Under the pieces are notes generated by a model, which was given only the letters and a program-made list of their open reading frames with translations, ran no database searches and was not told where the DNA came from. From Streptomyces naganishii JCM 4654 (GTDB lineage: Bacteria > Actinomycetota > Actinomycetes > Streptomycetales > Streptomycetaceae), in assembly GCF_014650575.1 (NCBI RefSeq), contig NZ_BMVF01000011.1:62001-126000 (forward strand): a DNA stretch of 64,000 bases. Reading direction: 5' to 3'. The position numbers and the translations under genes are program-made. Below are positions 1-64,000 of this stretch, in pieces; positions within the stretch are counted from its first letter, which is position 1; the number at the start of each line of letters is the position of its first letter.

Positions 1-1959
<1,959 letters not shown>

Positions 1960-1965
1960 TCGACC

Positions 1966-2262
1966 GTGCTCTTCGCCGTACGCATGGACGTCGACATCCC
2001 GCGCGACCTCGACTCCGAGGCCCGCGGGGACCTGGTGGCACGTGAGAAAACGTACTGCCAGGAACTGCAGAAGTCGGGGGAGTGGGTGCACATCTGGCGC
2101 TGCGTCGGCCAATACTCCAACCTCAGCGTCTTCGACGTGGCCGACAACGAGGCGCTGCACCGCATCCTGTGGGACCTGCCCCTCTTCCCCTACATGAAGA
2201 TCGAGGTCACGCCGCTGGCCCAGCACCCGTCCGCCCTCGCCGCCGGTGAGGTCCCGGCGTGA
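1966..2262 (+). CDS. catC: Muconolactone delta-isomerase
   Basis: Small (98 aa) cytosolic enzyme that isomerises muconolactone to 3-oxoadipate enol-lactone. It begins with the family's typical MLFAVRMDVDIP and contains WRCVGQYSNLSVFDV, the ferredoxin-like strand region characteristic of CatC. GTG start at 1966. It sits directly between catA and the CoA-transferase genes, and its TGA overlaps the ATG of pcaI by one base (TGATG), so the two are probably translationally coupled. Length matches the family (~95 aa). Confidence 0.95.
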   Translation: MLFAVRMDVDIPRDLDSEARGDLVAREKTYCQELQKSGEWVHIWRCVGQYSNLSVFDVADNEALHRILWDLPLFPYMKIEVTPLAQHPSALAAGEVPA

Positions 2263-3017
2263 TGGACAAGGTGGTCGCCACGGCCGCTGAGGCGGTGGCC
2301 GATGTGCCTGAGGGCGCGTCGCTGGCGGTGGGTGGTTTCGGGCTCAGCGGTGTGCCGAACGTGCTGATCCAGGCGCTGTACGAGCGAGGGGTGGGCGGCC
2401 TGTCGGTGGTCTCCAACAACTGCGGGGCGATGGACTCCGGCCTCGCGGTGCTGCTGGCCGCCGGCCGGATCGCCCGGGTGACCGGTTCCTACATCGGCGC
2501 CAACAAGGAGTTCGCCCGGCAGTACCTGGCCGGGGAGCTGGAAGTCGAACTGATCCCGCAGGGCACGCTCGCCGAGCGGCTGCGTGCCGGGGGCGCGGGC
2601 ATCCCGGCCTTCTTCACCCCGGCCGGTGTGGGTACGCAGGTCGCCGAGGGTGGGCTGCCGTGGCGCTACGACGGCTCTGGTGGCGTTGCTCTGGCATCGC
2701 CGCCGAAGGAGGTGAGGGAGTTCGACGGCACCGAGTACGTGCTGGAGCGCGGTATCCGCACCGACTTCGCGCTGGTGCGGGCCCGACGGGGGGACCGGCA
2801 CGGGAATCTCGTGTTCAGCAAGTCCTCCCGGAACTTCAACCCGCTTGCCGCCACGGCCGGCCGGATCACGATCGCCGAGGTCGAGGAACTCGTGGAACCC
2901 GGCGACATCGAGCCGGACGCCGTTCACCTGCCAGGGATCTTCGTGCAGCGCGTGGTCGCCCTTACCGCCGAGCAGGCGGCGGACAAGAAGATCGAGCAGC
3001 GGACGGTGAGCAGCTGA
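2262..3017 (+). CDS. pcaI: 3-oxoadipate CoA-transferase, alpha subunit
   Basis: Alpha subunit of the succinyl-CoA:3-oxoadipate CoA-transferase, which activates 3-oxoadipate to 3-oxoadipyl-CoA. The SugarP_isomerase-like CoA-transferase I fold is recognisable from [11 protein letters not shown] near residue 30 and the [17 protein letters not shown] stretch near residue 110. The start is ATG 2262, sharing its A with the catC stop; a GTG one codon earlier (2259) is an equally placed alternative. The stop overlaps the first base of pcaJ. PcaI and PcaJ form a heterotetramer, so the overlaps fit 1:1 synthesis. The sequence alone cannot separate PcaI from the acetoacetate transferase ScoA; operon context decides. 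Confidence 0.92.
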
Positions 3018-3664
3018 TGGCCTGGACACGAGAGCAGATGGCCGCCCGTGCCGCGCGCGAGCTGGAGGACGGGCAGTACGTCAACCTCGGCATCGGTCTG
3101 CCCACGCTGATCCCTAACCACCTCCCGCCCGGCATCGAAGTGGTCCTGGAGTCGGAGAACGGCATCCTCGGCACCGGCCCGTACCCGACCGAGGACCAGA
3201 TCGACCCGGACCTGATCAACGCCGGCAAGGAGACCGTCACTGTCCTGCCCGGTGCCTCCTTCTTCGACTCGGCGCTGTCGTTCTCGATGATCCGGGGCGG
3301 GCACATCGACGTCGCGGTCCTGGGCGCCATGCAGGTGTCGGCCGCCGGCGACCTGGCGAACTGGGCTGTCCCGGGAAAGCTGGTCACCGGGATCGGTGGG
3401 GCGATGGACCTGGTTCACGGGGCGCGCACGGTCATTGTCGTGATGACCCACACCGCCAAGGACGGCTCGCCCAAGATTCTCACCGACTGCACGCTGCCGC
3501 TCACCGGCCGGGCTTGCGTGAACCGGATCATCACCGACCTCGGTGTTCTCGACGTCACCGACAACGGGCTCGTCCTCGTCGAGACCGCGCCCGGAGTGAG
3601 CGCCGACGCCATCGTGGCCAGGACCGACGCGAAGGTCCGCACCACCGAGGGGATCTCGTCATGA
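3017..3664 (+). CDS. pcaJ: 3-oxoadipate CoA-transferase, beta subunit
   Basis: Beta subunit of the CoA-transferase (215 aa). It carries the catalytic glutamate in ESENGILG (near residue 50), which forms the glutamyl-CoA thioester intermediate, and the family's GGAMDL segment near residue 125. ATG 3017 overlaps the pcaI stop. Its own TGA (3662-3664) overlaps the ATG of pcaF (ATGA), continuing the coupled arrangement. Length and motifs are complete, with no sign of damage. Confidence 0.93.
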
Positions 3665-4872
3665 CACTGCGGGACGTCTACATCGTCGACGCGGTCCGCA
3701 CGCCGGTCGGCCGCTACGACGGAAGCCTTGCCGGCGTGCGCCCGGACGATCTGGCCGCCCACGTGATCCGCGCACTCCTCGGCCGTACCCCGGAGCTGGA
3801 TCCGGCGCGGATCGACGACGTGTACTTCGGCAACGCCAACGGTGCGGGTGAGGAGAACCGCGATGTCGCCCGCATGGCCGTCCTGCTGGCGGGTCTGCCC
3901 ACTACCGTGCCCGGCGTGACCGTCAACCGGCTGTGCGCCTCCGGCCTGGAGGCTGTGATCCAGGCGGCTCGCGCCATCGCGGTCGGGGACGTCTCCGTCG
4001 CCGTGGCCGGTGGTGTCGAGTCGATGACCCGCGCCCCGTACGTGCTGCCCAAGAGCGACCGGGCCTTCCCGGCCGGGCACACCGAGCTGTACTCGACCAC
4101 CCTGGGCTGGCGCATGGTCAACCCGAGGATGGACCCGCAGTGGACCATCCCGCTGGGCGAGTCGGCCGAGCTGATCGCCGAGAAGCACAAGATCAACCGG
4201 GAGCAGCAGGACGAGTTCGCGCTCGCCTCGCACCAGAAGGCGGCGAAGGCGCAGCAGGCCGGGCTCTTCGACGCCGAGCTGACGCCGGTGACCATTCCGC
4301 GGCGCAAGGGCGATCCGGTGGTCTTCAGTGTGGACGAGTGTGTGCGTCCGGACGCCTCACTGGAGGCCATGGCCAAGCTGAAGCCGTCCTTCCGCAAGGA
4401 GAACGGCACGGTCACCGCAGGCAACGCGTCCCCGCTGAATGACGGGGCCGCGGCGTTGCTACTGGTCGACGAGGAGGGTCTGAAGGCCAGTGGCCGCGCG
4501 CCCCTCGCCCGCGTCTGTGCATCAGGGGTCTCGGCGATCGACCCGCACTACTTCGGGCTCGGGCCCGTGGAGGCGGTCAACCGCGCTCTCGCCAAAGCGG
4601 GCAAGGTATTCGACGACCTGTCGGTGCTGGAACTGAACGAGGCTTTCGCCGCCCAGGTGCTGGGCTGTGCAGCCGAGTGGCCCGAGATCGACCCGGCGAT
4701 CCTCAACCCCCAGGGCGGCGCCATCGCCCTGGGACACCCGCTCGGCGCCTCCGGCGCGCGTCTGGCCGGCACCGTAGCGCACCAGCTTGCCCGCAAGGGC
4801 AGCGGCGTCGGCGTCGCGACCCTCTGCATCGGCGTCGGACAGGGTCTCGCCCTCGTCCTCGAACGCCAGTAA
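3661..4872 (+). CDS. pcaF: 3-oxoadipyl-CoA thiolase
   Basis: Thiolase (403 aa) cleaving 3-oxoadipyl-CoA with CoA to succinyl-CoA and acetyl-CoA, the last step of the pathway. The nucleophilic Cys92 is in [11 protein letters not shown]; the C-terminal histidine is in [13 protein letters not shown] and the second cysteine in [11 protein letters not shown] 3661 overlaps the pcaJ stop; open frame upstream of it is pcaJ shadow. A second, heavily decayed copy of a very similar thiolase lies at 16805-17540 behind the gentisate operon. The intact gene is embedded in the coupled pca operon, which supports the pathway assignment over a generic acetyl-CoA acetyltransferase. Confidence 0.93.
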
Positions 4873-4890
4873 ACCCCTCAAGGAGCCGCC

Positions 4891-5748
4891 GTGCCCGCAC
4901 CCCCTCTGCTCCACCACCACGTCGTCGGACCTGCGGACGCGCCACCGCTGGTGCTTGGCCCGTCCCTGGGCACCTCCAAGGCGGTCTGGGAACCGCAGTT
5001 GCCCTCCCTGACCCGCCGCTTTCGGGTCCTGCGCTTCGATCTGCCCGGACATGGCGGCTCCCCATCCGCTGTCCTGCCCGATCCCGCCCCCGGCCGGACG
5101 ACAGTCGGACACCTCGCGTCGCTGGTGCTCGCCCTCGCCGACCAGTATGGCTGGGACTGGTTCCACTACGCGGGCATCTCCCTGGGGGGAGCCATCGGGG
5201 CCCACCTCGCCGCCCGCCATCCGGACCGGGTCGCCTCACTGGCATTGATCTGCTCCTCAGCGCACTTCGGTCCCGCAGACCCATGGCACGAGCGGGCCAG
5301 TCTGGTGCGGACGAAGGGCACAGCTCCACTGCTGGAGACCAGCTCGGGCCGGTGGTTCGCCACGGCCGATGTAGCCGACACACCCTTTGGCCGCGGACTG
5401 CTCGGCAACCTCGCCGACGCCGACCCCGTCGGATACGCGGCGTGCTGCGACGCCCTCGCCGGCTACGACCTGCGCCCCGAACTCACGGCGATCAGCGCCC
5501 CGGCTCTGGTGGTCGGAGGCACTTTCGACACAGCCACGCCACTGGAGCACGCGCGGGAACTGGCCGACGGCATCCCGCACGCCGCACTCAACATCATCGC
5601 CTGCGGCCACCTGGCTGCCGAGCGACCCGATGACCTGCAGGACGCGCTCACCACGCACCTGAACGAACTCCGCACGTACGGTCGCCCGGGCCCATGCCCT
5701 GCTTGGCACTCTGGGTGCGGGGCAACGTACACGGCAGTCGAGGGATAG
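4891..5748 (+). CDS. pcaD: 3-oxoadipate enol-lactonase
   Basis: Alpha/beta-hydrolase (285 aa) that hydrolyses 3-oxoadipate enol-lactone to 3-oxoadipate, joining the catC product to the PcaIJ substrate. The nucleophile elbow is GISLGG (Ser97), with an acid in GGTFDTATP and the catalytic histidine in CGHLAAERP. The GTG start at 4891 lies 18 nt after pcaF with a purine-rich AAGGAG ahead of it. The last ~25 residues (after the QDALTTHL helix) have no family look and suggest the original stop was lost or the 3' end was rearranged; the adjacent ~650 nt is non-coding and degenerate. Last gene of the cat-pca operon. Confidence 0.9.
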   Translation: MPAPPLLHHHVVGPADAPPLVLGPSLGTSKAVWEPQLPSLTRRFRVLRFDLPGHGGSPSAVLPDPAPGRTTVGHLASLVLALADQYGWDWFHYAGISLGGAIGAHLAARHPDRVASLALICSSAHFGPADPWHERASLVRTKGTAPLLETSSGRWFATADVADTPFGRGLLGNLADADPVGYAACCDALAGYDLRPELTAISAPALVVGGTFDTATPLEHARELADGIPHAALNIIACGHLAAERPDDLQDALTTHLNELRTYGRPGPCPAWHSGCGATYTAVEG

Positions 5749-6414
5749 CGCGTCCGCACTGTTACCGGGCCGAGCGTCCCCTGAGCCAAGTCGTCCCCTC
5801 CCGGGGCTCCGTCGGCAGTTCGGCAGGGTCGGACGCTCGCCGACGTCGTGCACTCGTTGGGCATCCGGCAATCGCGGACGAGGTGTGGGGCTGGCGTCCG
5901 TGGGCTCGACCCGAACTGCTTGCGGGCGTGTTCGCGTATGGCACCTGTCTGGTGATCTCCAGCACGCACAAGTCGCTCGGCAAGGACCCACCGACACGCT
6001 TGCCGCTCATCCGACTGGAATCCCCAACGGTCTGCATGGCCGGGCCACCACTGCTGAGTTGGTCGAAGAAGCCTTCCTGCGGCTTATGTCTCCACCGGCC
6101 ATGTCCGCAGCGCGGCCACCGGCTGCCACGACCGTACGCTTCGCGATCTGCGGCGCTGGGTGTCTGAGTGCCCGGAGCCGACTTGCCTCAGCAGCCACTC
6201 ATAGGGGTCTGTAGCCGGTGTCGGACTGGACCCGAAGGCAGGGACTTCGAGCGTGCGAGCCGTGGGCGGCCGAGCGCGCACCCGGTCGTCCTCGTCCACC
6301 GGAAACGGTTCCAGGAGGGGAGCGTCTGCCCATGCTGCGTCTGCACACGCTGTGTCCGGGTGTGTGCTGTGCTGGCTCCCCTTGTTCCTCCTCGGACGCT
6401 GACGGGAAAGAGAG
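5749..6414. other. Degenerate intergenic stretch after pcaD
   Basis: 666 nt between the pcaD stop and the convergent MFS transporter gene. No intact gene is visible on either strand. The central part carries the possible decarboxylase remnant described separately; the rest shows no coding pattern I can identify. Confidence 0.6.
5850..6090 (+). pseudogene. Possible Orn/Lys/Arg decarboxylase remnant
   Basis: One frame reads AIADEVWGW (5868 onward), then ...LVISSTHKSLG (ending near 5984). This resembles the PLP-site region of fold-type I ornithine/lysine/arginine decarboxylases (an acidic VDEAwG motif, then S-x-HK with the PLP lysine about 30 residues later). A shifted frame then gives ELVEEAFLRLMS, similar to the segment following that site. 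No start, no continuous frame and neither end of such a gene is present. This is recognition of short motifs only, so the call is tentative. Confidence 0.3.
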
Positions 6415-7740
6415 TCACGTACGAACGGCTCCTTCACTCCGCGAGGTGGCCACGCCATCGGCAACGTCCGCCGATGCGGACGGGCGAGGGCAGAGCAGCA
6501 GGAAGACGCCGGCGACCGCAGCAGCCAGGGCGAAGGCCAGGAAGTTCGAGTCGACGCCGAGCCCGGCGGCAAGCAGCCAGCCACCCGCCTGGGGTGCGAG
6601 GACCGCACCGATCCGGCCGAAGCCGAGCGAGAACCCCAGCGCCGACCCCCGCAGGTGCGGTGGGTAGTGGTTGACGACGGCGGCGATGATCAGGCACTGG
6701 GTGCCATGCGTGCCGACACCGGCGAGCACGAGCGCGCCGTAGGCCACGGACGAGTGCGGATGGGTCAGCAGCACCGCCAGGCCGACGGCTGCGGCGAGGG
6801 CGGCGATGACGGCTGTCGGGATGGGGCCGGTCCGGGTTGCGCCCCAGGCGGTCACCAACGAGCCGAGCACGGCGCCCAGACTGAGCGCGAGCAGGAATGT
6901 CAGGGACGAGCCGAGGTCGAAACCGCTCTCCCGCATCAGCTGGGGCAGCCAGGTGGCCAGGCCGTACCAGGCGAAGAGTGTCACCACGGTCGCCAGCGAG
7001 AACAACGCGGTGGCGACCGTGTACGGCGAGCGCAGCAGCGAGCGCAGACGCCCTATCTGCAGGACCGTGCCGTGGTTGGGGCTCGAGGGCAGGCCGAACC
7101 GCTCCTCGATCTCGGCAGCCCGCGCATGCTCGCCACGGGAGCGGAGCCAGACAGGGGACTCCGGCAGCAGCCTCAGGCACAGCGGCGTGACGACCAGCAC
7201 CGCGAGCAGTGCGATCAAGAACATCGCCTCCCATCCGAACCGGGGTAGGACACCTATGCCGACAACGGCTGCCACAGTCCCGCCGATCGGCACGCCGGAC
7301 ATCATCAGTGTGGAGACGACCGACCGGTGGCGCGGGCCGACGAACTCGGTGGCGAGCGCGTTCGCGCTAGGCACCAGTCCACCGAGGCCGAGCCCCGCGA
7401 GGAACCGCAGGGCGCCGAACGCCCCGGGGTTCGGAGCGAACGCGCACAGCGCGGTGAAGACGGAGAACCACGCAGTGCAGCCGACGATGGTCCGTCGGCG
7501 GCCGATGCGGTCGGCCAGCACGCCAGCGAGGACGGCGCCGACGAGCATGCCCAGGAAGGCCAGGCTTCCGAGCAGGCCGGCCGTGGACTTGGTCAGGTGC
7601 CAGCCGGGCTCCTGGAGGAGTTTCGGAAGGACGGTTCCGTAGACGATGAGGTCGTATCCGTCGAAGACGACGATCACCCAGCACAGGGCGGTCACCAGGA
7701 ATGCGGCGCGGCGAGGCGGCAGGTATGTGGTCTGCGTCAT
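6415..7740 (-). CDS. MFS aromatic acid:H+ symporter (AAHS type)
   Basis: Twelve-segment major facilitator (441 aa) of the aromatic acid:H+ symporter type that includes PcaK, BenK and GenK/MhbT. It shows the family hallmark DGYDLIVYGTVLP in the first membrane helix and the A-motif ADRIGRRRTIV in the first cytoplasmic loop. It would import a benzoate-type acid for the neighbouring ring-cleavage routes. Its promoter region carries a palindrome (7784-7798) almost identical to the one in front of the gentisate dioxygenase operon, so the substrate may be 3-hydroxybenzoate or gentisate rather than benzoate. Transcribed convergently with pcaD. No clear Shine-Dalgarno is seen before the ATG at 7740. 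Confidence 0.85.
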   Translation of the reverse strand: MTQTTYLPPRRAAFLVTALCWVIVVFDGYDLIVYGTVLPKLLQEPGWHLTKSTAGLLGSLAFLGMLVGAVLAGVLADRIGRRRTIVGCTAWFSVFTALCAFAPNPGAFGALRFLAGLGLGGLVPSANALATEFVGPRHRSVVSTLMMSGVPIGGTVAAVVGIGVLPRFGWEAMFLIALLAVLVVTPLCLRLLPESPVWLRSRGEHARAAEIEERFGLPSSPNHGTVLQIGRLRSLLRSPYTVATALFSLATVVTLFAWYGLATWLPQLMRESGFDLGSSLTFLLALSLGAVLGSLVTAWGATRTGPIPTAVIAALAAAVGLAVLLTHPHSSVAYGALVLAGVGTHGTQCLIIAAVVNHYPPHLRGSALGFSLGFGRIGAVLAPQAGGWLLAAGLGVDSNFLAFALAAAVAGVFLLLCPRPSASADVADGVATSRSEGAVRT

Positions 7741-8098
7741 GGCAGAAGAGAGTGAGGGGGTTTCCTCGACCCGGACCAGCCTTTTCTGCTGTGCAGAACA
7801 GGCCCACCCAGGCCAACGAGTCGATCGACCCTGCGCCGCAGCCCGCGTCGGCCAACATGATGGTGGCGGTCGGAACCAAGGTCCGCTTCGTCGTCACGGT
7901 GAGTGCGAACGCATCCTGAGGGCGGGGACCGCGTCGGCCGGACGCTCACGATGCGCCGCACCATCCACGTCGGCGGCGGCCGCCTTCGTCACCGCAACGC
8001 CCGTCCCGTCGGCCGCCGGCATCCGGCGGCCATCTTCGGCAGGAACACCGACCCGGTCCTGGGAGTGCTGGAAGCGGCCTGCCGGCCGGGGTCGCGCG
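7741..8098. other. Upstream region of MFS transporter
   Basis: 358 nt between the transporter start and the end of the Lrp-type regulator gene; it holds the operator-like palindrome at 7784-7798. No gene is recognisable in the remainder. Confidence 0.55.
7784..7798. promoter_or_regulatory. Operator-like palindrome TTCTGCTGTGCAGAA
   Basis: Perfect inverted repeat TTCTGC-TGT-GCAGAA centred about 50 nt upstream of the MFS transporter start. It matches the palindrome at 12838-12852 (TTCTGCTATCCAGAA) in 13 of 15 positions. IclR-family proteins bind short palindromes of this kind, and an IclR gene flanks the second copy, so joint control is inferred. Confidence 0.6.
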
Positions 8099-9118
8099 TC
8101 ATGGTTTCAGGGCGCTCGGCGCCACGACCTCGCCCGTGCTGCGCCCATCCGCGTCCAGCAGCCAGCCCATCCGCTTGGCCATGCGCAGCGTCACCGCGCT
8201 TTCGACGAGGTTGAGCCAGGGCATCCGGTCGCCCAGCAGCCGCTCGATGCGCAGCACCTCGGTCAGGGAGCGCGTCCACACTGTGAACATCATGTTGGTG
8301 TCCCCGGTCGTGGAGACGCATACCCGCAGCTCCGGCAGTGTCCGCAGGGCCGCCACCGTGCGCTCGTGCTCAAGGGCGGGCACGCGCGCCAGCCAGGTGC
8401 ACGCGATCGGCCAGTGGGACTGGACCTGTGCGACTTCGCAGCGGAACGCCAGCACCTGTGACGCGAGCAGTCGTGCCAACTGCCGGCGCACGGTCGCCGG
8501 ATTGCGGCCTGTGATGCGGGCCAGATCGGCCGCGGTGCACCGTCCGTCCACCGCGAGCGCCTCGATGAGCGGCCAGGCTCCGGACGGGGGCTCCCCGCGC
8601 TGCTCGGGGCGGCCACGGCGAGCCGCCGACTCCAGTGCGGCGACCTGCTTGCGATCGAGTGCGCCCAGCCGCCAGTCGCTGCCCTGTCGGTGGACCTCCT
8701 TGCCCAGGTAGGTGCGGTAGCTCTGTACGCCGCGCACCTTCGGCAGGTCGTCCAGCACGAACGCCGTCAGTGCCGGCAGGTCCGGCGTCATGACGGTCAG
8801 CAGCAGATCGCGGCCGCGGGCGGATTCCTCGACGGTGACGGCGCGTGCGTCCCGGCACAGGGCTCGTACGACGTCTGCACGCGCCCCCGGGGCGCAGTCC
8901 ACCTCGACGAACGAGGTCACCATGTGCCGGGTCCCGGCCGGATGCGCGGTCACCCAGGCCAGTCCCTCCTCCCGCAGCCGCCGCCAGCGCGCGGCGAGCG
9001 TGGCCGGCTTCGAGCCGAGCACGCGCGCGGCCTCAGCCCAGCTGACGCGTGGCGCGATCTGCAGGGCGTTGATGAGCGCCAGGTCCTCCTCGAGGAGGGC
9101 CTCCGTCACAGAAATCAC
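8099..9118 (-). CDS. Lrp/AsnC-family regulator with two HTH units
   Basis: Transcription factor of 339 aa, about twice the usual Lrp length. A first AsnC-type helix-turn-helix is seen near residues 15-60 (SWAEAARVLGSKPATLAARW), then an effector-type segment. A second helix-turn-helix lies near 195-230 (TAADLARITGRNPATVRRQL), followed by another ligand-binding-like region ending with RMGWLLD. The gene is divergent from the amidohydrolase at 9239 with a 120-nt shared promoter region, so control of that amidohydrolase-transporter pair is likely. An inverted repeat CAGAA-N6-TTCTG overlaps its own start. The effector is unknown; an aroyl-amino acid or free aromatic acid would fit. Confidence 0.85.
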   Translation of the reverse strand: MISVTEALLEEDLALINALQIAPRVSWAEAARVLGSKPATLAARWRRLREEGLAWVTAHPAGTRHMVTSFVEVDCAPGARADVVRALCRDARAVTVEESARGRDLLLTVMTPDLPALTAFVLDDLPKVRGVQSYRTYLGKEVHRQGSDWRLGALDRKQVAALESAARRGRPEQRGEPPSGAWPLIEALAVDGRCTAADLARITGRNPATVRRQLARLLASQVLAFRCEVAQVQSHWPIACTWLARVPALEHERTVAALRTLPELRVCVSTTGDTNMMFTVWTRSLTEVLRIERLLGDRMPWLNLVESAVTLRMAKRMGWLLDADGRSTGEVVAPSALKP

Positions 9119-9238
9119 CTTCTGAGCCGTTGCGGTTCACGAATCGGCCGATGTGCGGCGTGCAGACAATCACAATCCCACACTGTCAACCACCCGTTAG
9201 CCGTATGACCTGAACCACAAACCGGAGGTGCCGTCGAG

Positions 9239-10483
9239 GTGACCGTGGTACTCGAAGACGCTCGGGCGATGGCAGGCGAACTCACCGAGCTGCGGCACGC
9301 CCTGCACACCGATCCCGAGATCGGCCTGGAGCTGCCCCGCACCCAGGAGAAGGTGCTCGCCGCGCTGGACGGCCTGCCGCTGGAGATCAGCACCGGCAAA
9401 CGTACGACCTCGGTGACGGCGGTCCTGCGGGGCACCGCCATGGCCCCGGGCGGCCCCGGTGAGCCGCCCGTCGTGCTGCTGCGCGGCGACATGGACGCGC
9501 TGCCCGTGCAGGAGGCAGCCGACGTGCCGTACGCGTCGCGGACCGCGGGTGCCATGCACGCCTGCGGTCATGATCTGCACACCGTGATGCTCGTCGGCGC
9601 CGCCCGGCTGCTGTCCCGGCACCGCGACAGGCTCTACGGCGACGTCGTGCTGATGTTCCAGCCGGGCGAGGAGGGCTGGGACGGAGCCGGCGTCATGTTG
9701 GACGAGGGGGTCCTTGAGGCGGCCGGCCGGCCCGTCCACGCCGCGTACGCCCTGCACGTCTTCTCCGGTCTGGTGCCGCGGGGGCGGTTCGTCTCCCGGT
9801 CCGGCACGATCATGTCGGCCTCGGACGCCCTCCACGTCACGGTGCGCGGCGCCGGCGGACACGGCTCGACACCGCATCTGGCCGCCGACCCGGTGCCGGC
9901 CGTCAGCGCCATGGTGACGGGGCTGCAGACGATGGTCACTCGCGAGTTCGACGTCTTCGACCCGGTCGTGCTGACCGTCGGCTCCCTGCACGCGGGCACC
10001 CGGCGCAACGTCATCCCCGAGACCGCCGCGTTCGAGGCGACCGTGCGCACTTTCTCGGAGGCGTCCCGGGCACGGGTCATGGAGGCCGCGCCGCGCGTAC
10101 TGCGCGGCATCGCCGCCGCCCACGGTGTGGAGGCGGAGGTGGAGTATGCGGCGGAGTATCCCCTCACCACCACCGACGCCGACGAGACTGCGCATGTCGC
10201 CCGGACCGTCGGCGAGGTCTTCGGCGAGGACCGCTACCGGCCGCTGGAGCATCCGCTCGGCGGCTCCGAGGACTTCTCCCGCGTCCTCGGCGCGGTGCCC
10301 GGCGCCTTCGTCGGCCTCGGTGCCGTGCCCGCCGGTGTCGACCCGGCCCGCGCCCCGTTCAACCACTCCCCGTACGCCCGTTTCGACGACGCCGTGCTCC
10401 CCGACGGCGCCGCTCTCTACGCCGAGTTGGCGCTGCGTCGGCTCGGAGAGTTGCCCCGCATGGCCCCGTCGCACCACCGCTGA
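9239..10483 (+). CDS. M20 amidohydrolase (hippurate hydrolase-like)
   Basis: Cytosolic dinuclear metal amidohydrolase (414 aa) of the M20D/HipO type that splits N-acyl or N-aroyl amino acids. Metal-site motifs: RGDMDALPV, MHACGHDLHT, FQPGEEGWDGAG and the C-terminal GGSEDFS. A dimerisation insert lies near residues 185-290. GTG start at 9239 with GGAGGT 10 nt upstream. It is followed 25 nt later by an MHS-type transporter. Placed between catechol and gentisate pathway genes and a dedicated Lrp-type regulator, it may release benzoate or hydroxybenzoate from glycine conjugates; indole-acetyl amino acid hydrolase is an alternative. Specificity cannot be read from the motifs. Confidence 0.85.
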   Translation: MTVVLEDARAMAGELTELRHALHTDPEIGLELPRTQEKVLAALDGLPLEISTGKRTTSVTAVLRGTAMAPGGPGEPPVVLLRGDMDALPVQEAADVPYASRTAGAMHACGHDLHTVMLVGAARLLSRHRDRLYGDVVLMFQPGEEGWDGAGVMLDEGVLEAAGRPVHAAYALHVFSGLVPRGRFVSRSGTIMSASDALHVTVRGAGGHGSTPHLAADPVPAVSAMVTGLQTMVTREFDVFDPVVLTVGSLHAGTRRNVIPETAAFEATVRTFSEASRARVMEAAPRVLRGIAAAHGVEAEVEYAAEYPLTTTDADETAHVARTVGEVFGEDRYRPLEHPLGGSEDFSRVLGAVPGAFVGLGAVPAGVDPARAPFNHSPYARFDDAVLPDGAALYAELALRRLGELPRMAPSHHR

Positions 10484-10508
10484 CCGCTCCGCCGAAAGGG
10501 AGCCGCAC

Positions 10509-11813
10509 ATGGCCGATACCGCCACACCCCAGGTGCAAGAGACGAAGACCCGCGCCGACAGGCTGAAGACCTTCGCCGGCGTGGGCCTCGGCAACGCCCT
10601 CGAATGGTTCGACTGGAACATCTACGCGATCTTCGCGCCGTATCTCGCGGCGCAGTTCTTCAGCAGTTCCGACCAGCTGTCCGCCGTGTTGTCCACCCTC
10701 GCAGTCTTCGCCGTGGGCTTCGCCGCCCGTCCCTTCGGGGGCTTCGTCTTCGGCTGGATCGCCGACCGCAGGGGCCGACGCTTCGCGATGAGCCTGTCCG
10801 TCGGCGGCGCGGCCGCGGGCAGCCTGCTCATCGGCATCGCACCGGCCTACGGCGCGGTGGGCGCCCTCGCGTCGCTGGTGCTGCTTCTCGCCCGGCTCGT
10901 GCAGGGCCTGGCACACGGCGGTGAACTGCCCGCGGCGCAGACCTACATCGCCGAGACCGCCCCGGGCCGCCGTCGCGGGTTGTGGGCCAGCCTGATCTAT
11001 GTCTCCGGCACCGTGGGCATCATGGCCGGCACCGCGCTGGGCGCCGTCATGGCAACCGTGCTCAGCTCCAGTCGGATGGAGGCGTGGGGCTGGCGTGTGC
11101 CGTTCGTTCTCGGCGGACTCTTCGGCCTGTACGCCCTGGCCATGCGGCTTCGGATGCCCGAGACCGAGGCCTTCGAGGAGGAGTCCGGCAAGGACGTCGG
11201 CGACCAGGACCGGCCGTCGATGTGGCGGACGCTCGCCGAGCACCGCAAGCAGGCCCTCCAGGTCGTCGGCATGACCGTCGGGCTCACCGTCGCCTACTAC
11301 GCCTGGGCGGTCTCCGCACCGCAGTACGCCATCAGCTCGCGCGGTCTCGACCCGGCGGGCGCCCTGTGGGCCGGACTCGCAGCCAACGTCGTCTTCCTGG
11401 TGGCCCTGCCGCTGTGGGGCGCGCTGTCGGACCGCATTGGCCGCAAGCCCGTGCTGCTCGTCTGCAGCCTCGGCACGGTCGCGGTCATCTTCCCGCTGAA
11501 CTCCCTCGTCGGGCGCGAGTCCTGGCGGCTCGGCCTCGCCATGGCCATCGCGATGATCTTCATCGCGGCCGGCGCCGCGATCGTGCCGGCCGTGTACGCC
11601 GAGCTCTTCCCGACCCGGATCCGTACGATCGGCGTCGCCGTTCCGTACGCGCTGTGCGTCGCCGCCTTCGGCGGCACGGCCCCATACCTGCAGACCTGGA
11701 TGGGAGCCGAGCTCGGCGGCGCGTACTTCACCGCCTACACGGCCATGCTGCTGCTGATCTCGTCCGCGGCCATCGTCACTCTCCCGGAGACCCGGAACCG
11801 CAGCATGCGCTGA
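10509..11813 (+). CDS. MHS-family MFS transporter
   Basis: Twelve-helix metabolite:H+ symporter of 434 aa, like ShiA, KgtP and ProP. The first helix reads GNALEWFDWNIYAIF, diagnostic of the MHS family; a loop motif GWIADRRGRRFAM and the second-half equivalent DRIGRKPVLL are present. ATG 10509 has AAAGGGAG 8 nt upstream. It forms a two-gene unit with the amidohydrolase and probably imports its substrate. A hairpin (11836-11874) follows the stop. Substrate unknown. Confidence 0.88.
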   Translation: MADTATPQVQETKTRADRLKTFAGVGLGNALEWFDWNIYAIFAPYLAAQFFSSSDQLSAVLSTLAVFAVGFAARPFGGFVFGWIADRRGRRFAMSLSVGGAAAGSLLIGIAPAYGAVGALASLVLLLARLVQGLAHGGELPAAQTYIAETAPGRRRGLWASLIYVSGTVGIMAGTALGAVMATVLSSSRMEAWGWRVPFVLGGLFGLYALAMRLRMPETEAFEEESGKDVGDQDRPSMWRTLAEHRKQALQVVGMTVGLTVAYYAWAVSAPQYAISSRGLDPAGALWAGLAANVVFLVALPLWGALSDRIGRKPVLLVCSLGTVAVIFPLNSLVGRESWRLGLAMAIAMIFIAAGAAIVPAVYAELFPTRIRTIGVAVPYALCVAAFGGTAPYLQTWMGAELGGAYFTAYTAMLLLISSAAIVTLPETRNRSMR

Positions 11814-11835
11814 GGCAAGTCGGCTCACGAGAGCG

Positions 11836-11874
11836 TCCCCGCATGGCCGTGTGAACCCACGAGCCGTGCGGGGA
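11836..11874 (+). terminator. Hairpin terminator after MHS transporter
   Basis: Inverted repeat TCCCCGCA ... TGCGGGGA with an inner GGC/GCC extension starts 23 nt after the transporter stop. There is no U-tract, as is common in Streptomyces terminators. Confidence 0.6.
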
Positions 11875-11904
11875 ATCTCAACCGGATGCTTCGACCGCCC
11901 CTTC

Positions 11905-11960
11905 ACCGTCATGTATGCGTGGGCGGTGCCGACGGACATGCCGAAGCCGGCGACGATCGG
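11905..11960 (-). pseudogene. Transposase HTH fragment (IS5-like)
   Basis: On the minus strand a short frame reads PIVAGFGMSVGTAHAYMT, closely resembling the helix-turn-helix of IS5-type transposases (AAGFGVSVGTAxAYV). Nothing else of an element is recognisable around it, so it is a scrap left by a former insertion. Confidence 0.4.
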
Positions 11961-12043
11961 TTGACCTCTTCGCAGCCGTGAACACCGCAACCGAAAAGTC
12001 ATCGGCAGGCTGTCCACACAGCATCGGGTCGTGGACCAGGTCA

Positions 12044-12820
12044 CTACGGCTGATCGGCCAGCTCCTTCTCGACGGCGTGCGCCGCGGCCTCCAGCGTGGC
12101 GACGAGGGAGCGTAGGCGCTGCGGGTCGTAGCGCACGCTGGGCATCGACACGGAGAGGCCGGCCAGCGCCGTGCCGTCCCGGCCGCGCACCGGGACGCCG
12201 ACCGCGACGAGGCCGCGTTCGGACCGCTCCTTGTTGACGGCGAAGCCGTTGCGACGCATGCGCCCGAGTTCCGTCCGCAGTTGCGCGAGATCGGGGCCAT
12301 CGGCCGGGCGGTCGCGCTGGCGCCCGGGGCCGTAGACCTCCTCCAGCTCGCCATCGGTCAGCTCGGCGAGCAGCAGCAGGCCCGCCGTGGTGCGGTGGGC
12401 CGGGAAGACCATTCCCTCCCGGGACCCGACCCGCAGGGCCTGCAGGCACTCGACGCTGGCGATGAACCGCACCGTGTCCCCGGTGCGCACGATCAGGTTC
12501 GCCGTCTCGTCGAGGAGGCCGACGACCCGGTGCAGATGGGGCAGGGCCGCCGCGCGCAGCCGTGAGACGAGCGACTGGGAATGGGCGGCCAGCTCCAGGA
12601 CCGGACCCGCGCGATAGACCCGGTCCTCGCCCTGCACGGCGAAGTCCCGGTAGACGAGCATCGCCAGGATCCGGTGTGCCGTCGACCGGGCCACCCCCAG
12701 GCGCTCCGCGAGCTGCGCCACGGTCGCGCCGCCCTCCAGTTGCAGGATGGTCGCCGCTCGCAGCGCGTGGTCCACGCTGGCGATGGGATAGGGCGGCGGC
12801 GTCTTCAGCGGCTTGTTCAC
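12044..12820 (-). CDS. IclR-family regulator of gentisate operon
   Basis: IclR-type transcription factor of 258 aa. The N-terminal winged helix-turn-helix is TVAQLAERLGVARSTAHRIL (near residues 30-60) and the C-terminal effector domain has the family's LVAVGVPVRGRDG and RTTAGLLLLAEL segments. GTG 12820 is preferred because GGAGAGG lies 9 nt upstream; an ATG at 12838 lacks a ribosome site and would lie inside the palindrome 12837-12853. It is divergent from the gentisate dioxygenase gene, with only ~70 nt between starts, the classic layout for a pathway-specific autoregulated IclR. It probably also controls the MFS transporter at 6415-7740 through the shared palindrome. Effector likely 3-hydroxybenzoate or gentisate (inference). 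Confidence 0.9.
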   Translation of the reverse strand: MNKPLKTPPPYPIASVDHALRAATILQLEGGATVAQLAERLGVARSTAHRILAMLVYRDFAVQGEDRVYRAGPVLELAAHSQSLVSRLRAAALPHLHRVVGLLDETANLIVRTGDTVRFIASVECLQALRVGSREGMVFPAHRTTAGLLLLAELTDGELEEVYGPGRQRDRPADGPDLAQLRTELGRMRRNGFAVNKERSERGLVAVGVPVRGRDGTALAGLSVSMPSVRYDPQRLRSLVATLEAAAHAVEKELADQP

Positions 12821-12836
12821 GCGGGGTACCTCTCCC

Positions 12837-12853
12837 ATTCTGCTATCCAGAAT
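12837..12853. promoter_or_regulatory. Operator-like palindrome ATTCTG-CTATC-CAGAAT
   Basis: Perfect 6-bp inverted repeat with a 5-nt spacer between the divergent IclR gene and the gentisate dioxygenase gene, 40 nt upstream of the latter. Its 15-bp core matches the site before the MFS transporter (7784-7798) at 13 positions. It is placed to control both divergent promoters. Confidence 0.65.
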
Positions 12854-12892
12854 CTACATGTTCATCAGATAGACGTGCCGCACGCTGAGGGT

Positions 12893-14053
12893 GTGACTGA
12901 TTCCCTCCTCACCCAAGACATCGCCGTGGGCTCCCCGGTACGGCTCCAGGCCGTCGCCGAGGAAGGGCAGCCCGAGGTCACCCCGGCGCTCAAGGAGCTG
13001 TACCAGGGCTTCGAGCAGGAACTGCTCGTCCCGCTGTGGACCGAGATCGGCGACCTGATGCCGGCCCACCCGCGCTCACATGCCGTGCCGCACCTGTGGC
13101 GCTGGGAGAAGCTGCGGGAGCTGGCCGCGCAGGCAGGGGATCTGGTCCCGGTGGGCCGCGGCGGTGAGCGCCGTGCCATCGCGCTGGCCAACCCCGCCCT
13201 CGGCGGCAGCCCCTTCGCCACCCCCACGCTGTGGGCGGCCGTCCAGTACCTGATGCCCGGCGAGGACGCTCCCGAGCACCGGCACACCCAGCACGCCTTC
13301 CGATTCGTCGTCGAGGGCTCGGGTGTGTGGACGGTGGTCGGCGGCGACCCGGTGCCGATGAACCGCGGTGACTTCCTTCCGCAGGCCGGCTGGAACTGGC
13401 ACGCCCACCACAACGCGACCGCCGAGCCAATGGCCTGGATCGACGGCCTGGACATCCCCTTCCAGTACGTCACCGAGGCGCAGTTCTTCGAGTTCGGCCG
13501 CGACGAGATCAGCGAGGCCGAGCGGGTCACCCCGAAGCGGTCGCGTTCCGAACGGCTGTGGGGCCACCCCGGGCTGCGCCCGCTGTCGGCCGTCCCCAGC
13601 ACGCCGGGCAGTCCACTGCTGTCGTACAAGTGGGAGTACACCGACGCGGCCCTGCGCGACCAGCTGCTGCTGGAGAAGGAGGGCTACGGCGGCACCGTCG
13701 GGTGCGGTCACGCCGCGGTGCGCTACGCCAACCCGCACGACGGCTCCGACGTGCTGCCGACGATCCGCGCCGAGTTCCACCGTGTTGCCCGGGGCGCCGA
13801 GACCGCGCCGGTGCGGGAGACCGGCTCGTCGGTCTACCAGGTCTTCGACGGCTCCGGCACCGTCACCGTTGGCGCCAAGTCCTGGACCGTGACCCGCGGA
13901 GACCTCTTCGTCGTCCCGTCCTGGGAGCCCTTCTCCGCGAAATCCGAGGCCGGCGCGACCGACTCCGACTCCGGCGCCCTCGACCTGTTCCGCTTCTCCG
14001 ACGCGCCCGTCTTCGAGGCGCTCAAGCTCGATCGCACCCAGAAGGACGCCTGA
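12893..14053 (+). CDS. Gentisate 1,2-dioxygenase
   Basis: Fe(II) extradiol dioxygenase of the bicupin type (386 aa) that opens gentisate to maleylpyruvate. The N-terminal cupin holds the iron ligands His129 and His131 (PEHRHTQH) and His170 (WNWHAHH); the C-terminal cupin (VYQVFDGSGTVTV) lacks a metal set, as usual. Start is GTG 12893; upstream in-frame sequence is antisense to the IclR gene. First gene of the gentisate operon, followed 2 nt later by the fumarylpyruvate hydrolase. 1-hydroxy-2-naphthoate or salicylate dioxygenases are relatives, but the isomerase and hydrolase downstream fix the pathway. Confidence 0.93.
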   Translation: MTDSLLTQDIAVGSPVRLQAVAEEGQPEVTPALKELYQGFEQELLVPLWTEIGDLMPAHPRSHAVPHLWRWEKLRELAAQAGDLVPVGRGGERRAIALANPALGGSPFATPTLWAAVQYLMPGEDAPEHRHTQHAFRFVVEGSGVWTVVGGDPVPMNRGDFLPQAGWNWHAHHNATAEPMAWIDGLDIPFQYVTEAQFFEFGRDEISEAERVTPKRSRSERLWGHPGLRPLSAVPSTPGSPLLSYKWEYTDAALRDQLLLEKEGYGGTVGCGHAAVRYANPHDGSDVLPTIRAEFHRVARGAETAPVRETGSSVYQVFDGSGTVTVGAKSWTVTRGDLFVVPSWEPFSAKSEAGATDSDSGALDLFRFSDAPVFEALKLDRTQKDA

Positions 14054-14055
14054 CC

Positions 14056-14883
14056 ATGAAGCTCGCCACCCTCCGCACCGCCGACGGTACCCGGGCGGTC
14101 CGCCTCGACGGCGACGTCCTCGTCGACCTCGGGCACGCCGACCTGGGCGAGCTGTTCGCCGAGGACGGCTGGCAGGACAAGGCCGCCGCGGCCACGGGCA
14201 CCACCTACGCGGCCGAGGGCGCCGACTTCGCGCCGCCCGTCCCGAACCCCTCGAAGGTCGTCTGTGTCGGCCACAACTACACCAATCACATCAAGGAGAT
14301 GGGCCGGGACCTGCCGAGCCACCCGACCCTCTTCCCGAAGTTCGCCGACACCCTGCTCGGCGCCTACGACGACATCGTCAAGCCGGCCGAGACCGACGCG
14401 CTCGACTGGGAGGTCGAACTGGCCGTCGTCATCGGCAAGCAGGTGCGCCGCGCCGCCGAGCAGCAGGCCGCCGACGCCATCGCCGGCTTCACCGTCATGA
14501 ACGACATCTCGCTGCGCGACTGGCAGTTCCGCACCATCGAGTGGACGCAGGGCAAGATCTGGGAGGCCACCACCCCGGTCGGCCCCTACGTCGTCACGCC
14601 CGACGAGGCCGGCGGCGTCCGCCCCGCCCTGGAGGTGAAGACGGTCGTCGACGGCGAGGTCATGCAGCAGGACGACACCGGCACACTCCTGTTCGACCCG
14701 GTGTTCCTGGTCCAGTACGTCTCCACCGTCATCACTCTGCGGCCCGGCGACATCATCGCCACCGGCACCCCGGCCGGCGTGGGCAATGCTCGCGACCCCA
14801 AGGTCTTCCTGCACCCCGGACAGACCGTGGTCACCGAGATCACCGGGCTGGGCGCCTGCGTCAACAAGGTGGTTCGGGCATGA
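14056..14883 (+). CDS. Fumarylpyruvate hydrolase (FAH family)
   Basis: Fumarylacetoacetase-fold hydrolase (275 aa) expected to split fumarylpyruvate into fumarate and pyruvate. Seen are VVCVGHNYTNHIKEMG, the metal-binding acids in DWEVELAVVIGK, GFTVMNDISLRDWQ, and the C-terminal PGDIIATGTPAGVG loop. Its stop overlaps the isomerase start by 4 nt (ATGA). Context with gentisate dioxygenase and maleylpyruvate isomerase distinguishes it from other FAH-family enzymes. Confidence 0.92.
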   Translation: MKLATLRTADGTRAVRLDGDVLVDLGHADLGELFAEDGWQDKAAAATGTTYAAEGADFAPPVPNPSKVVCVGHNYTNHIKEMGRDLPSHPTLFPKFADTLLGAYDDIVKPAETDALDWEVELAVVIGKQVRRAAEQQAADAIAGFTVMNDISLRDWQFRTIEWTQGKIWEATTPVGPYVVTPDEAGGVRPALEVKTVVDGEVMQQDDTGTLLFDPVFLVQYVSTVITLRPGDIIATGTPAGVGNARDPKVFLHPGQTVVTEITGLGACVNKVVRA

Positions 14884-15515
14884 GCACCGCCACGCGGACC
14901 CTCACCGACGCGCGCGCCTGGGCTCGCACCGGCACCGAGCTGCTGCTGGATGCTGTCGCCGGACTCGACGAGGCCGGCTTCTCGGCCCCCAGCGCCCTCC
15001 CGGACTGGACGCGCAAACACCTCGTGGCACACGTCGCCGCCAACGCCGACGCCCTGGGCAACCTGGTGCACTGGGCGGCCACCGGCGAGAAGAAGCCGAT
15101 GTACGCCTCCGCCGAGGAGCGCGCCGCCGGCATTGCCAAGGGCCCTGCCCTGTCGGGCGAGGAGCTGCGCTCCTGGCTGACGGCCTCCGCGCACAGGCTG
15201 GCGGCGGGCCTGGACCGGCTCACCGATGAGCAGTGGCAGCACGAGGTGGTCACCGCCCAGGGCCGTACCGTCTCCGCCACCGAGCTGCCCTGGATGCGCG
15301 CCCGCGAGGTGTGCGTCCACGCCGTCGACCTCGGCACGGGCGTGGTCACCTTCGCCGACCTGCCGGAGGACTTCCTGACCGCGCTGGTGGCCGAGATCAG
15401 CGCCAAGCGCGCGCTGACCGAGCTGCCCGACGGGCCGCTGCCCGAGGTCGCCGCTTGGCTGGCCGGCCGTCCCCATGCGCTCGTCGGCGTCCCCGAACTC
15501 GGTCCCTGGCTCTGA
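14880..15515 (+). CDS. Maleylpyruvate isomerase, mycothiol-dependent type
   Basis: DinB-like four-helix enzyme (211 aa) isomerising maleylpyruvate to fumarylpyruvate. The metal ligands of the actinobacterial mycothiol-dependent isomerase are present: His51 (RKHLVAHVA), Glu143 and His147 (REVCVHAVDLG). The start overlaps the hydrolase stop (ATGA). Use of mycothiol rather than glutathione is expected for an actinobacterium and supports the taxonomic placement. Next gene: the 3-hydroxybenzoate hydroxylase, 12 nt on. Confidence 0.92.
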   Translation: MSTATRTLTDARAWARTGTELLLDAVAGLDEAGFSAPSALPDWTRKHLVAHVAANADALGNLVHWAATGEKKPMYASAEERAAGIAKGPALSGEELRSWLTASAHRLAAGLDRLTDEQWQHEVVTAQGRTVSATELPWMRAREVCVHAVDLGTGVVTFADLPEDFLTALVAEISAKRALTELPDGPLPEVAAWLAGRPHALVGVPELGPWL

Positions 15516-15527
15516 AAGGTGAGTCTT

Positions 15528-16808
15528 GTGTCCCAACCCGATATGACACCTGATGTGATCGTCGTCGGCGGTGGCATCGGCGGCCTCGGCGCGGCGTTCT
15601 CGCTGACCCGCCAGGGCCTCGCCGTCCGCCTGCTGGAGAGCGCCCCCGCCTTCGGCGAGGTCGGCGCCGGCATCCAGCTGGCCCCCAACTGCACCCGCAT
15701 CCTCGACGACTACGGCCTCCTGGACGAGGCCAGGAGCCTCGGCGTGGTCCCGGACGCGATGGTCATGCGCGACGCCGTCGACGGCGACGAACTGACCCGG
15801 ATCGACCTGCGCGACCTGGAGAAGCGCTACGGCTACCCCTACCTGGTCATCCACCGCAGCGACCTGCACGGTCTGCTCCTGCGCGCCTGCGAACGCGCGG
15901 GAGTCGAGCTGGTCAACGACGCGCAGGTGACGTCGTACGAGAACACCGCCGACGGCGCCCGCGTCACCCTCGCCTCCGGCGGGACCCACGAGGCCGGAAT
16001 CGTGATCGCGGCGGACGGCCTGCACTCCGTCGCCCGCAGGCTGTTCGTCGACGACCGGCCCGTCTCCTCGGCGTACGTCGCCTACCGTGGCACCGTACCC
16101 GCCGAGCAGCCGAGGGTGAGGTCCGTGGACCTCAGCGAGGTCGTGGTGTACGTCGGCCCCCGCTGCCACTTCGTCCACTACGGCCTGCGCGGTGGCGAAC
16201 TGCTCAACCAGGTCGCCGTCTTCGAGTCGCCCAAGGCGCTGGCCGGACAGGAGGACTGGGGCACGCCGGACGAGCTGGACGCCGCCTTCGCCCAGACCTG
16301 CGACTTCGTGCGGGACGGGCTGCCGTACATGTGGCGCGACAAGTGGTGGCGAATGTTCGACCGCGCCCCGATCATGAACTGGGTGCACGGCCGGATCGCG
16401 CTGCTCGGCGACGCCGCGCACCCGCCGCTCCAGTACATCGCGCAAGGCGCGATCATGGCCATCGAGGACGGCTGGGTGCTGGGCGAGCACGTCGCCCGCA
16501 ACCGCACCGCGGACGGCGCGGTCGACTGGAGCGCCGCGCTCGCCGCCTACGAGGCCGTCCGGCCGGAGCACTGCCGCCGTGTGCTGACCACCTCCCGCAG
16601 GTGGGGCGAGCTGTGGCACCTCGACGGTCTCGCCCGCGAGCAGCGCAACGCCCTGCTGCGCGCCCGCGACACCTACGACTACTCCTTCACCGACTGGCTG
16701 TACGGCCCGACCGCCCTGACGCCGGACCAGGAACCGGAGATGTTCACGCCCATCCCGCTGTCCTCCGTGGCCATCGGCGAAGAGGTGCTGACGGGGGACG
16801 CGGCATGA
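15528..16808 (+). CDS. 3-hydroxybenzoate 6-hydroxylase
   Basis: Single-component FAD monooxygenase (426 aa) that para-hydroxylates 3-hydroxybenzoate to gentisate with NADH. Motifs: N-terminal GGGIGGLGAAFSL Rossmann, a DG segment (IAADGLHS) and the FAD-ribityl GDAAHPPLQYIAQGA near residue 295. GTG 15528 has AAGGTGAG about 5 nt upstream; ATG 15543 is a shorter alternative. It ends the intact gentisate operon; its stop overlaps the remains of a thiolase gene by 4 nt (ATGA). A salicylate 5-hydroxylase role is less likely because that enzyme is multi-component. Confidence 0.9.
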   Translation: MSQPDMTPDVIVVGGGIGGLGAAFSLTRQGLAVRLLESAPAFGEVGAGIQLAPNCTRILDDYGLLDEARSLGVVPDAMVMRDAVDGDELTRIDLRDLEKRYGYPYLVIHRSDLHGLLLRACERAGVELVNDAQVTSYENTADGARVTLASGGTHEAGIVIAADGLHSVARRLFVDDRPVSSAYVAYRGTVPAEQPRVRSVDLSEVVVYVGPRCHFVHYGLRGGELLNQVAVFESPKALAGQEDWGTPDELDAAFAQTCDFVRDGLPYMWRDKWWRMFDRAPIMNWVHGRIALLGDAAHPPLQYIAQGAIMAIEDGWVLGEHVARNRTADGAVDWSAALAAYEAVRPEHCRRVLTTSRRWGELWHLDGLAREQRNALLRARDTYDYSFTDWLYGPTALTPDQEPEMFTPIPLSSVAIGEEVLTGDAA

Positions 16809-17540
16809 GTAACGCCTGCCTCTACGCCGCGGCCCGCGCGTGGTTCCTCGCCGGCCGGCGTGCGTTCCGACGATCTCGCCGCCACCGCGCTGACCCGGCC
16901 TGCTCGACAAGGCCCCGGAACTGGACCGCGCTGCGATCGGTGATGTGGTGTGGGGCAACGCCAACAAGGCCGACAGGGACAACCGCGACGTCGGCCGCAT
17001 GGCCGTCCTGCTCGCCGGGCTGCCGGTGAGCGTGCCCGCCACCGCCGCGAACCGGCTTTGCGGATCCAGCCTGGATGCCGCGATCAGCGCTTCACGCATC
17101 CTGAAGTCCGGCGACGCGGACACCGCCGTCGCCGGCGCGTGGGGTCCATGATCCGCGCGCTCTGGGTGCCGCCCAAGCCGGACCAGGTGTTCCCCGCGCG
17201 CCACGCCACGGCCGTCTCCACGACGACGCTGGACCGGCGGCTGGCCACCCCGCGATGCCGAAGGAGTTGAGGTCTCGCTGGGAGGAGGCAACGAACTCCT
17301 CCAAAGAGGAGTTCGCCACCTCCCGCGCGTGCCAGGACGAGTTCGCGGTGCGCTCGCACCGGCTCGCCGCCGCATGGAACGACGGCTTCCAGACGAATTG
17401 GTCGTGCCCGTCGACGGGCACCCCCGTGACGAGGGCATCCGCTCCGGCACCGCTGCCGAACTGGCGGCCGTCGTGCCGTCGTTCCGCCCGGGCGGCACGA
17501 TCACGGCCGGCAACGTCGAAGCCACCCAGCCCGGGGCTAC
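16805..17540 (+). pseudogene. Decayed thiolase (pcaF-like) gene
   Basis: A thiolase can be followed through several frames: MSNACLYAAAR at 16805, then VWGNANKADRDNRDVGRMA (16945 on), NRLCGSSLDAA with the active-site cysteine, a shifted RALWVPPKPDQVFPARHA matching the [12 protein letters not shown] region of pcaF, and near 17465 SFRPGGTITAGN, matching [13 protein letters not shown]. At least three frameshifts are present and the C-terminal third is missing. Its start is ATGA-coupled to the hydroxylase, so it was once the last gene of that operon. The remains stop where the convergent GT2 gene ends, suggesting a deletion junction near 17540. Confidence 0.85.
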
Positions 17541-18559
17541 CGTCCGCGTACCGCGGCGCTTCGGGAGACGAGACTCCGCGCGTGCTGAGGGAGACTGGCG
17601 GCCTTCAGCGCACTGTATCTCCCGCTCGCCACCAGTTGGAACTTGACGCCCTCCCGGCCTTCGGGGTGCTCGTAGCCGTTAGGGAGGAACCGCCGGTAGT
17701 GCTCGCCGGCGCGCTCGAAGAACTGCGGGCGCTCGGAGCGGGAGAGACATCCCTCGAGATTGAGGAGGAAGAGGTAGTGACGAATCATACGAGTGAAGAG
17801 AAAGGGAGCCACAACGTCCAGCGCGTCGCGTTCCTTGAGCAAATTGAAGCTCTCTTCGTACCGGCTGAAGACGTCGAAGTGGGTGCCGTCCGGTGAGCCT
17901 GCGGGGTGTTGAGTGTGCCGACGACGGATCTGGACGCAGTTCCATTTCAGGACGGCGATCCGGTCGGCGGCGAGCATGGCGCGGTGGACGACTGCGACCT
18001 CCTCGTGGAGGCCGTCAGGGAACGCGAGTCCCTGACGTATCCACAGGTCGCGGCGGATCAAACGGTCCCAGGAGTAGGCGGGAGCACCGAAGAGCTCTGG
18101 CTGGTCGATCAAGGTGAAGGGCTCACGTCCTTGCCGTTCAAGCAGGTCGGCGGCGGCACCGGGCCAGGTGCGGGCGCGATGGAGGCGAGTGTGCCCGAAG
18201 AGAAGAACATCCGGCTTGCCTGCTGATTGCAGCTGATCGCCCATCGCCTGAAGCGTTTCGCCCCCGACGACGTGATCGCTGTCCAGGAACAGCAGGTAGT
18301 CACCGGTGGCGCGCTCGGCCCCCGCGTTGCGAATCCGGCCGATGCCGACGACGCCCGTCAGCCGCACGACCGATACCCGCCCATCGCGCCGGGCATAGCC
18401 ATCCACCAAGTCCGCAGGGCATTCCGCGGACTGGTCCAGGACCGCGACAACCTCCACGTTCCGGAAGGACTGGCTCAGTATCGAATTGAGGCAGACCTCC
18501 AGCTGTCTCTGAAGGTCGTGCGCGGCGACTATGACACTGATCATCGGGGGAGCGAGCAT
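17537..18559 (-). CDS. Glycosyltransferase family 2
   Basis: GT-A fold glycosyltransferase of 340 aa. Starts with ISVIVAAHDLQRQLEVCL (nucleotide-sugar binding strand), followed by the GRIRNAGAERATGDYLLFLDSDH segment whose D-x-D binds the metal-sugar nucleotide near residue 100. Similar N-terminal domains occur in Streptomyces teichoic-acid-type glycerophosphotransferases, but the polymerase half is absent here, so the acceptor is unknown. The last codons run into the decayed thiolase, so the C-terminus may be altered. Divergent from the secreted amidase gene at 18823. Confidence 0.8.
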   Translation of the reverse strand: MLAPPMISVIVAAHDLQRQLEVCLNSILSQSFRNVEVVAVLDQSAECPADLVDGYARRDGRVSVVRLTGVVGIGRIRNAGAERATGDYLLFLDSDHVVGGETLQAMGDQLQSAGKPDVLLFGHTRLHRARTWPGAAADLLERQGREPFTLIDQPELFGAPAYSWDRLIRRDLWIRQGLAFPDGLHEEVAVVHRAMLAADRIAVLKWNCVQIRRRHTQHPAGSPDGTHFDVFSRYEESFNLLKERDALDVVAPFLFTRMIRHYLFLLNLEGCLSRSERPQFFERAGEHYRRFLPNGYEHPEGREGVKFQLVASGRYSALKAASLPQHARSLVSRSAAVRGR

Positions 18560-18822
18560 GGTGGTCGAACATAGGTGGACAGTTCACGGCGTGACAAGTC
18601 CCTCGGGTCCCCAGTCTGCAGCCGCAAGTCGGCCCGCTCGGGCGGGCCGTGGCGCGGACGCCTTGATACACGGGCCGACCCCGATCACGCCTTCCGGCCT
18701 GCAGGGGCCGCGACAGCCGCTGTTGGCCTGTGCCCCTTCCCCGCCCGCGTTCGGGACTGTGACGCTTGAACGTCCCGCTGCGCTGTTACTGCTGGGCACT
18801 CCTGTGACAGCTGTGCCCTGCG

Positions 18823-21327
18823 ATGGCTGATGACAAGGACAACGGGTCTTCCGGGTGGGGCATGAGAACTGAACACGGGGTTCGGCGCGGTCGTCGTCGA
18901 GCCGGTCTGAGAACGCGCACGTGGGTGGCGCTGGGGGCGGTCGTCGCCGGTGGCGGCGTGGCTGTGGCGACCGTCGCGATGGCCGGGTCGCCGGGCCATG
19001 CAGGAGCGTCGGCCGCGCGGGGACCGATCAAGACGCACGTCCACTCACTGTCCCTGACTGGGGCGAGTGCGTCGCTCAAGACACTGGGGGCCCAGGCCAC
19101 GGCTCCGTTCAGCATGGTGGGTGTCACCTGGAACGGCGCGCACGCCAAGCTGCGCGGCGCGGTGGAGGTGCGGACCCGTTCCGCCGTCAGCGGCCACTGG
19201 ACGTCGTGGCTGAAGATGCAGCAGCCGGACGACATCCCCGACGCCGCCGAGCTGAACCGGCCCGGTGTGCGTGGCGGGATGTCGCCCATGTGGTCGGGGC
19301 CGTCGAACGGTATCCAGGTCCGTGCGACCGGCGCGGGCAAGGCGACCGCGTTGCCCGCCGGGCTGCGGGTGGACCTGGTCGACCCGGGCGAGCCGGCCGG
19401 CGGCGCGACGCAGCAGTCGGGCATGGGCCTGGCGGGATATGCCGTGGACGCGACGTCAACCGACACCGCGACGCCGACGGACAGCGTCGCTCCTACCGAC
19501 ACCGCACCAGCCACTGCAGGCAGCGACGCTTCGGGGACCCCGACCGCGACGGACTCCGCCTCGCCCACCGACATCCCCACGCCCACGGACTCGGCATCGA
19601 TCGCGCCGTCCAACGGGACCTCCGCATCCAGCTCGCCAAGTGCGTCCCCGACGTCCTGGCCCAGCCAGCTTCCGTCGCTGTCCGAGGCGTACCCGTCCTG
19701 CACGACCTCCTCCAGCAGCCCCTCCGCGACCGCGTCGCCGACCCCGCCGGACCCGGTGCCGGCCGCGACCACCTCGACGGTGGCACCGCCGACCGTGGTC
19801 ACCCGGGCCGGCTGGGGCGCGGACGAGTGCGCGCGGGATACGGGTTACCCGTCGTACGGCTCGGCGGTGAAAGTGATGTTCGTCCACCACACCGACACCA
19901 CCAACGACTACTCCTGTGCCGACTCCCCGGCGATCGTGCGCGGCATCTACGCCGAGCACCTCAACCAGGGCTGGCGCGACCTCGGCTACAACTTCCTCGT
20001 CGACAAGTGCGGCACCATTTTCGAGGGCCGCTTCGGCGGGATGGCGCTGCCCGTTGTGGGCGCCCAGACCTACGGGTTCAACACCAACAGCATGGGCGTG
20101 GCCGCCATCGGCACCTACACCGACCTCAGCGGCGGCGACTCCACGGCCAGCACCTTCCCCGGGGCCGCGCCGAGCCAGGCGATGATGGCGTCCATCGCCC
20201 GCATCGCGGCCTGGAAGTTCGGCATGACCGGCGTGAACCCGGGCACCGGTACCGCGTCCCTGCCCGAGGGCTCCTCCGACAGCCACGGCTTCACCCTGGG
20301 CAACAGCTACAGCTTCAACGTGGTCTCCGGGCACCGCAACGGCTTCGCCACCGACTGCCCCGGCAACCAGCTCTACAACGCCCTGAGCACGATCCGCTCC
20401 TACGCGTCCGGCCCGGTCGGCACGGTCTCCGTCACCGGACTCGCCGGCGGGGCGGTCAAGTCCGGGACGAGCTACTACACCAAGGGCGCGGCCACAGTGA
20501 GCTGGACGACCTCCACGCCGTCCGCGGTGATCTCCGGGTTCGACGTCCTGGTCGACGGGAAGGCCGTGGCGCACACCTCAGCCTCCGCCCGTTCCACCTC
20601 GATCTCGGTAGCCTCCGGCACCCACACGGTCCAGGTCCGCGCCACCCATGTCCGGGGTTCGACCACGCTGTCCGGCTCGGTCACCCTGGTCGGTGACACG
20701 ACCGCGCCGACCTTCCCGACCGCTCCCGGCGTGCGGGTGCGCACCGGCACGGTGAACTCCACCTCGGTCCCGGTCACGGTGACCTGGAAGGCCGCGGACA
20801 ACGCGGCACTCGCCAAGGTCATGGCGACCTCGCCGTCCTCGGCCACCTTCGGCCCGACGGTGACCTCCTGGGCCACCACTGCCAAGCCCGGCGCCTCGGA
20901 CCTGTTCGCCCTGAAGGCGTACGACGTAGCCGGCAACACCGGCGGCGCCTCCGTCTACCGGACGCCGAACATCATTCAGGAGACCTCCACCACCCGCACC
21001 GGCACCTGGACCCGCAAGAGCAGCACCAGCTACCTGGGCGGCTACTCGTACAGCTCGTCGTCCGCCAAGGCCTCGATCAGCTGGACCTTCACCGGACGCT
21101 CGGTGGCCTGGATCGTCTCGCGGGCTTCCACTTCGGGCCAGGCCTACGTCTACCTCGACGGCACCAAGGTCACCACGGTGGACCTGAAGTCGTCCACCAC
21201 CCTCTACCGGCAGGCGCTCTGGACCAAGACCTGGTCCAGCCCCGCCAAACACACCCTCAAGATCGTCGTGGTCGGCACCTCGGGCCGCCCGGCCATCACC
21301 ACCGACGGCATCGCAACCATCAGCTGA
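18823..21327 (+). CDS. Secreted PGRP-type N-acetylmuramoyl-L-alanine amidase
   Basis: 834-aa exported protein. Basic N-terminus and hydrophobic segment (WVALGAVVAGGGVAVATVAMAG, a likely signal/anchor at residues 30-55). Then a beta-rich N-domain and a long Ser/Thr/Pro linker (about 205-315). The peptidoglycan-recognition amidase domain begins at TRAGWGADE: zinc ligands are indicated by MFVHHTDT and by SGHRNG about 150 residues later. The C-terminal ~300 residues look like Ig-like and jelly-roll repeats ending at 834. It cleaves the glycan-peptide bond of peptidoglycan, probably in cell-wall remodelling. Monocistronic, closed by a 14-bp hairpin. An internal ATG at 18862 is an alternative start. 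Confidence 0.88.
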   Translation: MADDKDNGSSGWGMRTEHGVRRGRRRAGLRTRTWVALGAVVAGGGVAVATVAMAGSPGHAGASAARGPIKTHVHSLSLTGASASLKTLGAQATAPFSMVGVTWNGAHAKLRGAVEVRTRSAVSGHWTSWLKMQQPDDIPDAAELNRPGVRGGMSPMWSGPSNGIQVRATGAGKATALPAGLRVDLVDPGEPAGGATQQSGMGLAGYAVDATSTDTATPTDSVAPTDTAPATAGSDASGTPTATDSASPTDIPTPTDSASIAPSNGTSASSSPSASPTSWPSQLPSLSEAYPSCTTSSSSPSATASPTPPDPVPAATTSTVAPPTVVTRAGWGADECARDTGYPSYGSAVKVMFVHHTDTTNDYSCADSPAIVRGIYAEHLNQGWRDLGYNFLVDKCGTIFEGRFGGMALPVVGAQTYGFNTNSMGVAAIGTYTDLSGGDSTASTFPGAAPSQAMMASIARIAAWKFGMTGVNPGTGTASLPEGSSDSHGFTLGNSYSFNVVSGHRNGFATDCPGNQLYNALSTIRSYASGPVGTVSVTGLAGGAVKSGTSYYTKGAATVSWTTSTPSAVISGFDVLVDGKAVAHTSASARSTSISVASGTHTVQVRATHVRGSTTLSGSVTLVGDTTAPTFPTAPGVRVRTGTVNSTSVPVTVTWKAADNAALAKVMATSPSSATFGPTVTSWATTAKPGASDLFALKAYDVAGNTGGASVYRTPNIIQETSTTRTGTWTRKSSTSYLGGYSYSSSSAKASISWTFTGRSVAWIVSRASTSGQAYVYLDGTKVTTVDLKSSTTLYRQALWTKTWSSPAKHTLKIVVVGTSGRPAITTDGIATIS

Positions 21328-21346
21328 ACCCTCGGCCGCACTTCAC

Positions 21347-21382
21347 GAAGGAGCCCTCCGCCCGCGGACGGAGGGCTCCTTC
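21347..21382 (+). terminator. 14-bp hairpin terminator
   Basis: GAAGGAGCCCTCCG and CGGAGGGCTCCTTC form a perfect 14-bp stem with an 8-nt loop, 19 nt after the amidase stop. It ends just before the IS5 remnant. Confidence 0.85.
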
Positions 21383-21410
21383 GGCGGCCTCGCTCCGCTA
21401 AAGGGTCCTC

Positions 21411-21787
21411 ACAAAGGCGTTGGACGGGGCGGTGTGTGATGAGGCAGGTGGCGAGGCCGAGGAAGGCTTCGTGGTTGTAGTCGCGGTCGGCGAACAGCAT
21501 GTCGGGCCGTCGCCTGTGCCGGTCGACAAGTCCTGCGACGGCCGGGACCTTGTCCAGCAGAGGCAGCAGCTGGGCGATGTCGTTGCGGTTGCCGCCGGTC
21601 AGCGACACCGCGAGGAGGATGCCCTGCCCGTCGGTGAGGATGTGGTGCTTGCTGCCCGGCCGTGCGCGGTGGACCGGGCTGGGCCCGCTTCTGGGCCCCG
21701 CCGGGCTGCCCGCACGTGGGAGGAATCGATCACCGCCCGCGACCAGTCCAGCTTCTTCACCGAGCGCAGCTTCTTCAGCAGCACCAG
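21411..21787 (-). pseudogene. IS5-family transposase remnant
   Basis: Minus-strand pieces read LDWSRAVIDSSHVRAARRG, then after a frameshift near 21700 LAVSLTGGNRND...PLLDKVPAVAGLV...DMLFADRDYN, then directly HEAFLGLATCLITHRPVQRLC. These are the DDE-core start and the extreme C-terminus of an IS5-group transposase joined by an internal deletion of roughly a hundred codons, which removed the rest of the catalytic core. The N-terminal third is also absent. The copy cannot make a functional transposase. Confidence 0.85.
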
Positions 21788-21841
21788 GATGTGGCGTTCC
21801 TCCGCGACGGCGACGAAGTACCGGAGCGAGCGGAGGTCCAC
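21788..21841 (-). pseudogene. LysR-type regulator, N-terminal stub
   Basis: From the GTG at 21841 the minus strand reads VDLRSLRYFVAVAEERHI, the canonical first helix of LysR-type regulators, and then runs straight into IS5 transposase sequence. The gene was divergent from the dihydroxyphthalate-decarboxylase-like gene at 21950, the usual position of a pathway LysR. Only about 18 codons survive. Confidence 0.75.
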
Positions 21842-21850
21842 CGCAAACAC

Positions 21851-21901
21851 GATACCCGCGCGGTATCGGACGTACCGAGATGGTCTTGGACTGCAGATAC
21901 C
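21851..21901. promoter_or_regulatory. GATACC/GGTATC repeat cluster (LysR site)
   Basis: GATACC-CGCGC-GGTATC (21851-21867) is a perfect dyad and a further GATACC half site lies at 21896-21901, between the LysR stub and the decarboxylase-like gene. A dyad plus a promoter-proximal half site is the usual arrangement of LysR recognition and activation sites. Confidence 0.5.
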
Positions 21902-21949
21902 GCGACGGCCAACGATGGGAGGCAGTGGAGCCGACAAGGAGGGATCTTC

Positions 21950-22946
21950 ATGACCAACCCCGCTCTCACGGTCGGGTGCTTCGAGTACGACACGACGCGG
22001 GCGCTGTTCGACGGGTCCGTCAGGGAAGACGGCATCGACGTCACGATGGGGACCGCTGCCACCCTGCCGGAGATCTTCGATCGCCTGATCCGCGGAAACG
22101 CCTTCGACGTCGCCGAACTCGGGCTCACGTTCTACCTGCGGCTCCTGGATACCGGCTTGCCGTACGTCGCGATGCCGATCTTCCCGAACCGCGTGTTCCG
22201 GCACTCCTGCATCTTCGTCAACATCCACAGCGGGATCACCGAACCGGGTGATCTTGCAGGCAAGACCATCGGCGAGTTCGGCACCTACGGCCAGGACTCC
22301 GGTGTGTGGGCCAAGGGGATCCTGATGGACGAGTACGGGTTCGAGCCCGAGAAGAGCCGTTGGGTGATCGGCGGCCTCGAACACCCCGCGTTCCCCTTCG
22401 ACTTCATCCCGCATCCGCACCCGGGTGAAGTCGACGTGAGCGTCGCGCCCGGGGAAGACACTGAACGCGATGCTCGACTCCGGCGAGATCGACGCCCTGG
22501 TTTCGGCGAACGTCCCGGAGTGCGTGCTCGCCGGTTCCCCGAACGTCCGCCGCCTGTTTCCCGACTTCGAACCATTGGAACGCGACTACTACCGGCGAAT
22601 GGGCATCTTCCCGATCATGCACACCATGGTCATCCGGCGGGATCTCCTGCGGGACCGTCCCGGCCTCGCGCACGGCGTCTACCGCATCTTCTCCCGGGCC
22701 AAGGACGCCGCCGCAGACCGCTACGGCCAGAACGGGCGGCTCTACCAGGTGCAGACCATGGTTCCGTGGATGAACGCCCTCGTCGAGCGCAATCGCGAGG
22801 AGTTCCCCGAGGACTGGTGGCCCTACGGCATCACCGTCAACCGCACCGCCCTCGACGCCAATCTGCGCTATCACCACGAGCAGGGCCTGACCACGCGGCA
22901 GTGGAGGATCGAGGACGTCTTCGCCGCGGAGCTACTCGCTACCTGA
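21950..22946 (+). pseudogene. 4,5-dihydroxyphthalate decarboxylase-like gene, frameshifted
   Basis: Starts at ATG 21950 with GGAGGGATC upstream: LTVGCFEYDTTRALFDG and TYGQDSGVWAKG are typical of the 4,5-dihydroxyphthalate decarboxylase (Pht5) / periplasmic-binding-like fold. The frame is lost at the G4 run 22451-22454: before it VDVSVAPG, and in the next frame KTLNAMLDSGEIDALVSA continues the family sequence to HHEQGLTTRQWRIEDVF and a stop at 22944-22946. Removing one G restores a ~332-aa protein. The rest is well conserved, so the lesion is recent or a sequencing error. Such enzymes decarboxylate protocatechuate precursors in phthalate breakdown. Confidence 0.85.
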
Positions 22947-23457
22947 CTGGAGTACTACGGGTGCGCTACGCGCAGCGCGGGGCTGTCAGAGGAGGGTGTT
23001 GTACGTGCCCCAGCCGACGCCGATCCGGATGCGGGTGGCGACGGCGGGGGCGGCTCCGGCGTCGAGGGCTGCTTGGCAGCGGGCGAGTCGCCGCTCGCAT
23101 TCCTTGATCGCCTGGCGCGGGAGGCGACGCCGCGCGCCCCGGGTGTGCGGCCCCTCTTCCCCGCCCGAGCCTGTCGACGGCCCCGTTGCGCCTGTGCTGA
23201 CAGGGCCGTTGCCCGCCCTTCTCAGCAACTTCTCAACGTCTTCTCAAAGTCCTCGGCCGACACCTCGTGCAGGCTGTTCCAGGCCAGTGCCTGCTTCACT
23301 TCCGTCGCTCCGGCGCCGCGGGCCCACGGTCTTACCTGGAGGGGTGAACGCGGCGGGTTTGTCGAATGTTCAGGTTCCGGCTGTTGCCGCGACAGAACTG
23401 TCGATTACCCCTGTTCCGCATCGCTGCCCGCGTCATCAATAGCAACTGGAGTTAGTT
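22947..23457. other. Gene-poor stretch with recombinase scrap
   Basis: 511 nt between the broken decarboxylase gene and the phosphodiesterase. It holds a minus-strand serine-recombinase fragment (separate entry). The ~100 nt before the phosphodiesterase is lower in GC and should contain its promoter. No intact gene is seen. Confidence 0.5.
23028..23111 (-). pseudogene. Serine recombinase C-terminal fragment
   Basis: A minus-strand stretch reads AIKECERRLARCQAALDAGA, like the C-terminal coiled-coil of large serine recombinases in Streptomyces integrative elements (iaecerrLa.y.aaLdaGadp). The frame then drifts into non-homologous residues and no catalytic domain is present. Confidence 0.4.
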
Positions 23458-25119
23458 GTGACCCGCCGATCCGTACGACTGGCCGCCGCCCTCGGTGTCG
23501 CCACGACCCTCGCCGGAGGCTCACTCGCCGCGGCGTCGGAGCTCACCGGCACCTCCGCCGCGCCGCAGAAGCCCGCAGCCGCCAAGCACGTCCTCCTACT
23601 GTCCGTCGACGGTCTGCACCAGTCGGATCTGTCCTGGTACGTCGCCCGCCACCCCGGCTCCGCGTTGGCCCGGCTGGTGAACGGCGGCGTGCACTACAGC
23701 AACGCGCACACCACCACCCCCTCGGACTCCTTCCCCGGCATGACCGCTCAGGTCACCGGCGGCGGCCCGGGCACCACCGGCGTCTACTACGACGACACGT
23801 ACAACCACGCGCTGCTTCCGGCCGGTACCACCAACTGCAAGACCGCCAAGCCCGGTGTTGAGGTGGACCTCACCGAGGACCTGGACAAGAACAAGGCTGC
23901 CCTCGACGCCGGCCAGGGCCTCAAGAACCTGCCGGGCAGCATCCTGCAGATGACCGGTCGGCCGCAGAGCCTGCTCGACCCGAGCAAGCTGCCGGTCGAC
24001 CCCAGGACATGCAAGCCGGTCTACCCGCACTCGTACCTGCAGGTGAACACGGTCTTCAACGTGGCTCGCCACGCCGGTCTGCGTACCGCGTGGTCGGACA
24101 AGCACATCGCGTACGACATCCTCAATGGCCCGTCCGGCACGGGCATCCAGGACCAGTTCTCCCCGGAGATCAACAGCGACGCCAACGGCTACCCGGCCGG
24201 TAACGACTGGACCACCGACAACAAGGCCACCGAGCAGTACGACAATTACAAGGTCCAGGCCGTCCTCAACGAGATCGACGGCTACGACCACTCCCGCAGG
24301 CACAAGGTCGGCACCCCGGCGATCTTCGGCATGAACTTCCAGTCGGTTTCCACCGCCCAGAAGCTCCCCACCTCCGAGGGCCTCAGGGGCGGCTACGCGG
24401 CCAAGGGCGTCCCCGGCCGGCTGCTGCAGAAGAACCTCGACTTCGTCAACAATGAAGTCGGCGCGATGGTCAAGGAAATCCAGGCCAAGGGCCTGGCCTC
24501 CAGCACGGACATCGTCCTGTCCGCCAAGCACGGCCAGTCGCCGACAGACCCCAGTGCCCTGACCCGTATCGACGACGGCCCGCTGCTCGACGGTCTCAAC
24601 GCAGCCTGGAAGAAGAAGCATGCGGGCGCCGGTGACCTTGTCGCGCACTCTGTGGATGACGACGGCATGCTGCTGTGGCTGAACGATCGCTCCGCCGAGG
24701 CCACGTCATTCGCCAAGCGGTACCTGCTCGCCCAGAGCGGTCAGGGCAACGACATCAACGGCGATGCCAAGGCGTTCACCACCAGTGGCCTCAGCAAGGT
24801 CTACGCGGGCAGGGAGGCTGCCGCGTACTTCGGCGTCAAACCCGGTGACGCGCGGGTGCCGGACCTGTTCGGCATCGCCAAGTACGGCGTCGTCTACACC
24901 GGCGGCCACAAGAAGATTGCCGAGCACGGCGGCGCCCACGCCGATGACTTGAACGTCCCGCTCATCATCTCCGGCGCCGGCACCCCCGCGGGTGTCACAA
25001 GGTCGGGTCAGGTCGAGACCACCCAGATCGCGCCGACGATCCTTTCCCTCCTCGGCCTGAACCCCGACAACCTACAGGCCGTCCAGAAGGAACACACCCA
25101 GGTCCTGCCGGTCCGTTGA
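23458..25119 (+). CDS. Secreted alkaline-phosphatase-superfamily phosphodiesterase
   Basis: Exported 553-aa enzyme of the type I phosphodiesterase/nucleotide pyrophosphatase group. GTG start; signal peptide with an AAALGVATTLAGGSLAAAS core cleaved near residue 28. Zinc-site and nucleophile motifs: LLLSVDGLH, the nucleophile in TTTPSDSFPGM (near residue 88), TAWSDKH, LSAKHGQSP and the C-terminal AEHGGAHADDLNVPL. It probably hydrolyses phosphodiester or pyrophosphate bonds outside the cell to scavenge phosphate. Stand-alone gene; low-GC upstream region. Exact substrate unknown. Confidence 0.85.
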   Translation: MTRRSVRLAAALGVATTLAGGSLAAASELTGTSAAPQKPAAAKHVLLLSVDGLHQSDLSWYVARHPGSALARLVNGGVHYSNAHTTTPSDSFPGMTAQVTGGGPGTTGVYYDDTYNHALLPAGTTNCKTAKPGVEVDLTEDLDKNKAALDAGQGLKNLPGSILQMTGRPQSLLDPSKLPVDPRTCKPVYPHSYLQVNTVFNVARHAGLRTAWSDKHIAYDILNGPSGTGIQDQFSPEINSDANGYPAGNDWTTDNKATEQYDNYKVQAVLNEIDGYDHSRRHKVGTPAIFGMNFQSVSTAQKLPTSEGLRGGYAAKGVPGRLLQKNLDFVNNEVGAMVKEIQAKGLASSTDIVLSAKHGQSPTDPSALTRIDDGPLLDGLNAAWKKKHAGAGDLVAHSVDDDGMLLWLNDRSAEATSFAKRYLLAQSGQGNDINGDAKAFTTSGLSKVYAGREAAAYFGVKPGDARVPDLFGIAKYGVVYTGGHKKIAEHGGAHADDLNVPLIISGAGTPAGVTRSGQVETTQIAPTILSLLGLNPDNLQAVQKEHTQVLPVR

Positions 25120-25442
25120 CCCTCGGCAACCCGTAACTCCGGCGCGGGTGGGCCGTGTGCAGAACAGCGTGCGGCCCGGCCGTGCATGCGTGCCGTCAAG
25201 TTCTGGATGTGCCACGGCCTGCCCGCAAGCACGAGCCCGCTGAAAAGGGAAGCCGATTCCGGAGGCGGGCGAGGATCTGGGCATTCATCCCGGGACGCTG
25301 CACAGCTGGTGTCGCGGGCGCGGCGCAGCGGGTCGCCGTTGGTGCGTCGGCGGGCGAGGGCCAACAGGGCTTGCTTGTGCCCCTTCCTGCTGCGCGTGAT
25401 GTGGGGTTCGGTGCGGCGCCGGCGTACCGATGCCCTTGTTTC
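25120..25442. other. Intergenic stretch, possible IS3 scrap
   Basis: 323 nt between convergent genes. The only recognisable item is a 16-codon fragment at 25271-25318 (+ strand, EDLGIHPGTLHSWCR) resembling the helix-turn-helix of IS3-family OrfA proteins. No hairpin of note and no gene. Confidence 0.35.
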
Positions 25443-26111
25443 TCACGGGGAACTCCCGCTCGGCAGTGCGTCGGCGGTGCCGGAATCCGGTGGGACGGGT
25501 TTCGCGCGTACCGGGCCGGACGGGGTGCGCGGCCATGCCGTACGCGCGGCCAGGCAGCCCAGCGCGAAGGACGTCAAGTGGCCGACGTCGGCGAGTTTCT
25601 GGTCGTACAGCACCGCGGCCGTCAGCGCCGCAGCGAGCAGGGGCAGGCCGTAACGCCGCAGCGGGCCGTCGACGAGTGCGAGCAGGCAGGCGCCCGTTGT
25701 CACCAGGCCGTAGCTGATGCCCACGTCACGGGACCGGGTGGGGACGCCCGGCAGATGGGCGACGTGCATCAGCCACAGGGCCCCCTCGGTGAGCAGGGTC
25801 GCGGTGAGATGGCCGAAGACGAACACGCCGCAGGCGCGCCGCGTGCCCCAGCGCCATTCGGCGGATCCCAGGACCAAGGCCACGGCGGCGATACCGACCA
25901 GGGTCGGCACGCCGTCGACCACCAGGCCGCTGGTGAACAGGGTCCACCACTTGCCGACATCCATGTGATGGACATTGCTGCTGTTGTGGCGCACGAAACG
26001 GGCGCGCTCTGCCGCAGGTTGTCCCTTCAGCCACCACGCGGTCAGCAGCAGGGCCGTCACGTACACGGCGGTACCCGGCAGCCGCCGCGGCAGCGTCCTC
26101 GCAGCCCTCAT
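25443..26111 (-). CDS. Rhomboid-like membrane protein
   Basis: 222-aa protein with about six membrane segments. The HMDVGKWWTLFTSGLVVDG loop, the REVG-like RDVGISYG motif near residue 130 and the late DVGHLTSFALG histidine helix recall actinobacterial rhomboid-like proteins. The usual catalytic GxSG serine is not evident (ISYG in its place), so it may be an inactive rhomboid. Convergent with the phosphodiesterase gene. Function unknown. Confidence 0.6.
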   Translation of the reverse strand: MRAARTLPRRLPGTAVYVTALLLTAWWLKGQPAAERARFVRHNSSNVHHMDVGKWWTLFTSGLVVDGVPTLVGIAAVALVLGSAEWRWGTRRACGVFVFGHLTATLLTEGALWLMHVAHLPGVPTRSRDVGISYGLVTTGACLLALVDGPLRRYGLPLLAAALTAAVLYDQKLADVGHLTSFALGCLAARTAWPRTPSGPVRAKPVPPDSGTADALPSGSSP

Positions 26112-26732
26112 CCCCGTCCGTTCCCTGTGCTTCGTTCTTCTCGACGTGTGCGCTCACGTGTGCGCTCGGGTACTCACGGGCGGTGTGCCCGGCCTTCTCG
26201 GGAAGAGACCGTCGGTCGCTGCGTCCGGTTCCGACGGAGGCCGACATAAAAGGGTGTCTCTGATCGCCGGTTGGCGACGCGGCAATCGGCCTGGTCTCCG
26301 GCGGGAGTGGTGACCGCAGCGCGGGTGGGGGAGCGGTGCGACTCGGGGCCTGGGTTCCTGTGGAGCAGGTCATCAGTGGCCCAAGGCTGCTCCAAATAAA
26401 GGACGCACACTCCGGAATCCGGACGCCGGGGTCGGGTTCCGGCCAGTCCTTCGCGAACCGCGCATGAACCGACAGCGACTTCGTCGCCACCGTGCGTGAA
26501 CGCCGGGCGAAGGGGTGGTGTTCGGGCGCGGGGGCGGCGACCGCGTCCGACGGTTCGCCGTCGCGGGCCTCAGGCCGGAACCCTTCCTTGTTGTGGCGCG
26601 AGAGCCTGGCCATACTCGTCGGCGCTTGGCATGGGCACGACTTGGGCTTGTGAACGCCGACAGGTCCCGTGCCCTCATTCCTCCGGCCCCGGCCCGACGA
26701 GCGGGCGGGGCAACCCCCACTGGAGGCTTCAC
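26112..26732. other. Long upstream region of S1 protease
   Basis: 621 nt between the divergent rhomboid-like gene and the serine protease. I see no coding pattern and no strong palindrome; it presumably contains both promoters. Confidence 0.5.
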
Positions 26733-27806
26733 ATGGCGCAAAGCCGAAAGGCCTTGACCACCCGCGCGCTCACCGCGGCGAGCGTCGCGGCCCTCACCAC
26801 CGGCGCGGCCCTTCTCCCCGGCGCCGGCCCGGCCGCGGCGGCTCCCGACGGTGTGCGGGCGACCCCGGCCGCCGCCCGCGCCGCGTCCGCCCTCGTCGCA
26901 CGGCTGGGCGACCGTGCCGCCGGTTCCTACTACGACACCGCGGCCCACCGCTTCGTCGTGAACATCACCGACCCGTCCGCGGCCGGCTCGGTCCGCGCCA
27001 CCGGCGCCGTACCGAGAACCGTGCGCCACTCCACCGCCCAACTTCGCGGAGCCATCGGCACGCTGACCCGGCGGGCCAGGATCGCGGGCACCGCCTGGTC
27101 GATCGACCCCCGTCAGGACAAGGTGGTCGTGACCGTCGACCCCACGGTCACCGGCGCCCAGCGCACCCGGCTGAACTCCGTCGTCGGCGCGCTCGGCGAC
27201 AAGGTGGCCGTACGCCGGGCCGCCTCCGCGTTCAAGCCGCTCCTCGCGGGCGGCGACGCCATCTGGGGCGGCGGTGTGCGCTGCTCCCTCGGATTCAACG
27301 TGTCCGTGAACGGCGCGCCGTACTTCCTCACCGCCGGACACTGCGGCAACGCCGCCTCGTCGTGGTCCGACTCGCAGGGCGGCGGGGAGGTCGGCCAGAC
27401 CGTCGACTCGCACTTCCCCGGCATCGACTACGCCCTGGTCCAGTACGACTCCGGCGGCGACAACCCCAGCGCCGTCGACCTCTACGACGGGAGCAGCCAG
27501 CAGATCACGCACGCCGCCGACGCGTACGTGGGCGAATCGGTCACGCGCAGCGGCAGCACCTCGGGCGTCCACAGCGGGACGGTCAACGGGCTGGACGCGA
27601 CCGTCAACTACCAGGAGGGCTCCGTCTCCGGGCTCATCGACACGGATGTGTGCGCCGAGCCCGGCGACAGCGGCGGCGCGCTCTTCGACTCCGACGCGGC
27701 GATCGGTCTGACCTCCGGCGGCAGCGGTGACTGCACGTCCGGCGGTGAGACCTTCTTCCAGCCCGTGCCCGCGGCGCTGAGCGCGGAGGGAGCCACCCTG
27801 CCGTAG
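26733..27806 (+). CDS. Secreted streptogrisin-type S1 serine protease
   Basis: 357-aa preproenzyme. A signal peptide ends at GPAAAAPDG (about residue 38), followed by a ~130-residue propeptide of the alpha-lytic protease type. The mature chymotrypsin-like domain opens near GGDAIWGGGVRCSLGF. Catalytic triad: His in LTAGHCGN, Asp in GIDYALVQY, Ser in EPGDSGGALF. The paired cysteines around RCSLGF and GHCG fit the streptogrisin family. ATG 26733 has GGAGGC 5 nt upstream; upstream in-frame sequence has no family match. Extracellular proteolysis; the propeptide probably guides folding. Confidence 0.92.
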   Translation: MAQSRKALTTRALTAASVAALTTGAALLPGAGPAAAAPDGVRATPAAARAASALVARLGDRAAGSYYDTAAHRFVVNITDPSAAGSVRATGAVPRTVRHSTAQLRGAIGTLTRRARIAGTAWSIDPRQDKVVVTVDPTVTGAQRTRLNSVVGALGDKVAVRRAASAFKPLLAGGDAIWGGGVRCSLGFNVSVNGAPYFLTAGHCGNAASSWSDSQGGGEVGQTVDSHFPGIDYALVQYDSGGDNPSAVDLYDGSSQQITHAADAYVGESVTRSGSTSGVHSGTVNGLDATVNYQEGSVSGLIDTDVCAEPGDSGGALFDSDAAIGLTSGGSGDCTSGGETFFQPVPAALSAEGATLP

Positions 27807-27860
27807 CAGCCGCCGGGCGCCCGCAGGCCGTGGCGGTCGCGGGAACGCCACGCGGCCGTA

Positions 27861-27895
27861 GCCTCAACCAGCCCGTGCCCGGGGCTGGTTGAGGC
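27861..27895. terminator. 14-bp bidirectional hairpin
   Basis: GCCTCAACCAGCCC and GGGCTGGTTGAGGC form a perfect 14-bp stem with a 7-nt loop. It lies between the convergent serine protease (ends 27806) and metallophosphoesterase (ends 27961), so it can serve both. Confidence 0.85.
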
Positions 27896-27960
27896 CCTCT
27901 CCCGACCGACCCCCGCGACGGCCCCGGGGGTCTTCGCGCTACGGCGAGCGGACGGCCGGC

Positions 27961-29706
27961 CTACCTCGCGGGCTTCGTGATCAGCAGTTCGGTGTTGTGG
28001 TCCGCGGCGGTGCCGATGCGGGTGGCGGGGGTGGCGTAGGGGTCGTTGCAGGCGAGTTCCCGGTACAGCGCGGCGAGACCGGGATCGGAGGTGTCGGCGA
28101 AGTCGGTCCGGTAGGGGGCGGCGGACTCGATGAGCGTGGTGAACAGCGACAGGGTGCCGTCCTGGTTGTCGGCGATCTCGATGATCCGGGCGTGGTGCGG
28201 GTAGTCGACGTGGGAGGCGGTGTTGATCTCCCAGAATGCACGCTCGGGGACGGTGTGGCCGTGCGGGACGATCCGGTTGGTGTGGGTGTGCCCGTTCACC
28301 CAGGCCACGACGTTCGGGAAGCGCTGCAGGAGGGTGACGAGTTCGTCGCCGCTGTGGCGGGCCTCGAAGGGGCGGTACGGGTCGGGCAGCAGGTTGCCCA
28401 TCGTTTTGCTGGTGTGGTGGCTGAAGACGACGATGAGGCGGCTGTCTGATCCGCCCCGGGCCACGCCGCCGCCGGTGTCGTACCAGCGCCCGCTGTGCGC
28501 CTTGAGGACCCCCTCCAGCCAGTTCAGCTGCGCGGTGCCGAGCGAACCGTCCGCGAATCCCGCCCGGTTGGTGGTGTCGAGGCTGATGCCGAGGACGCCG
28601 TCGGCGAGGTCGAAGGTGTAGTAGAGGTGTCCGCTGCCGACCGAGTCGGCGGTGAACCCGTGGCCGGCGGGGCCGGCCCCGGTGTACGCGGGGTTCAGGT
28701 GCGCCTTGGCGAACTCGGCGGGCGTGAACGGGTGGCGCCGCTCGTCGGGGGTGACCGTGCGGATCGCGTCGCCGGCGGCCAGCAGCTTGCTCAGCAGCAG
28801 CACAGCCTGAGCCGGGTCGTGCAGTACCGCGTCCGCCAACTGCATCGCGGTGGCGTCGTCGCAGCCCTCCAGCTTGCGGGAGCCGGTGTAGAGATCGTTG
28901 AGCAGGCCAAGATCGGGCAGGCTGCCCTCGATGCTGTCGTCGTGGTTGCCGACCGTCGTGTACCACGGGAGGCTCAGGCCCGGGGCGTCGAAGGGGCGGA
29001 TGGCGCCGCTCAGGAAACCGGGGATCTCCGGCAGGCCCTTGGCCTTGTAGGCGTCGTGGAGGGACGACTCGGGGTTCCAGTACTGCGCGCTGCCGGAGTT
29101 CTGCACGCCTTCGTAGCGGGTGGGGTTCCCGCTGTTCGGGGTGATCCGGCCGCCGCTCATGACCGTCAGGTACCAGTCGAGCTCGATCCGCTCGTGGTTG
29201 TCGGTGTTGTCACCGGTGGCCATGACCAGGCTGAACGGCATCCCCGTATAAGGGCCTTGGCGCACCGCGTTGACTCGTTCGACGAGTGACGAGGCACCGC
29301 GCACGGTCAGCGTCTCCTGCGGCCGGTGGGCGCTGTCGTTCAGCCGCGCCAGGTACTCGAACCGGACCGGCGACTCGGTGTCCGTCAGATGCAGGTCGGT
29401 GAACTGCACGAAGGAGGCGAGCCCGGTCCGCCGGTCGTCCCGCCCCGAGGCGGCACGGGCCAGTTCGGCGCGCACCATCAGCGGCCGACCGGGCCCCGCT
29501 GTCAGCCGTTTGTACGCCCCGTCACCGGACGGCGTGGCCACCTGTTCCAGCGTGGTCCCCCCGATCCGCACGGCCCTGGCCGCCGTGGCGGCCAGGGCCC
29601 GGTCCCGGGCCCGTGCGCTGCCCGGTGTCAGCAGCGGCCACAGGGCGGCTCCCGCGCCCGCCGCGGACGCTCCCGACACGAACCGGCGACGGCTCATCTG
29701 ACTCAT
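27961..29706 (-). CDS. Tat-exported metallophosphoesterase (TIGR03767-like)
   Basis: 581-aa calcineurin-like phosphoesterase. Start is ATG 29706, with AGGGGGA just upstream. The N-terminus MSQMSRRRFVSGASAAG carries a twin-arginine export signal ending near residue 35. Metal-binding motifs in order: FTDLHLTDTE (D-x-H, near residue 100), ATGDNTDN (G-D), VGNHDD (GNHD), VFSHHTSK and NGHTHTN (GHxH). Long Actinobacteria-specific inserts match the TIGR03767 group. Substrate unknown; secreted phosphate ester hydrolysis is likely. Downstream of the trypsin-like protease gene on the same strand. Confidence 0.88.
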   Translation of the reverse strand: MSQMSRRRFVSGASAAGAGAALWPLLTPGSARARDRALAATAARAVRIGGTTLEQVATPSGDGAYKRLTAGPGRPLMVRAELARAASGRDDRRTGLASFVQFTDLHLTDTESPVRFEYLARLNDSAHRPQETLTVRGASSLVERVNAVRQGPYTGMPFSLVMATGDNTDNHERIELDWYLTVMSGGRITPNSGNPTRYEGVQNSGSAQYWNPESSLHDAYKAKGLPEIPGFLSGAIRPFDAPGLSLPWYTTVGNHDDSIEGSLPDLGLLNDLYTGSRKLEGCDDATAMQLADAVLHDPAQAVLLLSKLLAAGDAIRTVTPDERRHPFTPAEFAKAHLNPAYTGAGPAGHGFTADSVGSGHLYYTFDLADGVLGISLDTTNRAGFADGSLGTAQLNWLEGVLKAHSGRWYDTGGGVARGGSDSRLIVVFSHHTSKTMGNLLPDPYRPFEARHSGDELVTLLQRFPNVVAWVNGHTHTNRIVPHGHTVPERAFWEINTASHVDYPHHARIIEIADNQDGTLSLFTTLIESAAPYRTDFADTSDPGLAALYRELACNDPYATPATRIGTAADHNTELLITKPAR

Positions 29707-29798
29707 GAATCCCCCTGTCGATGGCGGAGTCGGGCGTCCTGCCCGACACTTGACTTCTTTCTGCGCCACGTCCGCGGTCACGGATGCGGCCGATGCTG

Positions 29799-29848
29799 CG
29801 TGCGGTCACCCGGTGGCCAGTGCGGCCGTGCGGTCACCCGGTGGCCAG
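29799..29848. repeat. 22-bp direct repeat over a stop codon
   Basis: An identical 22-bp sequence occurs at 29799-29820 and 29827-29848 (period 28; core TGCGGTCACCCGGTGGCCAG). The second copy contains the last codons and stop of the trypsin-like protease, so the first is a duplicated copy of that 3' end. Confidence 0.85.
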
Positions 29849-31216
29849 GGTCCAGTGCAGGTCGTGGAGGGTCTGGCCGATGGGGACGTAGTAGACGCCG
29901 GCCACGCACCAGGGCGTCCTGCGGTGGCCGTCGAGGACGGTGTCGGGGTTGTACGCGGGCGGGCAGGTGATGGTCCGGTCGAGGGCGGTGATGATTCCGC
30001 GCGCCTGATCGGCTGTGCGGTTGCGGACGACGGTGAAGACCGGGCCGCCGCTGTCGCCGTTGACGGCGGCGACACCGCCCGGGGTGGCGGAGGTGGCGTA
30101 GGCGAGGTCGACGTCGGGGCGGTAGACGTGGTTCGGCCCGGTCACGCCGATGTCGGTCTGGGCTATGCGCACCCCGCAGTGCACCCCGCCGTTCGCGCCG
30201 TCGGTGCACACGTAGTCGCCGACGTTGTTGTGCCCCCAGCCGACGAGGGGCTTGGCGTAGCCGTCGGTGCGGGTGGCGGGGCCGTCGTAGAGGCGGCCGC
30301 TCACTCGCGGCGAGGCCAGGTCGATGCCGATCACGTCGTCCTTGGCCGAGCGCTGGGTGGCATCGGTGGTACCGACGAGGTCGCCTCCCCACCAGGTGGT
30401 CCACCGGCCGCCCGCGGCCGAGCCGCAGTGGTAGGCGGCCGCCAGCATGTACCGGCCCTTGGAGTCGCGCACGCCGAAGGAGCCGGAGCAGATACCGCCG
30501 CCGGGATTGCGCAGCGCCGAGGCTCCGGTCCAGGGGGAGCCGTCGTGCTGACGGGAGGCGAGATCCACACTGGGCAGCCGGGGTATCGCGGCGACGCGCA
30601 CTCCCGCGAACCGGCCGGCGGCCGCGGCGACCCGCTGCCGTGCCTTGCCGTCACCGCCGGCCTGGAGTCCGCTCGCGGCACCGTCCGTGCTGTCGTAGCC
30701 GACCTCGAGGCCGCTGCCGTCCACCGCCGGAGCGATGCTGGTGACGCGGACGCCGGCGGCCGTGCCCTCGACGCGCAGCTTCATGGCGGCCAGGTGCCTC
30801 AGCAACTTCAGGCGTGCGGTGTGGAGTTCGGCCTTGGAGTAGCGGGCGGGAACGACCTCGGCGGTGACCCCGTGGGGGAGATGGGCCAGGACGTTCTCGA
30901 CCCGCTGGGGCGGGGTGCCTTTCCAGTACAGCCGCAGGTGGTTGTGGCCGGGGTCGACCTGGATCTCGGCGAAGCCGGGTATGCGCGCCCGGCCGGACTC
31001 GGAGAGCCCTTCGGTGATGCGGCCGGCGACGGCGTCGAGGACCTCCTGGCGTTCGGCGGTCCCCCGCTCCGCCGGCGGGGCAGCCGGCCGGGCCGCCCGC
31101 GCGGCCGGCCCGGAGGAGGTGTCCGCGAGGGACGGGACGGCGAACGGCACGGCGGCGGCCAGGGCCGCGGCCGGCAGGGCGAAGGCCAACCATCTGCGAC
31201 GTGCGGTGTGTCTCAT
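29834..31216 (-). CDS. Secreted trypsin-like serine protease
   Basis: 460-aa exported protein. ATG 31216 with AAGGGCAG upstream; signal peptide MRHTARRRWLAFALPAAALAA ending near PSLADT. Residues ~45-200 form a pro-region that includes HNHLRLYWKGTPP, a pattern known from Streptomyces S1 protease propeptides. Protease core: His in LAAAYHCGS, Asp in DDVIGIDLA, Ser in VNGDSGGPVF. Alanine replaces threonine in the usual TAxHC motif (AAYHC), an unusual but tolerable change. It sits 65 nt downstream of the M1 peptidase gene on the same strand and may be part of that transcript. The open frame upstream of the ATG is an overlapping shadow. Confidence 0.85.
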   Translation of the reverse strand: MRHTARRRWLAFALPAAALAAAVPFAVPSLADTSSGPAARAARPAAPPAERGTAERQEVLDAVAGRITEGLSESGRARIPGFAEIQVDPGHNHLRLYWKGTPPQRVENVLAHLPHGVTAEVVPARYSKAELHTARLKLLRHLAAMKLRVEGTAAGVRVTSIAPAVDGSGLEVGYDSTDGAASGLQAGGDGKARQRVAAAAGRFAGVRVAAIPRLPSVDLASRQHDGSPWTGASALRNPGGGICSGSFGVRDSKGRYMLAAAYHCGSAAGGRWTTWWGGDLVGTTDATQRSAKDDVIGIDLASPRVSGRLYDGPATRTDGYAKPLVGWGHNNVGDYVCTDGANGGVHCGVRIAQTDIGVTGPNHVYRPDVDLAYATSATPGGVAAVNGDSGGPVFTVVRNRTADQARGIITALDRTITCPPAYNPDTVLDGHRRTPWCVAGVYYVPIGQTLHDLHWTLATG

Positions 31217-31281
31217 GTGCCGCTGCCCTTCTGCTGGAACGAGTGTGACGTGGACATGCTTACGGGATCGGGCCGCCCGGG

Positions 31282-32700
31282 TCACGTACTTCGCGGAACC
31301 GGCGGGGGCAGCGGCGGCAGGCGGGTGTCGTAGAGCCAGGCGTGCAGCAGCGGGGCCACCGCACCCGGCATGGTGCGGTCGGCGTGGGCGACGAAGGCGG
31401 CGGTGTCGGCGCTCCTGCCGCGGTGGGTGTCGTGCCAGCCGCGCAGCATCGCGAAGAAGCGGTCGTCGCCCGTCGTCAGGCGCAGTGCGTGCAGCGTGCA
31501 CGCCCCCCGGTCGTACACCCGGTCGTCGAAGATGCGGTCCGGTCCGGGGTCGGCGATCCGCAGGCCCCCGCCCCGCCGGGCGAGGGTGTTCCAGGCCGCC
31601 CGGGCGATGGTGTCCGCGGAGTCCTCGCCGAGGTGCTCGGACCACAGCCATTCCCCGTAGGTGGCGAAGCCCTCGTTGAGCCAGATGTCCCGCCAGTCTC
31701 GCAGGCCGACGCTGTTGCCGTACCACTGGTGGACGAGCTCGTGGGCGACCAGCGTCTCCCAGGTGCGCTCGCCGTCGATGTGGTTGCGGCCGAAGACCGA
31801 CGCCGTCTGGTTCTCCACCGGCTGGTCCAGATCGGCGTCCACGACGATGGCGCCGTAGGTCTCGAAGGGGTAGGGCCCGAACCACCGGGTGAACGCCTCG
31901 AACATCTCGGGCTGGCGCCCCAGATCGTGCCGGGCCAGGTCGGACAGGCGGACGGGGCAGGCGTTGCGGCCGGTGACCGTGCGGCCCGTCGCGCTGTCCC
32001 TGGCCTGCCAGGTCTCGTGCGCGAAGCGGCCGGTGTAGAGCGCTGCGAGGTAGGGCGCCATGGGGCCCCGATGGTGGTACGTCCAGCACTCGGTGGCCCC
32101 CGACTCGCGCCGCTCCAGCAAGGCGCCGTTGGCCAGCACCTGGTGGCCGCGGGGCACGGTCACCCGGAAGGTGAACTCGGCCTTGTCGTCCGGGCGGTCG
32201 TTGCACGGGAACCACGACGGGGCGCCCAGCGGCTGGGCGGCCACCATGGTCCCGTCGTGTCCGTCGCCCGTACGGTCCCAGCCGATCTGCCCGAACGGCG
32301 TGCGGACCGGGCCGGGCCGGCCGCCGTAGCCGATCTCCAGGGTGAAGGGGGCGCCCGCCGGGATATGGCGCGGCACGGGCAGCAGCAGCTTGTGCCCCTT
32401 GCGGCCCGGCCGCACGGCGGTCCCGTCGACGAGCGCCTCGTCGACGGAGAGCCGGGCGAGGTCCAGGCGGACCTGACGCAGCGTGCGCTCGGCGACCGCC
32501 CGGATGTGCGCCCGGCCCCGGAGCCTGCCGGCGGCCGGGTCGTAGTCCAGGTGGAGGTCGTAGGCGAGCGTGCGGTACTCGTAGCTGCCGTGACCGGCGA
32601 AGTAGCGCCGGGCCGGCCTCGGCAGGCCGTCGGCGGCCACCGCCGCGAGCGGGGCGAGCGCCGCGCCCCGGACCAGGGCGCGCCGGCTGCACCAGGTCAC
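31282..32700 (-). CDS. M1-family zinc metallopeptidase coupled to pls
   Basis: 472-aa gluzincin aminopeptidase. The zinc site is complete: His320-Glu321-x-x-His324 (HELVHQ) and Glu343 (NEGFATYGE) with the canonical 18-residue spacing. The exopeptidase loop is PVENQT. The N-terminus (SRRALVRGAALAPLAAVAA) is a signal peptide or membrane anchor, so the enzyme acts at or outside the membrane. GTG start 32700; its first bases overlap the pls stop (GTGA), indicating translational coupling. The epsilon-polylysine-degrading activity described in Streptomyces albulus is a membrane-bound zinc aminopeptidase, so a role in trimming or self-protection against the Pls polymer is a reasoned inference. A general aminopeptidase role remains possible. 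Confidence 0.9.
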   Translation of the reverse strand: MTWCSRRALVRGAALAPLAAVAADGLPRPARRYFAGHGSYEYRTLAYDLHLDYDPAAGRLRGRAHIRAVAERTLRQVRLDLARLSVDEALVDGTAVRPGRKGHKLLLPVPRHIPAGAPFTLEIGYGGRPGPVRTPFGQIGWDRTGDGHDGTMVAAQPLGAPSWFPCNDRPDDKAEFTFRVTVPRGHQVLANGALLERRESGATECWTYHHRGPMAPYLAALYTGRFAHETWQARDSATGRTVTGRNACPVRLSDLARHDLGRQPEMFEAFTRWFGPYPFETYGAIVVDADLDQPVENQTASVFGRNHIDGERTWETLVAHELVHQWYGNSVGLRDWRDIWLNEGFATYGEWLWSEHLGEDSADTIARAAWNTLARRGGGLRIADPGPDRIFDDRVYDRGACTLHALRLTTGDDRFFAMLRGWHDTHRGRSADTAAFVAHADRTMPGAVAPLLHAWLYDTRLPPLPPPVPRST

Positions 32701-35700
32701 GCCGTCTCCCTCTCGGCCGGCCGTACGGCGGGGACGGCCGCGGGCACGCCGGCGATGGGGTTGCCGGCCCAGCGGGTGCCGTCGGGCACCGTCTCCCCGC
32801 GCATCACCAGGGACGCCGCCGCGATGGACGCGCCCGCGCCGATCGCCGTGCCGGGCAGCGCGATGCTGTGCGGGCCCAGGGAGGCGCCGGCGGCCAGGCG
32901 CACGGTGTCCATCCGCATGATCCGGTCGTGGAAGAGGTGGGTCTGGAGCACGCAGCCGCGGTTGACGGTGGCGCCGTCGCCGATGCTGACCAGATCGGTC
33001 TCCGGTAGCCAGTAGGTGTCGCACCACACGCCGCGTCCGATGCGCGCGCCCAGGGTGCGCAGCCACCAGTTCACCACCGGTGTGCCCAGGTGCGCGGCGA
33101 TGCCCCACGGCACGGCCAGCACCTCGACGAACGTGTCGAACAACTCGTTGCGCCACACGAACGACGACCACAGGGGCCGCTCCACCGGCCGGAACCGGCC
33201 CACGAGCAGCCACTTCGCGGCGGTCGTGACCAGGCAGGCCGCGAGCGAGGCGGCCAGGAGCAGCGGAACGCCCGCCAGCGCCGCCAGGGTCAGGCCGCCC
33301 ACGTCCAGGGCTTCCTGCTGGGCCAGCAGCAGGCCCTCGGCCAGCAGCGTGCCGAGGATCACCGGCAGCACCCGGCACGCCTCGACGGCCGCGCGCGCCG
33401 CCACCAGCCGCCTCGGCGGGGCGAACGTCCGCGCCGAGTCGCCTGTCTGGGCCACGCGGGGCAACGGCATCGCGGGCCGGCCGATCCACGACGAGCGTGG
33501 TTCGCTGCGCACCGGCGCGTCCGACAGCACGCCCACCAGGGCATGGTCGGCGACCTCACGGCCGGGGCCGACGATGCCGGAGTTGCCGACGAAGGCCCGC
33601 CTGCCGATCCGCACGGCCCCCAACCGCATCCAGCCGCCGCGCAGTTCGTACGGTGCCACGAGCGTGTCGTCGGCGAGGAACGCCCCGTCCTCGACCCGCA
33701 GCAGCGACGGCAGCGGCAGTACGGTCGAGATCTCGGCGCCGCGGCCGACCCGGGCGCCGAGGAGGCGCAGCCAGGCCGGGGTGGCCAGGCTCGCGTACAG
33801 CGGGAACAGGGAGCCGCGCGCTCCGTCGAGCAGCCGTGTCACCAGCCAGGCCCGCCAGGCCACGCCCCCGTCGGCGCGGTGCAGACCGGGCGTGATCGAG
33901 CGGCTCAGCAGGCGCACGGTGAGCGCGGTGAGGAGCATCCCGCACCCGGCGGTCAGCACGGCGAACAGCGGGGCGGCGGCCAGCAGCCGCCAGGCCGCCC
34001 CGGACAGCGTGCCGCTCCTCTTCAGCAGCAGCCAGGTGAGGGCCAGCGCCGGGGCGGTGGCCAGCAGCGACACCAGCGGCAGCCCGGCGAGCGACAGCCC
34101 GTAGGCGAGGTGCCAGCGGCGCCGGCGGTCCGCCGGCGGGGTGGGCCAGCCCGGCTCCGCGAGGTGTTCGCCGGATGCGGCCGGGCGGGCAGGTGAGCCG
34201 TTCCACACCTGGCCGTCCGGGACACGGCCGTCCAGGCAGCCGCCGGGGGCGAGTTCCGCACCGCGCCCGAGCACCGCGCCCGGCAGCAGGGTGCTGCGGT
34301 GGCCCACCCTGGCGTCGGCGCCGACGACGATCCGGCCGATGTGCAGCGTGTCGCCGTCGAGCCACCAGCCCGCGATGTCGGCCTCCGGTTCGACGCTGCA
34401 CCGGTCGCCCAGTTCGGCCAGGCCGGTCACCGGGGGCATGGCGTGCAGCAGTACGTCCCGCCCGGTGCGGCAGCCGAGGATGCGGGCGTACAGCGCGGCC
34501 CACGGGGTGCCCAGCAGGGACGGCACTCCGAACGCGGCGACCGCGCGCTCCGCGCTCCACAGGCGCAGGTGGACGGCGCCGCCGCGCGGATGGGCGCCCG
34601 GCGTGATCGAGCCGGCCAGCGCGCGGGCGAGGGCCGCCCCGAGCAGGCACCGCACGGGCGCGCTGAACAGCAGCACCCACCCGGCCAGGACCAGCCACCA
34701 CGAGGTGTGCGGCGCCCACCGCTGCGGCGCGATCCAGCCGAGGACGTCGTCCGCCGCGGCCAGGCCGACCAGGCCGCGCAATCCGGTGACGCCGTAACCG
34801 GCCAGGGAGACGAGGAACTGCGCCACGGAGGTCCGCCGGGGCACCGGCCGGGCGGGGCGCACCTCCTCGGCGGCGCCCGCCAGGGAGTCGAGATGGCCGG
34901 CCATGCTCCGCAGCACCGGGTGGCGGTACAGGTCGGCGACCGACAGGCCCGGGTAGTCCTCGCGCAGCACCGAGGCCATCCGGGCGGCGGTCAGGCTGGT
35001 GCCGCCCAGCTGGACGAAGTCGCTGTCCGGACCGGGCCGCACACCCAGCAACTCCTCCCAGACGTTCGCCAGTCGGGCGGCGGTCCCGTGCAGCCGGCGG
35101 GCCGCCTCGCCGCCGTGCCCGGCGCCGGCCGTCGGCACCGGCCAGGGCAGCGCCCTGCGGTCCACCTTCCCGGAAGCCCGCGTGGGCAGGTCCGCGACCT
35201 CGGCCAGCACCGGCACCAGCGGGGCGGGCAGCCGTTCGAGCAGCAGCGCCCGCGCCTTGTCCGCGTCGAAGACGCGGCGGCCGTCGGCGGTCTCCTGCGC
35301 GACTATGTAGCCGATCAGCACCTGGGCGCCGGCCGTCGTGGCCTGCACGGCCGCCGCCGCGCCCCGCACCCCCGGCAGGGCGAGCAGAGCGGCGTCGATC
35401 TCACCGAGTTCCACGCGGCGTCCGCCGAGCTTGACCTGGTCGTCGGCTCGGCCGAGGAACACCAGTCCCTCGGCGTCCGCGCGCACGAGGTCGCCCGAGC
35501 GGTAGGCGCGCGGCGAGCCCAGCGCCGGGCACGGCCGGAAGCGCTCCGCGTCCTTGACGGGGTCGAGGTAGCGTGCGGTTCCGGCGCCCGCGATGACCAG
35601 TTCGCCCTGTTCGCCGAAGGCGACGGGGTTCCCGGCCTCGTCCACCACCGCCAACTCCCAGCCGGCCAGGGGCAGTCCGATGCGCACCGGCTGCCCGGGC

Positions 35701-36656
35701 TCCATCCGGGCGGCGCAGGCGACCACGGTGGTCTCCGTGGGGCCGTAGGTGTTCCACATCTCCCGCCCGGGGCGGGCGAACCGTTCGACGAGCCCGGGCG
35801 GGGAGGCCTCGCCGCCCAGGATCAGCAGCCGGACCCGGCGCAGCGCCTCCTCGGGCCACATCGCCAGCAGCGTCGGCACGGTGGATACGGCGGTGATCCG
35901 GCGGTCGTCCAGCCAGGGGCCGAGTTCCAGCCCGGCACGGACGAGGGAGCGTTCGGCCGGCACCAGGCAGGCGCCGGAGCGCCAGGCCAGCCACATCTCC
36001 TCGCAGGAGGCGTCGAAGGCGACCGAGAGGCCCGCGAGGACCCGGTCGCCGGGACCGAGGGGCCGGCCGCGCAGGAAGAGCCCGGCCTCCGCGTCGACGA
36101 ACGCGGCGGCGGAACGGTGGGTGACGGCCACGCCCTTGGGGGCGCCGGTCGAACCGGAGGTGAAGATGATCCAGGCGTCGTCGCCGGGGCCGGGCGCGGT
36201 GCCCGCCGCGGTCCCGGACGCGGGTGCCAGCTCGGCGGGTTGCGGGTGCGGTCCGAGGACGCGGCAGACACCGGCCTCGCGGAAGACGGTCGCGGCGCGG
36301 TCCTCGGGGTCGTCGGCGTCGACCGGGACGTAGGCCGCGCCGCAGTGCAGGACCGCGAGGATCGACAGGTACAACTCCGCGGTGCCCGACGGCACTCGTA
36401 CGCCCACCCGGTCCCCGGGGCCGATGCCCTGCTCGGTGAGCCGCCCCGCGCGGGCGCGGGCCTCGGCGCACAACTCCCGGTAGGACAGCACCTCGGCGCC
36501 CGTGTCCAGGGCGGGTGCGTCCGGGTGCAGCGCGGCGGTGGCCTCCAGGACGTCGACGAGGGTACGGGGCGGCGCGGCGGCCGCGGAGCGGAAGACGGCC
36601 CGGTTTCCCGGGAGTTCGGGCGAGGGGGGCGGGATGTCGAGCGCGGTCGAGGTCAA
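32697..36656 (-). CDS. pls: Pls/PosA-family NRPS (poly-amino acid synthetase)
   Basis: 1319-aa membrane NRPS of the epsilon-poly-L-lysine synthetase type. Adenylation domain (30-510) with FTSGSTGAPKG, NTYGPTETT, YRSGDL and ASGKVDR. The pocket reads Asp215, Ala216, Glu219, Ser258, Ile279, Gly281, Thr303, Val311, Val312, Lys497; the acidic Glu219 (position 239 in GrsA numbering) suits a basic side chain. Thiolation domain with Ser554 in LGGTSL. Then about six membrane helices alternating with three soluble modules rich in hexapeptide (left-handed beta-helix) repeats, as in Pls; no condensation HHxxxDG and no thioesterase. In Pls these modules link lysines through the side-chain amine, giving a secreted polycation. 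TTG start with AGAGG 8 nt upstream; stop overlaps the M1 gene. Product may be polylysine or a shorter diamino-acid polymer. Confidence 0.92.
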   Translation of the reverse strand: MTSTALDIPPPSPELPGNRAVFRSAAAAPPRTLVDVLEATAALHPDAPALDTGAEVLSYRELCAEARARAGRLTEQGIGPGDRVGVRVPSGTAELYLSILAVLHCGAAYVPVDADDPEDRAATVFREAGVCRVLGPHPQPAELAPASGTAAGTAPGPGDDAWIIFTSGSTGAPKGVAVTHRSAAAFVDAEAGLFLRGRPLGPGDRVLAGLSVAFDASCEEMWLAWRSGACLVPAERSLVRAGLELGPWLDDRRITAVSTVPTLLAMWPEEALRRVRLLILGGEASPPGLVERFARPGREMWNTYGPTETTVVACAARMEPGQPVRIGLPLAGWELAVVDEAGNPVAFGEQGELVIAGAGTARYLDPVKDAERFRPCPALGSPRAYRSGDLVRADAEGLVFLGRADDQVKLGGRRVELGEIDAALLALPGVRGAAAAVQATTAGAQVLIGYIVAQETADGRRVFDADKARALLLERLPAPLVPVLAEVADLPTRASGKVDRRALPWPVPTAGAGHGGEAARRLHGTAARLANVWEELLGVRPGPDSDFVQLGGTSLTAARMASVLREDYPGLSVADLYRHPVLRSMAGHLDSLAGAAEEVRPARPVPRRTSVAQFLVSLAGYGVTGLRGLVGLAAADDVLGWIAPQRWAPHTSWWLVLAGWVLLFSAPVRCLLGAALARALAGSITPGAHPRGGAVHLRLWSAERAVAAFGVPSLLGTPWAALYARILGCRTGRDVLLHAMPPVTGLAELGDRCSVEPEADIAGWWLDGDTLHIGRIVVGADARVGHRSTLLPGAVLGRGAELAPGGCLDGRVPDGQVWNGSPARPAASGEHLAEPGWPTPPADRRRRWHLAYGLSLAGLPLVSLLATAPALALTWLLLKRSGTLSGAAWRLLAAAPLFAVLTAGCGMLLTALTVRLLSRSITPGLHRADGGVAWRAWLVTRLLDGARGSLFPLYASLATPAWLRLLGARVGRGAEISTVLPLPSLLRVEDGAFLADDTLVAPYELRGGWMRLGAVRIGRRAFVGNSGIVGPGREVADHALVGVLSDAPVRSEPRSSWIGRPAMPLPRVAQTGDSARTFAPPRRLVAARAAVEACRVLPVILGTLLAEGLLLAQQEALDVGGLTLAALAGVPLLLAASLAACLVTTAAKWLLVGRFRPVERPLWSSFVWRNELFDTFVEVLAVPWGIAAHLGTPVVNWWLRTLGARIGRGVWCDTYWLPETDLVSIGDGATVNRGCVLQTHLFHDRIMRMDTVRLAAGASLGPHSIALPGTAIGAGASIAAASLVMRGETVPDGTRWAGNPIAGVPAAVPAVRPAERETA

Positions 36657-36758
36657 GGTGGTGTGCCTCTGGTTCTGATGTCCGGAGGGCCGGTGGGCCC
36701 TTTACGGACTGTCAGACCCCTTCGCTGGAAGGCACGTTCACCAACTCGGTGCAATTGA

Positions 36759-36791
36759 TTCACAACCATCCCATGGTGGGGAATTTGTGAA
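36759..36791. promoter_or_regulatory. Inverted repeat TTCACAA-N19-TTGTGAA before pls
   Basis: Perfect 7-bp arms 20 nt apart in a markedly AT-richer patch of the 335-nt region 36657-36991 upstream of pls, about 100 nt before the TTG start. A second dyad, ACTTGC-N8-GCAAGT, lies near 36853-36872. Both could be operator sites; no convincing -35/-10 pair was identified. Confidence 0.4.
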
Positions 36792-36948
36792 CCAAATACC
36801 AGAATGTCATCCCCCGGACCGGGCCCGAGAGTCCTGTCGAGGGAGAGTCTAACTTGCAGCGTTGCGCAAGTGTGAATCTTGGGTGATACCCGCCAGATGC
36901 TGGCCGCTGCGGACCGCGCGGCCGGGGGGCCAGGAGGCCGGATGCCGG

Positions 36949-36986
36949 GGGCCGGGGTGGAAGGCGAGCGCCCTCCACCCCGGCCC
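36949..36986 (-). terminator. 17-bp hairpin terminator after lipoprotein gene
   Basis: GGGCCGGGGTGGAAGGC pairs with GCCCTCCACCCCGGCCC (one mismatch, 4-nt loop). It starts immediately after the lipoprotein stop at 36992 (minus strand) and insulates the pls promoter region. Confidence 0.75.
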
Positions 36987-36991
36987 GTCGC

Positions 36992-37837
36992 TCAGCCCTG
37001 CTGCCGCGCGGCGGACTTCTTCAACTGCTCGGTGACGTCACCGGTCTGCGCCGCGGGCGGCGCCTTGATGGCGGCCGTGGCGCCGAACTTCTCGAAGTCC
37101 ATCGTCACCACCGCGCTGCCGAACCGCTGCTTCATCCTCACCGGCAGGTCCTTGCCGCCGACCCATATGTCCATGGTGATCGACTCGCTGCCGCCGGTCA
37201 TCGAGCCGAAGGCGTTGTTCCGGTCGCCGTAGGCATCCTTGAACTTGCCCATGTGCGCCTTGTCGACCACGGCCCGGTAGTGGGTCGTGCTCTGGCCGTC
37301 GACGGTCTCCTTGCCCAGGTCGTCGACGTTGCTGGCGTACTTCAGGGCCCTCATGGAGGCGGCGGGGCTGCCCGCGCCGGACGACCCCTGGAACGCCTGC
37401 GCGCCCTTGTCCCCGAACACCGCCGACGCGTCGATCCTCATCCAGTGCTTGCCCTTGAGCGGGCCGCTGGGCTGCGGGTCGACCTCGTAGTAGTAGGCGC
37501 CGTCCACGAACACCATGCGGGTCTTGGCGGCGGCGTGCACCTGCTGCATCCGGACGGCCTTGGTGTCCATCTCGACGTCGAACGCGAGGCCGTGGCCCCA
37601 GGAGTACGTGCCGTTCATGCTGACCGGACCGGTCGCCGGCATCTCGGTCGTCGTCCTGACCTCGGCCGACCCGACGTTCTCCGTGCGGTCGGTCGCCCGC
37701 GCCAGCGCCGCCATGATCTTGTCGGCGCTGTCGACCGCCTTCGCGGCCGTCCTCGCGCCGTCCGCGCCGCACGCGGACGTAGCCATCAGCGTCGCCGCGG
37801 TGACGCCGACCAGGGCCGCGGTGTGCCGCAGTTTCAT
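36992..37837 (-). CDS. LolA-like lipoprotein (LppX/LprG type)
   Basis: 281-aa lipoprotein. ATG 37837 with GGGTGGGA upstream; lipobox LMATSAC places the lipidated cysteine near residue 22. The rest resembles the LppX/LprAFG or LolA-like half-barrel: VRTTTEMPATGPVSMNGTYSW, then DGAYYYEVDP and DIWVGGKDLPVRMKQRF, typical of actinobacterial lipoproteins that carry hydrophobic ligands. Between its start and the L,D-transpeptidase gene upstream lies a very strong hairpin, so it is probably transcribed separately. Ligand unknown. Confidence 0.75.
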   Translation of the reverse strand: MKLRHTAALVGVTAATLMATSACGADGARTAAKAVDSADKIMAALARATDRTENVGSAEVRTTTEMPATGPVSMNGTYSWGHGLAFDVEMDTKAVRMQQVHAAAKTRMVFVDGAYYYEVDPQPSGPLKGKHWMRIDASAVFGDKGAQAFQGSSGAGSPAASMRALKYASNVDDLGKETVDGQSTTHYRAVVDKAHMGKFKDAYGDRNNAFGSMTGGSESITMDIWVGGKDLPVRMKQRFGSAVVTMDFEKFGATAAIKAPPAAQTGDVTEQLKKSAARQQG

Positions 37838-37902
37838 CTGTCCCACCCCAATAGCTGTGATTCTGTTGTGAACGCCGACCCTATCGGCCGCCTCTGACAC
37901 CG

Positions 37903-37937
37903 CGGGCGGCGGCCGGCGTGGGGCCGGCCGCCGCCCG
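37903..37937 (-). terminator. 15-bp GC-rich hairpin terminator
   Basis: CGGGCGGCGGCCGGC and GCCGGCCGCCGCCCG form a perfect 15-bp stem with a 5-nt loop (GTGGG), 48 nt beyond the L,D-transpeptidase stop on the minus strand. Confidence 0.85.
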
Positions 37938-37984
37938 GTGGGGGTGGGGATGCGGTATCGCGGACGCGGGGAGCGTCGTGGGCG

Positions 37985-39271
37985 TCAGTGGGTGGCGCTG
38001 CCCGCGACCCACTCGCTCCACGGCATGTTCCAGTCGCTGAGGCCGTTGTCCGGCGACAGCTTGGTCTTGTCCACGGAGTTCTTGACGATCACGACGTCAC
38101 CGACCATCGAGTTGTCGAAATACCACGCGGCGGGCGTCCTGCTGTCGTTGCCGCCCCTGACGTCCTTCAGGCCCACGCAGCCGTGGCTGGTGTTGACCTT
38201 GCCGAACACCGAGTCGGCACCCCAGTAGTTGCCGTGGATGAACGTGCCCGAGTCGGTCAGCCGCATGGCGTGCGGCACGGCCTTGATGTCGTACGAGGGC
38301 TTGCCGTCCTTCTCCGTGAGGCCGACGGTCGCACCGTTCATGTGGACCTGCCGGAACTTCTCGGAGACGACCATCCGCCCGTTGTACGTCGGGTGCTGGT
38401 CGCTGCCGGACGAGATGGGGATGGTCTTGAGCGTCTTGCCGTCCCGCACGACGGTCATCTTCTTGGTCTTGGCGTCGACCGTGCTGATCTGGCTGCGGCC
38501 GATCTTGAACGTGACCGTCTTGTGGACGCCCTGGCGGTTCAGCTCGACCGTGACCGTCGAGCCGGCCTTCCAGTAGCTCTGCGGGCGGAAGTCCAGGCGG
38601 TGGTCGTTGAGCCAGTGACCGACGACCTGCTGGCCGCTGCTGGAGCTGACCTTGAACTCCGACTCGACGGCGGCCTTGGCGGCCTTGGTGCCGACCGCCT
38701 TGCCGAAGTCGACCGTCACCGGCATGCCCACGCCCACGGTCGAGCCGTTCGCGGGGGAGAGGTGGCCGATGAAGTCGTTGGCCGGGGAGACCGTGGTGAT
38801 CGTCGCGTTCGCGGTGGCGGAGCGGCCCTGGGCGTCGTCGGCCTCCGCGGCGACCTGGTACTTGGTGGCCGGCTTCAGCGGACCGTCCGGCTTCCAGGAC
38901 GTGCCGTCCGCGGACAGCGTGCCCCGGACCTCTGAGCCAGTCGCGAGGGCCGTCATGGTCACCTTGGTGAGCTTGCCGTTGCTGACGGTGACCGTGACGG
39001 GTCCGTTGACCCCGACCCCGTGCGAGCCCTGCTGGGGCGTGATCGTTATTCGGGCGTCGGACGCGTCCTGGGCGGCCGCCTTGTCCGGCTGGGCCGCCTG
39101 GGTCGCCTGCGCCTGCGCTGTCGGGTGGGCTCCGGTGCCGGCCCCGGGGTCGGCACCGTTGCCGCCGGTGGCGGCGCTGCTGGTGCCGCCGAGGGCCGTC
39201 ACCGCGAGTACGCCGCCGAGTACGCCGGCCGCAGCCGTCAGTCCAGTGCGTCGGTTACGTGCCGTGATCAA
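37985..39271 (-). CDS. L,D-transpeptidase with Ig-like domains (YkuD)
   Basis: Exported peptidoglycan cross-linking enzyme, 428 aa. TTG 39271 is chosen because GGAGAAA lies 6 nt upstream; the ATG at 39310 has no ribosome site. N-terminal membrane/signal segment (TGLTAAAGVLGGVLAVTAL), an Ala/Gln/Thr-rich linker, two Ig-like domains (about 90-270), then the YkuD catalytic domain with His in FIHGNYWG and the nucleophile cysteine in SHGCVGL. The domain order matches the mycobacterial LdtMt2 type and Streptomyces homologues. It forms 3-3 cross-links, or attaches proteins, in the wall. Confidence 0.9.
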   Translation of the reverse strand: MITARNRRTGLTAAAGVLGGVLAVTALGGTSSAATGGNGADPGAGTGAHPTAQAQATQAAQPDKAAAQDASDARITITPQQGSHGVGVNGPVTVTVSNGKLTKVTMTALATGSEVRGTLSADGTSWKPDGPLKPATKYQVAAEADDAQGRSATANATITTVSPANDFIGHLSPANGSTVGVGMPVTVDFGKAVGTKAAKAAVESEFKVSSSSGQQVVGHWLNDHRLDFRPQSYWKAGSTVTVELNRQGVHKTVTFKIGRSQISTVDAKTKKMTVVRDGKTLKTIPISSGSDQHPTYNGRMVVSEKFRQVHMNGATVGLTEKDGKPSYDIKAVPHAMRLTDSGTFIHGNYWGADSVFGKVNTSHGCVGLKDVRGGNDSRTPAAWYFDNSMVGDVVIVKNSVDKTKLSPDNGLSDWNMPWSEWVAGSATH

Positions 39272-39386
39272 ACGCTTTCTCCAAGCCGCTGGTGTGAGCT
39301 TTAGAAGCATTTATAGGCACACAAGGGCACTGAAATGGGCAAAATGTGCTGAAGGCCACGGATGTGTAACGGTGGCGAATCGGTGT

Positions 39387-39456
39387 CGCGAGGCCGTCGC
39401 GGCGGCCTCCGCGAGGTCGTCGCGGCGGCCCCGTGAGGCTGCCGCGACGGCCCCGT
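39387..39456. repeat. Three imperfect ~23-bp direct repeats
   Basis: Units of the type CGCGAGG(C/T)CGTCGCGGCGG are repeated about three times between the L,D-transpeptidase gene and the stop of the next gene. They are followed by short GGGATCA-type repeats (39465-39500) that run into that stop codon. Possibly a degenerate 3' region; function unknown. Confidence 0.6.
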
Positions 39457-39491
39457 CAGCGTGGGGATCAAGGGATCAGGGGATCCGAGGA

Positions 39492-41147
39492 TCATGGGGT
39501 GGCGGATGCGGGGGCTGCCGGCGCGGAGGACGCCGATGTGGGAGCGGACGCCGGTGCCGACTGGGATGCGGACGGGTTTGCGGATGTCGAGGCGGGCGTG
39601 GAGGCGGGAGGGGAAGCGGGCGCGGTCGCCGTCGGGGTCGCCGGGGTGGAGGCGGTCGCGGATGCCGTCGCCGGGGGTGTCGACGGGGGCGCGGACGCCT
39701 GGCCGAGCGGTGTCAGCACCGCGTCGGTCACCATCCCCGCCGCGTCCATGGTGAGAGTGACGGGGTCCGCGGCGCCGAGGAGGTGATCGCAGCCGAGGTT
39801 GGTGAACGTCTGGTTGGCCCGTGCGGCGAGGAAGCCGAAGAGGTTCGGCGCGGTGCCCGGGTCCGGCGAGGGCGCCTTCACGAGGAGGGCCTTGTCCCTG
39901 AAGACGCGCTGGATGCCGGCGGGATCGCGGAAGAGGGTGCTGCAGAAGGCGGCCCCGTCGCCGTCGGCCCCGGCGCGGACCGCGGGCATGTCGACGCCCG
40001 CCCGATAGGCGTTGGTCTTCGCGACGCTCCGGCGCCCGTCGACGAGTGTCATCGGGTCGTTCCCCGGGATCAGCGCGATCGGCGCCTTCTGCCTGGCGGC
40101 GGCGGACAACTCGTCGAGGGCGAGGGCGGATCCGGCTCGGCCGTCGCTGGACTGGTCGGGCGCGGTGAAGGGCTTGCAGCCGAGCGCCGGGTCCAGGAAC
40201 TGGGTGAGCAGGAGGTTGTCGCTGCCGTTGGCGAGGTCCTTGGGGACCTCGGCCGTCCTCGACTTGGTCCTGCCGTTGTGGCGGTGGTGGCGGTCGCCCC
40301 GGTTGGTGAGCTTGGCCGCCCTGCGCAGCGCCGCCCTGCCCGCCGCGTTGTTCTGGGCGATGTGGCCGCGGCCGTCGGCCAGGTAGTGGGTCACCACGTT
40401 GTCGCTTCCGTCCTGGTCCACGACCGAGAAGTCCCTCGTGGTCGGGCAGGGCATGCCGTCCTTGGCGGTGCCGAGGGCCGGGACCTTCAAGTGACCCTTG
40501 GCGATCTGGGCGTTGGCGGCGCGGAAGAACGCGGGCGCGTTGCAGTACGCGAACTGCCCGAAGACGGAATTGCCCAGTCCGTTGACGCACTTGCCCTGCG
40601 CGAGGCTGCCGGAGCGGCCGGCGGCGCGCAGGGTGAGATCGGCGCTGTTGAAACCGAACCAGATGCCGACCGTGGAGCCCTTGGGCACCGAGGGCCGCAC
40701 CGGGCGTGCGGCCGGTCTCGTGCCCTTGTCGATCACCAGCGGGTTGTAGATCGTCAGTTTGCCCTTGGCGTCGATGATCGCGGCCTCCACGAACGCCGAC
40801 TGATCGGCGTTGGCCTCGTGGCAGGGCCCCTGTGCGGGATCGGTCGCGACGAGTCTGTACGGCGTGGCCAGGCCGGCGGCGGTGAGGGGGTGGTCCGGGA
40901 CCAGCAGCGCGCAGTTGGGATCGGGCTTGGCGGCCTGCCGGTGCTGCGCGGAGGCGGCTTGGTCCCCGCGCGTGCCGTGGCCGCGGCTCTCCGCGGCGAA
41001 GACCGAGCCCGCGACCACGGCGAGGATCACCGGCCCGCCGATCAGGGCGAGCGACAGCTTGGACCGTTTCCGCCGCCGGGCACGCTCTCGCTGCGTGATG
41101 CGCGACGACTGTGTCGAGTCCTTGCGGGGCACTGGGCTGCTCCTCAC
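39492..41147 (-). CDS. Anchored extracytoplasmic protein of unknown function
   Basis: 551 aa. GTG 41147 with GGAGGGAAG upstream. A basic cytoplasmic stretch (RERARRRKRSKLS) precedes one membrane helix (LALIGGPVILAVVAGSVFAA, residues 32-52), giving N-in topology. The ~420-residue outer domain has several cysteines (PNCALLVP, GPCHEAN, GKCVNG, YCNAP, LGCKPF, AFCSTLF, LGCDHLL), consistent with disulfides. The C-terminal ~65 residues are an Ala/Pro/Ser/Thr low-complexity tail suited to wall spanning. I do not recognise the family. It lies next to cell-wall genes, so an envelope role is plausible but unproven. Confidence 0.75.
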   Translation of the reverse strand: MRSSPVPRKDSTQSSRITQRERARRRKRSKLSLALIGGPVILAVVAGSVFAAESRGHGTRGDQAASAQHRQAAKPDPNCALLVPDHPLTAAGLATPYRLVATDPAQGPCHEANADQSAFVEAAIIDAKGKLTIYNPLVIDKGTRPAARPVRPSVPKGSTVGIWFGFNSADLTLRAAGRSGSLAQGKCVNGLGNSVFGQFAYCNAPAFFRAANAQIAKGHLKVPALGTAKDGMPCPTTRDFSVVDQDGSDNVVTHYLADGRGHIAQNNAAGRAALRRAAKLTNRGDRHHRHNGRTKSRTAEVPKDLANGSDNLLLTQFLDPALGCKPFTAPDQSSDGRAGSALALDELSAAARQKAPIALIPGNDPMTLVDGRRSVAKTNAYRAGVDMPAVRAGADGDGAAFCSTLFRDPAGIQRVFRDKALLVKAPSPDPGTAPNLFGFLAARANQTFTNLGCDHLLGAADPVTLTMDAAGMVTDAVLTPLGQASAPPSTPPATASATASTPATPTATAPASPPASTPASTSANPSASQSAPASAPTSASSAPAAPASATP

Positions 41148-41477
41148 TGTGCTTCCCTCCGTCGGCGGGAGCCCACGGTCGTACGGGGGCACACGATGGT
41201 CGTGACGGCACGGACCCCGCCGCCCGGCGGCACAAGGGGCCCACTCGCGGTACGGGCCGCTCCCCGGGGGCGTTCAGCGCCCGTGGGAGCCATTGCGAAG
41301 TCTTGGAAGTCTTGACGAAGCGGCAAGACGCTCGGGTGACGCGGGCATGGCTCGGGCTTGACGCGGGCTTGACGCGGGCGCGGGCGCGGGCACGGCGTGG
41401 CTTGGCGCGGGCTTGGCGCGGACACGGCTCGGCGCATTCACAGGAACGCAGGCGGAGCGCGTTCGTAGGATTGGCCC
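41148..41477. other. Intergenic region with GCGGGCTTG repeats
   Basis: 330 nt between divergent genes. About 41338-41433 is a low-complexity run of GCGGGCTTG(A/G)C-type units, five or more irregular copies. Just before it lies a small dyad GTCTTG-N9-CAAGAC (41309-41329). No gene. Confidence 0.6.
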
Positions 41478-42082
41478 ATGAGTCGTTGGAGTGAACTGAC
41501 GGGGGAGACGTCCGGCCAGGACTATGCCGAACGGCTCGCGGCCCTGGCCCGCACCGTCAAGGACATGCACGGCGAGGCGCGTTTCTGCGCGGAGCTCGTG
41601 CCCCCGGGCGCGCGGGTGCTGGACGCGGGCTGCGGCACCGGCCGGGCATGATCCGCTTCGCCGAGCTGGGGTACGACTGCGTCGGCGTGGACCTCGACGC
41701 CTCGATGCTGGCCGTGGCGCGGGAGCAGGCGCCGGAGCTGCCCTGGTTCCAGGCGGACCTGACGCGGTTCGACGCGGGGGCGCTCGGCATACCCGCGGAC
41801 TTCGACCTCGTGGTCGCCGCGGGCAACGTCATCCCGCTCCTGGCCGCCGGCACCGAGGCCGCGGCGACAGGACGCCTCGCCGCGGCCCTGCGCCCCGGCG
41901 GCCTGCTGGTGGCCGGCTTCGGCCTGGACGAGGCCCACCTGCCCGTACCGCCGGCCATGACCCTGCCCCAGTACGACGCCCACTGCGCGGCGGCCGGCCT
42001 CACCCTCGTCGACCACTTCGCCACCTGGGACGCCGACCCCTACACCGGCGGGGGCTACGCGGTGAGCGTCCACCGCCGATGA
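41478..42082 (+). pseudogene. SAM-dependent methyltransferase split by frameshift
   Basis: The first frame (ATG 41478) encodes about 57 residues up to the SAM-binding motif I, VLDAGCGTGRA, then stops at 41649-41651. A second frame begins at ATG 41648 (ATGA overlap) with IRFAELGYDCVGVDLDASML and carries motif II onward to 42082 (AVSVHRR, ~144 aa). Together they equal a class I methyltransferase of ~201 aa. One missing base just after GGCCGGG (41641-41647) accounts for the break. Either an inactivating mutation, a sequencing error, or a coupled two-piece product. The truncated second piece alone lacks the SAM loop. Confidence 0.75.
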
Positions 42083-42151
42083 CCCGGTAGCCGCCGTACG
42101 ACGGCCGACGCGGGCATGGACACGCCCGGCCGGCCGGACCATCCTCACCCC

Positions 42152-42970
42152 ATGCTCCGCATCCGGCACACAGTGGCCCTCGCCCCGGTCCCGCGCCCCT
42201 GGCTGATCGACGCGCTCGAGGTGATCCGCACCCAGGTGGAGCAGACCGAGGCGGACGGGAAGCGCTTGCTCCTGCCGGACGGCCGGCCGTTGAAGGACGT
42301 ACGGCTGGCCGAGGGCCGGCACCTGCGGCCCGGAGCGGTCTACGTCGTCGGGGAGCCGGACGACGCCACGGCGGAAAAGGACGGCACCCGTACCCGTACC
42401 GCGGCCGAAGTCGAACCGGCCGCGACGGCCAGGAACGCACCGGTACGCATCACGATCGGCCAATGGGACCGCCGCCGAGCCGTACGCCTGGAAGTGTCCC
42501 TGACCGACGCGGACACGCACGTCACGGCGGACATCGCCCTCACCAGCCCCGACCGCCCCCGCCTGGTTGAGGCGCGCGGCAGGGTCCGCACCGCGGGCGG
42601 GGCGGCGCGCGGCCGGGCGCGCGTACGACTGGACGACTGGTGGAGCGCCGCGGAAGGCGGCCGCACCTCACCCACCGCCCCCGCCACGGCACGCCTGGAC
42701 CACCGGCTCCTGCGGGCCGAGCTGCGAGCCGCGCCGCGTCCGGGCCCGGACGGCGAGAGCTGGCAGGCGCACATCACGATCTCGCTGCGCGGCCGCTCGC
42801 TGCTACGGCCTCTGGCAGCCGTCGTCCTCGCGGTGACCGGCCGCTGGACGCGCCGGGCGATCCTACGGGAACTGGACAACTCGGCCGAGCGCTGGAACAC
42901 CACGGTGCCGAGCCTGACGGCGATGGACGCCGAACACCTACGACGGGCGCTGTCATCCGGGGCTCGATGA
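42152..42970 (+). CDS. Hypothetical protein
   Basis: 272-aa protein from ATG 42152 (an ATG at 42116 gives 12 more residues; neither has a clear ribosome site). Arg-rich and Thr-rich, with no signal peptide. A hydrophobic patch (LLRPLAAVVLAVTGRWTRRAIL) near residue 230 could be membrane-associated. The regular alternation in VRITIGQWDRRRAVRLEVSL suggests a beta-sandwich. I do not recognise a family. Downstream of the broken methyltransferase on the same strand, 69 nt apart. Confidence 0.6.
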   Translation: MLRIRHTVALAPVPRPWLIDALEVIRTQVEQTEADGKRLLLPDGRPLKDVRLAEGRHLRPGAVYVVGEPDDATAEKDGTRTRTAAEVEPAATARNAPVRITIGQWDRRRAVRLEVSLTDADTHVTADIALTSPDRPRLVEARGRVRTAGGAARGRARVRLDDWWSAAEGGRTSPTAPATARLDHRLLRAELRAAPRPGPDGESWQAHITISLRGRSLLRPLAAVVLAVTGRWTRRAILRELDNSAERWNTTVPSLTAMDAEHLRRALSSGAR

Positions 42971-43052
42971 ACTCGGCCCGCGCAGCGCCCCGCCGACAGT
43001 CCTCGGGACGGGACCGCCTCACGACAGTCGGCCGAACGCAGGTAACGTTTTC

Positions 43053-43940
43053 ATGAGCGGCATGAACCAGACGGACGTTCCTCCGGTACTCGTCACTGGG
43101 GCGACGGGCCGGGTCGGCCGCCTCGTCGTCGGGCAACTCCTCGACGCGGGCGTGCCGGTCCGTGCCCTCACCCGTCGCTCCGGTGCGGCGGTGACGCTGC
43201 CGGCGAAGGCCGAAATGTTCACCGGTGACCTCACCGTGCCCGAGTCGCTCGACCCGGCGTTGAGCGGCGCCGGTGCGGTCTTCCTCGTCTGGACCGCCCC
43301 ACCTCGGACCGCGGAGGCGGTCGTCGAGCGGCTGGCGACCCATGTGCGGCGGGTCGTCTTCCTCTCCTCCCCGCACCGGACGCCGCACCCCTTCTTCCGG
43401 CAACCCAATCCCATGGCCGTGCTGCACGCAGGCATCGAGCGGCTCATCGCGGCCACCGGACTCGAGTCGACGACCCTCCGGCCGGGAATGTTCGCGTCGA
43501 ACTCGCTGGCCTGGTGGGCGCCCGCGATCCGGGCCGGCGAAGTCGTCCGGTGGCCTTACGGCGCTGCCGAGACGGCACCGGTCGACGACCGCGACATCGC
43601 GGCCGTCGCGGCGCGGACGATCTGCCACGACGGATACGCCGGAGGCGACTACGTCCTCACCGGCCCCGAATCGCTGACCCAGGCCGCGCAGGTGGACGCC
43701 ATCGGTGACGCCTTGGGGCGCCGGATCCCGTTCGAGGAGATGACGCCGGACGAGTTCCGAAGCCTGTGGGAGGGTGCGGCGCCCAGCTCGGCCGTCGACA
43801 TGCTGCTCGCCGCGTGGGGTGCGGCGGTCGGACAGCCCGCGTACGTCTCCACCGCGGTGGCGGACATCCTCGGGACGCCGCCGCGAACGTTGCGCCAGTG
43901 GGCCACCGACCACGCCACCGTGTTCACGAAGGACTCGTAA
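43053..43940 (+). CDS. NmrA-like NAD(P)-binding oxidoreductase
   Basis: Atypical short-chain dehydrogenase of the NmrA/HSCARG type, 295 aa. The N-terminal Rossmann motif VLVTGATGRVGRLVV (near residue 12) binds NAD(P); RALTRRSG provides the NADP-preferring arginines. The Tyr-x-x-x-Lys catalytic pair of classical SDRs is absent, as usual in this group. The C-terminal EEMTPDEFRSLW segment is the substrate-side domain. Stand-alone gene; either a redox sensor or a quinone/nitrosamine-type reductase. Convergent with the phospholipase D-like gene. Confidence 0.82.
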   Translation: MSGMNQTDVPPVLVTGATGRVGRLVVGQLLDAGVPVRALTRRSGAAVTLPAKAEMFTGDLTVPESLDPALSGAGAVFLVWTAPPRTAEAVVERLATHVRRVVFLSSPHRTPHPFFRQPNPMAVLHAGIERLIAATGLESTTLRPGMFASNSLAWWAPAIRAGEVVRWPYGAAETAPVDDRDIAAVAARTICHDGYAGGDYVLTGPESLTQAAQVDAIGDALGRRIPFEEMTPDEFRSLWEGAAPSSAVDMLLAAWGAAVGQPAYVSTAVADILGTPPRTLRQWATDHATVFTKDS

Positions 43941-43971
43941 CCCCTCGACCGCGTCCCGCGCCCCAGGGCGG

Positions 43972-44964
43972 TCACGCCGGAGTGCCGCCCGAGAAGTCGC
44001 TGCCGAAGGTGGTCTCGACGGTGGTCGCCACGGACTGGGCGACGCCGGTGCCCGTGAGGATGAGGCCCAGTTCGCGGTTGTTGTCGAGGGAGTTGGAGCT
44101 GATGTTCATGGAACCGGCTTCGACCTTCTGCGTGGACAGGCCGTAGTCGGCGACCATGGCCTTGGCGTGGATGTAGAAGCCGTTGGGGTCGGAGTAGCCG
44201 ACGACCTTGCCGCCCGCCGCCTTGATCGCGGAGACCTGGCTGGAGTAATTGGAGGGGTTCTCCAGGACGACGCGCACGGCGACGCCCGCCTTCGCCCGCG
44301 CCACGATGGCGTTCACCACCGTGCTGTCGCTGAACTCCAGCTCCTCGACGTCCAGTTTGGCCGTGGCGTTGTTGATGACGGACAGCAGGCGGTTGCGCGA
44401 GTCGGTGGGGGACCAGAGCAGGTGGTCGCCGTCGGTGGGGGTGACCGAGGTCCCGGCGTAGTCCGCCGCGAAGACCTTCTCGATCGAGGCGACGTCGCGG
44501 CTGTCGTCGTCGAAGACGCCGTAGTCGCGGCTGGTGGTGTAGTACTGCGAGGTGAGGTTGCCCGTCAGGATCAGGGACTTGACGCCGTCAACGGTGATGG
44601 TCTTCTGGTGCGTGTAGACGAAGGCCGAAGGCGACCACACCACACCGACGCCCGCGCTTTTCAGGGAGTTGTACGCCGAGCTGTTGGCGCTCTGGTGCTG
44701 CCGGTCGAGGACGACCCGGACGGTGACGCCCTTGTTCTCCAGGGCTATGAGGTCGTTGACGGCCGTGCTGTCCTCCAGCTCGTACATGGTCATGTCGAGC
44801 GAGGTCGTGGCCGAGTTGATGAAGTCGTAGATCGCGGGCTGGCTGCCGCTCTGGGAGAAGGCGAACGCGGTGTAGCTCGCCGCGTTGGCGGGGACGGCGG
44901 TGGCGAACATCGCGGCACCGGCCGCCAGGGCGACACCGGTACGTCCGAGAACCTTCCACAACAT
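43972..44964 (-). CDS. Secreted phospholipase D-like phosphodiesterase
   Basis: 330-aa exported protein with a signal peptide cut after AVPANA (residue ~28). Two HKD half-sites are seen: THQKTITVDG followed by LTGNLT (near residue 120), and IHAKAMVAD followed by EAGSMNIS (near residue 270). These form the paired active site of the PLD superfamily. The length is shorter than classical Streptomyces PLD (~500 aa) and closer to the small Nuc/PLD-like group, so phospholipid or nucleic acid substrates are both possible. Confidence 0.85.
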   Translation of the reverse strand: MLWKVLGRTGVALAAGAAMFATAVPANAASYTAFAFSQSGSQPAIYDFINSATTSLDMTMYELEDSTAVNDLIALENKGVTVRVVLDRQHQSANSSAYNSLKSAGVGVVWSPSAFVYTHQKTITVDGVKSLILTGNLTSQYYTTSRDYGVFDDDSRDVASIEKVFAADYAGTSVTPTDGDHLLWSPTDSRNRLLSVINNATAKLDVEELEFSDSTVVNAIVARAKAGVAVRVVLENPSNYSSQVSAIKAAGGKVVGYSDPNGFYIHAKAMVADYGLSTQKVEAGSMNISSNSLDNNRELGLILTGTGVAQSVATTVETTFGSDFSGGTPA

Positions 44965-45280
44965 GCCTGGCTCCTAGTCACTTCGACGCTCGAGTGGGGT
45001 GAGCGTGAGCATGACACCACGCGCGTAGAACGCTGAGGAGGGGGCGTGCGGTGAACTTGACGTGACGCGGGGGGTGCGCGGATGGACGAATCCGCGTCGG
45101 CGCAGGTGAGAGGGGCCGGATCCGACTTCTTTGAAACGGCAAAGGCTTGGTATGCCGTCGGTTCCACCCCCTCCCGGCCGGTCCCGCTGGCCGCCGGTGG
45201 CCGGCCGGGAGGGGGTGCACGCGTCTACGCCGGCCCCGGGGCGCGCTTCGTCGCGCCGGCCCTTCCGGCGGCCACCGCCG
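44965..45280. other. Spacer upstream of PLD-like gene
   Basis: 316 nt between two minus-strand genes. The right part holds the terminator at 45165-45217; the left part presumably holds the PLD-like promoter. No gene seen. Confidence 0.55.
45165..45217 (-). terminator. 17-bp hairpin terminator
   Basis: CACCCCCTCCCGGCCGG and CCGGCCGGGAGGGGGTG pair perfectly over 17 bp around a 19-nt loop, 64 nt beyond the stop of the beta-helix gene on the minus strand. Confidence 0.85.
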
Positions 45281-47092
45281 TCACGGATAGGAAACCACCG
45301 TGGAAGGCGTGGTCGACGTCCCCGACGTGGCCGCTCCCGTTTCGTTGATCACGTGTTCGTACTGGCCGTTGCCGCCCAGGGAGACGACCAGCAGGTCGTG
45401 GAAGCGGACGCCGGCGCGGGTCGGGGACTCGAAGCCGTGGTGCTGGACGATCGTCGGGTCGACGTTGTAGTAGCAGTAGCTGCCCAGGCCCCAGCCCTCG
45501 TGGGTGGTGACGTCGGGGCCGACCTTGTACGCGGCGTAGCCCTTGACCGGGCCGTTCTGAACGGCGGCCTGGTCGGGGGCGTCGTAGGCCTTCTCGTTCT
45601 GGAAGAAGACGGTGCGGCCGCGCTCGCCGTACCACTGCACGTCGTACTTGTTGAAGTGCTCCACGAACAGGCCGGTGCACAGCACGTCGTCGCCGTTGAC
45701 GACGAGGCCGTAGTCGGCGCGGTTGGTGTCCCAGCCGATGCCCGTGCCGTGGTCGGCGCGCCAGATCCAGGTGTGGTCGACGATGGTGTGCCGGCTGTTG
45801 ATGACCATGCTGGTCGTGGCCCGGCCCGCGCCGGCCCCGCCGATGCGGACGAACACGTCCTGCACCGTCGTGGGGTTGGCGGCGTGGCCGCGCCACGCCC
45901 CGGGCGGGCCGACCTCCAGCAGGGTCGGGGAGTTCACCGGGCCGGCGTCGATCAGGAAGCCGGCGAGGCGTACGCCGTCGACGTCGGCGACCTTCATCAC
46001 CGCGGTGCCGCCGTCGGGGACCAGGGTCGCGTAACCCAGGCCCAGGACCACCGTGTTGGGGCGATCCACGCGGATCGGCTCGTCCAGATGGTAGATGCCG
46101 GGGGTGAGGAGGAGATGGAGACCCTGGGCCAGCGCCTGGTTGAGGGTGGCCGCGGTGACGCCGGGCTGGGCCACGTAGAAGCGCGACAGGGGCAGGGACG
46201 TGCCCCGCGGGGTGCCGTTGCCCCAGGTGACACCCCGGGCGTTCACTCGCTTCTGCGGCAGGAACACGCGGAGTTCGTCACCGCCGTCGACGTACAAGAA
46301 GGGCTTCTCGCGGGAGACCGGGGTGGAATCGAGCACGGTGTACGGGGGGTTGGGGAAGCTCTGCGCGGGCGCGCCCTCCACGCCCGAGAACACCATGTTC
46401 CAGACGCCGTTGAGCCAGCTGCCGATCGCGCTGTCACGGGTGTACCACTGCTGCTGCGAGTACGGGCCGACCTGGCCCTCGATCCGGCTGTCGGCGATGT
46501 AGCCGCCGCTGGCCCAGCCGTAGCCGGTCGGTTCGAGGTCGAGGCCGCCGTGCACGTGCATACGGCGGAAGGGCGCCGCCTGGGCGACCGCCCACCTGTT
46601 GGTGCCGTTCGCCGGGAACAGCGCCAGGTTCTCCGCCGAACGCCAGAAGTTCTGCGTGGCGTTGCCGCCGAACCAGCCCGCGTCGACCGTGACGTCACCG
46701 TGGATCGCCGTGTCGTCGGGGGAGAGGCCGAGGCCGGCGATGGAGGTGTAGAAGCCGAGCTGGGCGTTCAGGCCCTGGTAGGTGCCGGGCTTGAAGAGCA
46801 GCGCGTAGCGGCCGGTGCCGAACTGCGCCGACTCCTGCCGGGCGAAGACCTCGTCCAGCTTGGCCTGGATGCCGGGCGTCGAGGGGTCGAAGACCAGGAC
46901 GTTCGGGCCGAGGTCGCCGCCGCCGCGCAGACGCCGGGACTTGGCGGGGCCGGTGGCCGGCTCGGTGGTACGGGTGCTCGCGGACGCCTGGGGAGCGGCG
47001 AGGCCGGCCAGCAGAGGGACTGCCGCCGCGGCGCCGAGGACGGCTCTGCGGGCCACAGCGGGGGTGACGGGCTCCGGGGAGGAAGAGGGCAT
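45281..47092 (-). CDS. Secreted right-handed beta-helix protein (GH55-like?)
   Basis: 603-aa exported protein. ATG 47092 with AGGAG upstream; Tat-like signal (ARRAVLGAAAAVPLLAGLA) cut near residue 38. The rest is a long parallel beta-helix: LLFKPGTYQGL, the strongly paired LLLTPGIYHLDEPIRV in the second half, and many aromatic turns (NATQNFWR, EGWGLGSYCYYN). Two half-helices, each opening with a PGTY/PGIY coil, are reminiscent of GH55 exo-beta-1,3-glucanases and other pectate-lyase-fold glycan enzymes. Divergent from a sugar ABC transporter and a beta-glucosidase, which fits extracellular glucan cleavage. The catalytic residue cannot be assigned. Confidence 0.65.
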   Translation of the reverse strand: MPSSSPEPVTPAVARRAVLGAAAAVPLLAGLAAPQASASTRTTEPATGPAKSRRLRGGGDLGPNVLVFDPSTPGIQAKLDEVFARQESAQFGTGRYALLFKPGTYQGLNAQLGFYTSIAGLGLSPDDTAIHGDVTVDAGWFGGNATQNFWRSAENLALFPANGTNRWAVAQAAPFRRMHVHGGLDLEPTGYGWASGGYIADSRIEGQVGPYSQQQWYTRDSAIGSWLNGVWNMVFSGVEGAPAQSFPNPPYTVLDSTPVSREKPFLYVDGGDELRVFLPQKRVNARGVTWGNGTPRGTSLPLSRFYVAQPGVTAATLNQALAQGLHLLLTPGIYHLDEPIRVDRPNTVVLGLGYATLVPDGGTAVMKVADVDGVRLAGFLIDAGPVNSPTLLEVGPPGAWRGHAANPTTVQDVFVRIGGAGAGRATTSMVINSRHTIVDHTWIWRADHGTGIGWDTNRADYGLVVNGDDVLCTGLFVEHFNKYDVQWYGERGRTVFFQNEKAYDAPDQAAVQNGPVKGYAAYKVGPDVTTHEGWGLGSYCYYNVDPTIVQHHGFESPTRAGVRFHDLLVVSLGGNGQYEHVINETGAATSGTSTTPSTVVSYP

Positions 47093-47576
47093 GGGGCGGC
47101 TCTCCTGGTTCAGGAAGTGAACGGTGCGGGGTTCGAGAGCGCTCTCTCGCCGGTGAATGCTTCATCCGTGTGAACGAAGCGTCAAGGGGTGTGACGCAGT
47201 TCGTGCCTCGGCGGCCGAGTCGGCGTCAAGTGTCCGACCTGGCGAGGGACATGGGGTGGCGGACTCGCGGCCGGCGTCGCCCTGTCGTCGAGACCCAACC
47301 GTTGCAGAGCCGTACCGTTCCCCTTCCGCCGCAGGTCACCGCCGCCGCGTAGGGGGTACGGGACACCTCGCCGGCCGTCCCCGCCGGACCTCTGCACGAC
47401 GGTCCTTGCCGTATCCCTTGACGGGCCCCTCCGGGAAGGTTTAACTCACGTCCTAAATTAAGCCATGAGGCGACTTCGGAAGTCGAACGGGGTACGCGGC
47501 TCCCACCGACCCGCACCCGTCACCGTCCGGAGGATTCCTCGCGGTTCTCGACTCCCGGAAAGGGACACCAGGAGCC
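47093..47576. other. Divergent promoter region of beta-glucoside genes
   Basis: 484 nt between the beta-helix gene and the solute-binding-protein gene; contains the 12-bp palindrome at 47135-47146. An AT-rich TTTAAC...AAATTAA stretch lies near 47440-47462 and may belong to the ABC operon promoter. No gene. Confidence 0.55.
47135..47146. promoter_or_regulatory. LacI-type operator GAGAGCGCTCTC
   Basis: Perfect 12-bp palindrome with a central CG, 43 nt upstream of the beta-helix gene. LacI-family sugar regulators of Streptomyces such as CebR recognise GAGCGCTC-centred palindromes. No lacI-type gene is present in the window, so the regulator would act in trans. Confidence 0.6.
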
Positions 47577-48893
47577 ATGCGCAGCATCCGAGCCGCGGCC
47601 GTAGGCGCCGTCACCATGTCTCTCGCCCTTGCCGCCTCGGCCTGCGGAGGCGGTTCGTCGACGGGCGGCGGGGACAACGCCTCGCCCAAGACGCTCACCT
47701 ACTGGGCCTCCAACCAGGGCGCGAGCATCGAGATCGACAAGAAGGTGCTCCAGCCCGAGCTCGACAAGTTCCAGAAGCAGACCGGCATCAAGGTCAAGCT
47801 GGAGGTCGTCCCCTGGACCGACCTGCTCAACCGCATCCTCACCGCGACCACTTCGGGACAGGGACCCGACGTGCTCAACATCGGCAACAGCTGGAGCGCC
47901 TCCCTCCAGGCCACCGGCGCCCTGCTGCCCTGGGACGCGAAGAACTTCGCGAAGATCGGCGGCAAGGACCGGTTCGTCGAGTCCGCGCTCGGCTCGACCG
48001 GCGCCCCGGGCAAGGACCCGGCCGCCGTGCCGCTGTACTCGATGGCGTACGGCCTCTACTACAACAAGCGGATCTTCGCCGACGCCGGCATCGCCAAACC
48101 CCCGGCCACCTGGACCGAGTTGGTCGCCGACGGCAAGAAGATCCAGGCGAAGGGCAAGCAGGTCCTCGGCGCCGAGGGCTCCAACGTCTCGGAGAACATC
48201 CACCACGTCTTCGTCTTCGCCAAGCAGCACGGCGCCGGCTTCTACACCGCCGACGGCAAGCCCGACTTCACCAACGCCGGGGCCGTCACAGCCGTCAAGC
48301 AGTACGTCGACCTCATGGCCAAGGACAAGGTCATCCCGGCGGGCGACGCCGAGTACGCGCAGAACCAGTCGGTGAGCGACTTCGCCAAGGGCCGTACCGC
48401 GATGCTGCTGTGGCAGTCCGCCTCCGCCAACCTCGCCTCCCAGGGCATGAGCGCCGACGCCTACGGGGTCGCCCCCGTCCCCGTGCAGTCCGGCGCCCCC
48501 GGCAGCGGCACGCAGGTCAACTCCATGGTGGCCGGCATCAACCTCGCCGTCTTCAGGAACACCCACAACCTGGACGGCGCGACCAAGTTCGTGAAGTTCA
48601 TGACCAGCGACGACGAGCAGAAGATCCTCAACAAGGCCTACAGCTGCATCCCGTCCGTCAAGTCCGCCCAGTCCGACCCGGCGTTCGGCACCCCCGCCAA
48701 CACCGTCCTGAAGAACACCCTCGCCACCAGCTCCGCCGCGCTGCCGCAGGTGGCCGACGAGTCCCAGTTCGAGACGACGGTCGGCACGGCGGTCAAGGAA
48801 CTGTTCGCCGACGCCGCCGCCGGACGCGCGGTGACCACCGACTCGGTGAAGGCCAAGCTGCTCAAGGCCCAGCAGCAGATGCCGGCGAAGTGA
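47577..48893 (+). CDS. Sugar ABC transporter solute-binding lipoprotein
   Basis: Family 1 extracellular binding protein, 438 aa. Lipobox LALAASAC puts the anchored cysteine at residue ~23. Typical features: TYWASNQGASIE..., PDVLNIGNSWSASLQATGALLPW and a C-terminal SDDEQKILNKAYSCIPS segment. ATG 47577 with AGGAG 4 nt upstream. First gene of an SBP-permease-permease-GH1 operon that mirrors cebEFG-bglC; the likely ligand is a beta-linked gluco-oligosaccharide. No ATPase gene is present; Streptomyces carbohydrate transporters usually share MsiK. Confidence 0.9.
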   Translation: MRSIRAAAVGAVTMSLALAASACGGGSSTGGGDNASPKTLTYWASNQGASIEIDKKVLQPELDKFQKQTGIKVKLEVVPWTDLLNRILTATTSGQGPDVLNIGNSWSASLQATGALLPWDAKNFAKIGGKDRFVESALGSTGAPGKDPAAVPLYSMAYGLYYNKRIFADAGIAKPPATWTELVADGKKIQAKGKQVLGAEGSNVSENIHHVFVFAKQHGAGFYTADGKPDFTNAGAVTAVKQYVDLMAKDKVIPAGDAEYAQNQSVSDFAKGRTAMLLWQSASANLASQGMSADAYGVAPVPVQSGAPGSGTQVNSMVAGINLAVFRNTHNLDGATKFVKFMTSDDEQKILNKAYSCIPSVKSAQSDPAFGTPANTVLKNTLATSSAALPQVADESQFETTVGTAVKELFADAAAGRAVTTDSVKAKLLKAQQQMPAK

Positions 48894-49921
48894 GCACGGA
48901 CCCCGTCATGACGACCACCGCTCACGAGCAGGCCGGCACGACGGCGGCGCCCCGCGGCCCGGCCGGCGGCGCGGCCGCGACGCGGAACCCGCGTCGCGGC
49001 CCCCGCCCCGGCCGGCTCCGCCGGGCCGGGCTGCCCTACCTGCTGCTCCTGCCCGCCCTGATCCTCGAACTCCTGGTCCATCTGGTGCCGATGGTGATCG
49101 GCGCCGTGATGAGCTTCAAGGAGCTCACCCAGTTCTACATCCGCGACTGGGGCAGCGCCCCCTGGTCCGGCCTCGGCAACTACCGCGTGTCGGTGGACTT
49201 CCACGCCCCCGTCGGCGAGGCGCTGCTGCACTCCTTCCTCGTCACCGTCGGCTTCACCCTGCTCTCGGTCGGACTGTGCTGGCTCATCGGCACCGCCGCC
49301 GCCGTCTTCATGCAGGACACCTTCCGCGGACGCGGGCTGCTCAGGGCGCTCTTCCTGGTGCCGTACGCGCTGCCCGTCTACGCGGCCGTCATCACCTGGG
49401 TGTTCATGTTCCAGCACGACAACGGCCTGGTGAACCACGTCCTGCACGACCAGCTGCACCTCACCGACAAGCGGTCCTTCTGGCTCATCGGCGACAACAG
49501 CTTCTACGCCCTGCTGACCGTGTCGGTGTGGAAGGGCTGGCCGTTCGCCTTCCTCATCGTCATGGCCGGCCTGCAGAACATCCCACGCGAGCTGTACGAG
49601 GCGGCCGCGCTGGACGGCGCCGGCATGTGGCAGCAGATCCGCCGCATCACCCTGCCCTCGCTGCGCCCCGTCAACCAGGTGCTCGTCCTGGTGCTGTTCC
49701 TGTGGACCTTCAACGACTTCAACACGCCGTACGTGCTGTTCGGCAGGGCCGCCCCCGAAGCCGCCGACCTCATCTCGGTGCACATCTACCAAGCGTCCTT
49801 CGTCACCTGGAACTTCGGCACCGGATCGGCCATGTCCGTACTCCTGCTGCTGTTCCTGCTGCTCGTCACGGGCGTCTACCTGGCCCTCACCTCGCGCGGA
49901 CGGAGGACCGGCGATGTCTAA
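48890..49921 (+). CDS. Sugar ABC transporter permease (MalF type)
   Basis: Inner-membrane permease of ~343 aa with six helices. GTG 48890 overlaps the SBP stop (GTGA); ATG 48908 is a shorter alternative. The ATPase-docking EAA loop is visible as ELYEAAALDGAGMWQQIRRITLP. The long charged N-terminus (RNPRRGPRPGRLRRAG) is cytoplasmic. The stop overlaps the second permease start by 8 nt. Heterodimerises with the next gene product. Confidence 0.92.
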   Translation: MSTDPVMTTTAHEQAGTTAAPRGPAGGAAATRNPRRGPRPGRLRRAGLPYLLLLPALILELLVHLVPMVIGAVMSFKELTQFYIRDWGSAPWSGLGNYRVSVDFHAPVGEALLHSFLVTVGFTLLSVGLCWLIGTAAAVFMQDTFRGRGLLRALFLVPYALPVYAAVITWVFMFQHDNGLVNHVLHDQLHLTDKRSFWLIGDNSFYALLTVSVWKGWPFAFLIVMAGLQNIPRELYEAAALDGAGMWQQIRRITLPSLRPVNQVLVLVLFLWTFNDFNTPYVLFGRAAPEAADLISVHIYQASFVTWNFGTGSAMSVLLLLFLLLVTGVYLALTSRGRRTGDV

Positions 49922-50792
49922 GTCCCCCACGGCGCCACCCATGGCGTCACCCATGGCGTCTCCCAGGTCGTTCGTCTGGTCGCGCCGGGTGTTCCTCACC
50001 CTGCTCACCGGCTTCGTCCTGGTCCCGGTCTACGTGATGGTCTCGTCCTCGCTGAAGCCCCTCGCGGACGTCACCGGCAGGTTCCGCTGGCTGCCGAGCG
50101 GTCTGACCGTCCGCCCCTACATCGACATCTGGTCCACCGTCCCTCTCGCCAAGTACTTCGTGAACTCCCTCGTGGTGGCGGGCGCGGCGACCGTCTGCTC
50201 GGTGGTGATCGCCGTCTTCGCGGCGTACGCCGTCAGCCGCTACGCCTTCCACGGCAAACGGGTCTTCACGGTCACCGTGCTGTCCACGCAGATGTTCCCG
50301 GGCATCCTGTTCCTCCTGCCCCTCTTCCTCCTCTACGTCAACATCGGCAACGCCACCGGCATCGCCCTGTTCGGCTCCCGCGGCGGGCTGATCCTGACGT
50401 ACCTGACCTTCTCGCTGCCCTTCTCCATCTGGATGCTGATCGGCTACTTCGACTCGGTGCCGCGCGACCTCGACGAGGCGGCGCTGGTGGACGGCTGCGG
50501 CCCGCTCGGCGCGCTGTTCCGCGTGGTCGTGCCGGCCGCGATCCCCGGCATCGTCGCCGTCGCCGTGTACGCCTTCATGACCGCCTGGGGCGAGGTGCTG
50601 TTCGCCTCCGTCATGACCAACGACACCACCCGCACGCTCGCCGTGGGCCTCCAGGGCTACTCCACGCAGAACGACGTGTACTGGAACCAGATCATGGCCG
50701 CCTCGCTCGTCGTGAGCGTCCCGGTGGTGGCCGGCTTCCTGCTGCTCCAGCGCTACCTCGTCGCGGGCCTCACCGCCGGAGCGGTGAAGTGA
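49914..50792 (+). CDS. Sugar ABC transporter permease (MalG type)
   Basis: 292-aa partner permease with six membrane segments. EAA loop [23 protein letters not shown] near residue 190. ATG 49914 lies inside the preceding gene's end, giving coupling. Near its start it has the MASPMASP duplication, a short in-frame repeat of no obvious consequence. Its stop (TGA 50790-50792) overlaps a GTG that could start the next gene. Confidence 0.92.
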
Positions 50793-50824
50793 CCGCCAAC
50801 CCGCCCACTTCCGAGAGGACTTAC

Positions 50825-52189
50825 GTGTCCGACGCCATCGACCTCGCAGCGCTCCCGCACGACTTCCTGTGGGGCACGGCCACATCGGCGTACCAGATCG
50901 AGGGGGCCGTCGCCGAGGACGGCCGGTCGCCGTCCATCTGGGACACCTTCTCCCACACCCCGGGGAGGACCGACAACAACGACCACGGCGACATCGCCTG
51001 CGACCACTACCACCGCTGGCGCGAGGACATCGCCCTCATGCGCCGCCTCGGCACCAACGCCTACCGCCTGTCCGTCGCGTGGCCGCGCGTGCTGCCGGGC
51101 GGCGACGGGCCGGTCAACCCCAAGGGCCTCGCCTTCTACGACCAGTTGACCGACGCCCTGCTGGAAGCCGGCATCACCCCGTCCGTCACCCTCTACCACT
51201 GGGACCTCCCGCAGGTACTCCAGGACCGCGGCGGCTGGCCCGAGCGTGCGACCGCCGAACACTTCGCCGCCTACGCCTCGGTCGTGGCCGAACGCCTCGG
51301 CGACCGCGTCACCCACTTCACCACCCTCAACGAGCCCTCCTGCTCGGCCTGGATCGGGCATCTGGAGGGCACGATGGCCCCCGGCCTGACCGACCTCACG
51401 GCGGCCGTGCGCGCCTCCTACCACCTGCTCCTGGGCCACGGCCTCGCCGCCCGGGCGATCCGTGCCGCGGCACCCCGCGCCGAGATCGGCATCGTCAACA
51501 ACCTCTCCACGGTGTTCCCGGCCACCGACCGGCCCGAGGACCAGGCGGCCGCCCGCCGCCACGACGGCCACGTCAACCGCTGGTGGCTGGACCCCGTGCA
51601 CGGCCGCGGCTTCCCCGCCGACATGCGCGAGGTCTACGGCGTCGAACTCCCCGAGCGCGGAGGCGACCTGGAGACGATCGCCACGCCCCTGGACTGGCTG
51701 GGCCTGAACTACTACTTCCCGGCCACCGTCGCCGACGACCCCGCCGGCCCGGCGCCGCGGGCAAAGGCCGTACGCCGCCCGGGCGTTCCGCGCACCGGCA
51801 TGGACTGGGAGATCGACGCCGGCGGCATCGAGACCCTGCTGCTGCGCCTCACCGAGGAATACGGCGCCCGCAGGATCTACGTCACCGAGAACGGCTCGGC
51901 CTTCCCGGACGTGGTCCGCCCCGACGGCACGATCGACGACCCCGAGCGGCAGGACTACCTCGTCAGGCACCTGGCCGCCTGCGCCTCGGCCGCCCGCAAG
52001 GGGGCCCCGCTGGCGGGCTACTTCGCCTGGTCGCTGCTCGACAACTTCGAGTGGGCGTACGGCTACGACAAGCGCTTCGGGCTCGTCCACGTCGACTACT
52101 GGACCCAGGAACGGACCATCAAGGGCAGCGGGCACCGGTACGCGAAGATCGTGCGCGCGCACCGGGAGCGGGGGCGGAAGGCCGCCTGA
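50825..52189 (+). CDS. GH1 beta-glucosidase
   Basis: Cytosolic retaining beta-glucosidase, (beta/alpha)8 barrel, 454 aa from GTG 50825. This GTG has GAGAGGA 5 nt upstream; GTG 50789, overlapping the permease stop, gives 12 more residues. Typical N-terminus [15 protein letters not shown]; acid/base glutamate in TTLNEPS (near residue 165), nucleophile glutamate in YVTENGSA (near residue 355), aglycone-site [13 protein letters not shown]. Hydrolyses imported cellobiose or laminari-oligosaccharides to glucose, completing the operon's function. Followed by a 9-bp hairpin. Confidence 0.93.
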
Positions 52190-52195
52190 GGGCGG

Positions 52196-52220
52196 GGACG
52201 GCCCGGCCACCGGGCCGTTC
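52196..52220. terminator. Hairpin terminator after GH1 gene
   Basis: ACGGCCCGG-CCA-CCGGGCCGT, a perfect 9-bp stem flanked by GG/TCC, between the convergent GH1 and YwiC-like genes. Confidence 0.75.
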
Positions 52221-52247
52221 CTCCCGAGGGTTGCCCCACACTTCACC

Positions 52248-53000
52248 TCATCCGAAGGAGACCAGCAGCACGACGAGGAGCAGCAGCGACAGCACCGCCT
52301 CCGCGATTCCGACCCGCGTCGCCCGCACCCGGCCCAGGGCGGGAACGGCCAGGGCCCGCCCCAGGCACACGGCGAGGAATCCGGTGATCCACGGGCCCAT
52401 CAGCGCGCCGGCGACCGCCACGGCCACGGCGTGGTAGCCGCCCGAGGCCCACCGGTAGGCGGTGCTTCCCCGCTCGCGGATGAGGGTCTTGACGTAGAGG
52501 ATGGTGCCCGCGAAGTAGAGCAGGCAGGCGAGCGCCGGACGCCAGGCGTCCTCGAGGCCGCCCCCGCCGAGCAGCAGTGCGACCGGGAGCATGCCGCACG
52601 CCGGGACGAGGGCCACGAGCCCGTTGACCAGCGCGCGCTCCCGGTTGCGCCAGGCGTACCAGCAGTTCACGGCGAGGAAGGGCGAGCCGCAGGCAGCGGC
52701 GGCGAGCAGCCAGGGCGCGTGCAGGGCGAGGGCGGCGCCCAGCGGCACCAGTGCCGTCGTGAAGACGGCGGCGGGCCTGACGTGGCGGGCCGCGGCCCTG
52801 GGGTTGCGGGAGTTGCGGCGCAGCCGGAGCCATTGCTGCACGTGGAAGACGGCGAGGTAGCAGAGCAGCCACGCGAACAGCAGGGGGACGTGCCAAGGCG
52901 TCGGTCCGGCCAGGAACGTGCCCGCCAGAAACGGTACGACCAGCATCGCCCAGGCGCCGTGCTGGTTCGGCAGCCAGCGCCGGACGGCGCGCGAAGACAT
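52248..53000 (-). CDS. YwiC-like membrane protein
   Basis: 250-aa polytopic protein (7-8 helices). The diagnostic LPNQHGAWAMLVVPFLAG at the N-terminus and the NCWYAWRNRERALVNG loop identify the YwiC-like family. ATG 53000 is chosen because homology starts at SSRAVRRWLPNQHG; the upstream open frame is unrelated. Function unknown; some homologues are near nitrate or anaerobic respiration genes, not seen here. Convergent with the beta-glucosidase gene. Confidence 0.85.
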   Translation of the reverse strand: MSSRAVRRWLPNQHGAWAMLVVPFLAGTFLAGPTPWHVPLLFAWLLCYLAVFHVQQWLRLRRNSRNPRAAARHVRPAAVFTTALVPLGAALALHAPWLLAAAACGSPFLAVNCWYAWRNRERALVNGLVALVPACGMLPVALLLGGGGLEDAWRPALACLLYFAGTILYVKTLIRERGSTAYRWASGGYHAVAVAVAGALMGPWITGFLAVCLGRALAVPALGRVRATRVGIAEAVLSLLLLVVLLVSFG

Positions 53001-53166
53001 CTGCGCTGTCCAACCTTCCGGGCCGTACGGCGCGGCCCGCCCACAGCGTGTCATCCGGGCGACGGCGCGCGGGCGGCCATTGGTCCCGGATCGACGGGAC
53101 CTTCGCCGCTCCTGCTTCTCCCGCATGTCGGGGGCGTCGTCCGTACCACCGTTGCCGACTGTCGCC

Positions 53167-53232
53167 GCGCCGGCCCCGCGCCGGCCCCGCGCCGGGCCCG
53201 CGGCGGCCCTGCACCGGCCCCGCGGCGGCCGG
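53167..53232. repeat. GCGCCGGCCCC tandem repeats
   Basis: Three adjacent 11-bp units (two exact GCGCCGGCCCC, one GCGCCGGGCCC) plus two looser copies, downstream of the small membrane protein gene. Simple GC repeat that may act as a termination-prone structure. Confidence 0.65.
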
Positions 53233-53280
53233 TCTCCGGAAGCACGCGATGCCCGCCGTACCGCACGCGAGCCGTTCGGC

Positions 53281-53868
53281 TCACCTGCCGTGACGGGTCC
53301 GCGAGGGGCGGCCGTTCGGTGTCGTCCGGCGGCCGGGGACGGTCTCCCGGCCGCTGCGCGCGTACGTGGCCGCCGCCAGGAGGAACACGGCCATCACGGC
53401 CACCGGGGCGGCGGCCGCGAGCCAGCCGGGGCCGCCGCCCGGTCCGGCGAGGACGTGCAGGGCCGTGACGGCCACGGCGACGGCAAGACCGCAGCCGACG
53501 ACCGCCGCGACGACGTGCCGCGTGCGGCCCGGCCCGGCCGCGGGCGCAGGGCCGCCCAGCCGGGCCCACTGCCGCGCGGTCTCGCGCACCTCGCGCCTGC
53601 GCAGTACGGCGGCGTCGAGCCGCAGCGCGGCCGTGGCGGTGGCGCCGACCACGGCCGCGACACCCGGTGCCCACCACCCCTCGGCCACGAGCAGCAGCAG
53701 CGCGAGCACGGCCGTGCCGGCCCAGCCGGTCACGCAGGCCGCGGCCGCGAAGCGGCGGGAATCGGGCCGGTCCGCGCCGGCCCGCAGGTCCGCGAGGGCC
53801 GGCACGTACCAGACGCAGCCCGCTGCGGTGAGCGCCCCGGCACCCAGGGCGGCGACGGCGTGCGCCAT
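53281..53868 (-). CDS. Small membrane protein downstream of ctaD
   Basis: 195 aa with about four hydrophobic helices (two at residues 3-22 and 45-85, two at 118-140 and 148-168) and an Arg-rich soluble loop between (RLDAAVLRRREVRETARQW). It starts 3 nt after the ctaD stop, so the two genes are co-transcribed. No family recognised. A role in oxidase assembly is possible from position alone. Confidence 0.65.
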   Translation of the reverse strand: MAHAVAALGAGALTAAGCVWYVPALADLRAGADRPDSRRFAAAACVTGWAGTAVLALLLLVAEGWWAPGVAAVVGATATAALRLDAAVLRRREVRETARQWARLGGPAPAAGPGRTRHVVAAVVGCGLAVAVAVTALHVLAGPGGGPGWLAAAAPVAVMAVFLLAAATYARSGRETVPGRRTTPNGRPSRTRHGR

Positions 53869-53871
53869 GGC

Positions 53872-55635
53872 CTACCTCGCCGCTTCCAGGCCGGGCAGCC
53901 CCGCCGCACCGCTGACCTCCGCTGCGTGGTCCAGCTGGGCGATCTCCGGGTGGTGCAGGTCGAACGCGGGGGATTCGCTGCGGATCCTGGGCAGGGAGAG
54001 GAAGTTGTGCCGGGGCGGCGGGCAGGAGGTCGCCCACTCCAGCGAACGGCCGTAGCCCCAGGGGTCGTCGACGCCGACCGGCTTGCCGTACTTGGCCGTC
54101 TTCCAGACGTTGTAGAAGAACGGCAGGATCGACAGGCCCAGCAGGAAGGAGCCGATGGTGGACAGCGTGTTGAGCGCGGTGAAGCCGTCGGCGGCGAGGT
54201 AGTCGGCGTACCGGCGGGGCATGCCCTCGACACCCAGCCAGTGCTGGACCAGGAAGGTGAGGTGGAAGCCGGCGGTGAGCGTCCAGAAGGTGATCTTGCC
54301 GAGGCGCTCGTCGAGCATCTTGCCGGTGAACTTCGGCCACCAGAAGTGGAATCCGGCGAACATGGCGTACACGACCGTGCCGAACACCGTGTAGTGGAAG
54401 TGCGCGACGACGAAGTACGAGTCGGAGACGTGGAAGTCCAGGGGCGGCGCGGCGAGGATGACGCCGGTCAGGCCGCCGAAGAGGAACGTGATGAGGAAGC
54501 CCGTCGTCCACAGCATCGGCGTCTCGAAGGAGAGGCTTCCCTTCCACATGGTGCCGATCCAGTTGAAGAACTTCACGCCGGTCGGGACCGCGATCAGCAT
54601 CGTCATGAAGGAGAAGAACGGCAGCAGCACGCCACCGGTGACGTACATGTGGTGGGCCCACACCGTCACCGACAGGCCCGCGATGGAGATGGTCGCGCCG
54701 ATCAGGCCCATGTAACCGAACATCGGCTTGCGGGCGAAGACGGGGATCACCTCGGAGACGATCCCGAAGAACGGCAACGCCAGGATGTAGACCTCGGGAT
54801 GGCCGAAGAACCAGAACAGGTGCTGCCACAGCAGCGCCCCGCCGTTGGCCGCGTCGAAGATGTGGCTGCCGAACTTGCGGTCCAGCTCCAGGGCGAACAG
54901 GGCCGCCGCCAGCACCGGGAAGACGATCAGGACGAGCAGCGCGGTCAGCAGCACGTTCCAGGTGAAGATCGGCATGCGGAACATGGTCATGCCGGGGGCG
55001 CGCATGCAGATGATCGTGGTGATGAAGTTGACCGCGCCGAGGATGCTGCCGAAGCCGGACAGCGCCACGCCCATGATCCACAGGTCGGCGCCGAGCCCGG
55101 GGGAGTGGATGGCGTCCGACAGCGGCGCGTACAGGAACCACCCGAAGTCGGCCGCGCCGCCCGGCGTGAGGAAGCCGAACGCGGCGATGGAGGAGCCGAA
55201 CAGGAACAGCCAGTAGGCGAGCATGTTCAGCCGGGGGAAGGCCACGTCGGGGGCGCCGATCTGCAGCGGCATCATCCAGTTGGCGAAGCCGGTGAACAGC
55301 GGCATCGCGAACATCAGCAGCATGATCGAGCCGTGCATGGTGAACGCCTGGTTGAACTGCTCGTTCGACATGATCTGCAGTCCGGGCCGGGCGAGTTCGG
55401 CCCGCATCATCAGCGCCAGCACGCCGCCGACGATGAAGAAGGCGAAGGCGGTGACGAGGTAGAGCGTCCCGATCTTCTTGTGGTCGGTGGTGGTCACCCA
55501 GTCCACCCACGCCGGCCGCGCGGCGCGTCCCGCCGGCGCCGGGCCGTCCGCCCCGCCGGCTGCCACCTCGGCCGTCGCGGCCGGGTCTCCAGGCCGCCGG
55601 CTCTCCGGCACCTGCTGTATCCGCACCTCGTCCAC
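53872..55635 (-). CDS. ctaD: Cytochrome c oxidase subunit I
   Basis: Catalytic haem-copper oxidase subunit of 587 aa with twelve helices. Ligands: low-spin haem His in FTMHGSIM, CuB His and cross-linked Tyr in FGHPEVYIL, two CuB His in WAHHMYVTG, and the haem pair in [11 protein letters not shown]-channel and D-channel sequences look normal. GTG 55635 with GGGAGGG upstream; a long N-terminal extension of ~40 residues is rich in Ala/Gly/Pro. No ctaC or ctaE lies alongside, so this is a solitary, probably second, ctaD copy that must pair with subunits encoded elsewhere. Confidence 0.93.
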
Positions 55636-55805
55636 CGGACGGTGCCCTCCCCATCTGCTCGGTTCATCGACATGACGACGAACCGGAAGTACGCAGGCTG
55701 AGGAATACGGACCCGGCCCTCCCGGCCGCCGCCTCATGATCGCCGCAGGGGAGGGGGGTACCCATAGGGCCCAACAGTCCCTGCCGGACCCGGCGGACAG
55801 GGCCC

Positions 55806-55822
55806 AAAGGTCCGGGACCTTT
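55806..55822. promoter_or_regulatory. Palindrome AAAGGTCC-G-GGACCTTT upstream of ctaD
   Basis: Perfect 8-bp arms with one central base, 170 nt upstream of the ctaD start. The tiny loop argues for a protein-binding site rather than a terminator. Confidence 0.5.
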
Positions 55823-55841
55823 TCCGGCGGGCGGGGTGCCC

Positions 55842-55946
55842 GAGGTCCCTTCCGCCGGACAGGTGCCCCTTATTGTCGGATATGTTCCCTTTCTTGTCGG
55901 GTACGTGCCCCTTCCCGCCGGGTACGTCAGTGACCTTGCGGGTCGT
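55842..55946. repeat. Four to five 21-bp tandem repeats
   Basis: Units at 55842, 55863, 55884, 55905 and (weak) 55926, each 21 bp, share a CCCCTT...GTCGG(G/A)TA core. They lie between ctaD and the lipoprotein gene and include that gene's stop. On the minus strand they read as a TYPxxKG heptad in a frame with no other coding support. Confidence 0.75.
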
Positions 55947-56862
55947 TCCGCAGAGCCGCCCGGGCCGCCCGCAGCCAGGTGTCCTTGGCGAGGGCGAGTG
56001 CGCGGAACCCACCGGCCCGCTGGCGAATGAATTCCCGCTGCCAGTCCCGCTCGGCCGAACTCCATTGCCGGACGAGACGCGTTTCCTCCTTGCATCGCAC
56101 GTCCGCGACGGCGACGGAAGCCTCCAGCCGGCCGGGCCGGTCGGTCTTCTGCCATTTCTCATCGGCGGCGGCATCCAGCGGGGAGGCATAGGAATACCCG
56201 GACTTCTTCATGCACGCGCTCCACCGGGACAAGGCCTGCCGCACACCGGAATTCCTCAGCGAGGCGTCGAAGGAGGAAGTGGTGAGCTCGTCGAGGAGGT
56301 TGTGCCTGGATCCGGGCACGTCTTTGCGCAGCGATTCGTGGGCCGTCTTCCAGCACCCGCCCACGGATTCCGCGGCCCCCGCCTTTCCGAACGCGGCGTC
56401 GGCGTCGGCCTGGGTGAGGCGGGCGTTGCGGGCGCCCTCGGCGGCGGCGCGCGCGGCCACGCCGGGCGGGGAGGGCGGCTGGTGGTACCCGTACCGGGCC
56501 GCGACGTCCGCCTCGATCACCCCGTACCGCGTCCGGTTCGGCGGATCGGCGTCGGTGGCGGCGGGCAGCGGCGTCCAGGACCGGCCCCGCGCGCGCATGC
56601 AGGACACCATGACCACGTCCTCCGCGGTCTGCACGGTGGCGAGGTCGCCGGGGGTCAGCTCGTACCGGTCGTAGGGGAGCAGCAGGGCGCGGACCCGGGC
56701 GGTGGGGGCGGGGCCGCTGGGGGAGGGGGTGACGCTCGGCTGGGTGCGGGGCGCGGGATGCGCGGGCCGCACCACGTCGGCGGAGCACCCGGCGAGACCG
56801 CCGGCAAGGATCGCTGCTGCCAGGCACATGCCAAGGTGGCGCACGTACCGGGAGGAATGCAT
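55927..56862 (-). CDS. Putative lipoprotein of unknown function
   Basis: 311 aa. ATG 56862 with GAGGTGA upstream. Signal peptide MHSSRYVRHLGMCLAAAILAG ends at the lipobox LAGGLAGC. A Pro/Ser/Thr-rich linker (to ~residue 55) leads to a helical, charged outer domain with cysteines in MVSCMRARG, GGCWKTA, WSACMKKSG and VRCKEE. The VRALLLPYDRYELTPGDLATVQTAEDVVMVSC layout is common in Streptomyces lipoproteins with no assigned role. Its stop lies within the 21-bp repeat array, which may have altered the C-terminus. Confidence 0.75.
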   Translation of the reverse strand: MHSSRYVRHLGMCLAAAILAGGLAGCSADVVRPAHPAPRTQPSVTPSPSGPAPTARVRALLLPYDRYELTPGDLATVQTAEDVVMVSCMRARGRSWTPLPAATDADPPNRTRYGVIEADVAARYGYHQPPSPPGVAARAAAEGARNARLTQADADAAFGKAGAAESVGGCWKTAHESLRKDVPGSRHNLLDELTTSSFDASLRNSGVRQALSRWSACMKKSGYSYASPLDAAADEKWQKTDRPGRLEASVAVADVRCKEETRLVRQWSSAERDWQREFIRQRAGGFRALALAKDTWLRAARAALRNDPQGH

Positions 56863-56977
56863 CGTGTTCACCTCGACGTGTCGTGCGGCGTACGTGCGTC
56901 GTACGTTCGGCGTACGGCCGGTCCGGCTCCCGGTTCCGGGCACACGGGACGAGGGCCGCGCGCCCGGAACCCGCCGA

Positions 56978-57385
56978 TCAGCGGAACTTGACGCAGCTCA
57001 GCCGGTTGTCCTTGATCGCGTCGTTGCTGAGCTTGCCGTCCTTGGTGCCCGGGTAGGACGTGGTGTGGGCCCCGGTGCAGCCGACGTTCTGCCAGAGGTC
57101 GACGTACCTGTTGGTGTAGTTCTTCACCGAACTGGTCTGGTTGTCGACCCGCTTGCCGTTGTCGAAGTAGTTGTTCCGCAGATCCTTGTCCGTCCGGGTC
57201 AGCCCGGCCCAGCCGCCCTTGAAGTTGTTCTTCTCGTACAGGTGGAACGTGCCGGACTGAATGTGAACCCGCCCCTCGGAAACCCCGGCCGGCGAACCCG
57301 CGGCCATCGCGGACGGAACGAGCAGCGTACCCATTCCGAGCACGGCGGCACCGGTGGCGAGAGCGGCCTTCTTCACCAGATTCAT
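56978..57385 (-). CDS. Peptidase inhibitor I36-family secreted protein
   Basis: 135-aa secreted protein. Signal peptide MNLVKKAALATGAAVLGMG...ending AMAAG (~residue 29). The mature domain FHLYEKNNFKGGWAGLTR and VGCTGAHTTSYPG show the crystallin-like Greek-key motif of the I36 (SMPI metalloprotease inhibitor) family. Two cysteines near the C-terminus could form the family disulfide. It may control metalloproteases of the producer or competitors; several other secreted peptidase genes lie in the window, though 20 kb away. Confidence 0.82.
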   Translation of the reverse strand: MNLVKKAALATGAAVLGMGTLLVPSAMAAGSPAGVSEGRVHIQSGTFHLYEKNNFKGGWAGLTRTDKDLRNNYFDNGKRVDNQTSSVKNYTNRYVDLWQNVGCTGAHTTSYPGTKDGKLSNDAIKDNRLSCVKFR

Positions 57386-57695
57386 TTATTTGCCCCCTGT
57401 TTTCTCAGATCGAATCACACGGAACTGAATGCGCTGCAGACTCTGACAGAGAGAACACAAGGCGTGCGTCCCGCACGGGTTGGACCGGAGGGTAAACCTT
57501 GGTGGCAGGCGGCGGGGTTGTACCACCGCGGGTGCAGCCATCGCGCGGTGGCCGTCGCCAGGGTGTGTCAGTACCTCCAGGTAGTCTTCATCTCGTAGTC
57601 ATTGCGGCCCGACGGGCTTCCGCTCCACCGCGGTGGAGTCTCGAAGGACATGCCCCCACCCGCACGAGTCATTTCGTGCTGCCTGGGGGAAGTCC

Positions 57696-59582
57696 TTGCT
57701 GTTCCGCGAGTCCGCGAACACCATCGCCGCGAGGGCGTTCGACAGTTCGCTCTACCTCCATCTCACCGAGCAGTTCGTCCACATGCACGGCTACCGGCCG
57801 GGCCCCGCCGAGGTCCGCTCCTGGGAGCGGAGCATCCCGGCGCTGGCCGCCGCCCTCAACGACGCGGGTCTCAGCGAGGTCGAGGTGATGCTGGAGTACG
57901 CACTCCCGCTCAACAGCAAGCGGGCGGACGCGGTCCTGGCCGGAGTGCACCCCGTCACCGGCGAGCCGTCGTACGTGGTCGTCGAGCTGAAGCAGTGGAG
58001 CCAGGCGGAACCGGACGAGGACGATCCGGCACTGTGCCGGATCGACGCCTACCCGCATCCGGTGCTGAACCCGGTCGAGCAGGTGCGCCGCTACTGCGAG
58101 TACCTCGTCAACTTCAACGGCGCGGTGGCCGTGCACCCGGACCGGGTGCACGGCGTGGCCTACCTGCACAACGCCACCGAGTTCGGCGTCGGCGGTCTGC
58201 GTGCGATCGAACTCGACGAGCGGGGCCAGTTGTTCACGGGTGAACGGCGCGGCGAGTTCCTCGATCACCTTCGTGCCCTGCTGAGCGACAAGGTGCCCGG
58301 CGCCCGCGCGGCCGACGAGCTCCAGGCGGGCAGGACGGTTCCGTCGAAGCAGCTGATGTCGGTGGCGGCCCAGGAGGTTCGGGAGCGGGAGCAGTTCGTG
58401 CTCCTGGACGAGCAGCAGGTGGCGTACCGCATGGTGCTCAACGCCGTGCGCAAGGCCAAGCAGTCCGACCACAAGGAGGTCGTGGTCGTCACCGGCGGTC
58501 CGGGCACCGGCAAGAGCGTCATCGCCCTGTCCCTCCTCGGCGAGCTGTACCGGCAGGGCGTACCCGCCCTGCACGCCACCGGCTCCCAGTCGTTCACCAA
58601 GACGATGCGCAAGGTCGCCGGTACCCGCAAGCGCGAAGTGCAGGACCTCTTCAAGTACTTCAACAGCTTCATGACGACCGAGAGGAACACCCTCGACGTC
58701 CTGATCTGCGACGAGGCCCACCGCATCCGCGAAACCTCCGCCAACCGGTACACGCCGGCCGCGCACCGCACCGGCAAGCGGCAGATCGACGAACTCATCG
58801 ACGTGGCGCGGGTCCCCGTCTTCCTCCTCGACGAACACCAGGTGGTGCGCCCGGGAGAGATGGGCACCGTGGAGGACATCAAGGCGGCCGCGGCGGCCAA
58901 GGGCCTGGCATGCCATGTCGTGCCGCTGGAGAGTCAGTTCCGCTGCGGCGGCAGCGACGCCTACCTGCGCTGGGTGGTGCGCCTCCTCGGCTTGCAGCCC
59001 GGTGGCCCGGTGGTCTGGGAGCCCGACGACCGCATGCAGTTGCTGGTCGCCGGCAGCCCCGAGGAGATGGAGGCGTTCCTCGACGCCCGCCGCTCCCAGG
59101 GCTACGGGGCACGCATGTCCGCGGGCTACTGCTGGCCCTGGTCCCCGGAACCGAAGCCCGGTGCCCCGCTTCCGGCCGACGTGGTCATCGGCGGCTGGGC
59201 CCGCCCCTGGAACCTGCGGGGCGACCGCTCCGTCTCAGGCGCCCCGCCGTCCGCCCTCTGGGCCACCGACCCGGCCGGCTTCGGCCAGGTCGGCTGCGTC
59301 TACACCGCCCAGGGCTTCGAGTACGACTGGTCCGGCGTGATCATCGGCCCCGACCTGGTCTGGCGCGGCGACCGGTGGATCACCGACCGCACACAGTCCA
59401 AGGACCCGGTCTTCAGGAAGTCGACCCCCGACGCCGACGTCGACCGCCTCATCCGCAACACCTACAAGGTGCTGCTGACCCGCGGCATGATCGGCACGAT
59501 CGTGTACTCGACGGACCCGGAGACGCGGAAGAAGCTGCGGGAACTCGCGGGCGGGGTGGCATTGGAGGCCGCGCCCGTTTGA
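57696..59582 (+). CDS. DUF2075 ATPase/helicase with nuclease-like N-terminus
   Basis: About 628 aa from TTG 57696, which follows GGGGGAAG; a GTG at 57633 has no ribosome site and adds 21 residues of doubtful homology. N-terminal ~210 residues carry KRADAVLAG and, some 15 residues later, VVVELKQW, the D...ExK pattern of PD-(D/E)xK nucleases. The DUF2075 ATPase core follows: Walker A GGPGTGKSVIAL (near residue 275), Walker B VLICDEAHRI, an LDEHQVV sensor, and the C-terminal QGFEYDWSGVI and YKVLLTRGM motifs of superfamily 1. Such proteins are often found in defence loci, and the next gene is pglW, so an antiphage role is inferred. Confidence 0.8.
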   Translation: MLFRESANTIAARAFDSSLYLHLTEQFVHMHGYRPGPAEVRSWERSIPALAAALNDAGLSEVEVMLEYALPLNSKRADAVLAGVHPVTGEPSYVVVELKQWSQAEPDEDDPALCRIDAYPHPVLNPVEQVRRYCEYLVNFNGAVAVHPDRVHGVAYLHNATEFGVGGLRAIELDERGQLFTGERRGEFLDHLRALLSDKVPGARAADELQAGRTVPSKQLMSVAAQEVREREQFVLLDEQQVAYRMVLNAVRKAKQSDHKEVVVVTGGPGTGKSVIALSLLGELYRQGVPALHATGSQSFTKTMRKVAGTRKREVQDLFKYFNSFMTTERNTLDVLICDEAHRIRETSANRYTPAAHRTGKRQIDELIDVARVPVFLLDEHQVVRPGEMGTVEDIKAAAAAKGLACHVVPLESQFRCGGSDAYLRWVVRLLGLQPGGPVVWEPDDRMQLLVAGSPEEMEAFLDARRSQGYGARMSAGYCWPWSPEPKPGAPLPADVVIGGWARPWNLRGDRSVSGAPPSALWATDPAGFGQVGCVYTAQGFEYDWSGVIIGPDLVWRGDRWITDRTQSKDPVFRKSTPDADVDRLIRNTYKVLLTRGMIGTIVYSTDPETRKKLRELAGGVALEAAPV

Positions 59583-59609
59583 TGACGCGGCCCTCGCCGC
59601 TCAGATGTT

Positions 59610-59649
59610 GTCCGAAGCCCAGGCGGGTCGGCTGTGCGGGGCTTCGGAC
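59610..59649 (+). terminator. 11-bp hairpin between DUF2075 gene and pglW
   Basis: GTCCGAAGCCC and GGGCTTCGGAC pair perfectly with an 18-nt loop, 28 nt after the upstream stop. It suggests that pglW has its own promoter in the remaining ~150 nt; the only -10-like element seen is TATAGT at 59688-59693. Confidence 0.65.
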
Positions 59650-59801
59650 AGAGAGGAGGCGATGCGCCTGTCGCGGCTTGAACGTCCTATAGTCCCCTCC
59701 TTCACGAAGTCTTCCCATGTAGCAGGCAACCATTAGGATCTCTGGCAGGTCCGGATCTGGGGAACGGCGGGCCTCGAGGGAACGAACGAGTGGGGACAGG
59801 C

Positions 59802-62800
59802 ATGCGGGAAGGCCGGTGGGTCACGGTCACCGAGTCCGAGTTCGAGCACGAACGCCGCGGCCTGGAGGCGATCCGGGAGAAGCTGCCGGACTCCGACCCC
59901 TGGCGTGCCTGGTCCAACTTCACCTTCACGGCGAACACCGGTCACGTCCGCGAGGTCGACCTGCTGGTCGTCGCCCCCGGCGGCCTCTGCATGATCGAGC
60001 TCAAGGACTGGCACGGCTCGGTCACCTCCGAGAACGGCACCTGGGTCCAGACCACCCCCGGCGGCTACCGCCGCACCCACGGCAACCCGCTGCACCTGGT
60101 CAACCGCAAGGCCAAGGAGCTGGCCGGCCTGCTCGCCCAGACCGGCGCCAAGCGGGTCTGGGTCGCCGAGGCCGTCTGCTTCACCGACAACAGCCTCCGC
60201 GTACGGCTGCCCGCCCACGACCAGAACGGCGTGTACACCGTCGACGAGCTGGTCGAGATGCTCAAGCAGCCCCCGCGCGACGAGCGCCGCCGCATCACCG
60301 CGATCAGCTCGCGCGAGGTCGCGGCGGCCCTGAAGAACATCGGCATCCGCAAGAGCGACGCCCAGTACAAGGTTGGCCCCTACGAGCTGGAGCGGAAGTC
60401 CTTCGACTCCGGGCCCACCTGGGCGGACTACCTCGCCCGCCACAGCGACCTGCCCGAGGCCGCGCGCGTGCGGATCTACCTCAGCGAGCGCGGCTCCGAC
60501 GCCTCCCTGCGCCAGTCCGTCGAGAACGCCGCCCGGCGCGAGGCCGCGGTGCTGGGCCGGTTCAAGCACCCGGGCGTCGTCGAGCTCAAGCAGTACTTCC
60601 CCTCCGGGCACGCCGCAGGCCCCGCGCTGATCTTCGACTACCACCCGGACACCCTGAAGCTGGACGAGTACCTGGTCCAGTACGGCGAGAAGCTGGACAT
60701 CCTCGGCCGGATGGCACTGGTGCGCCAGCTTGCCGAGACGATGCGCTCCGCGCACGCCAGCCGCATCCACCACCGCGCGCTCGCCGCCCGCTCCGTCCAC
60801 GTCGTCCCCCGGCCGCGCGGCCGGAAGGGGCAGGCCGTCGGGGAGGAAGCCGCCTGGCTCAGCCCGCACCTGCAGATCTCCGACTGGCAGATCGCCACCC
60901 AGCGCAGCGGCGACTCCTCGCAGGGCCAGGGCATGACCCGGTTCGCGCCGACCGCCCTGTCCGCCATGCACCTGTCCGACGACGCCGACGCCTACCTCGC
61001 GCCGGAACTCACCGCCCTCCACCCCGACCCGGTCTACCTCGACGTCTACGGGCTGGGCGTCCTCACCTACCTGCTGGTCACCGGCAAGGCCCCGGCCGCC
61101 AGCCAGGCCGAACTGCTGGCCCGCCTCGAAGCGGGAGAGGGCCTGCGCCCCAGCTCCCTGGTGGACGGACTGTCCGAGGACGTGGACGAGCTGGTGCAGG
61201 CCGCAACCGCCTACCGGCCCGGCCAGCGTCTATCCAGCGTGGACGAGTTTCTGGAGCTGCTGGAGGTCGTCGAGGACTCCCTCACCGCCCCCGCCGCGGC
61301 CCTCGACGGGCAGGCCGAGGGGGAGACCGGGGCGGTCGCAGACAAGGATCCGCTGGAGGCCGTCGCCGGCGACGTGCTCGCCGGCCGGTGGGAGGTCCGC
61401 CGCCGCCTCGGCACCGGCTCCACCAGCCGCGCCTTCCTCGTCCGCGACCTGGAGGCGGAAGCCCGCAGGACGCGCCCGCTGGCCGTGCTGAAGGTCGCCC
61501 TCTCCGACAACCGCGGCGAGATCCTCGTCCGCGAGGCCGAGGCCATGCGCCGCCTGCGCCCCCACTCCGGCATCATCCGCCTCGTCGAGTCCGAGCCGCT
61601 GCACATCGGCGGACGCACCGTCCTGGTGCTGGAGTACGTCGGCGACGAGCGTGACGACGGCGGCCAGAACGCCGACGGCACGGCCCGACCGCGCCGCCGT
61701 GAGGAGACCGTCGCCCGTCAGCTCCGTGAGCACGGCCGCCTCCAGGTCGACCAGCTCGAGGCGTACGGCGACTACCTCTTCGGCGCGGTCGACTTCCTCG
61801 AGGGCGAGGGCGTCTGGCATCGCGACATCAAGCCCGACAACATCGCCGTCCGCATCCGCCCCAACCGCACGCGCGAGCTGGTCCTCATCGACTTCTCGCT
61901 GGCCGGCTACCCGGCCAGGAACACCGACGCGGGCACCGAGGGATACCTCGACCCCTTCGTCGACGTCATCACGCGCGGCTCCTACGACTCGCACGCCGAG
62001 CGGTACGCCGTCGCCGTCACCCTGCACCAGATGGCCTCCGGCGAGCTGCCCAAGTGGGGTGACGGCAGCGTCCTGCCCCGCATGACCGACCCCAAGGAGT
62101 GGCCGTACCCGACCATCGCGGCCGAGGCCTTCGACCCGGCCGTGCGGGACGGGCTCGTCGCCTTCTTCCAGAAGGCCCTGCACCGCGACGCGGGCAAGCG
62201 GTTCCCCGAGCTCAAGCCCATGCGGGACGCCTGGCGCAAGGTCTTCCTCGACGCCTCGCAGACCGTCCCCTCCAGCCATCGCACCCGCCCCGCGGCTCCC
62301 GCAGCCGGGACCGCACCCGCCGAGGGCGCCGCCGCGGGGATCGCGGACGCCGAGCCCGAGACCGCCGAGCAGCAGCGCGACCGCCTCGCCGCCGAGGTCA
62401 CCCGCGACACCCCGCTCACCGTCTCCGGCCTCACGCCCGCCGCCCAGTCCTTCCTCTACGGCCTGGGCATCACGACGGTCGGCGAACTCCTCGACTACAG
62501 CCGCCGCAAACTCGTCAACGCCCCCGGCCTCGGCGCCAAGACCCGCAACGAGGTCCAGCAGCGCCAGCGGGAATGGGGCGAGCGGCTGCGCGAGATCCCC
62601 GTCTCGCCGCTCACGCCGAAGGGCCGGGCGGAGGCGAAGGAGGAGCTGGAGCAGCTCACCGCCGCCGAGTCCGCCCTCGTCGGCAAGCTCGCGACGGGCG
62701 AGTCGGCGGGCGCGCTGTCCGCCCGCACGCTGCGCTCGGTCAGCCTCGACACCCTCGCCACCGTCTTCGTGCCGGCCGTGAACAACAACGGCTCCAACCG

Positions 62801-64000
62801 CAACAAGGCGGAGATGGTGCGGCTGTTGCTGCGCCTGCCCGACGAGCACGGCGTCCTGCCTGGCATCGGCGTCTGGCCGAAGCAGAAGGACGTCGCCGAC
62901 GCGCTCGGCCTCAGCCACGGCCGGATCCCGCAGATGCTCAAGGACGAGCGCAAGCGCTGGAAGGCGGAGCCCGCCGTCCAAGCCCTGCGGGACGAGATCA
63001 TCGACCTGCTGGAGAGCATGGGGCGCGTCGCGTCCGCCGTGGAGATCGCCGACGCCCTCGCCGTCCGCCGCGGCACGCACCTCGCCGGGCGCGAGCAGCG
63101 GCGCGCGATGGCCCTGGCGGCCGTACGGGCCGTCGTCGAGGTCGAGCAACTGGTGCCGCAGGAGGCCGAGTTCCAGCACCAGCCGAACCGCAAGGCGACC
63201 GACGAGTCGCTGGGCGCCGGCCTGCTCGCCCTCGACGTCCGCGAGAACGACGCCCCGGACACCCCCACCGCCCCCGGCCTGCTCGACTACGCGACCCGCC
63301 TCGGCAAGACGGCCGACCGGCTCGCCCGGCTGGACACCCTGCCGACGGCCGCGACCGTCCTGGCCGAACTGGGCGCGCTGACGGTCCCGCCCGGCGCCGT
63401 CGACTGGGACGAGCGGCGCATGGTGGAACTGGCCGCCGCCGCGTCGGTGAACGCCGCCGCCACTCCGCGCCTGGAGATCTACCCGCGCGACCTGCCGCTC
63501 GTCCGGGCGCTGCGCCTCACCCAGGCGGGACTCGTCCGCTGGATTCCGGGCGTTCCGGAGGGCAGACAGCCCGGTCTGACCGGGGAGGACGTGCACGAAC
63601 GGGTCCGCGCCCGCTTCCCCGAGCTGGTCGTGGTGGACGGGCGAGGTGGCGCCTCCCACGAACTGCCCACCGGCGGCCCGCTCACCAAGGCGCTGCGCGA
63701 CGCGGGCTTCGAGTTGTCGCTCAGCATGCGCGAGGACACGGGCACGCTGCGCTACCTGCCGACGCGTGTGGAGGACGCCTCCAGTTACCTCACGACGGGT
63801 GCGTGGCGGCAGTCGACGCGTACGGGCACGGTGACGCGGTACGCGGACGACCCGCAGCTCGCGGGCGCGGTGCGCGCGGAGGAACGGCTGCTCGCCTCGG
63901 CCCGCCGGGACGGGTACCGGGTGCTGACCGTACGGCAGCAGCTCGTGCGGGACGCGGTGCGGGAACTGGGGGCCGAACGGCTGGGCGCCCAGGCCCTGTC
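59802..64000 (+). CDS. pglW: BREX/Pgl serine/threonine kinase PglW (3' partial)
   Basis: Open from ATG 59802 to the window edge (1399 residues, no stop). Domain order: NERD nuclease-related domain (1-150) with Asp53 and Glu66-x-Lys68 (MIELKDW). Then a first kinase-like domain (~190-490) that is a pseudokinase, since HRD is replaced by HRA (HHRALAARSV) and DFG by DWQ. A second kinase (~525-800) looks active: G-loop LGTGSTSRAFL, Lys in AVLKVAL, HRDIKPDN (Asp675), DFS (Asp697). A helix-hairpin-helix-like region follows (TVSGLTPAAQSFLYGLG, ~870-920), then a long C-terminal region with a GLSHGRIPQ helix-turn-helix. This matches PglW of the phage growth limitation/BREX type 2 system. GGGGACAGG precedes the start. 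Confidence 0.9.
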   Translation, partial: MREGRWVTVTESEFEHERRGLEAIREKLPDSDPWRAWSNFTFTANTGHVREVDLLVVAPGGLCMIELKDWHGSVTSENGTWVQTTPGGYRRTHGNPLHLVNRKAKELAGLLAQTGAKRVWVAEAVCFTDNSLRVRLPAHDQNGVYTVDELVEMLKQPPRDERRRITAISSREVAAALKNIGIRKSDAQYKVGPYELERKSFDSGPTWADYLARHSDLPEAARVRIYLSERGSDASLRQSVENAARREAAVLGRFKHPGVVELKQYFPSGHAAGPALIFDYHPDTLKLDEYLVQYGEKLDILGRMALVRQLAETMRSAHASRIHHRALAARSVHVVPRPRGRKGQAVGEEAAWLSPHLQISDWQIATQRSGDSSQGQGMTRFAPTALSAMHLSDDADAYLAPELTALHPDPVYLDVYGLGVLTYLLVTGKAPAASQAELLARLEAGEGLRPSSLVDGLSEDVDELVQAATAYRPGQRLSSVDEFLELLEVVEDSLTAPAAALDGQAEGETGAVADKDPLEAVAGDVLAGRWEVRRRLGTGSTSRAFLVRDLEAEARRTRPLAVLKVALSDNRGEILVREAEAMRRLRPHSGIIRLVESEPLHIGGRTVLVLEYVGDERDDGGQNADGTARPRRREETVARQLREHGRLQVDQLEAYGDYLFGAVDFLEGEGVWHRDIKPDNIAVRIRPNRTRELVLIDFSLAGYPARNTDAGTEGYLDPFVDVITRGSYDSHAERYAVAVTLHQMASGELPKWGDGSVLPRMTDPKEWPYPTIAAEAFDPAVRDGLVAFFQKALHRDAGKRFPELKPMRDAWRKVFLDASQTVPSSHRTRPAAPAAGTAPAEGAAAGIADAEPETAEQQRDRLAAEVTRDTPLTVSGLTPAAQSFLYGLGITTVGELLDYSRRKLVNAPGLGAKTRNEVQQRQREWGERLREIPVSPLTPKGRAEAKEELEQLTAAESALVGKLATGESAGALSARTLRSVSLDTLATVFVPAVNNNGSNRNKAEMVRLLLRLPDEHGVLPGIGVWPKQKDVADALGLSHGRIPQMLKDERKRWKAEPAVQALRDEIIDLLESMGRVASAVEIADALAVRRGTHLAGREQRRAMALAAVRAVVEVEQLVPQEAEFQHQPNRKATDESLGAGLLALDVRENDAPDTPTAPGLLDYATRLGKTADRLARLDTLPTAATVLAELGALTVPPGAVDWDERRMVELAAAASVNAAATPRLEIYPRDLPLVRALRLTQAGLVRWIPGVPEGRQPGLTGEDVHERVRARFPELVVVDGRGGASHELPTGGPLTKALRDAGFELSLSMREDTGTLRYLPTRVEDASSYLTTGAWRQSTRTGTVTRYADDPQLAGAVRAEERLLASARRDGYRVLTVRQQLVRDAVRELGAERLGAQAL

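Follow-up and report, generated by a model that had tools for sequence, protein, structure and literature searches.

Two overlapping genes on the minus strand

The window, i.e., the whole stretch of 64,000 nucleotides that was analysed, contains two overlapping genes on its minus strand. The upstream gene, pls (32697..36656), is an open frame of 1319 aa with a TTG start, encoding a candidate epsilon-poly-L-lysine synthetase of the A-T-membrane NRPS type. Its adenylation domain covers residues about 37-503 (35148..36548), with the Pfam AMP-binding match at residues 37-362, and is followed by a Pfam carrier (thiolation) domain at residues 528-589 (34890..35075) and by a Pls/PosA membrane terminal domain at residues 612-1301 (32754..34823). 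The latter was recognised with TIGR02353, the NCBI Pls/PosA model, at 649.8 bits for a cut-off of 423.1. Pfam also revealed a hexapeptide repeat, and found neither a condensation nor a thioesterase domain in Pls at E <= 0.001. The top match of Pls among solved structures is 7wew_A, the A domain of an ε-poly-L-lysine synthase (E 1.4e-234). Pfam and TIGR02353 thus bear out the sequence-only reading, which had described a 1319-aa A-T-membrane NRPS devoid of thioesterase and condensation domains, and its assignment to the ε-polylysine synthetase family is upheld by the TIGR02353 score above the cut-off and by the 7wew_A match.

The serine of the carrier GGTSL motif is aligned with a serine in 81 out of 81 rows. 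In a simple hydropathy scan, five hydrophobic regions of Pls rise above threshold, near residues 653-677, 850-879, 890-918, 1093-1112 and 1116-1152, and fall at plausible places for a family in which six transmembrane segments between three soluble domains are expected.

The downstream gene, of the pldII type (31282..32700, minus strand), has a GTG start and encodes a 472-aa M1 metallopeptidase with both Pfam M1 domains. Its zinc site HExxH-x18-E is complete, with HELVH at residues 320-324 (31729..31743, minus strand) and the third ligand, a Glu counted on the sequence, after 18 intervening residues. As in the definition of PldII, the M1 gene directly follows and overlaps pls, the two sharing the tetranucleotide GTGA (32697..32700, i.e., minus strand bases 32700-32697), in which GTG opens the M1 frame and TGA closes pls. 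Both the complete HELVH...E site and the GTGA overlap had been pointed out in the sequence-only reading and are confirmed. The overlap suggests that translation of the peptidase may be coupled to that of pls. In addition, the N-terminus of the M1 protein carries SRRALVRG, which resembles a twin-arginine motif (identified by eye), and then a short hydrophobic segment, features that would agree with the location outside the membrane reported for PldII. The top solved match of the peptidase is 6a8z_A (E 6.9e-52), a short M1 metalloprotease of similar length, which we take to be from Deinococcus. The window contains this one pair, and no further Pls equipped with an adenylation domain was observed there.

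Conservation of the pls-M1 pairing

Relatives of the locus were found with patterns derived from the window's own synthetase, and the best 80 of 377 confirmed relatives, which therefore lean to close ones, were compared. An M1 gene lies directly downstream of pls in 63 out of 80, including one locus (L061) with only a 75-residue M1 piece at a contig end. It is absent in 12, and the last five have less than 2 kb after pls, i.e., L018 and L035 with nothing after pls and L048, L049 and L050 with 612-1736 bases, so that 12 of the 17 loci without adjacent M1 are informative, among 75 loci that could be judged. Of the 63 relatives in which M1 is adjacent, 39 offer an in-frame start that overlaps the pls stop as in the window. 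On the Pls tree, the M1 presence label switches at least five times, in a quick FastTree reconstruction in which several forks are open, L048-L050 are labelled as lacking M1 and L018 and L035 are excluded.

The flanking genes do not share this conservation. Among 102 other ORFs of at least 130 aa, located between about 18 and 54 kb of the window, only 6 have a match at E <= 1e-12 among the 80 loci, none of them in more than three. This control is weak for the outer ORFs, since the loci reach no further than 8 kb to either side of pls, and some of the ORFs may not be genes. Similarly, a comparison of eight neighbour frames, several of which may not be genes, with the 80 loci gave one match, and seven of ten neighbour frames are without a Pfam match. 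The pls-M1 pairing is more than chance, with M1 in 63 of the 80 loci versus at most three for any flanking ORF. Because no flanking ORF recurs in more than three loci, the unit appears to consist of two genes, and a larger cluster around pls and M1 was rejected.

Two neighbours can be described individually. Just downstream of the peptidase, a minus-strand frame from 29834 to about 31216 encodes a protein whose N-terminus resembles a signal peptide and which contains the trypsin-like motifs YHCG and NGDSGGP (recognised by eye); no match to it was found in Pfam or in the 80 pls loci. Upstream of pls, the minus-strand frame at 37985-39310 encodes an L,D-transpeptidase with Ig-like domains, which among the 80 loci is matched in L073 only (30% over 355 aa).

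The pairing was also surveyed in 199 sampled genomes of the genus, in which 80 pls matches were obtained in 79 genomes. With an M1 cut-off of our own choice (E <= 1e-110), a 289-aa piece of the terminal domain as pls query (E <= 1e-30), and scoring limited to the first 8 and 12 candidates per genome, 76 of the 77 M1 matches have a same-strand pls match no more than 4 kb away. Four pls matches have no paired M1 (G144, G154, G053 and G126). The unpaired M1 belongs to an assembly of 1380 contigs (G154) in which the pls match lies at a contig start, the pair being split between contigs. In another genome (G144), the M1 is cut and was consequently missed by the survey, and is located on the same contig and strand as pls. 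The presence of close M1 homologues beside unrelated genes in genomes without pls, which would have spoken against a functional unit, is thus not what is found, and it is the more distant M1 paralogues (33-41% identity) that sit elsewhere in genomes. No genus-wide count of pls-M1 linkage was recognised in the titles and abstract starts of the open-licence papers searched, and these distribution data are what the present analysis adds.

It could be argued that the M1 protein is a housekeeping aminopeptidase, placed beside pls through an accident of gene order. The window's genome indeed encodes six more short M1 proteins (frames of 464-544 aa, 36-41% identity), none beside a pls. However, this explanation is extremely improbable in view of a pairing kept both in the 80 relatives and among the close homologues of the genus, while the flanking genes are not kept. 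The motif preceding HExxH also argues against it, since it reads P[VIL]E in 62 out of 62 readable pls-linked M1 rows (L061 is cut) versus ALE, SLE, ELE or AME in 12 M1 rows that are not downstream of pls (seven from the window's genome and five from related loci, where they lie upstream of pls and are encoded on the other strand). If, as we assume, this motif corresponds to GAMEN of M1 enzymes, the pls-linked enzymes look distinct at their substrate-amine site.

The adenylation pocket and the monomer

The second alternative concerns the synthetase, whose product could be another cationic homopolymer (poly-DAB, poly-DAP, poly-ornithine or poly-beta-lysine) instead of epsilon-poly-L-lysine, as all of these are reported from synthetases of the same A-T-membrane architecture or family (PMC8117764, PMC10522769). 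For example, PosA, the delta-poly-L-ornithine synthetase of Acinetobacter baumannii, is an NRPS-like enzyme of the same family with adenylation, carrier and membrane terminal domains. The pocket of the window's Pls reads DAESIGTVVK (D215, A216, E219, S258, I279, G281, T303, V311, V312 and K497), whereas that of PosA, encoded by a single-gene operon, is given as DMEHNGTVSK in a passage of PMC10522769. According to the same source, Pls enzymes have Ala at the second pocket position, PosA has Met, and the poly-DAP/DAB synthetases have Phe (PMC10522769). The window's Pls thus has the Ala and Glu of a lysine pocket at the second and third code positions, and with Ala216 it carries neither the Met nor the Phe of the other enzymes.

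The first nine pocket positions are identical in the alignment of all 80 relatives, and position 10 (K497) was checked on separately compared synthetases. Among these, all ten residues of DAESIGTVVK also occur in Pls of S. noursei A-2-1 (L105), S. griseofuscus, S. celluloflavus and S. hygroscopicus, and in both synthetases of Streptomyces sp. CoH27. In contrast, four other A-domain synthetases, from S. noursei, S. celluloflavus (two) and S. hygroscopicus, i.e., from three of the five genomes searched, read DFEYVGTVTK or DFECLSAVTK. Furthermore, the best segments of the window's Pls are 69-85% identical to Streptomyces Pls of its own tree clade, hence a homopolymer other than epsilon-poly-L-lysine is very unlikely, and a different monomer was rejected on the comparison of DAESIGTVVK with the DFE... 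and PosA pockets.

The second-position Ala, as in described Pls enzymes (PMC10522769), points to L-lysine as the most likely monomer, although an identical pocket may also be compatible with a close lysine analogue. The sequence-only reading had noted a Glu at the 239-equivalent position, as expected for a cationic amino acid; this Glu is read as Glu219, which from the A4 motif and the usual numbering we take to correspond to the classical position 239. That reading had left the monomer open and had proposed a pocket comparison, which gave a match to Pls and a difference from the DFE... synthetases. The identity of the monomer is therefore less open than it was, the pocket being of the lysine type and unlike those of the poly-DAB, poly-DAP and ornithine enzymes.

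Comparison with known pairs and loci without adjacent M1

The two overlapping genes very probably encode Pls, an epsilon-poly-L-lysine synthetase, together with PldII, an M1 metallopeptidase dedicated to degrading the product of Pls. The A domain of Pls would activate L-lysine and load it onto the carrier, and the membrane terminal domain would link lysines, via the epsilon-amino group, into chains tens of residues long. The peptidase would probably be produced from the same message via the overlapping stop and start and probably be exported to the outer face of the membrane, and it would cut the polymer, thereby limiting chain length and protecting the producer. Family membership, the lysine-type pocket, intact catalytic motifs, the gene overlap and the conserved linkage are observed at this locus. 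By analogy with characterised relatives, its product would be ε-poly-lysine, the two genes would be co-translated, and the peptidase would be exported, cleave the polymer and protect the producer.

A coupled peptidase is not a new idea, since it corresponds to PldII in S. albulus (PMC9223678) and to an operon in Corynebacterium (PMC8117764); the pair is essentially already described and its presence here is of low surprise. As stated in a passage of PMC9223678, translation of pldII in S. albulus is coupled to that of the neighbouring pls. In this organism, repression of pldII by CRISPRi led to a product peak of 44 residues and to lysis of the repressed strains, which the authors interpreted as a loss of self-protection, and according to the same passage the final yield was not raised (PMC9223678). 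This source (PMC9223678) terms PldII both endo-type and chain-end-cleaving, so that either mode of cutting may apply. In addition, a passage of a review indicates that inactivation of Pld and PldII leaves production unaffected (PMC8506220). In C. variabile, pls and the peptidase gene form a two-gene operon, and the synthetase yields epsilon-PL when expressed in S. coelicolor (PMC8117764). Nevertheless, epsilon-PL could be detected neither in C. variabile nor in a C. glutamicum made to express the C. variabile gene (PMC8117764), hence owning pls is no proof of production.

The S. albulus pair, as described in part of PMC9223678, resembles that of the window in gene order and coupling. The A domain of the window's synthetase also aligns with 7wew. 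Only ordinary sequence divergence is seen, and the flanking genes differ. The pair of S. noursei A-2-1 (L020), a strain which we presume to be close to S. albulus, has the same pocket and overlap, with 73% (best segment) and 65% identity to the window's Pls and peptidase, respectively. Over the best segment, the window's pls shares 81% identity with that of S. griseofuscus DSM 40191. Some S. griseofuscus strains are stated to produce ε-poly-lysine (PMC8443760), in a passage which does not report production by DSM 40191. The C. variabile pair is likewise two-gene, and its Pls is more distant, with 51% identity to Streptomyces Pls by description only, in a passage of PMC8117764. The idea that synthesis and degradation are encoded as one unit, put forward in the sequence-only reading, is supported by this published pairing and by the conserved linkage, and its function would follow by analogy. 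The window adds a diverged candidate producer of ε-poly-lysine, a food preservative that is more or less active according to the length of its chains (PMC9223678, PMC10522769). In many actinobacteria, as the survey indicates, synthetase and peptidase form a cassette complete in itself.

Both genes were sought in 12 genomes in which a pls has no M1 next to it. Ten of these carry another pls with M1 beside it, and the other two are Gordonia genomes in which the only pls and an M1 lie on separate contigs. Such a pattern would be expected if every producer required one or more peptidases of this type, but G053 and G126 of the genus survey, which have one pls each and only M1 paralogues of 33-39% identity, speak against a strict rule. 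No M1 was found in about 4.4 kb downstream of the G053 pls, nor in about 2.1 kb downstream of the G126 pls, whose frame reaches the contig end. The peptidase is consequently not obligatory for pls, because it is not adjacent in 12 of the 75 judged loci and because G053 and G126 have only distant paralogues. No neighbour-ORF family that could represent an alternative partner is common to more than two of the 12 loci.

In Streptomyces sp. CoH27 (L012), the pls is followed after base 11912 by an ATGA overlap and a few codons resembling a peptidase start, then by unrelated sequence (by eye), and its nearest tree neighbour, L015, retains M1. This looks like a recent loss of pldII beside relatives that retain it. 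Natural pls copies of this kind represent ready-made strains for probing the role of the peptidase. Because M1-less copies survive beside another pls-peptidase pair in ten of the 12 genomes, one hydrolase might tentatively be proposed to trim or detoxify the products of two synthetases in multi-pls genomes, although such cross-paralogue immunity seems rather doubtful. The window's own pair requires nothing beyond the known unit.

Two loci titled Bifidobacterium breve MAG (L069) and Candidatus Melainabacteria (L061) contain an actinobacterial-type pls with M1, the M1 of L061 being a piece. Both are likely mis-binned, since the tree pairs them with Mycobacterium and Solihabitans. Finally, contig 3 of the window's genome (227277-229943; L126:9278-11944, plus strand) contains an 888-aa frame with a carrier and a Pls/PosA terminal domain (829 bits), in which no adenylation domain was found. 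This frame is followed by a separate A-T-TE NRPS frame and by TauD-like and PALP-like genes, and counterparts of 880-884 aa are present in S. hygroscopicus ATCC 21589 (L102) and S. griseofuscus (L103), hinting that it is possibly a split Pls loaded in trans.
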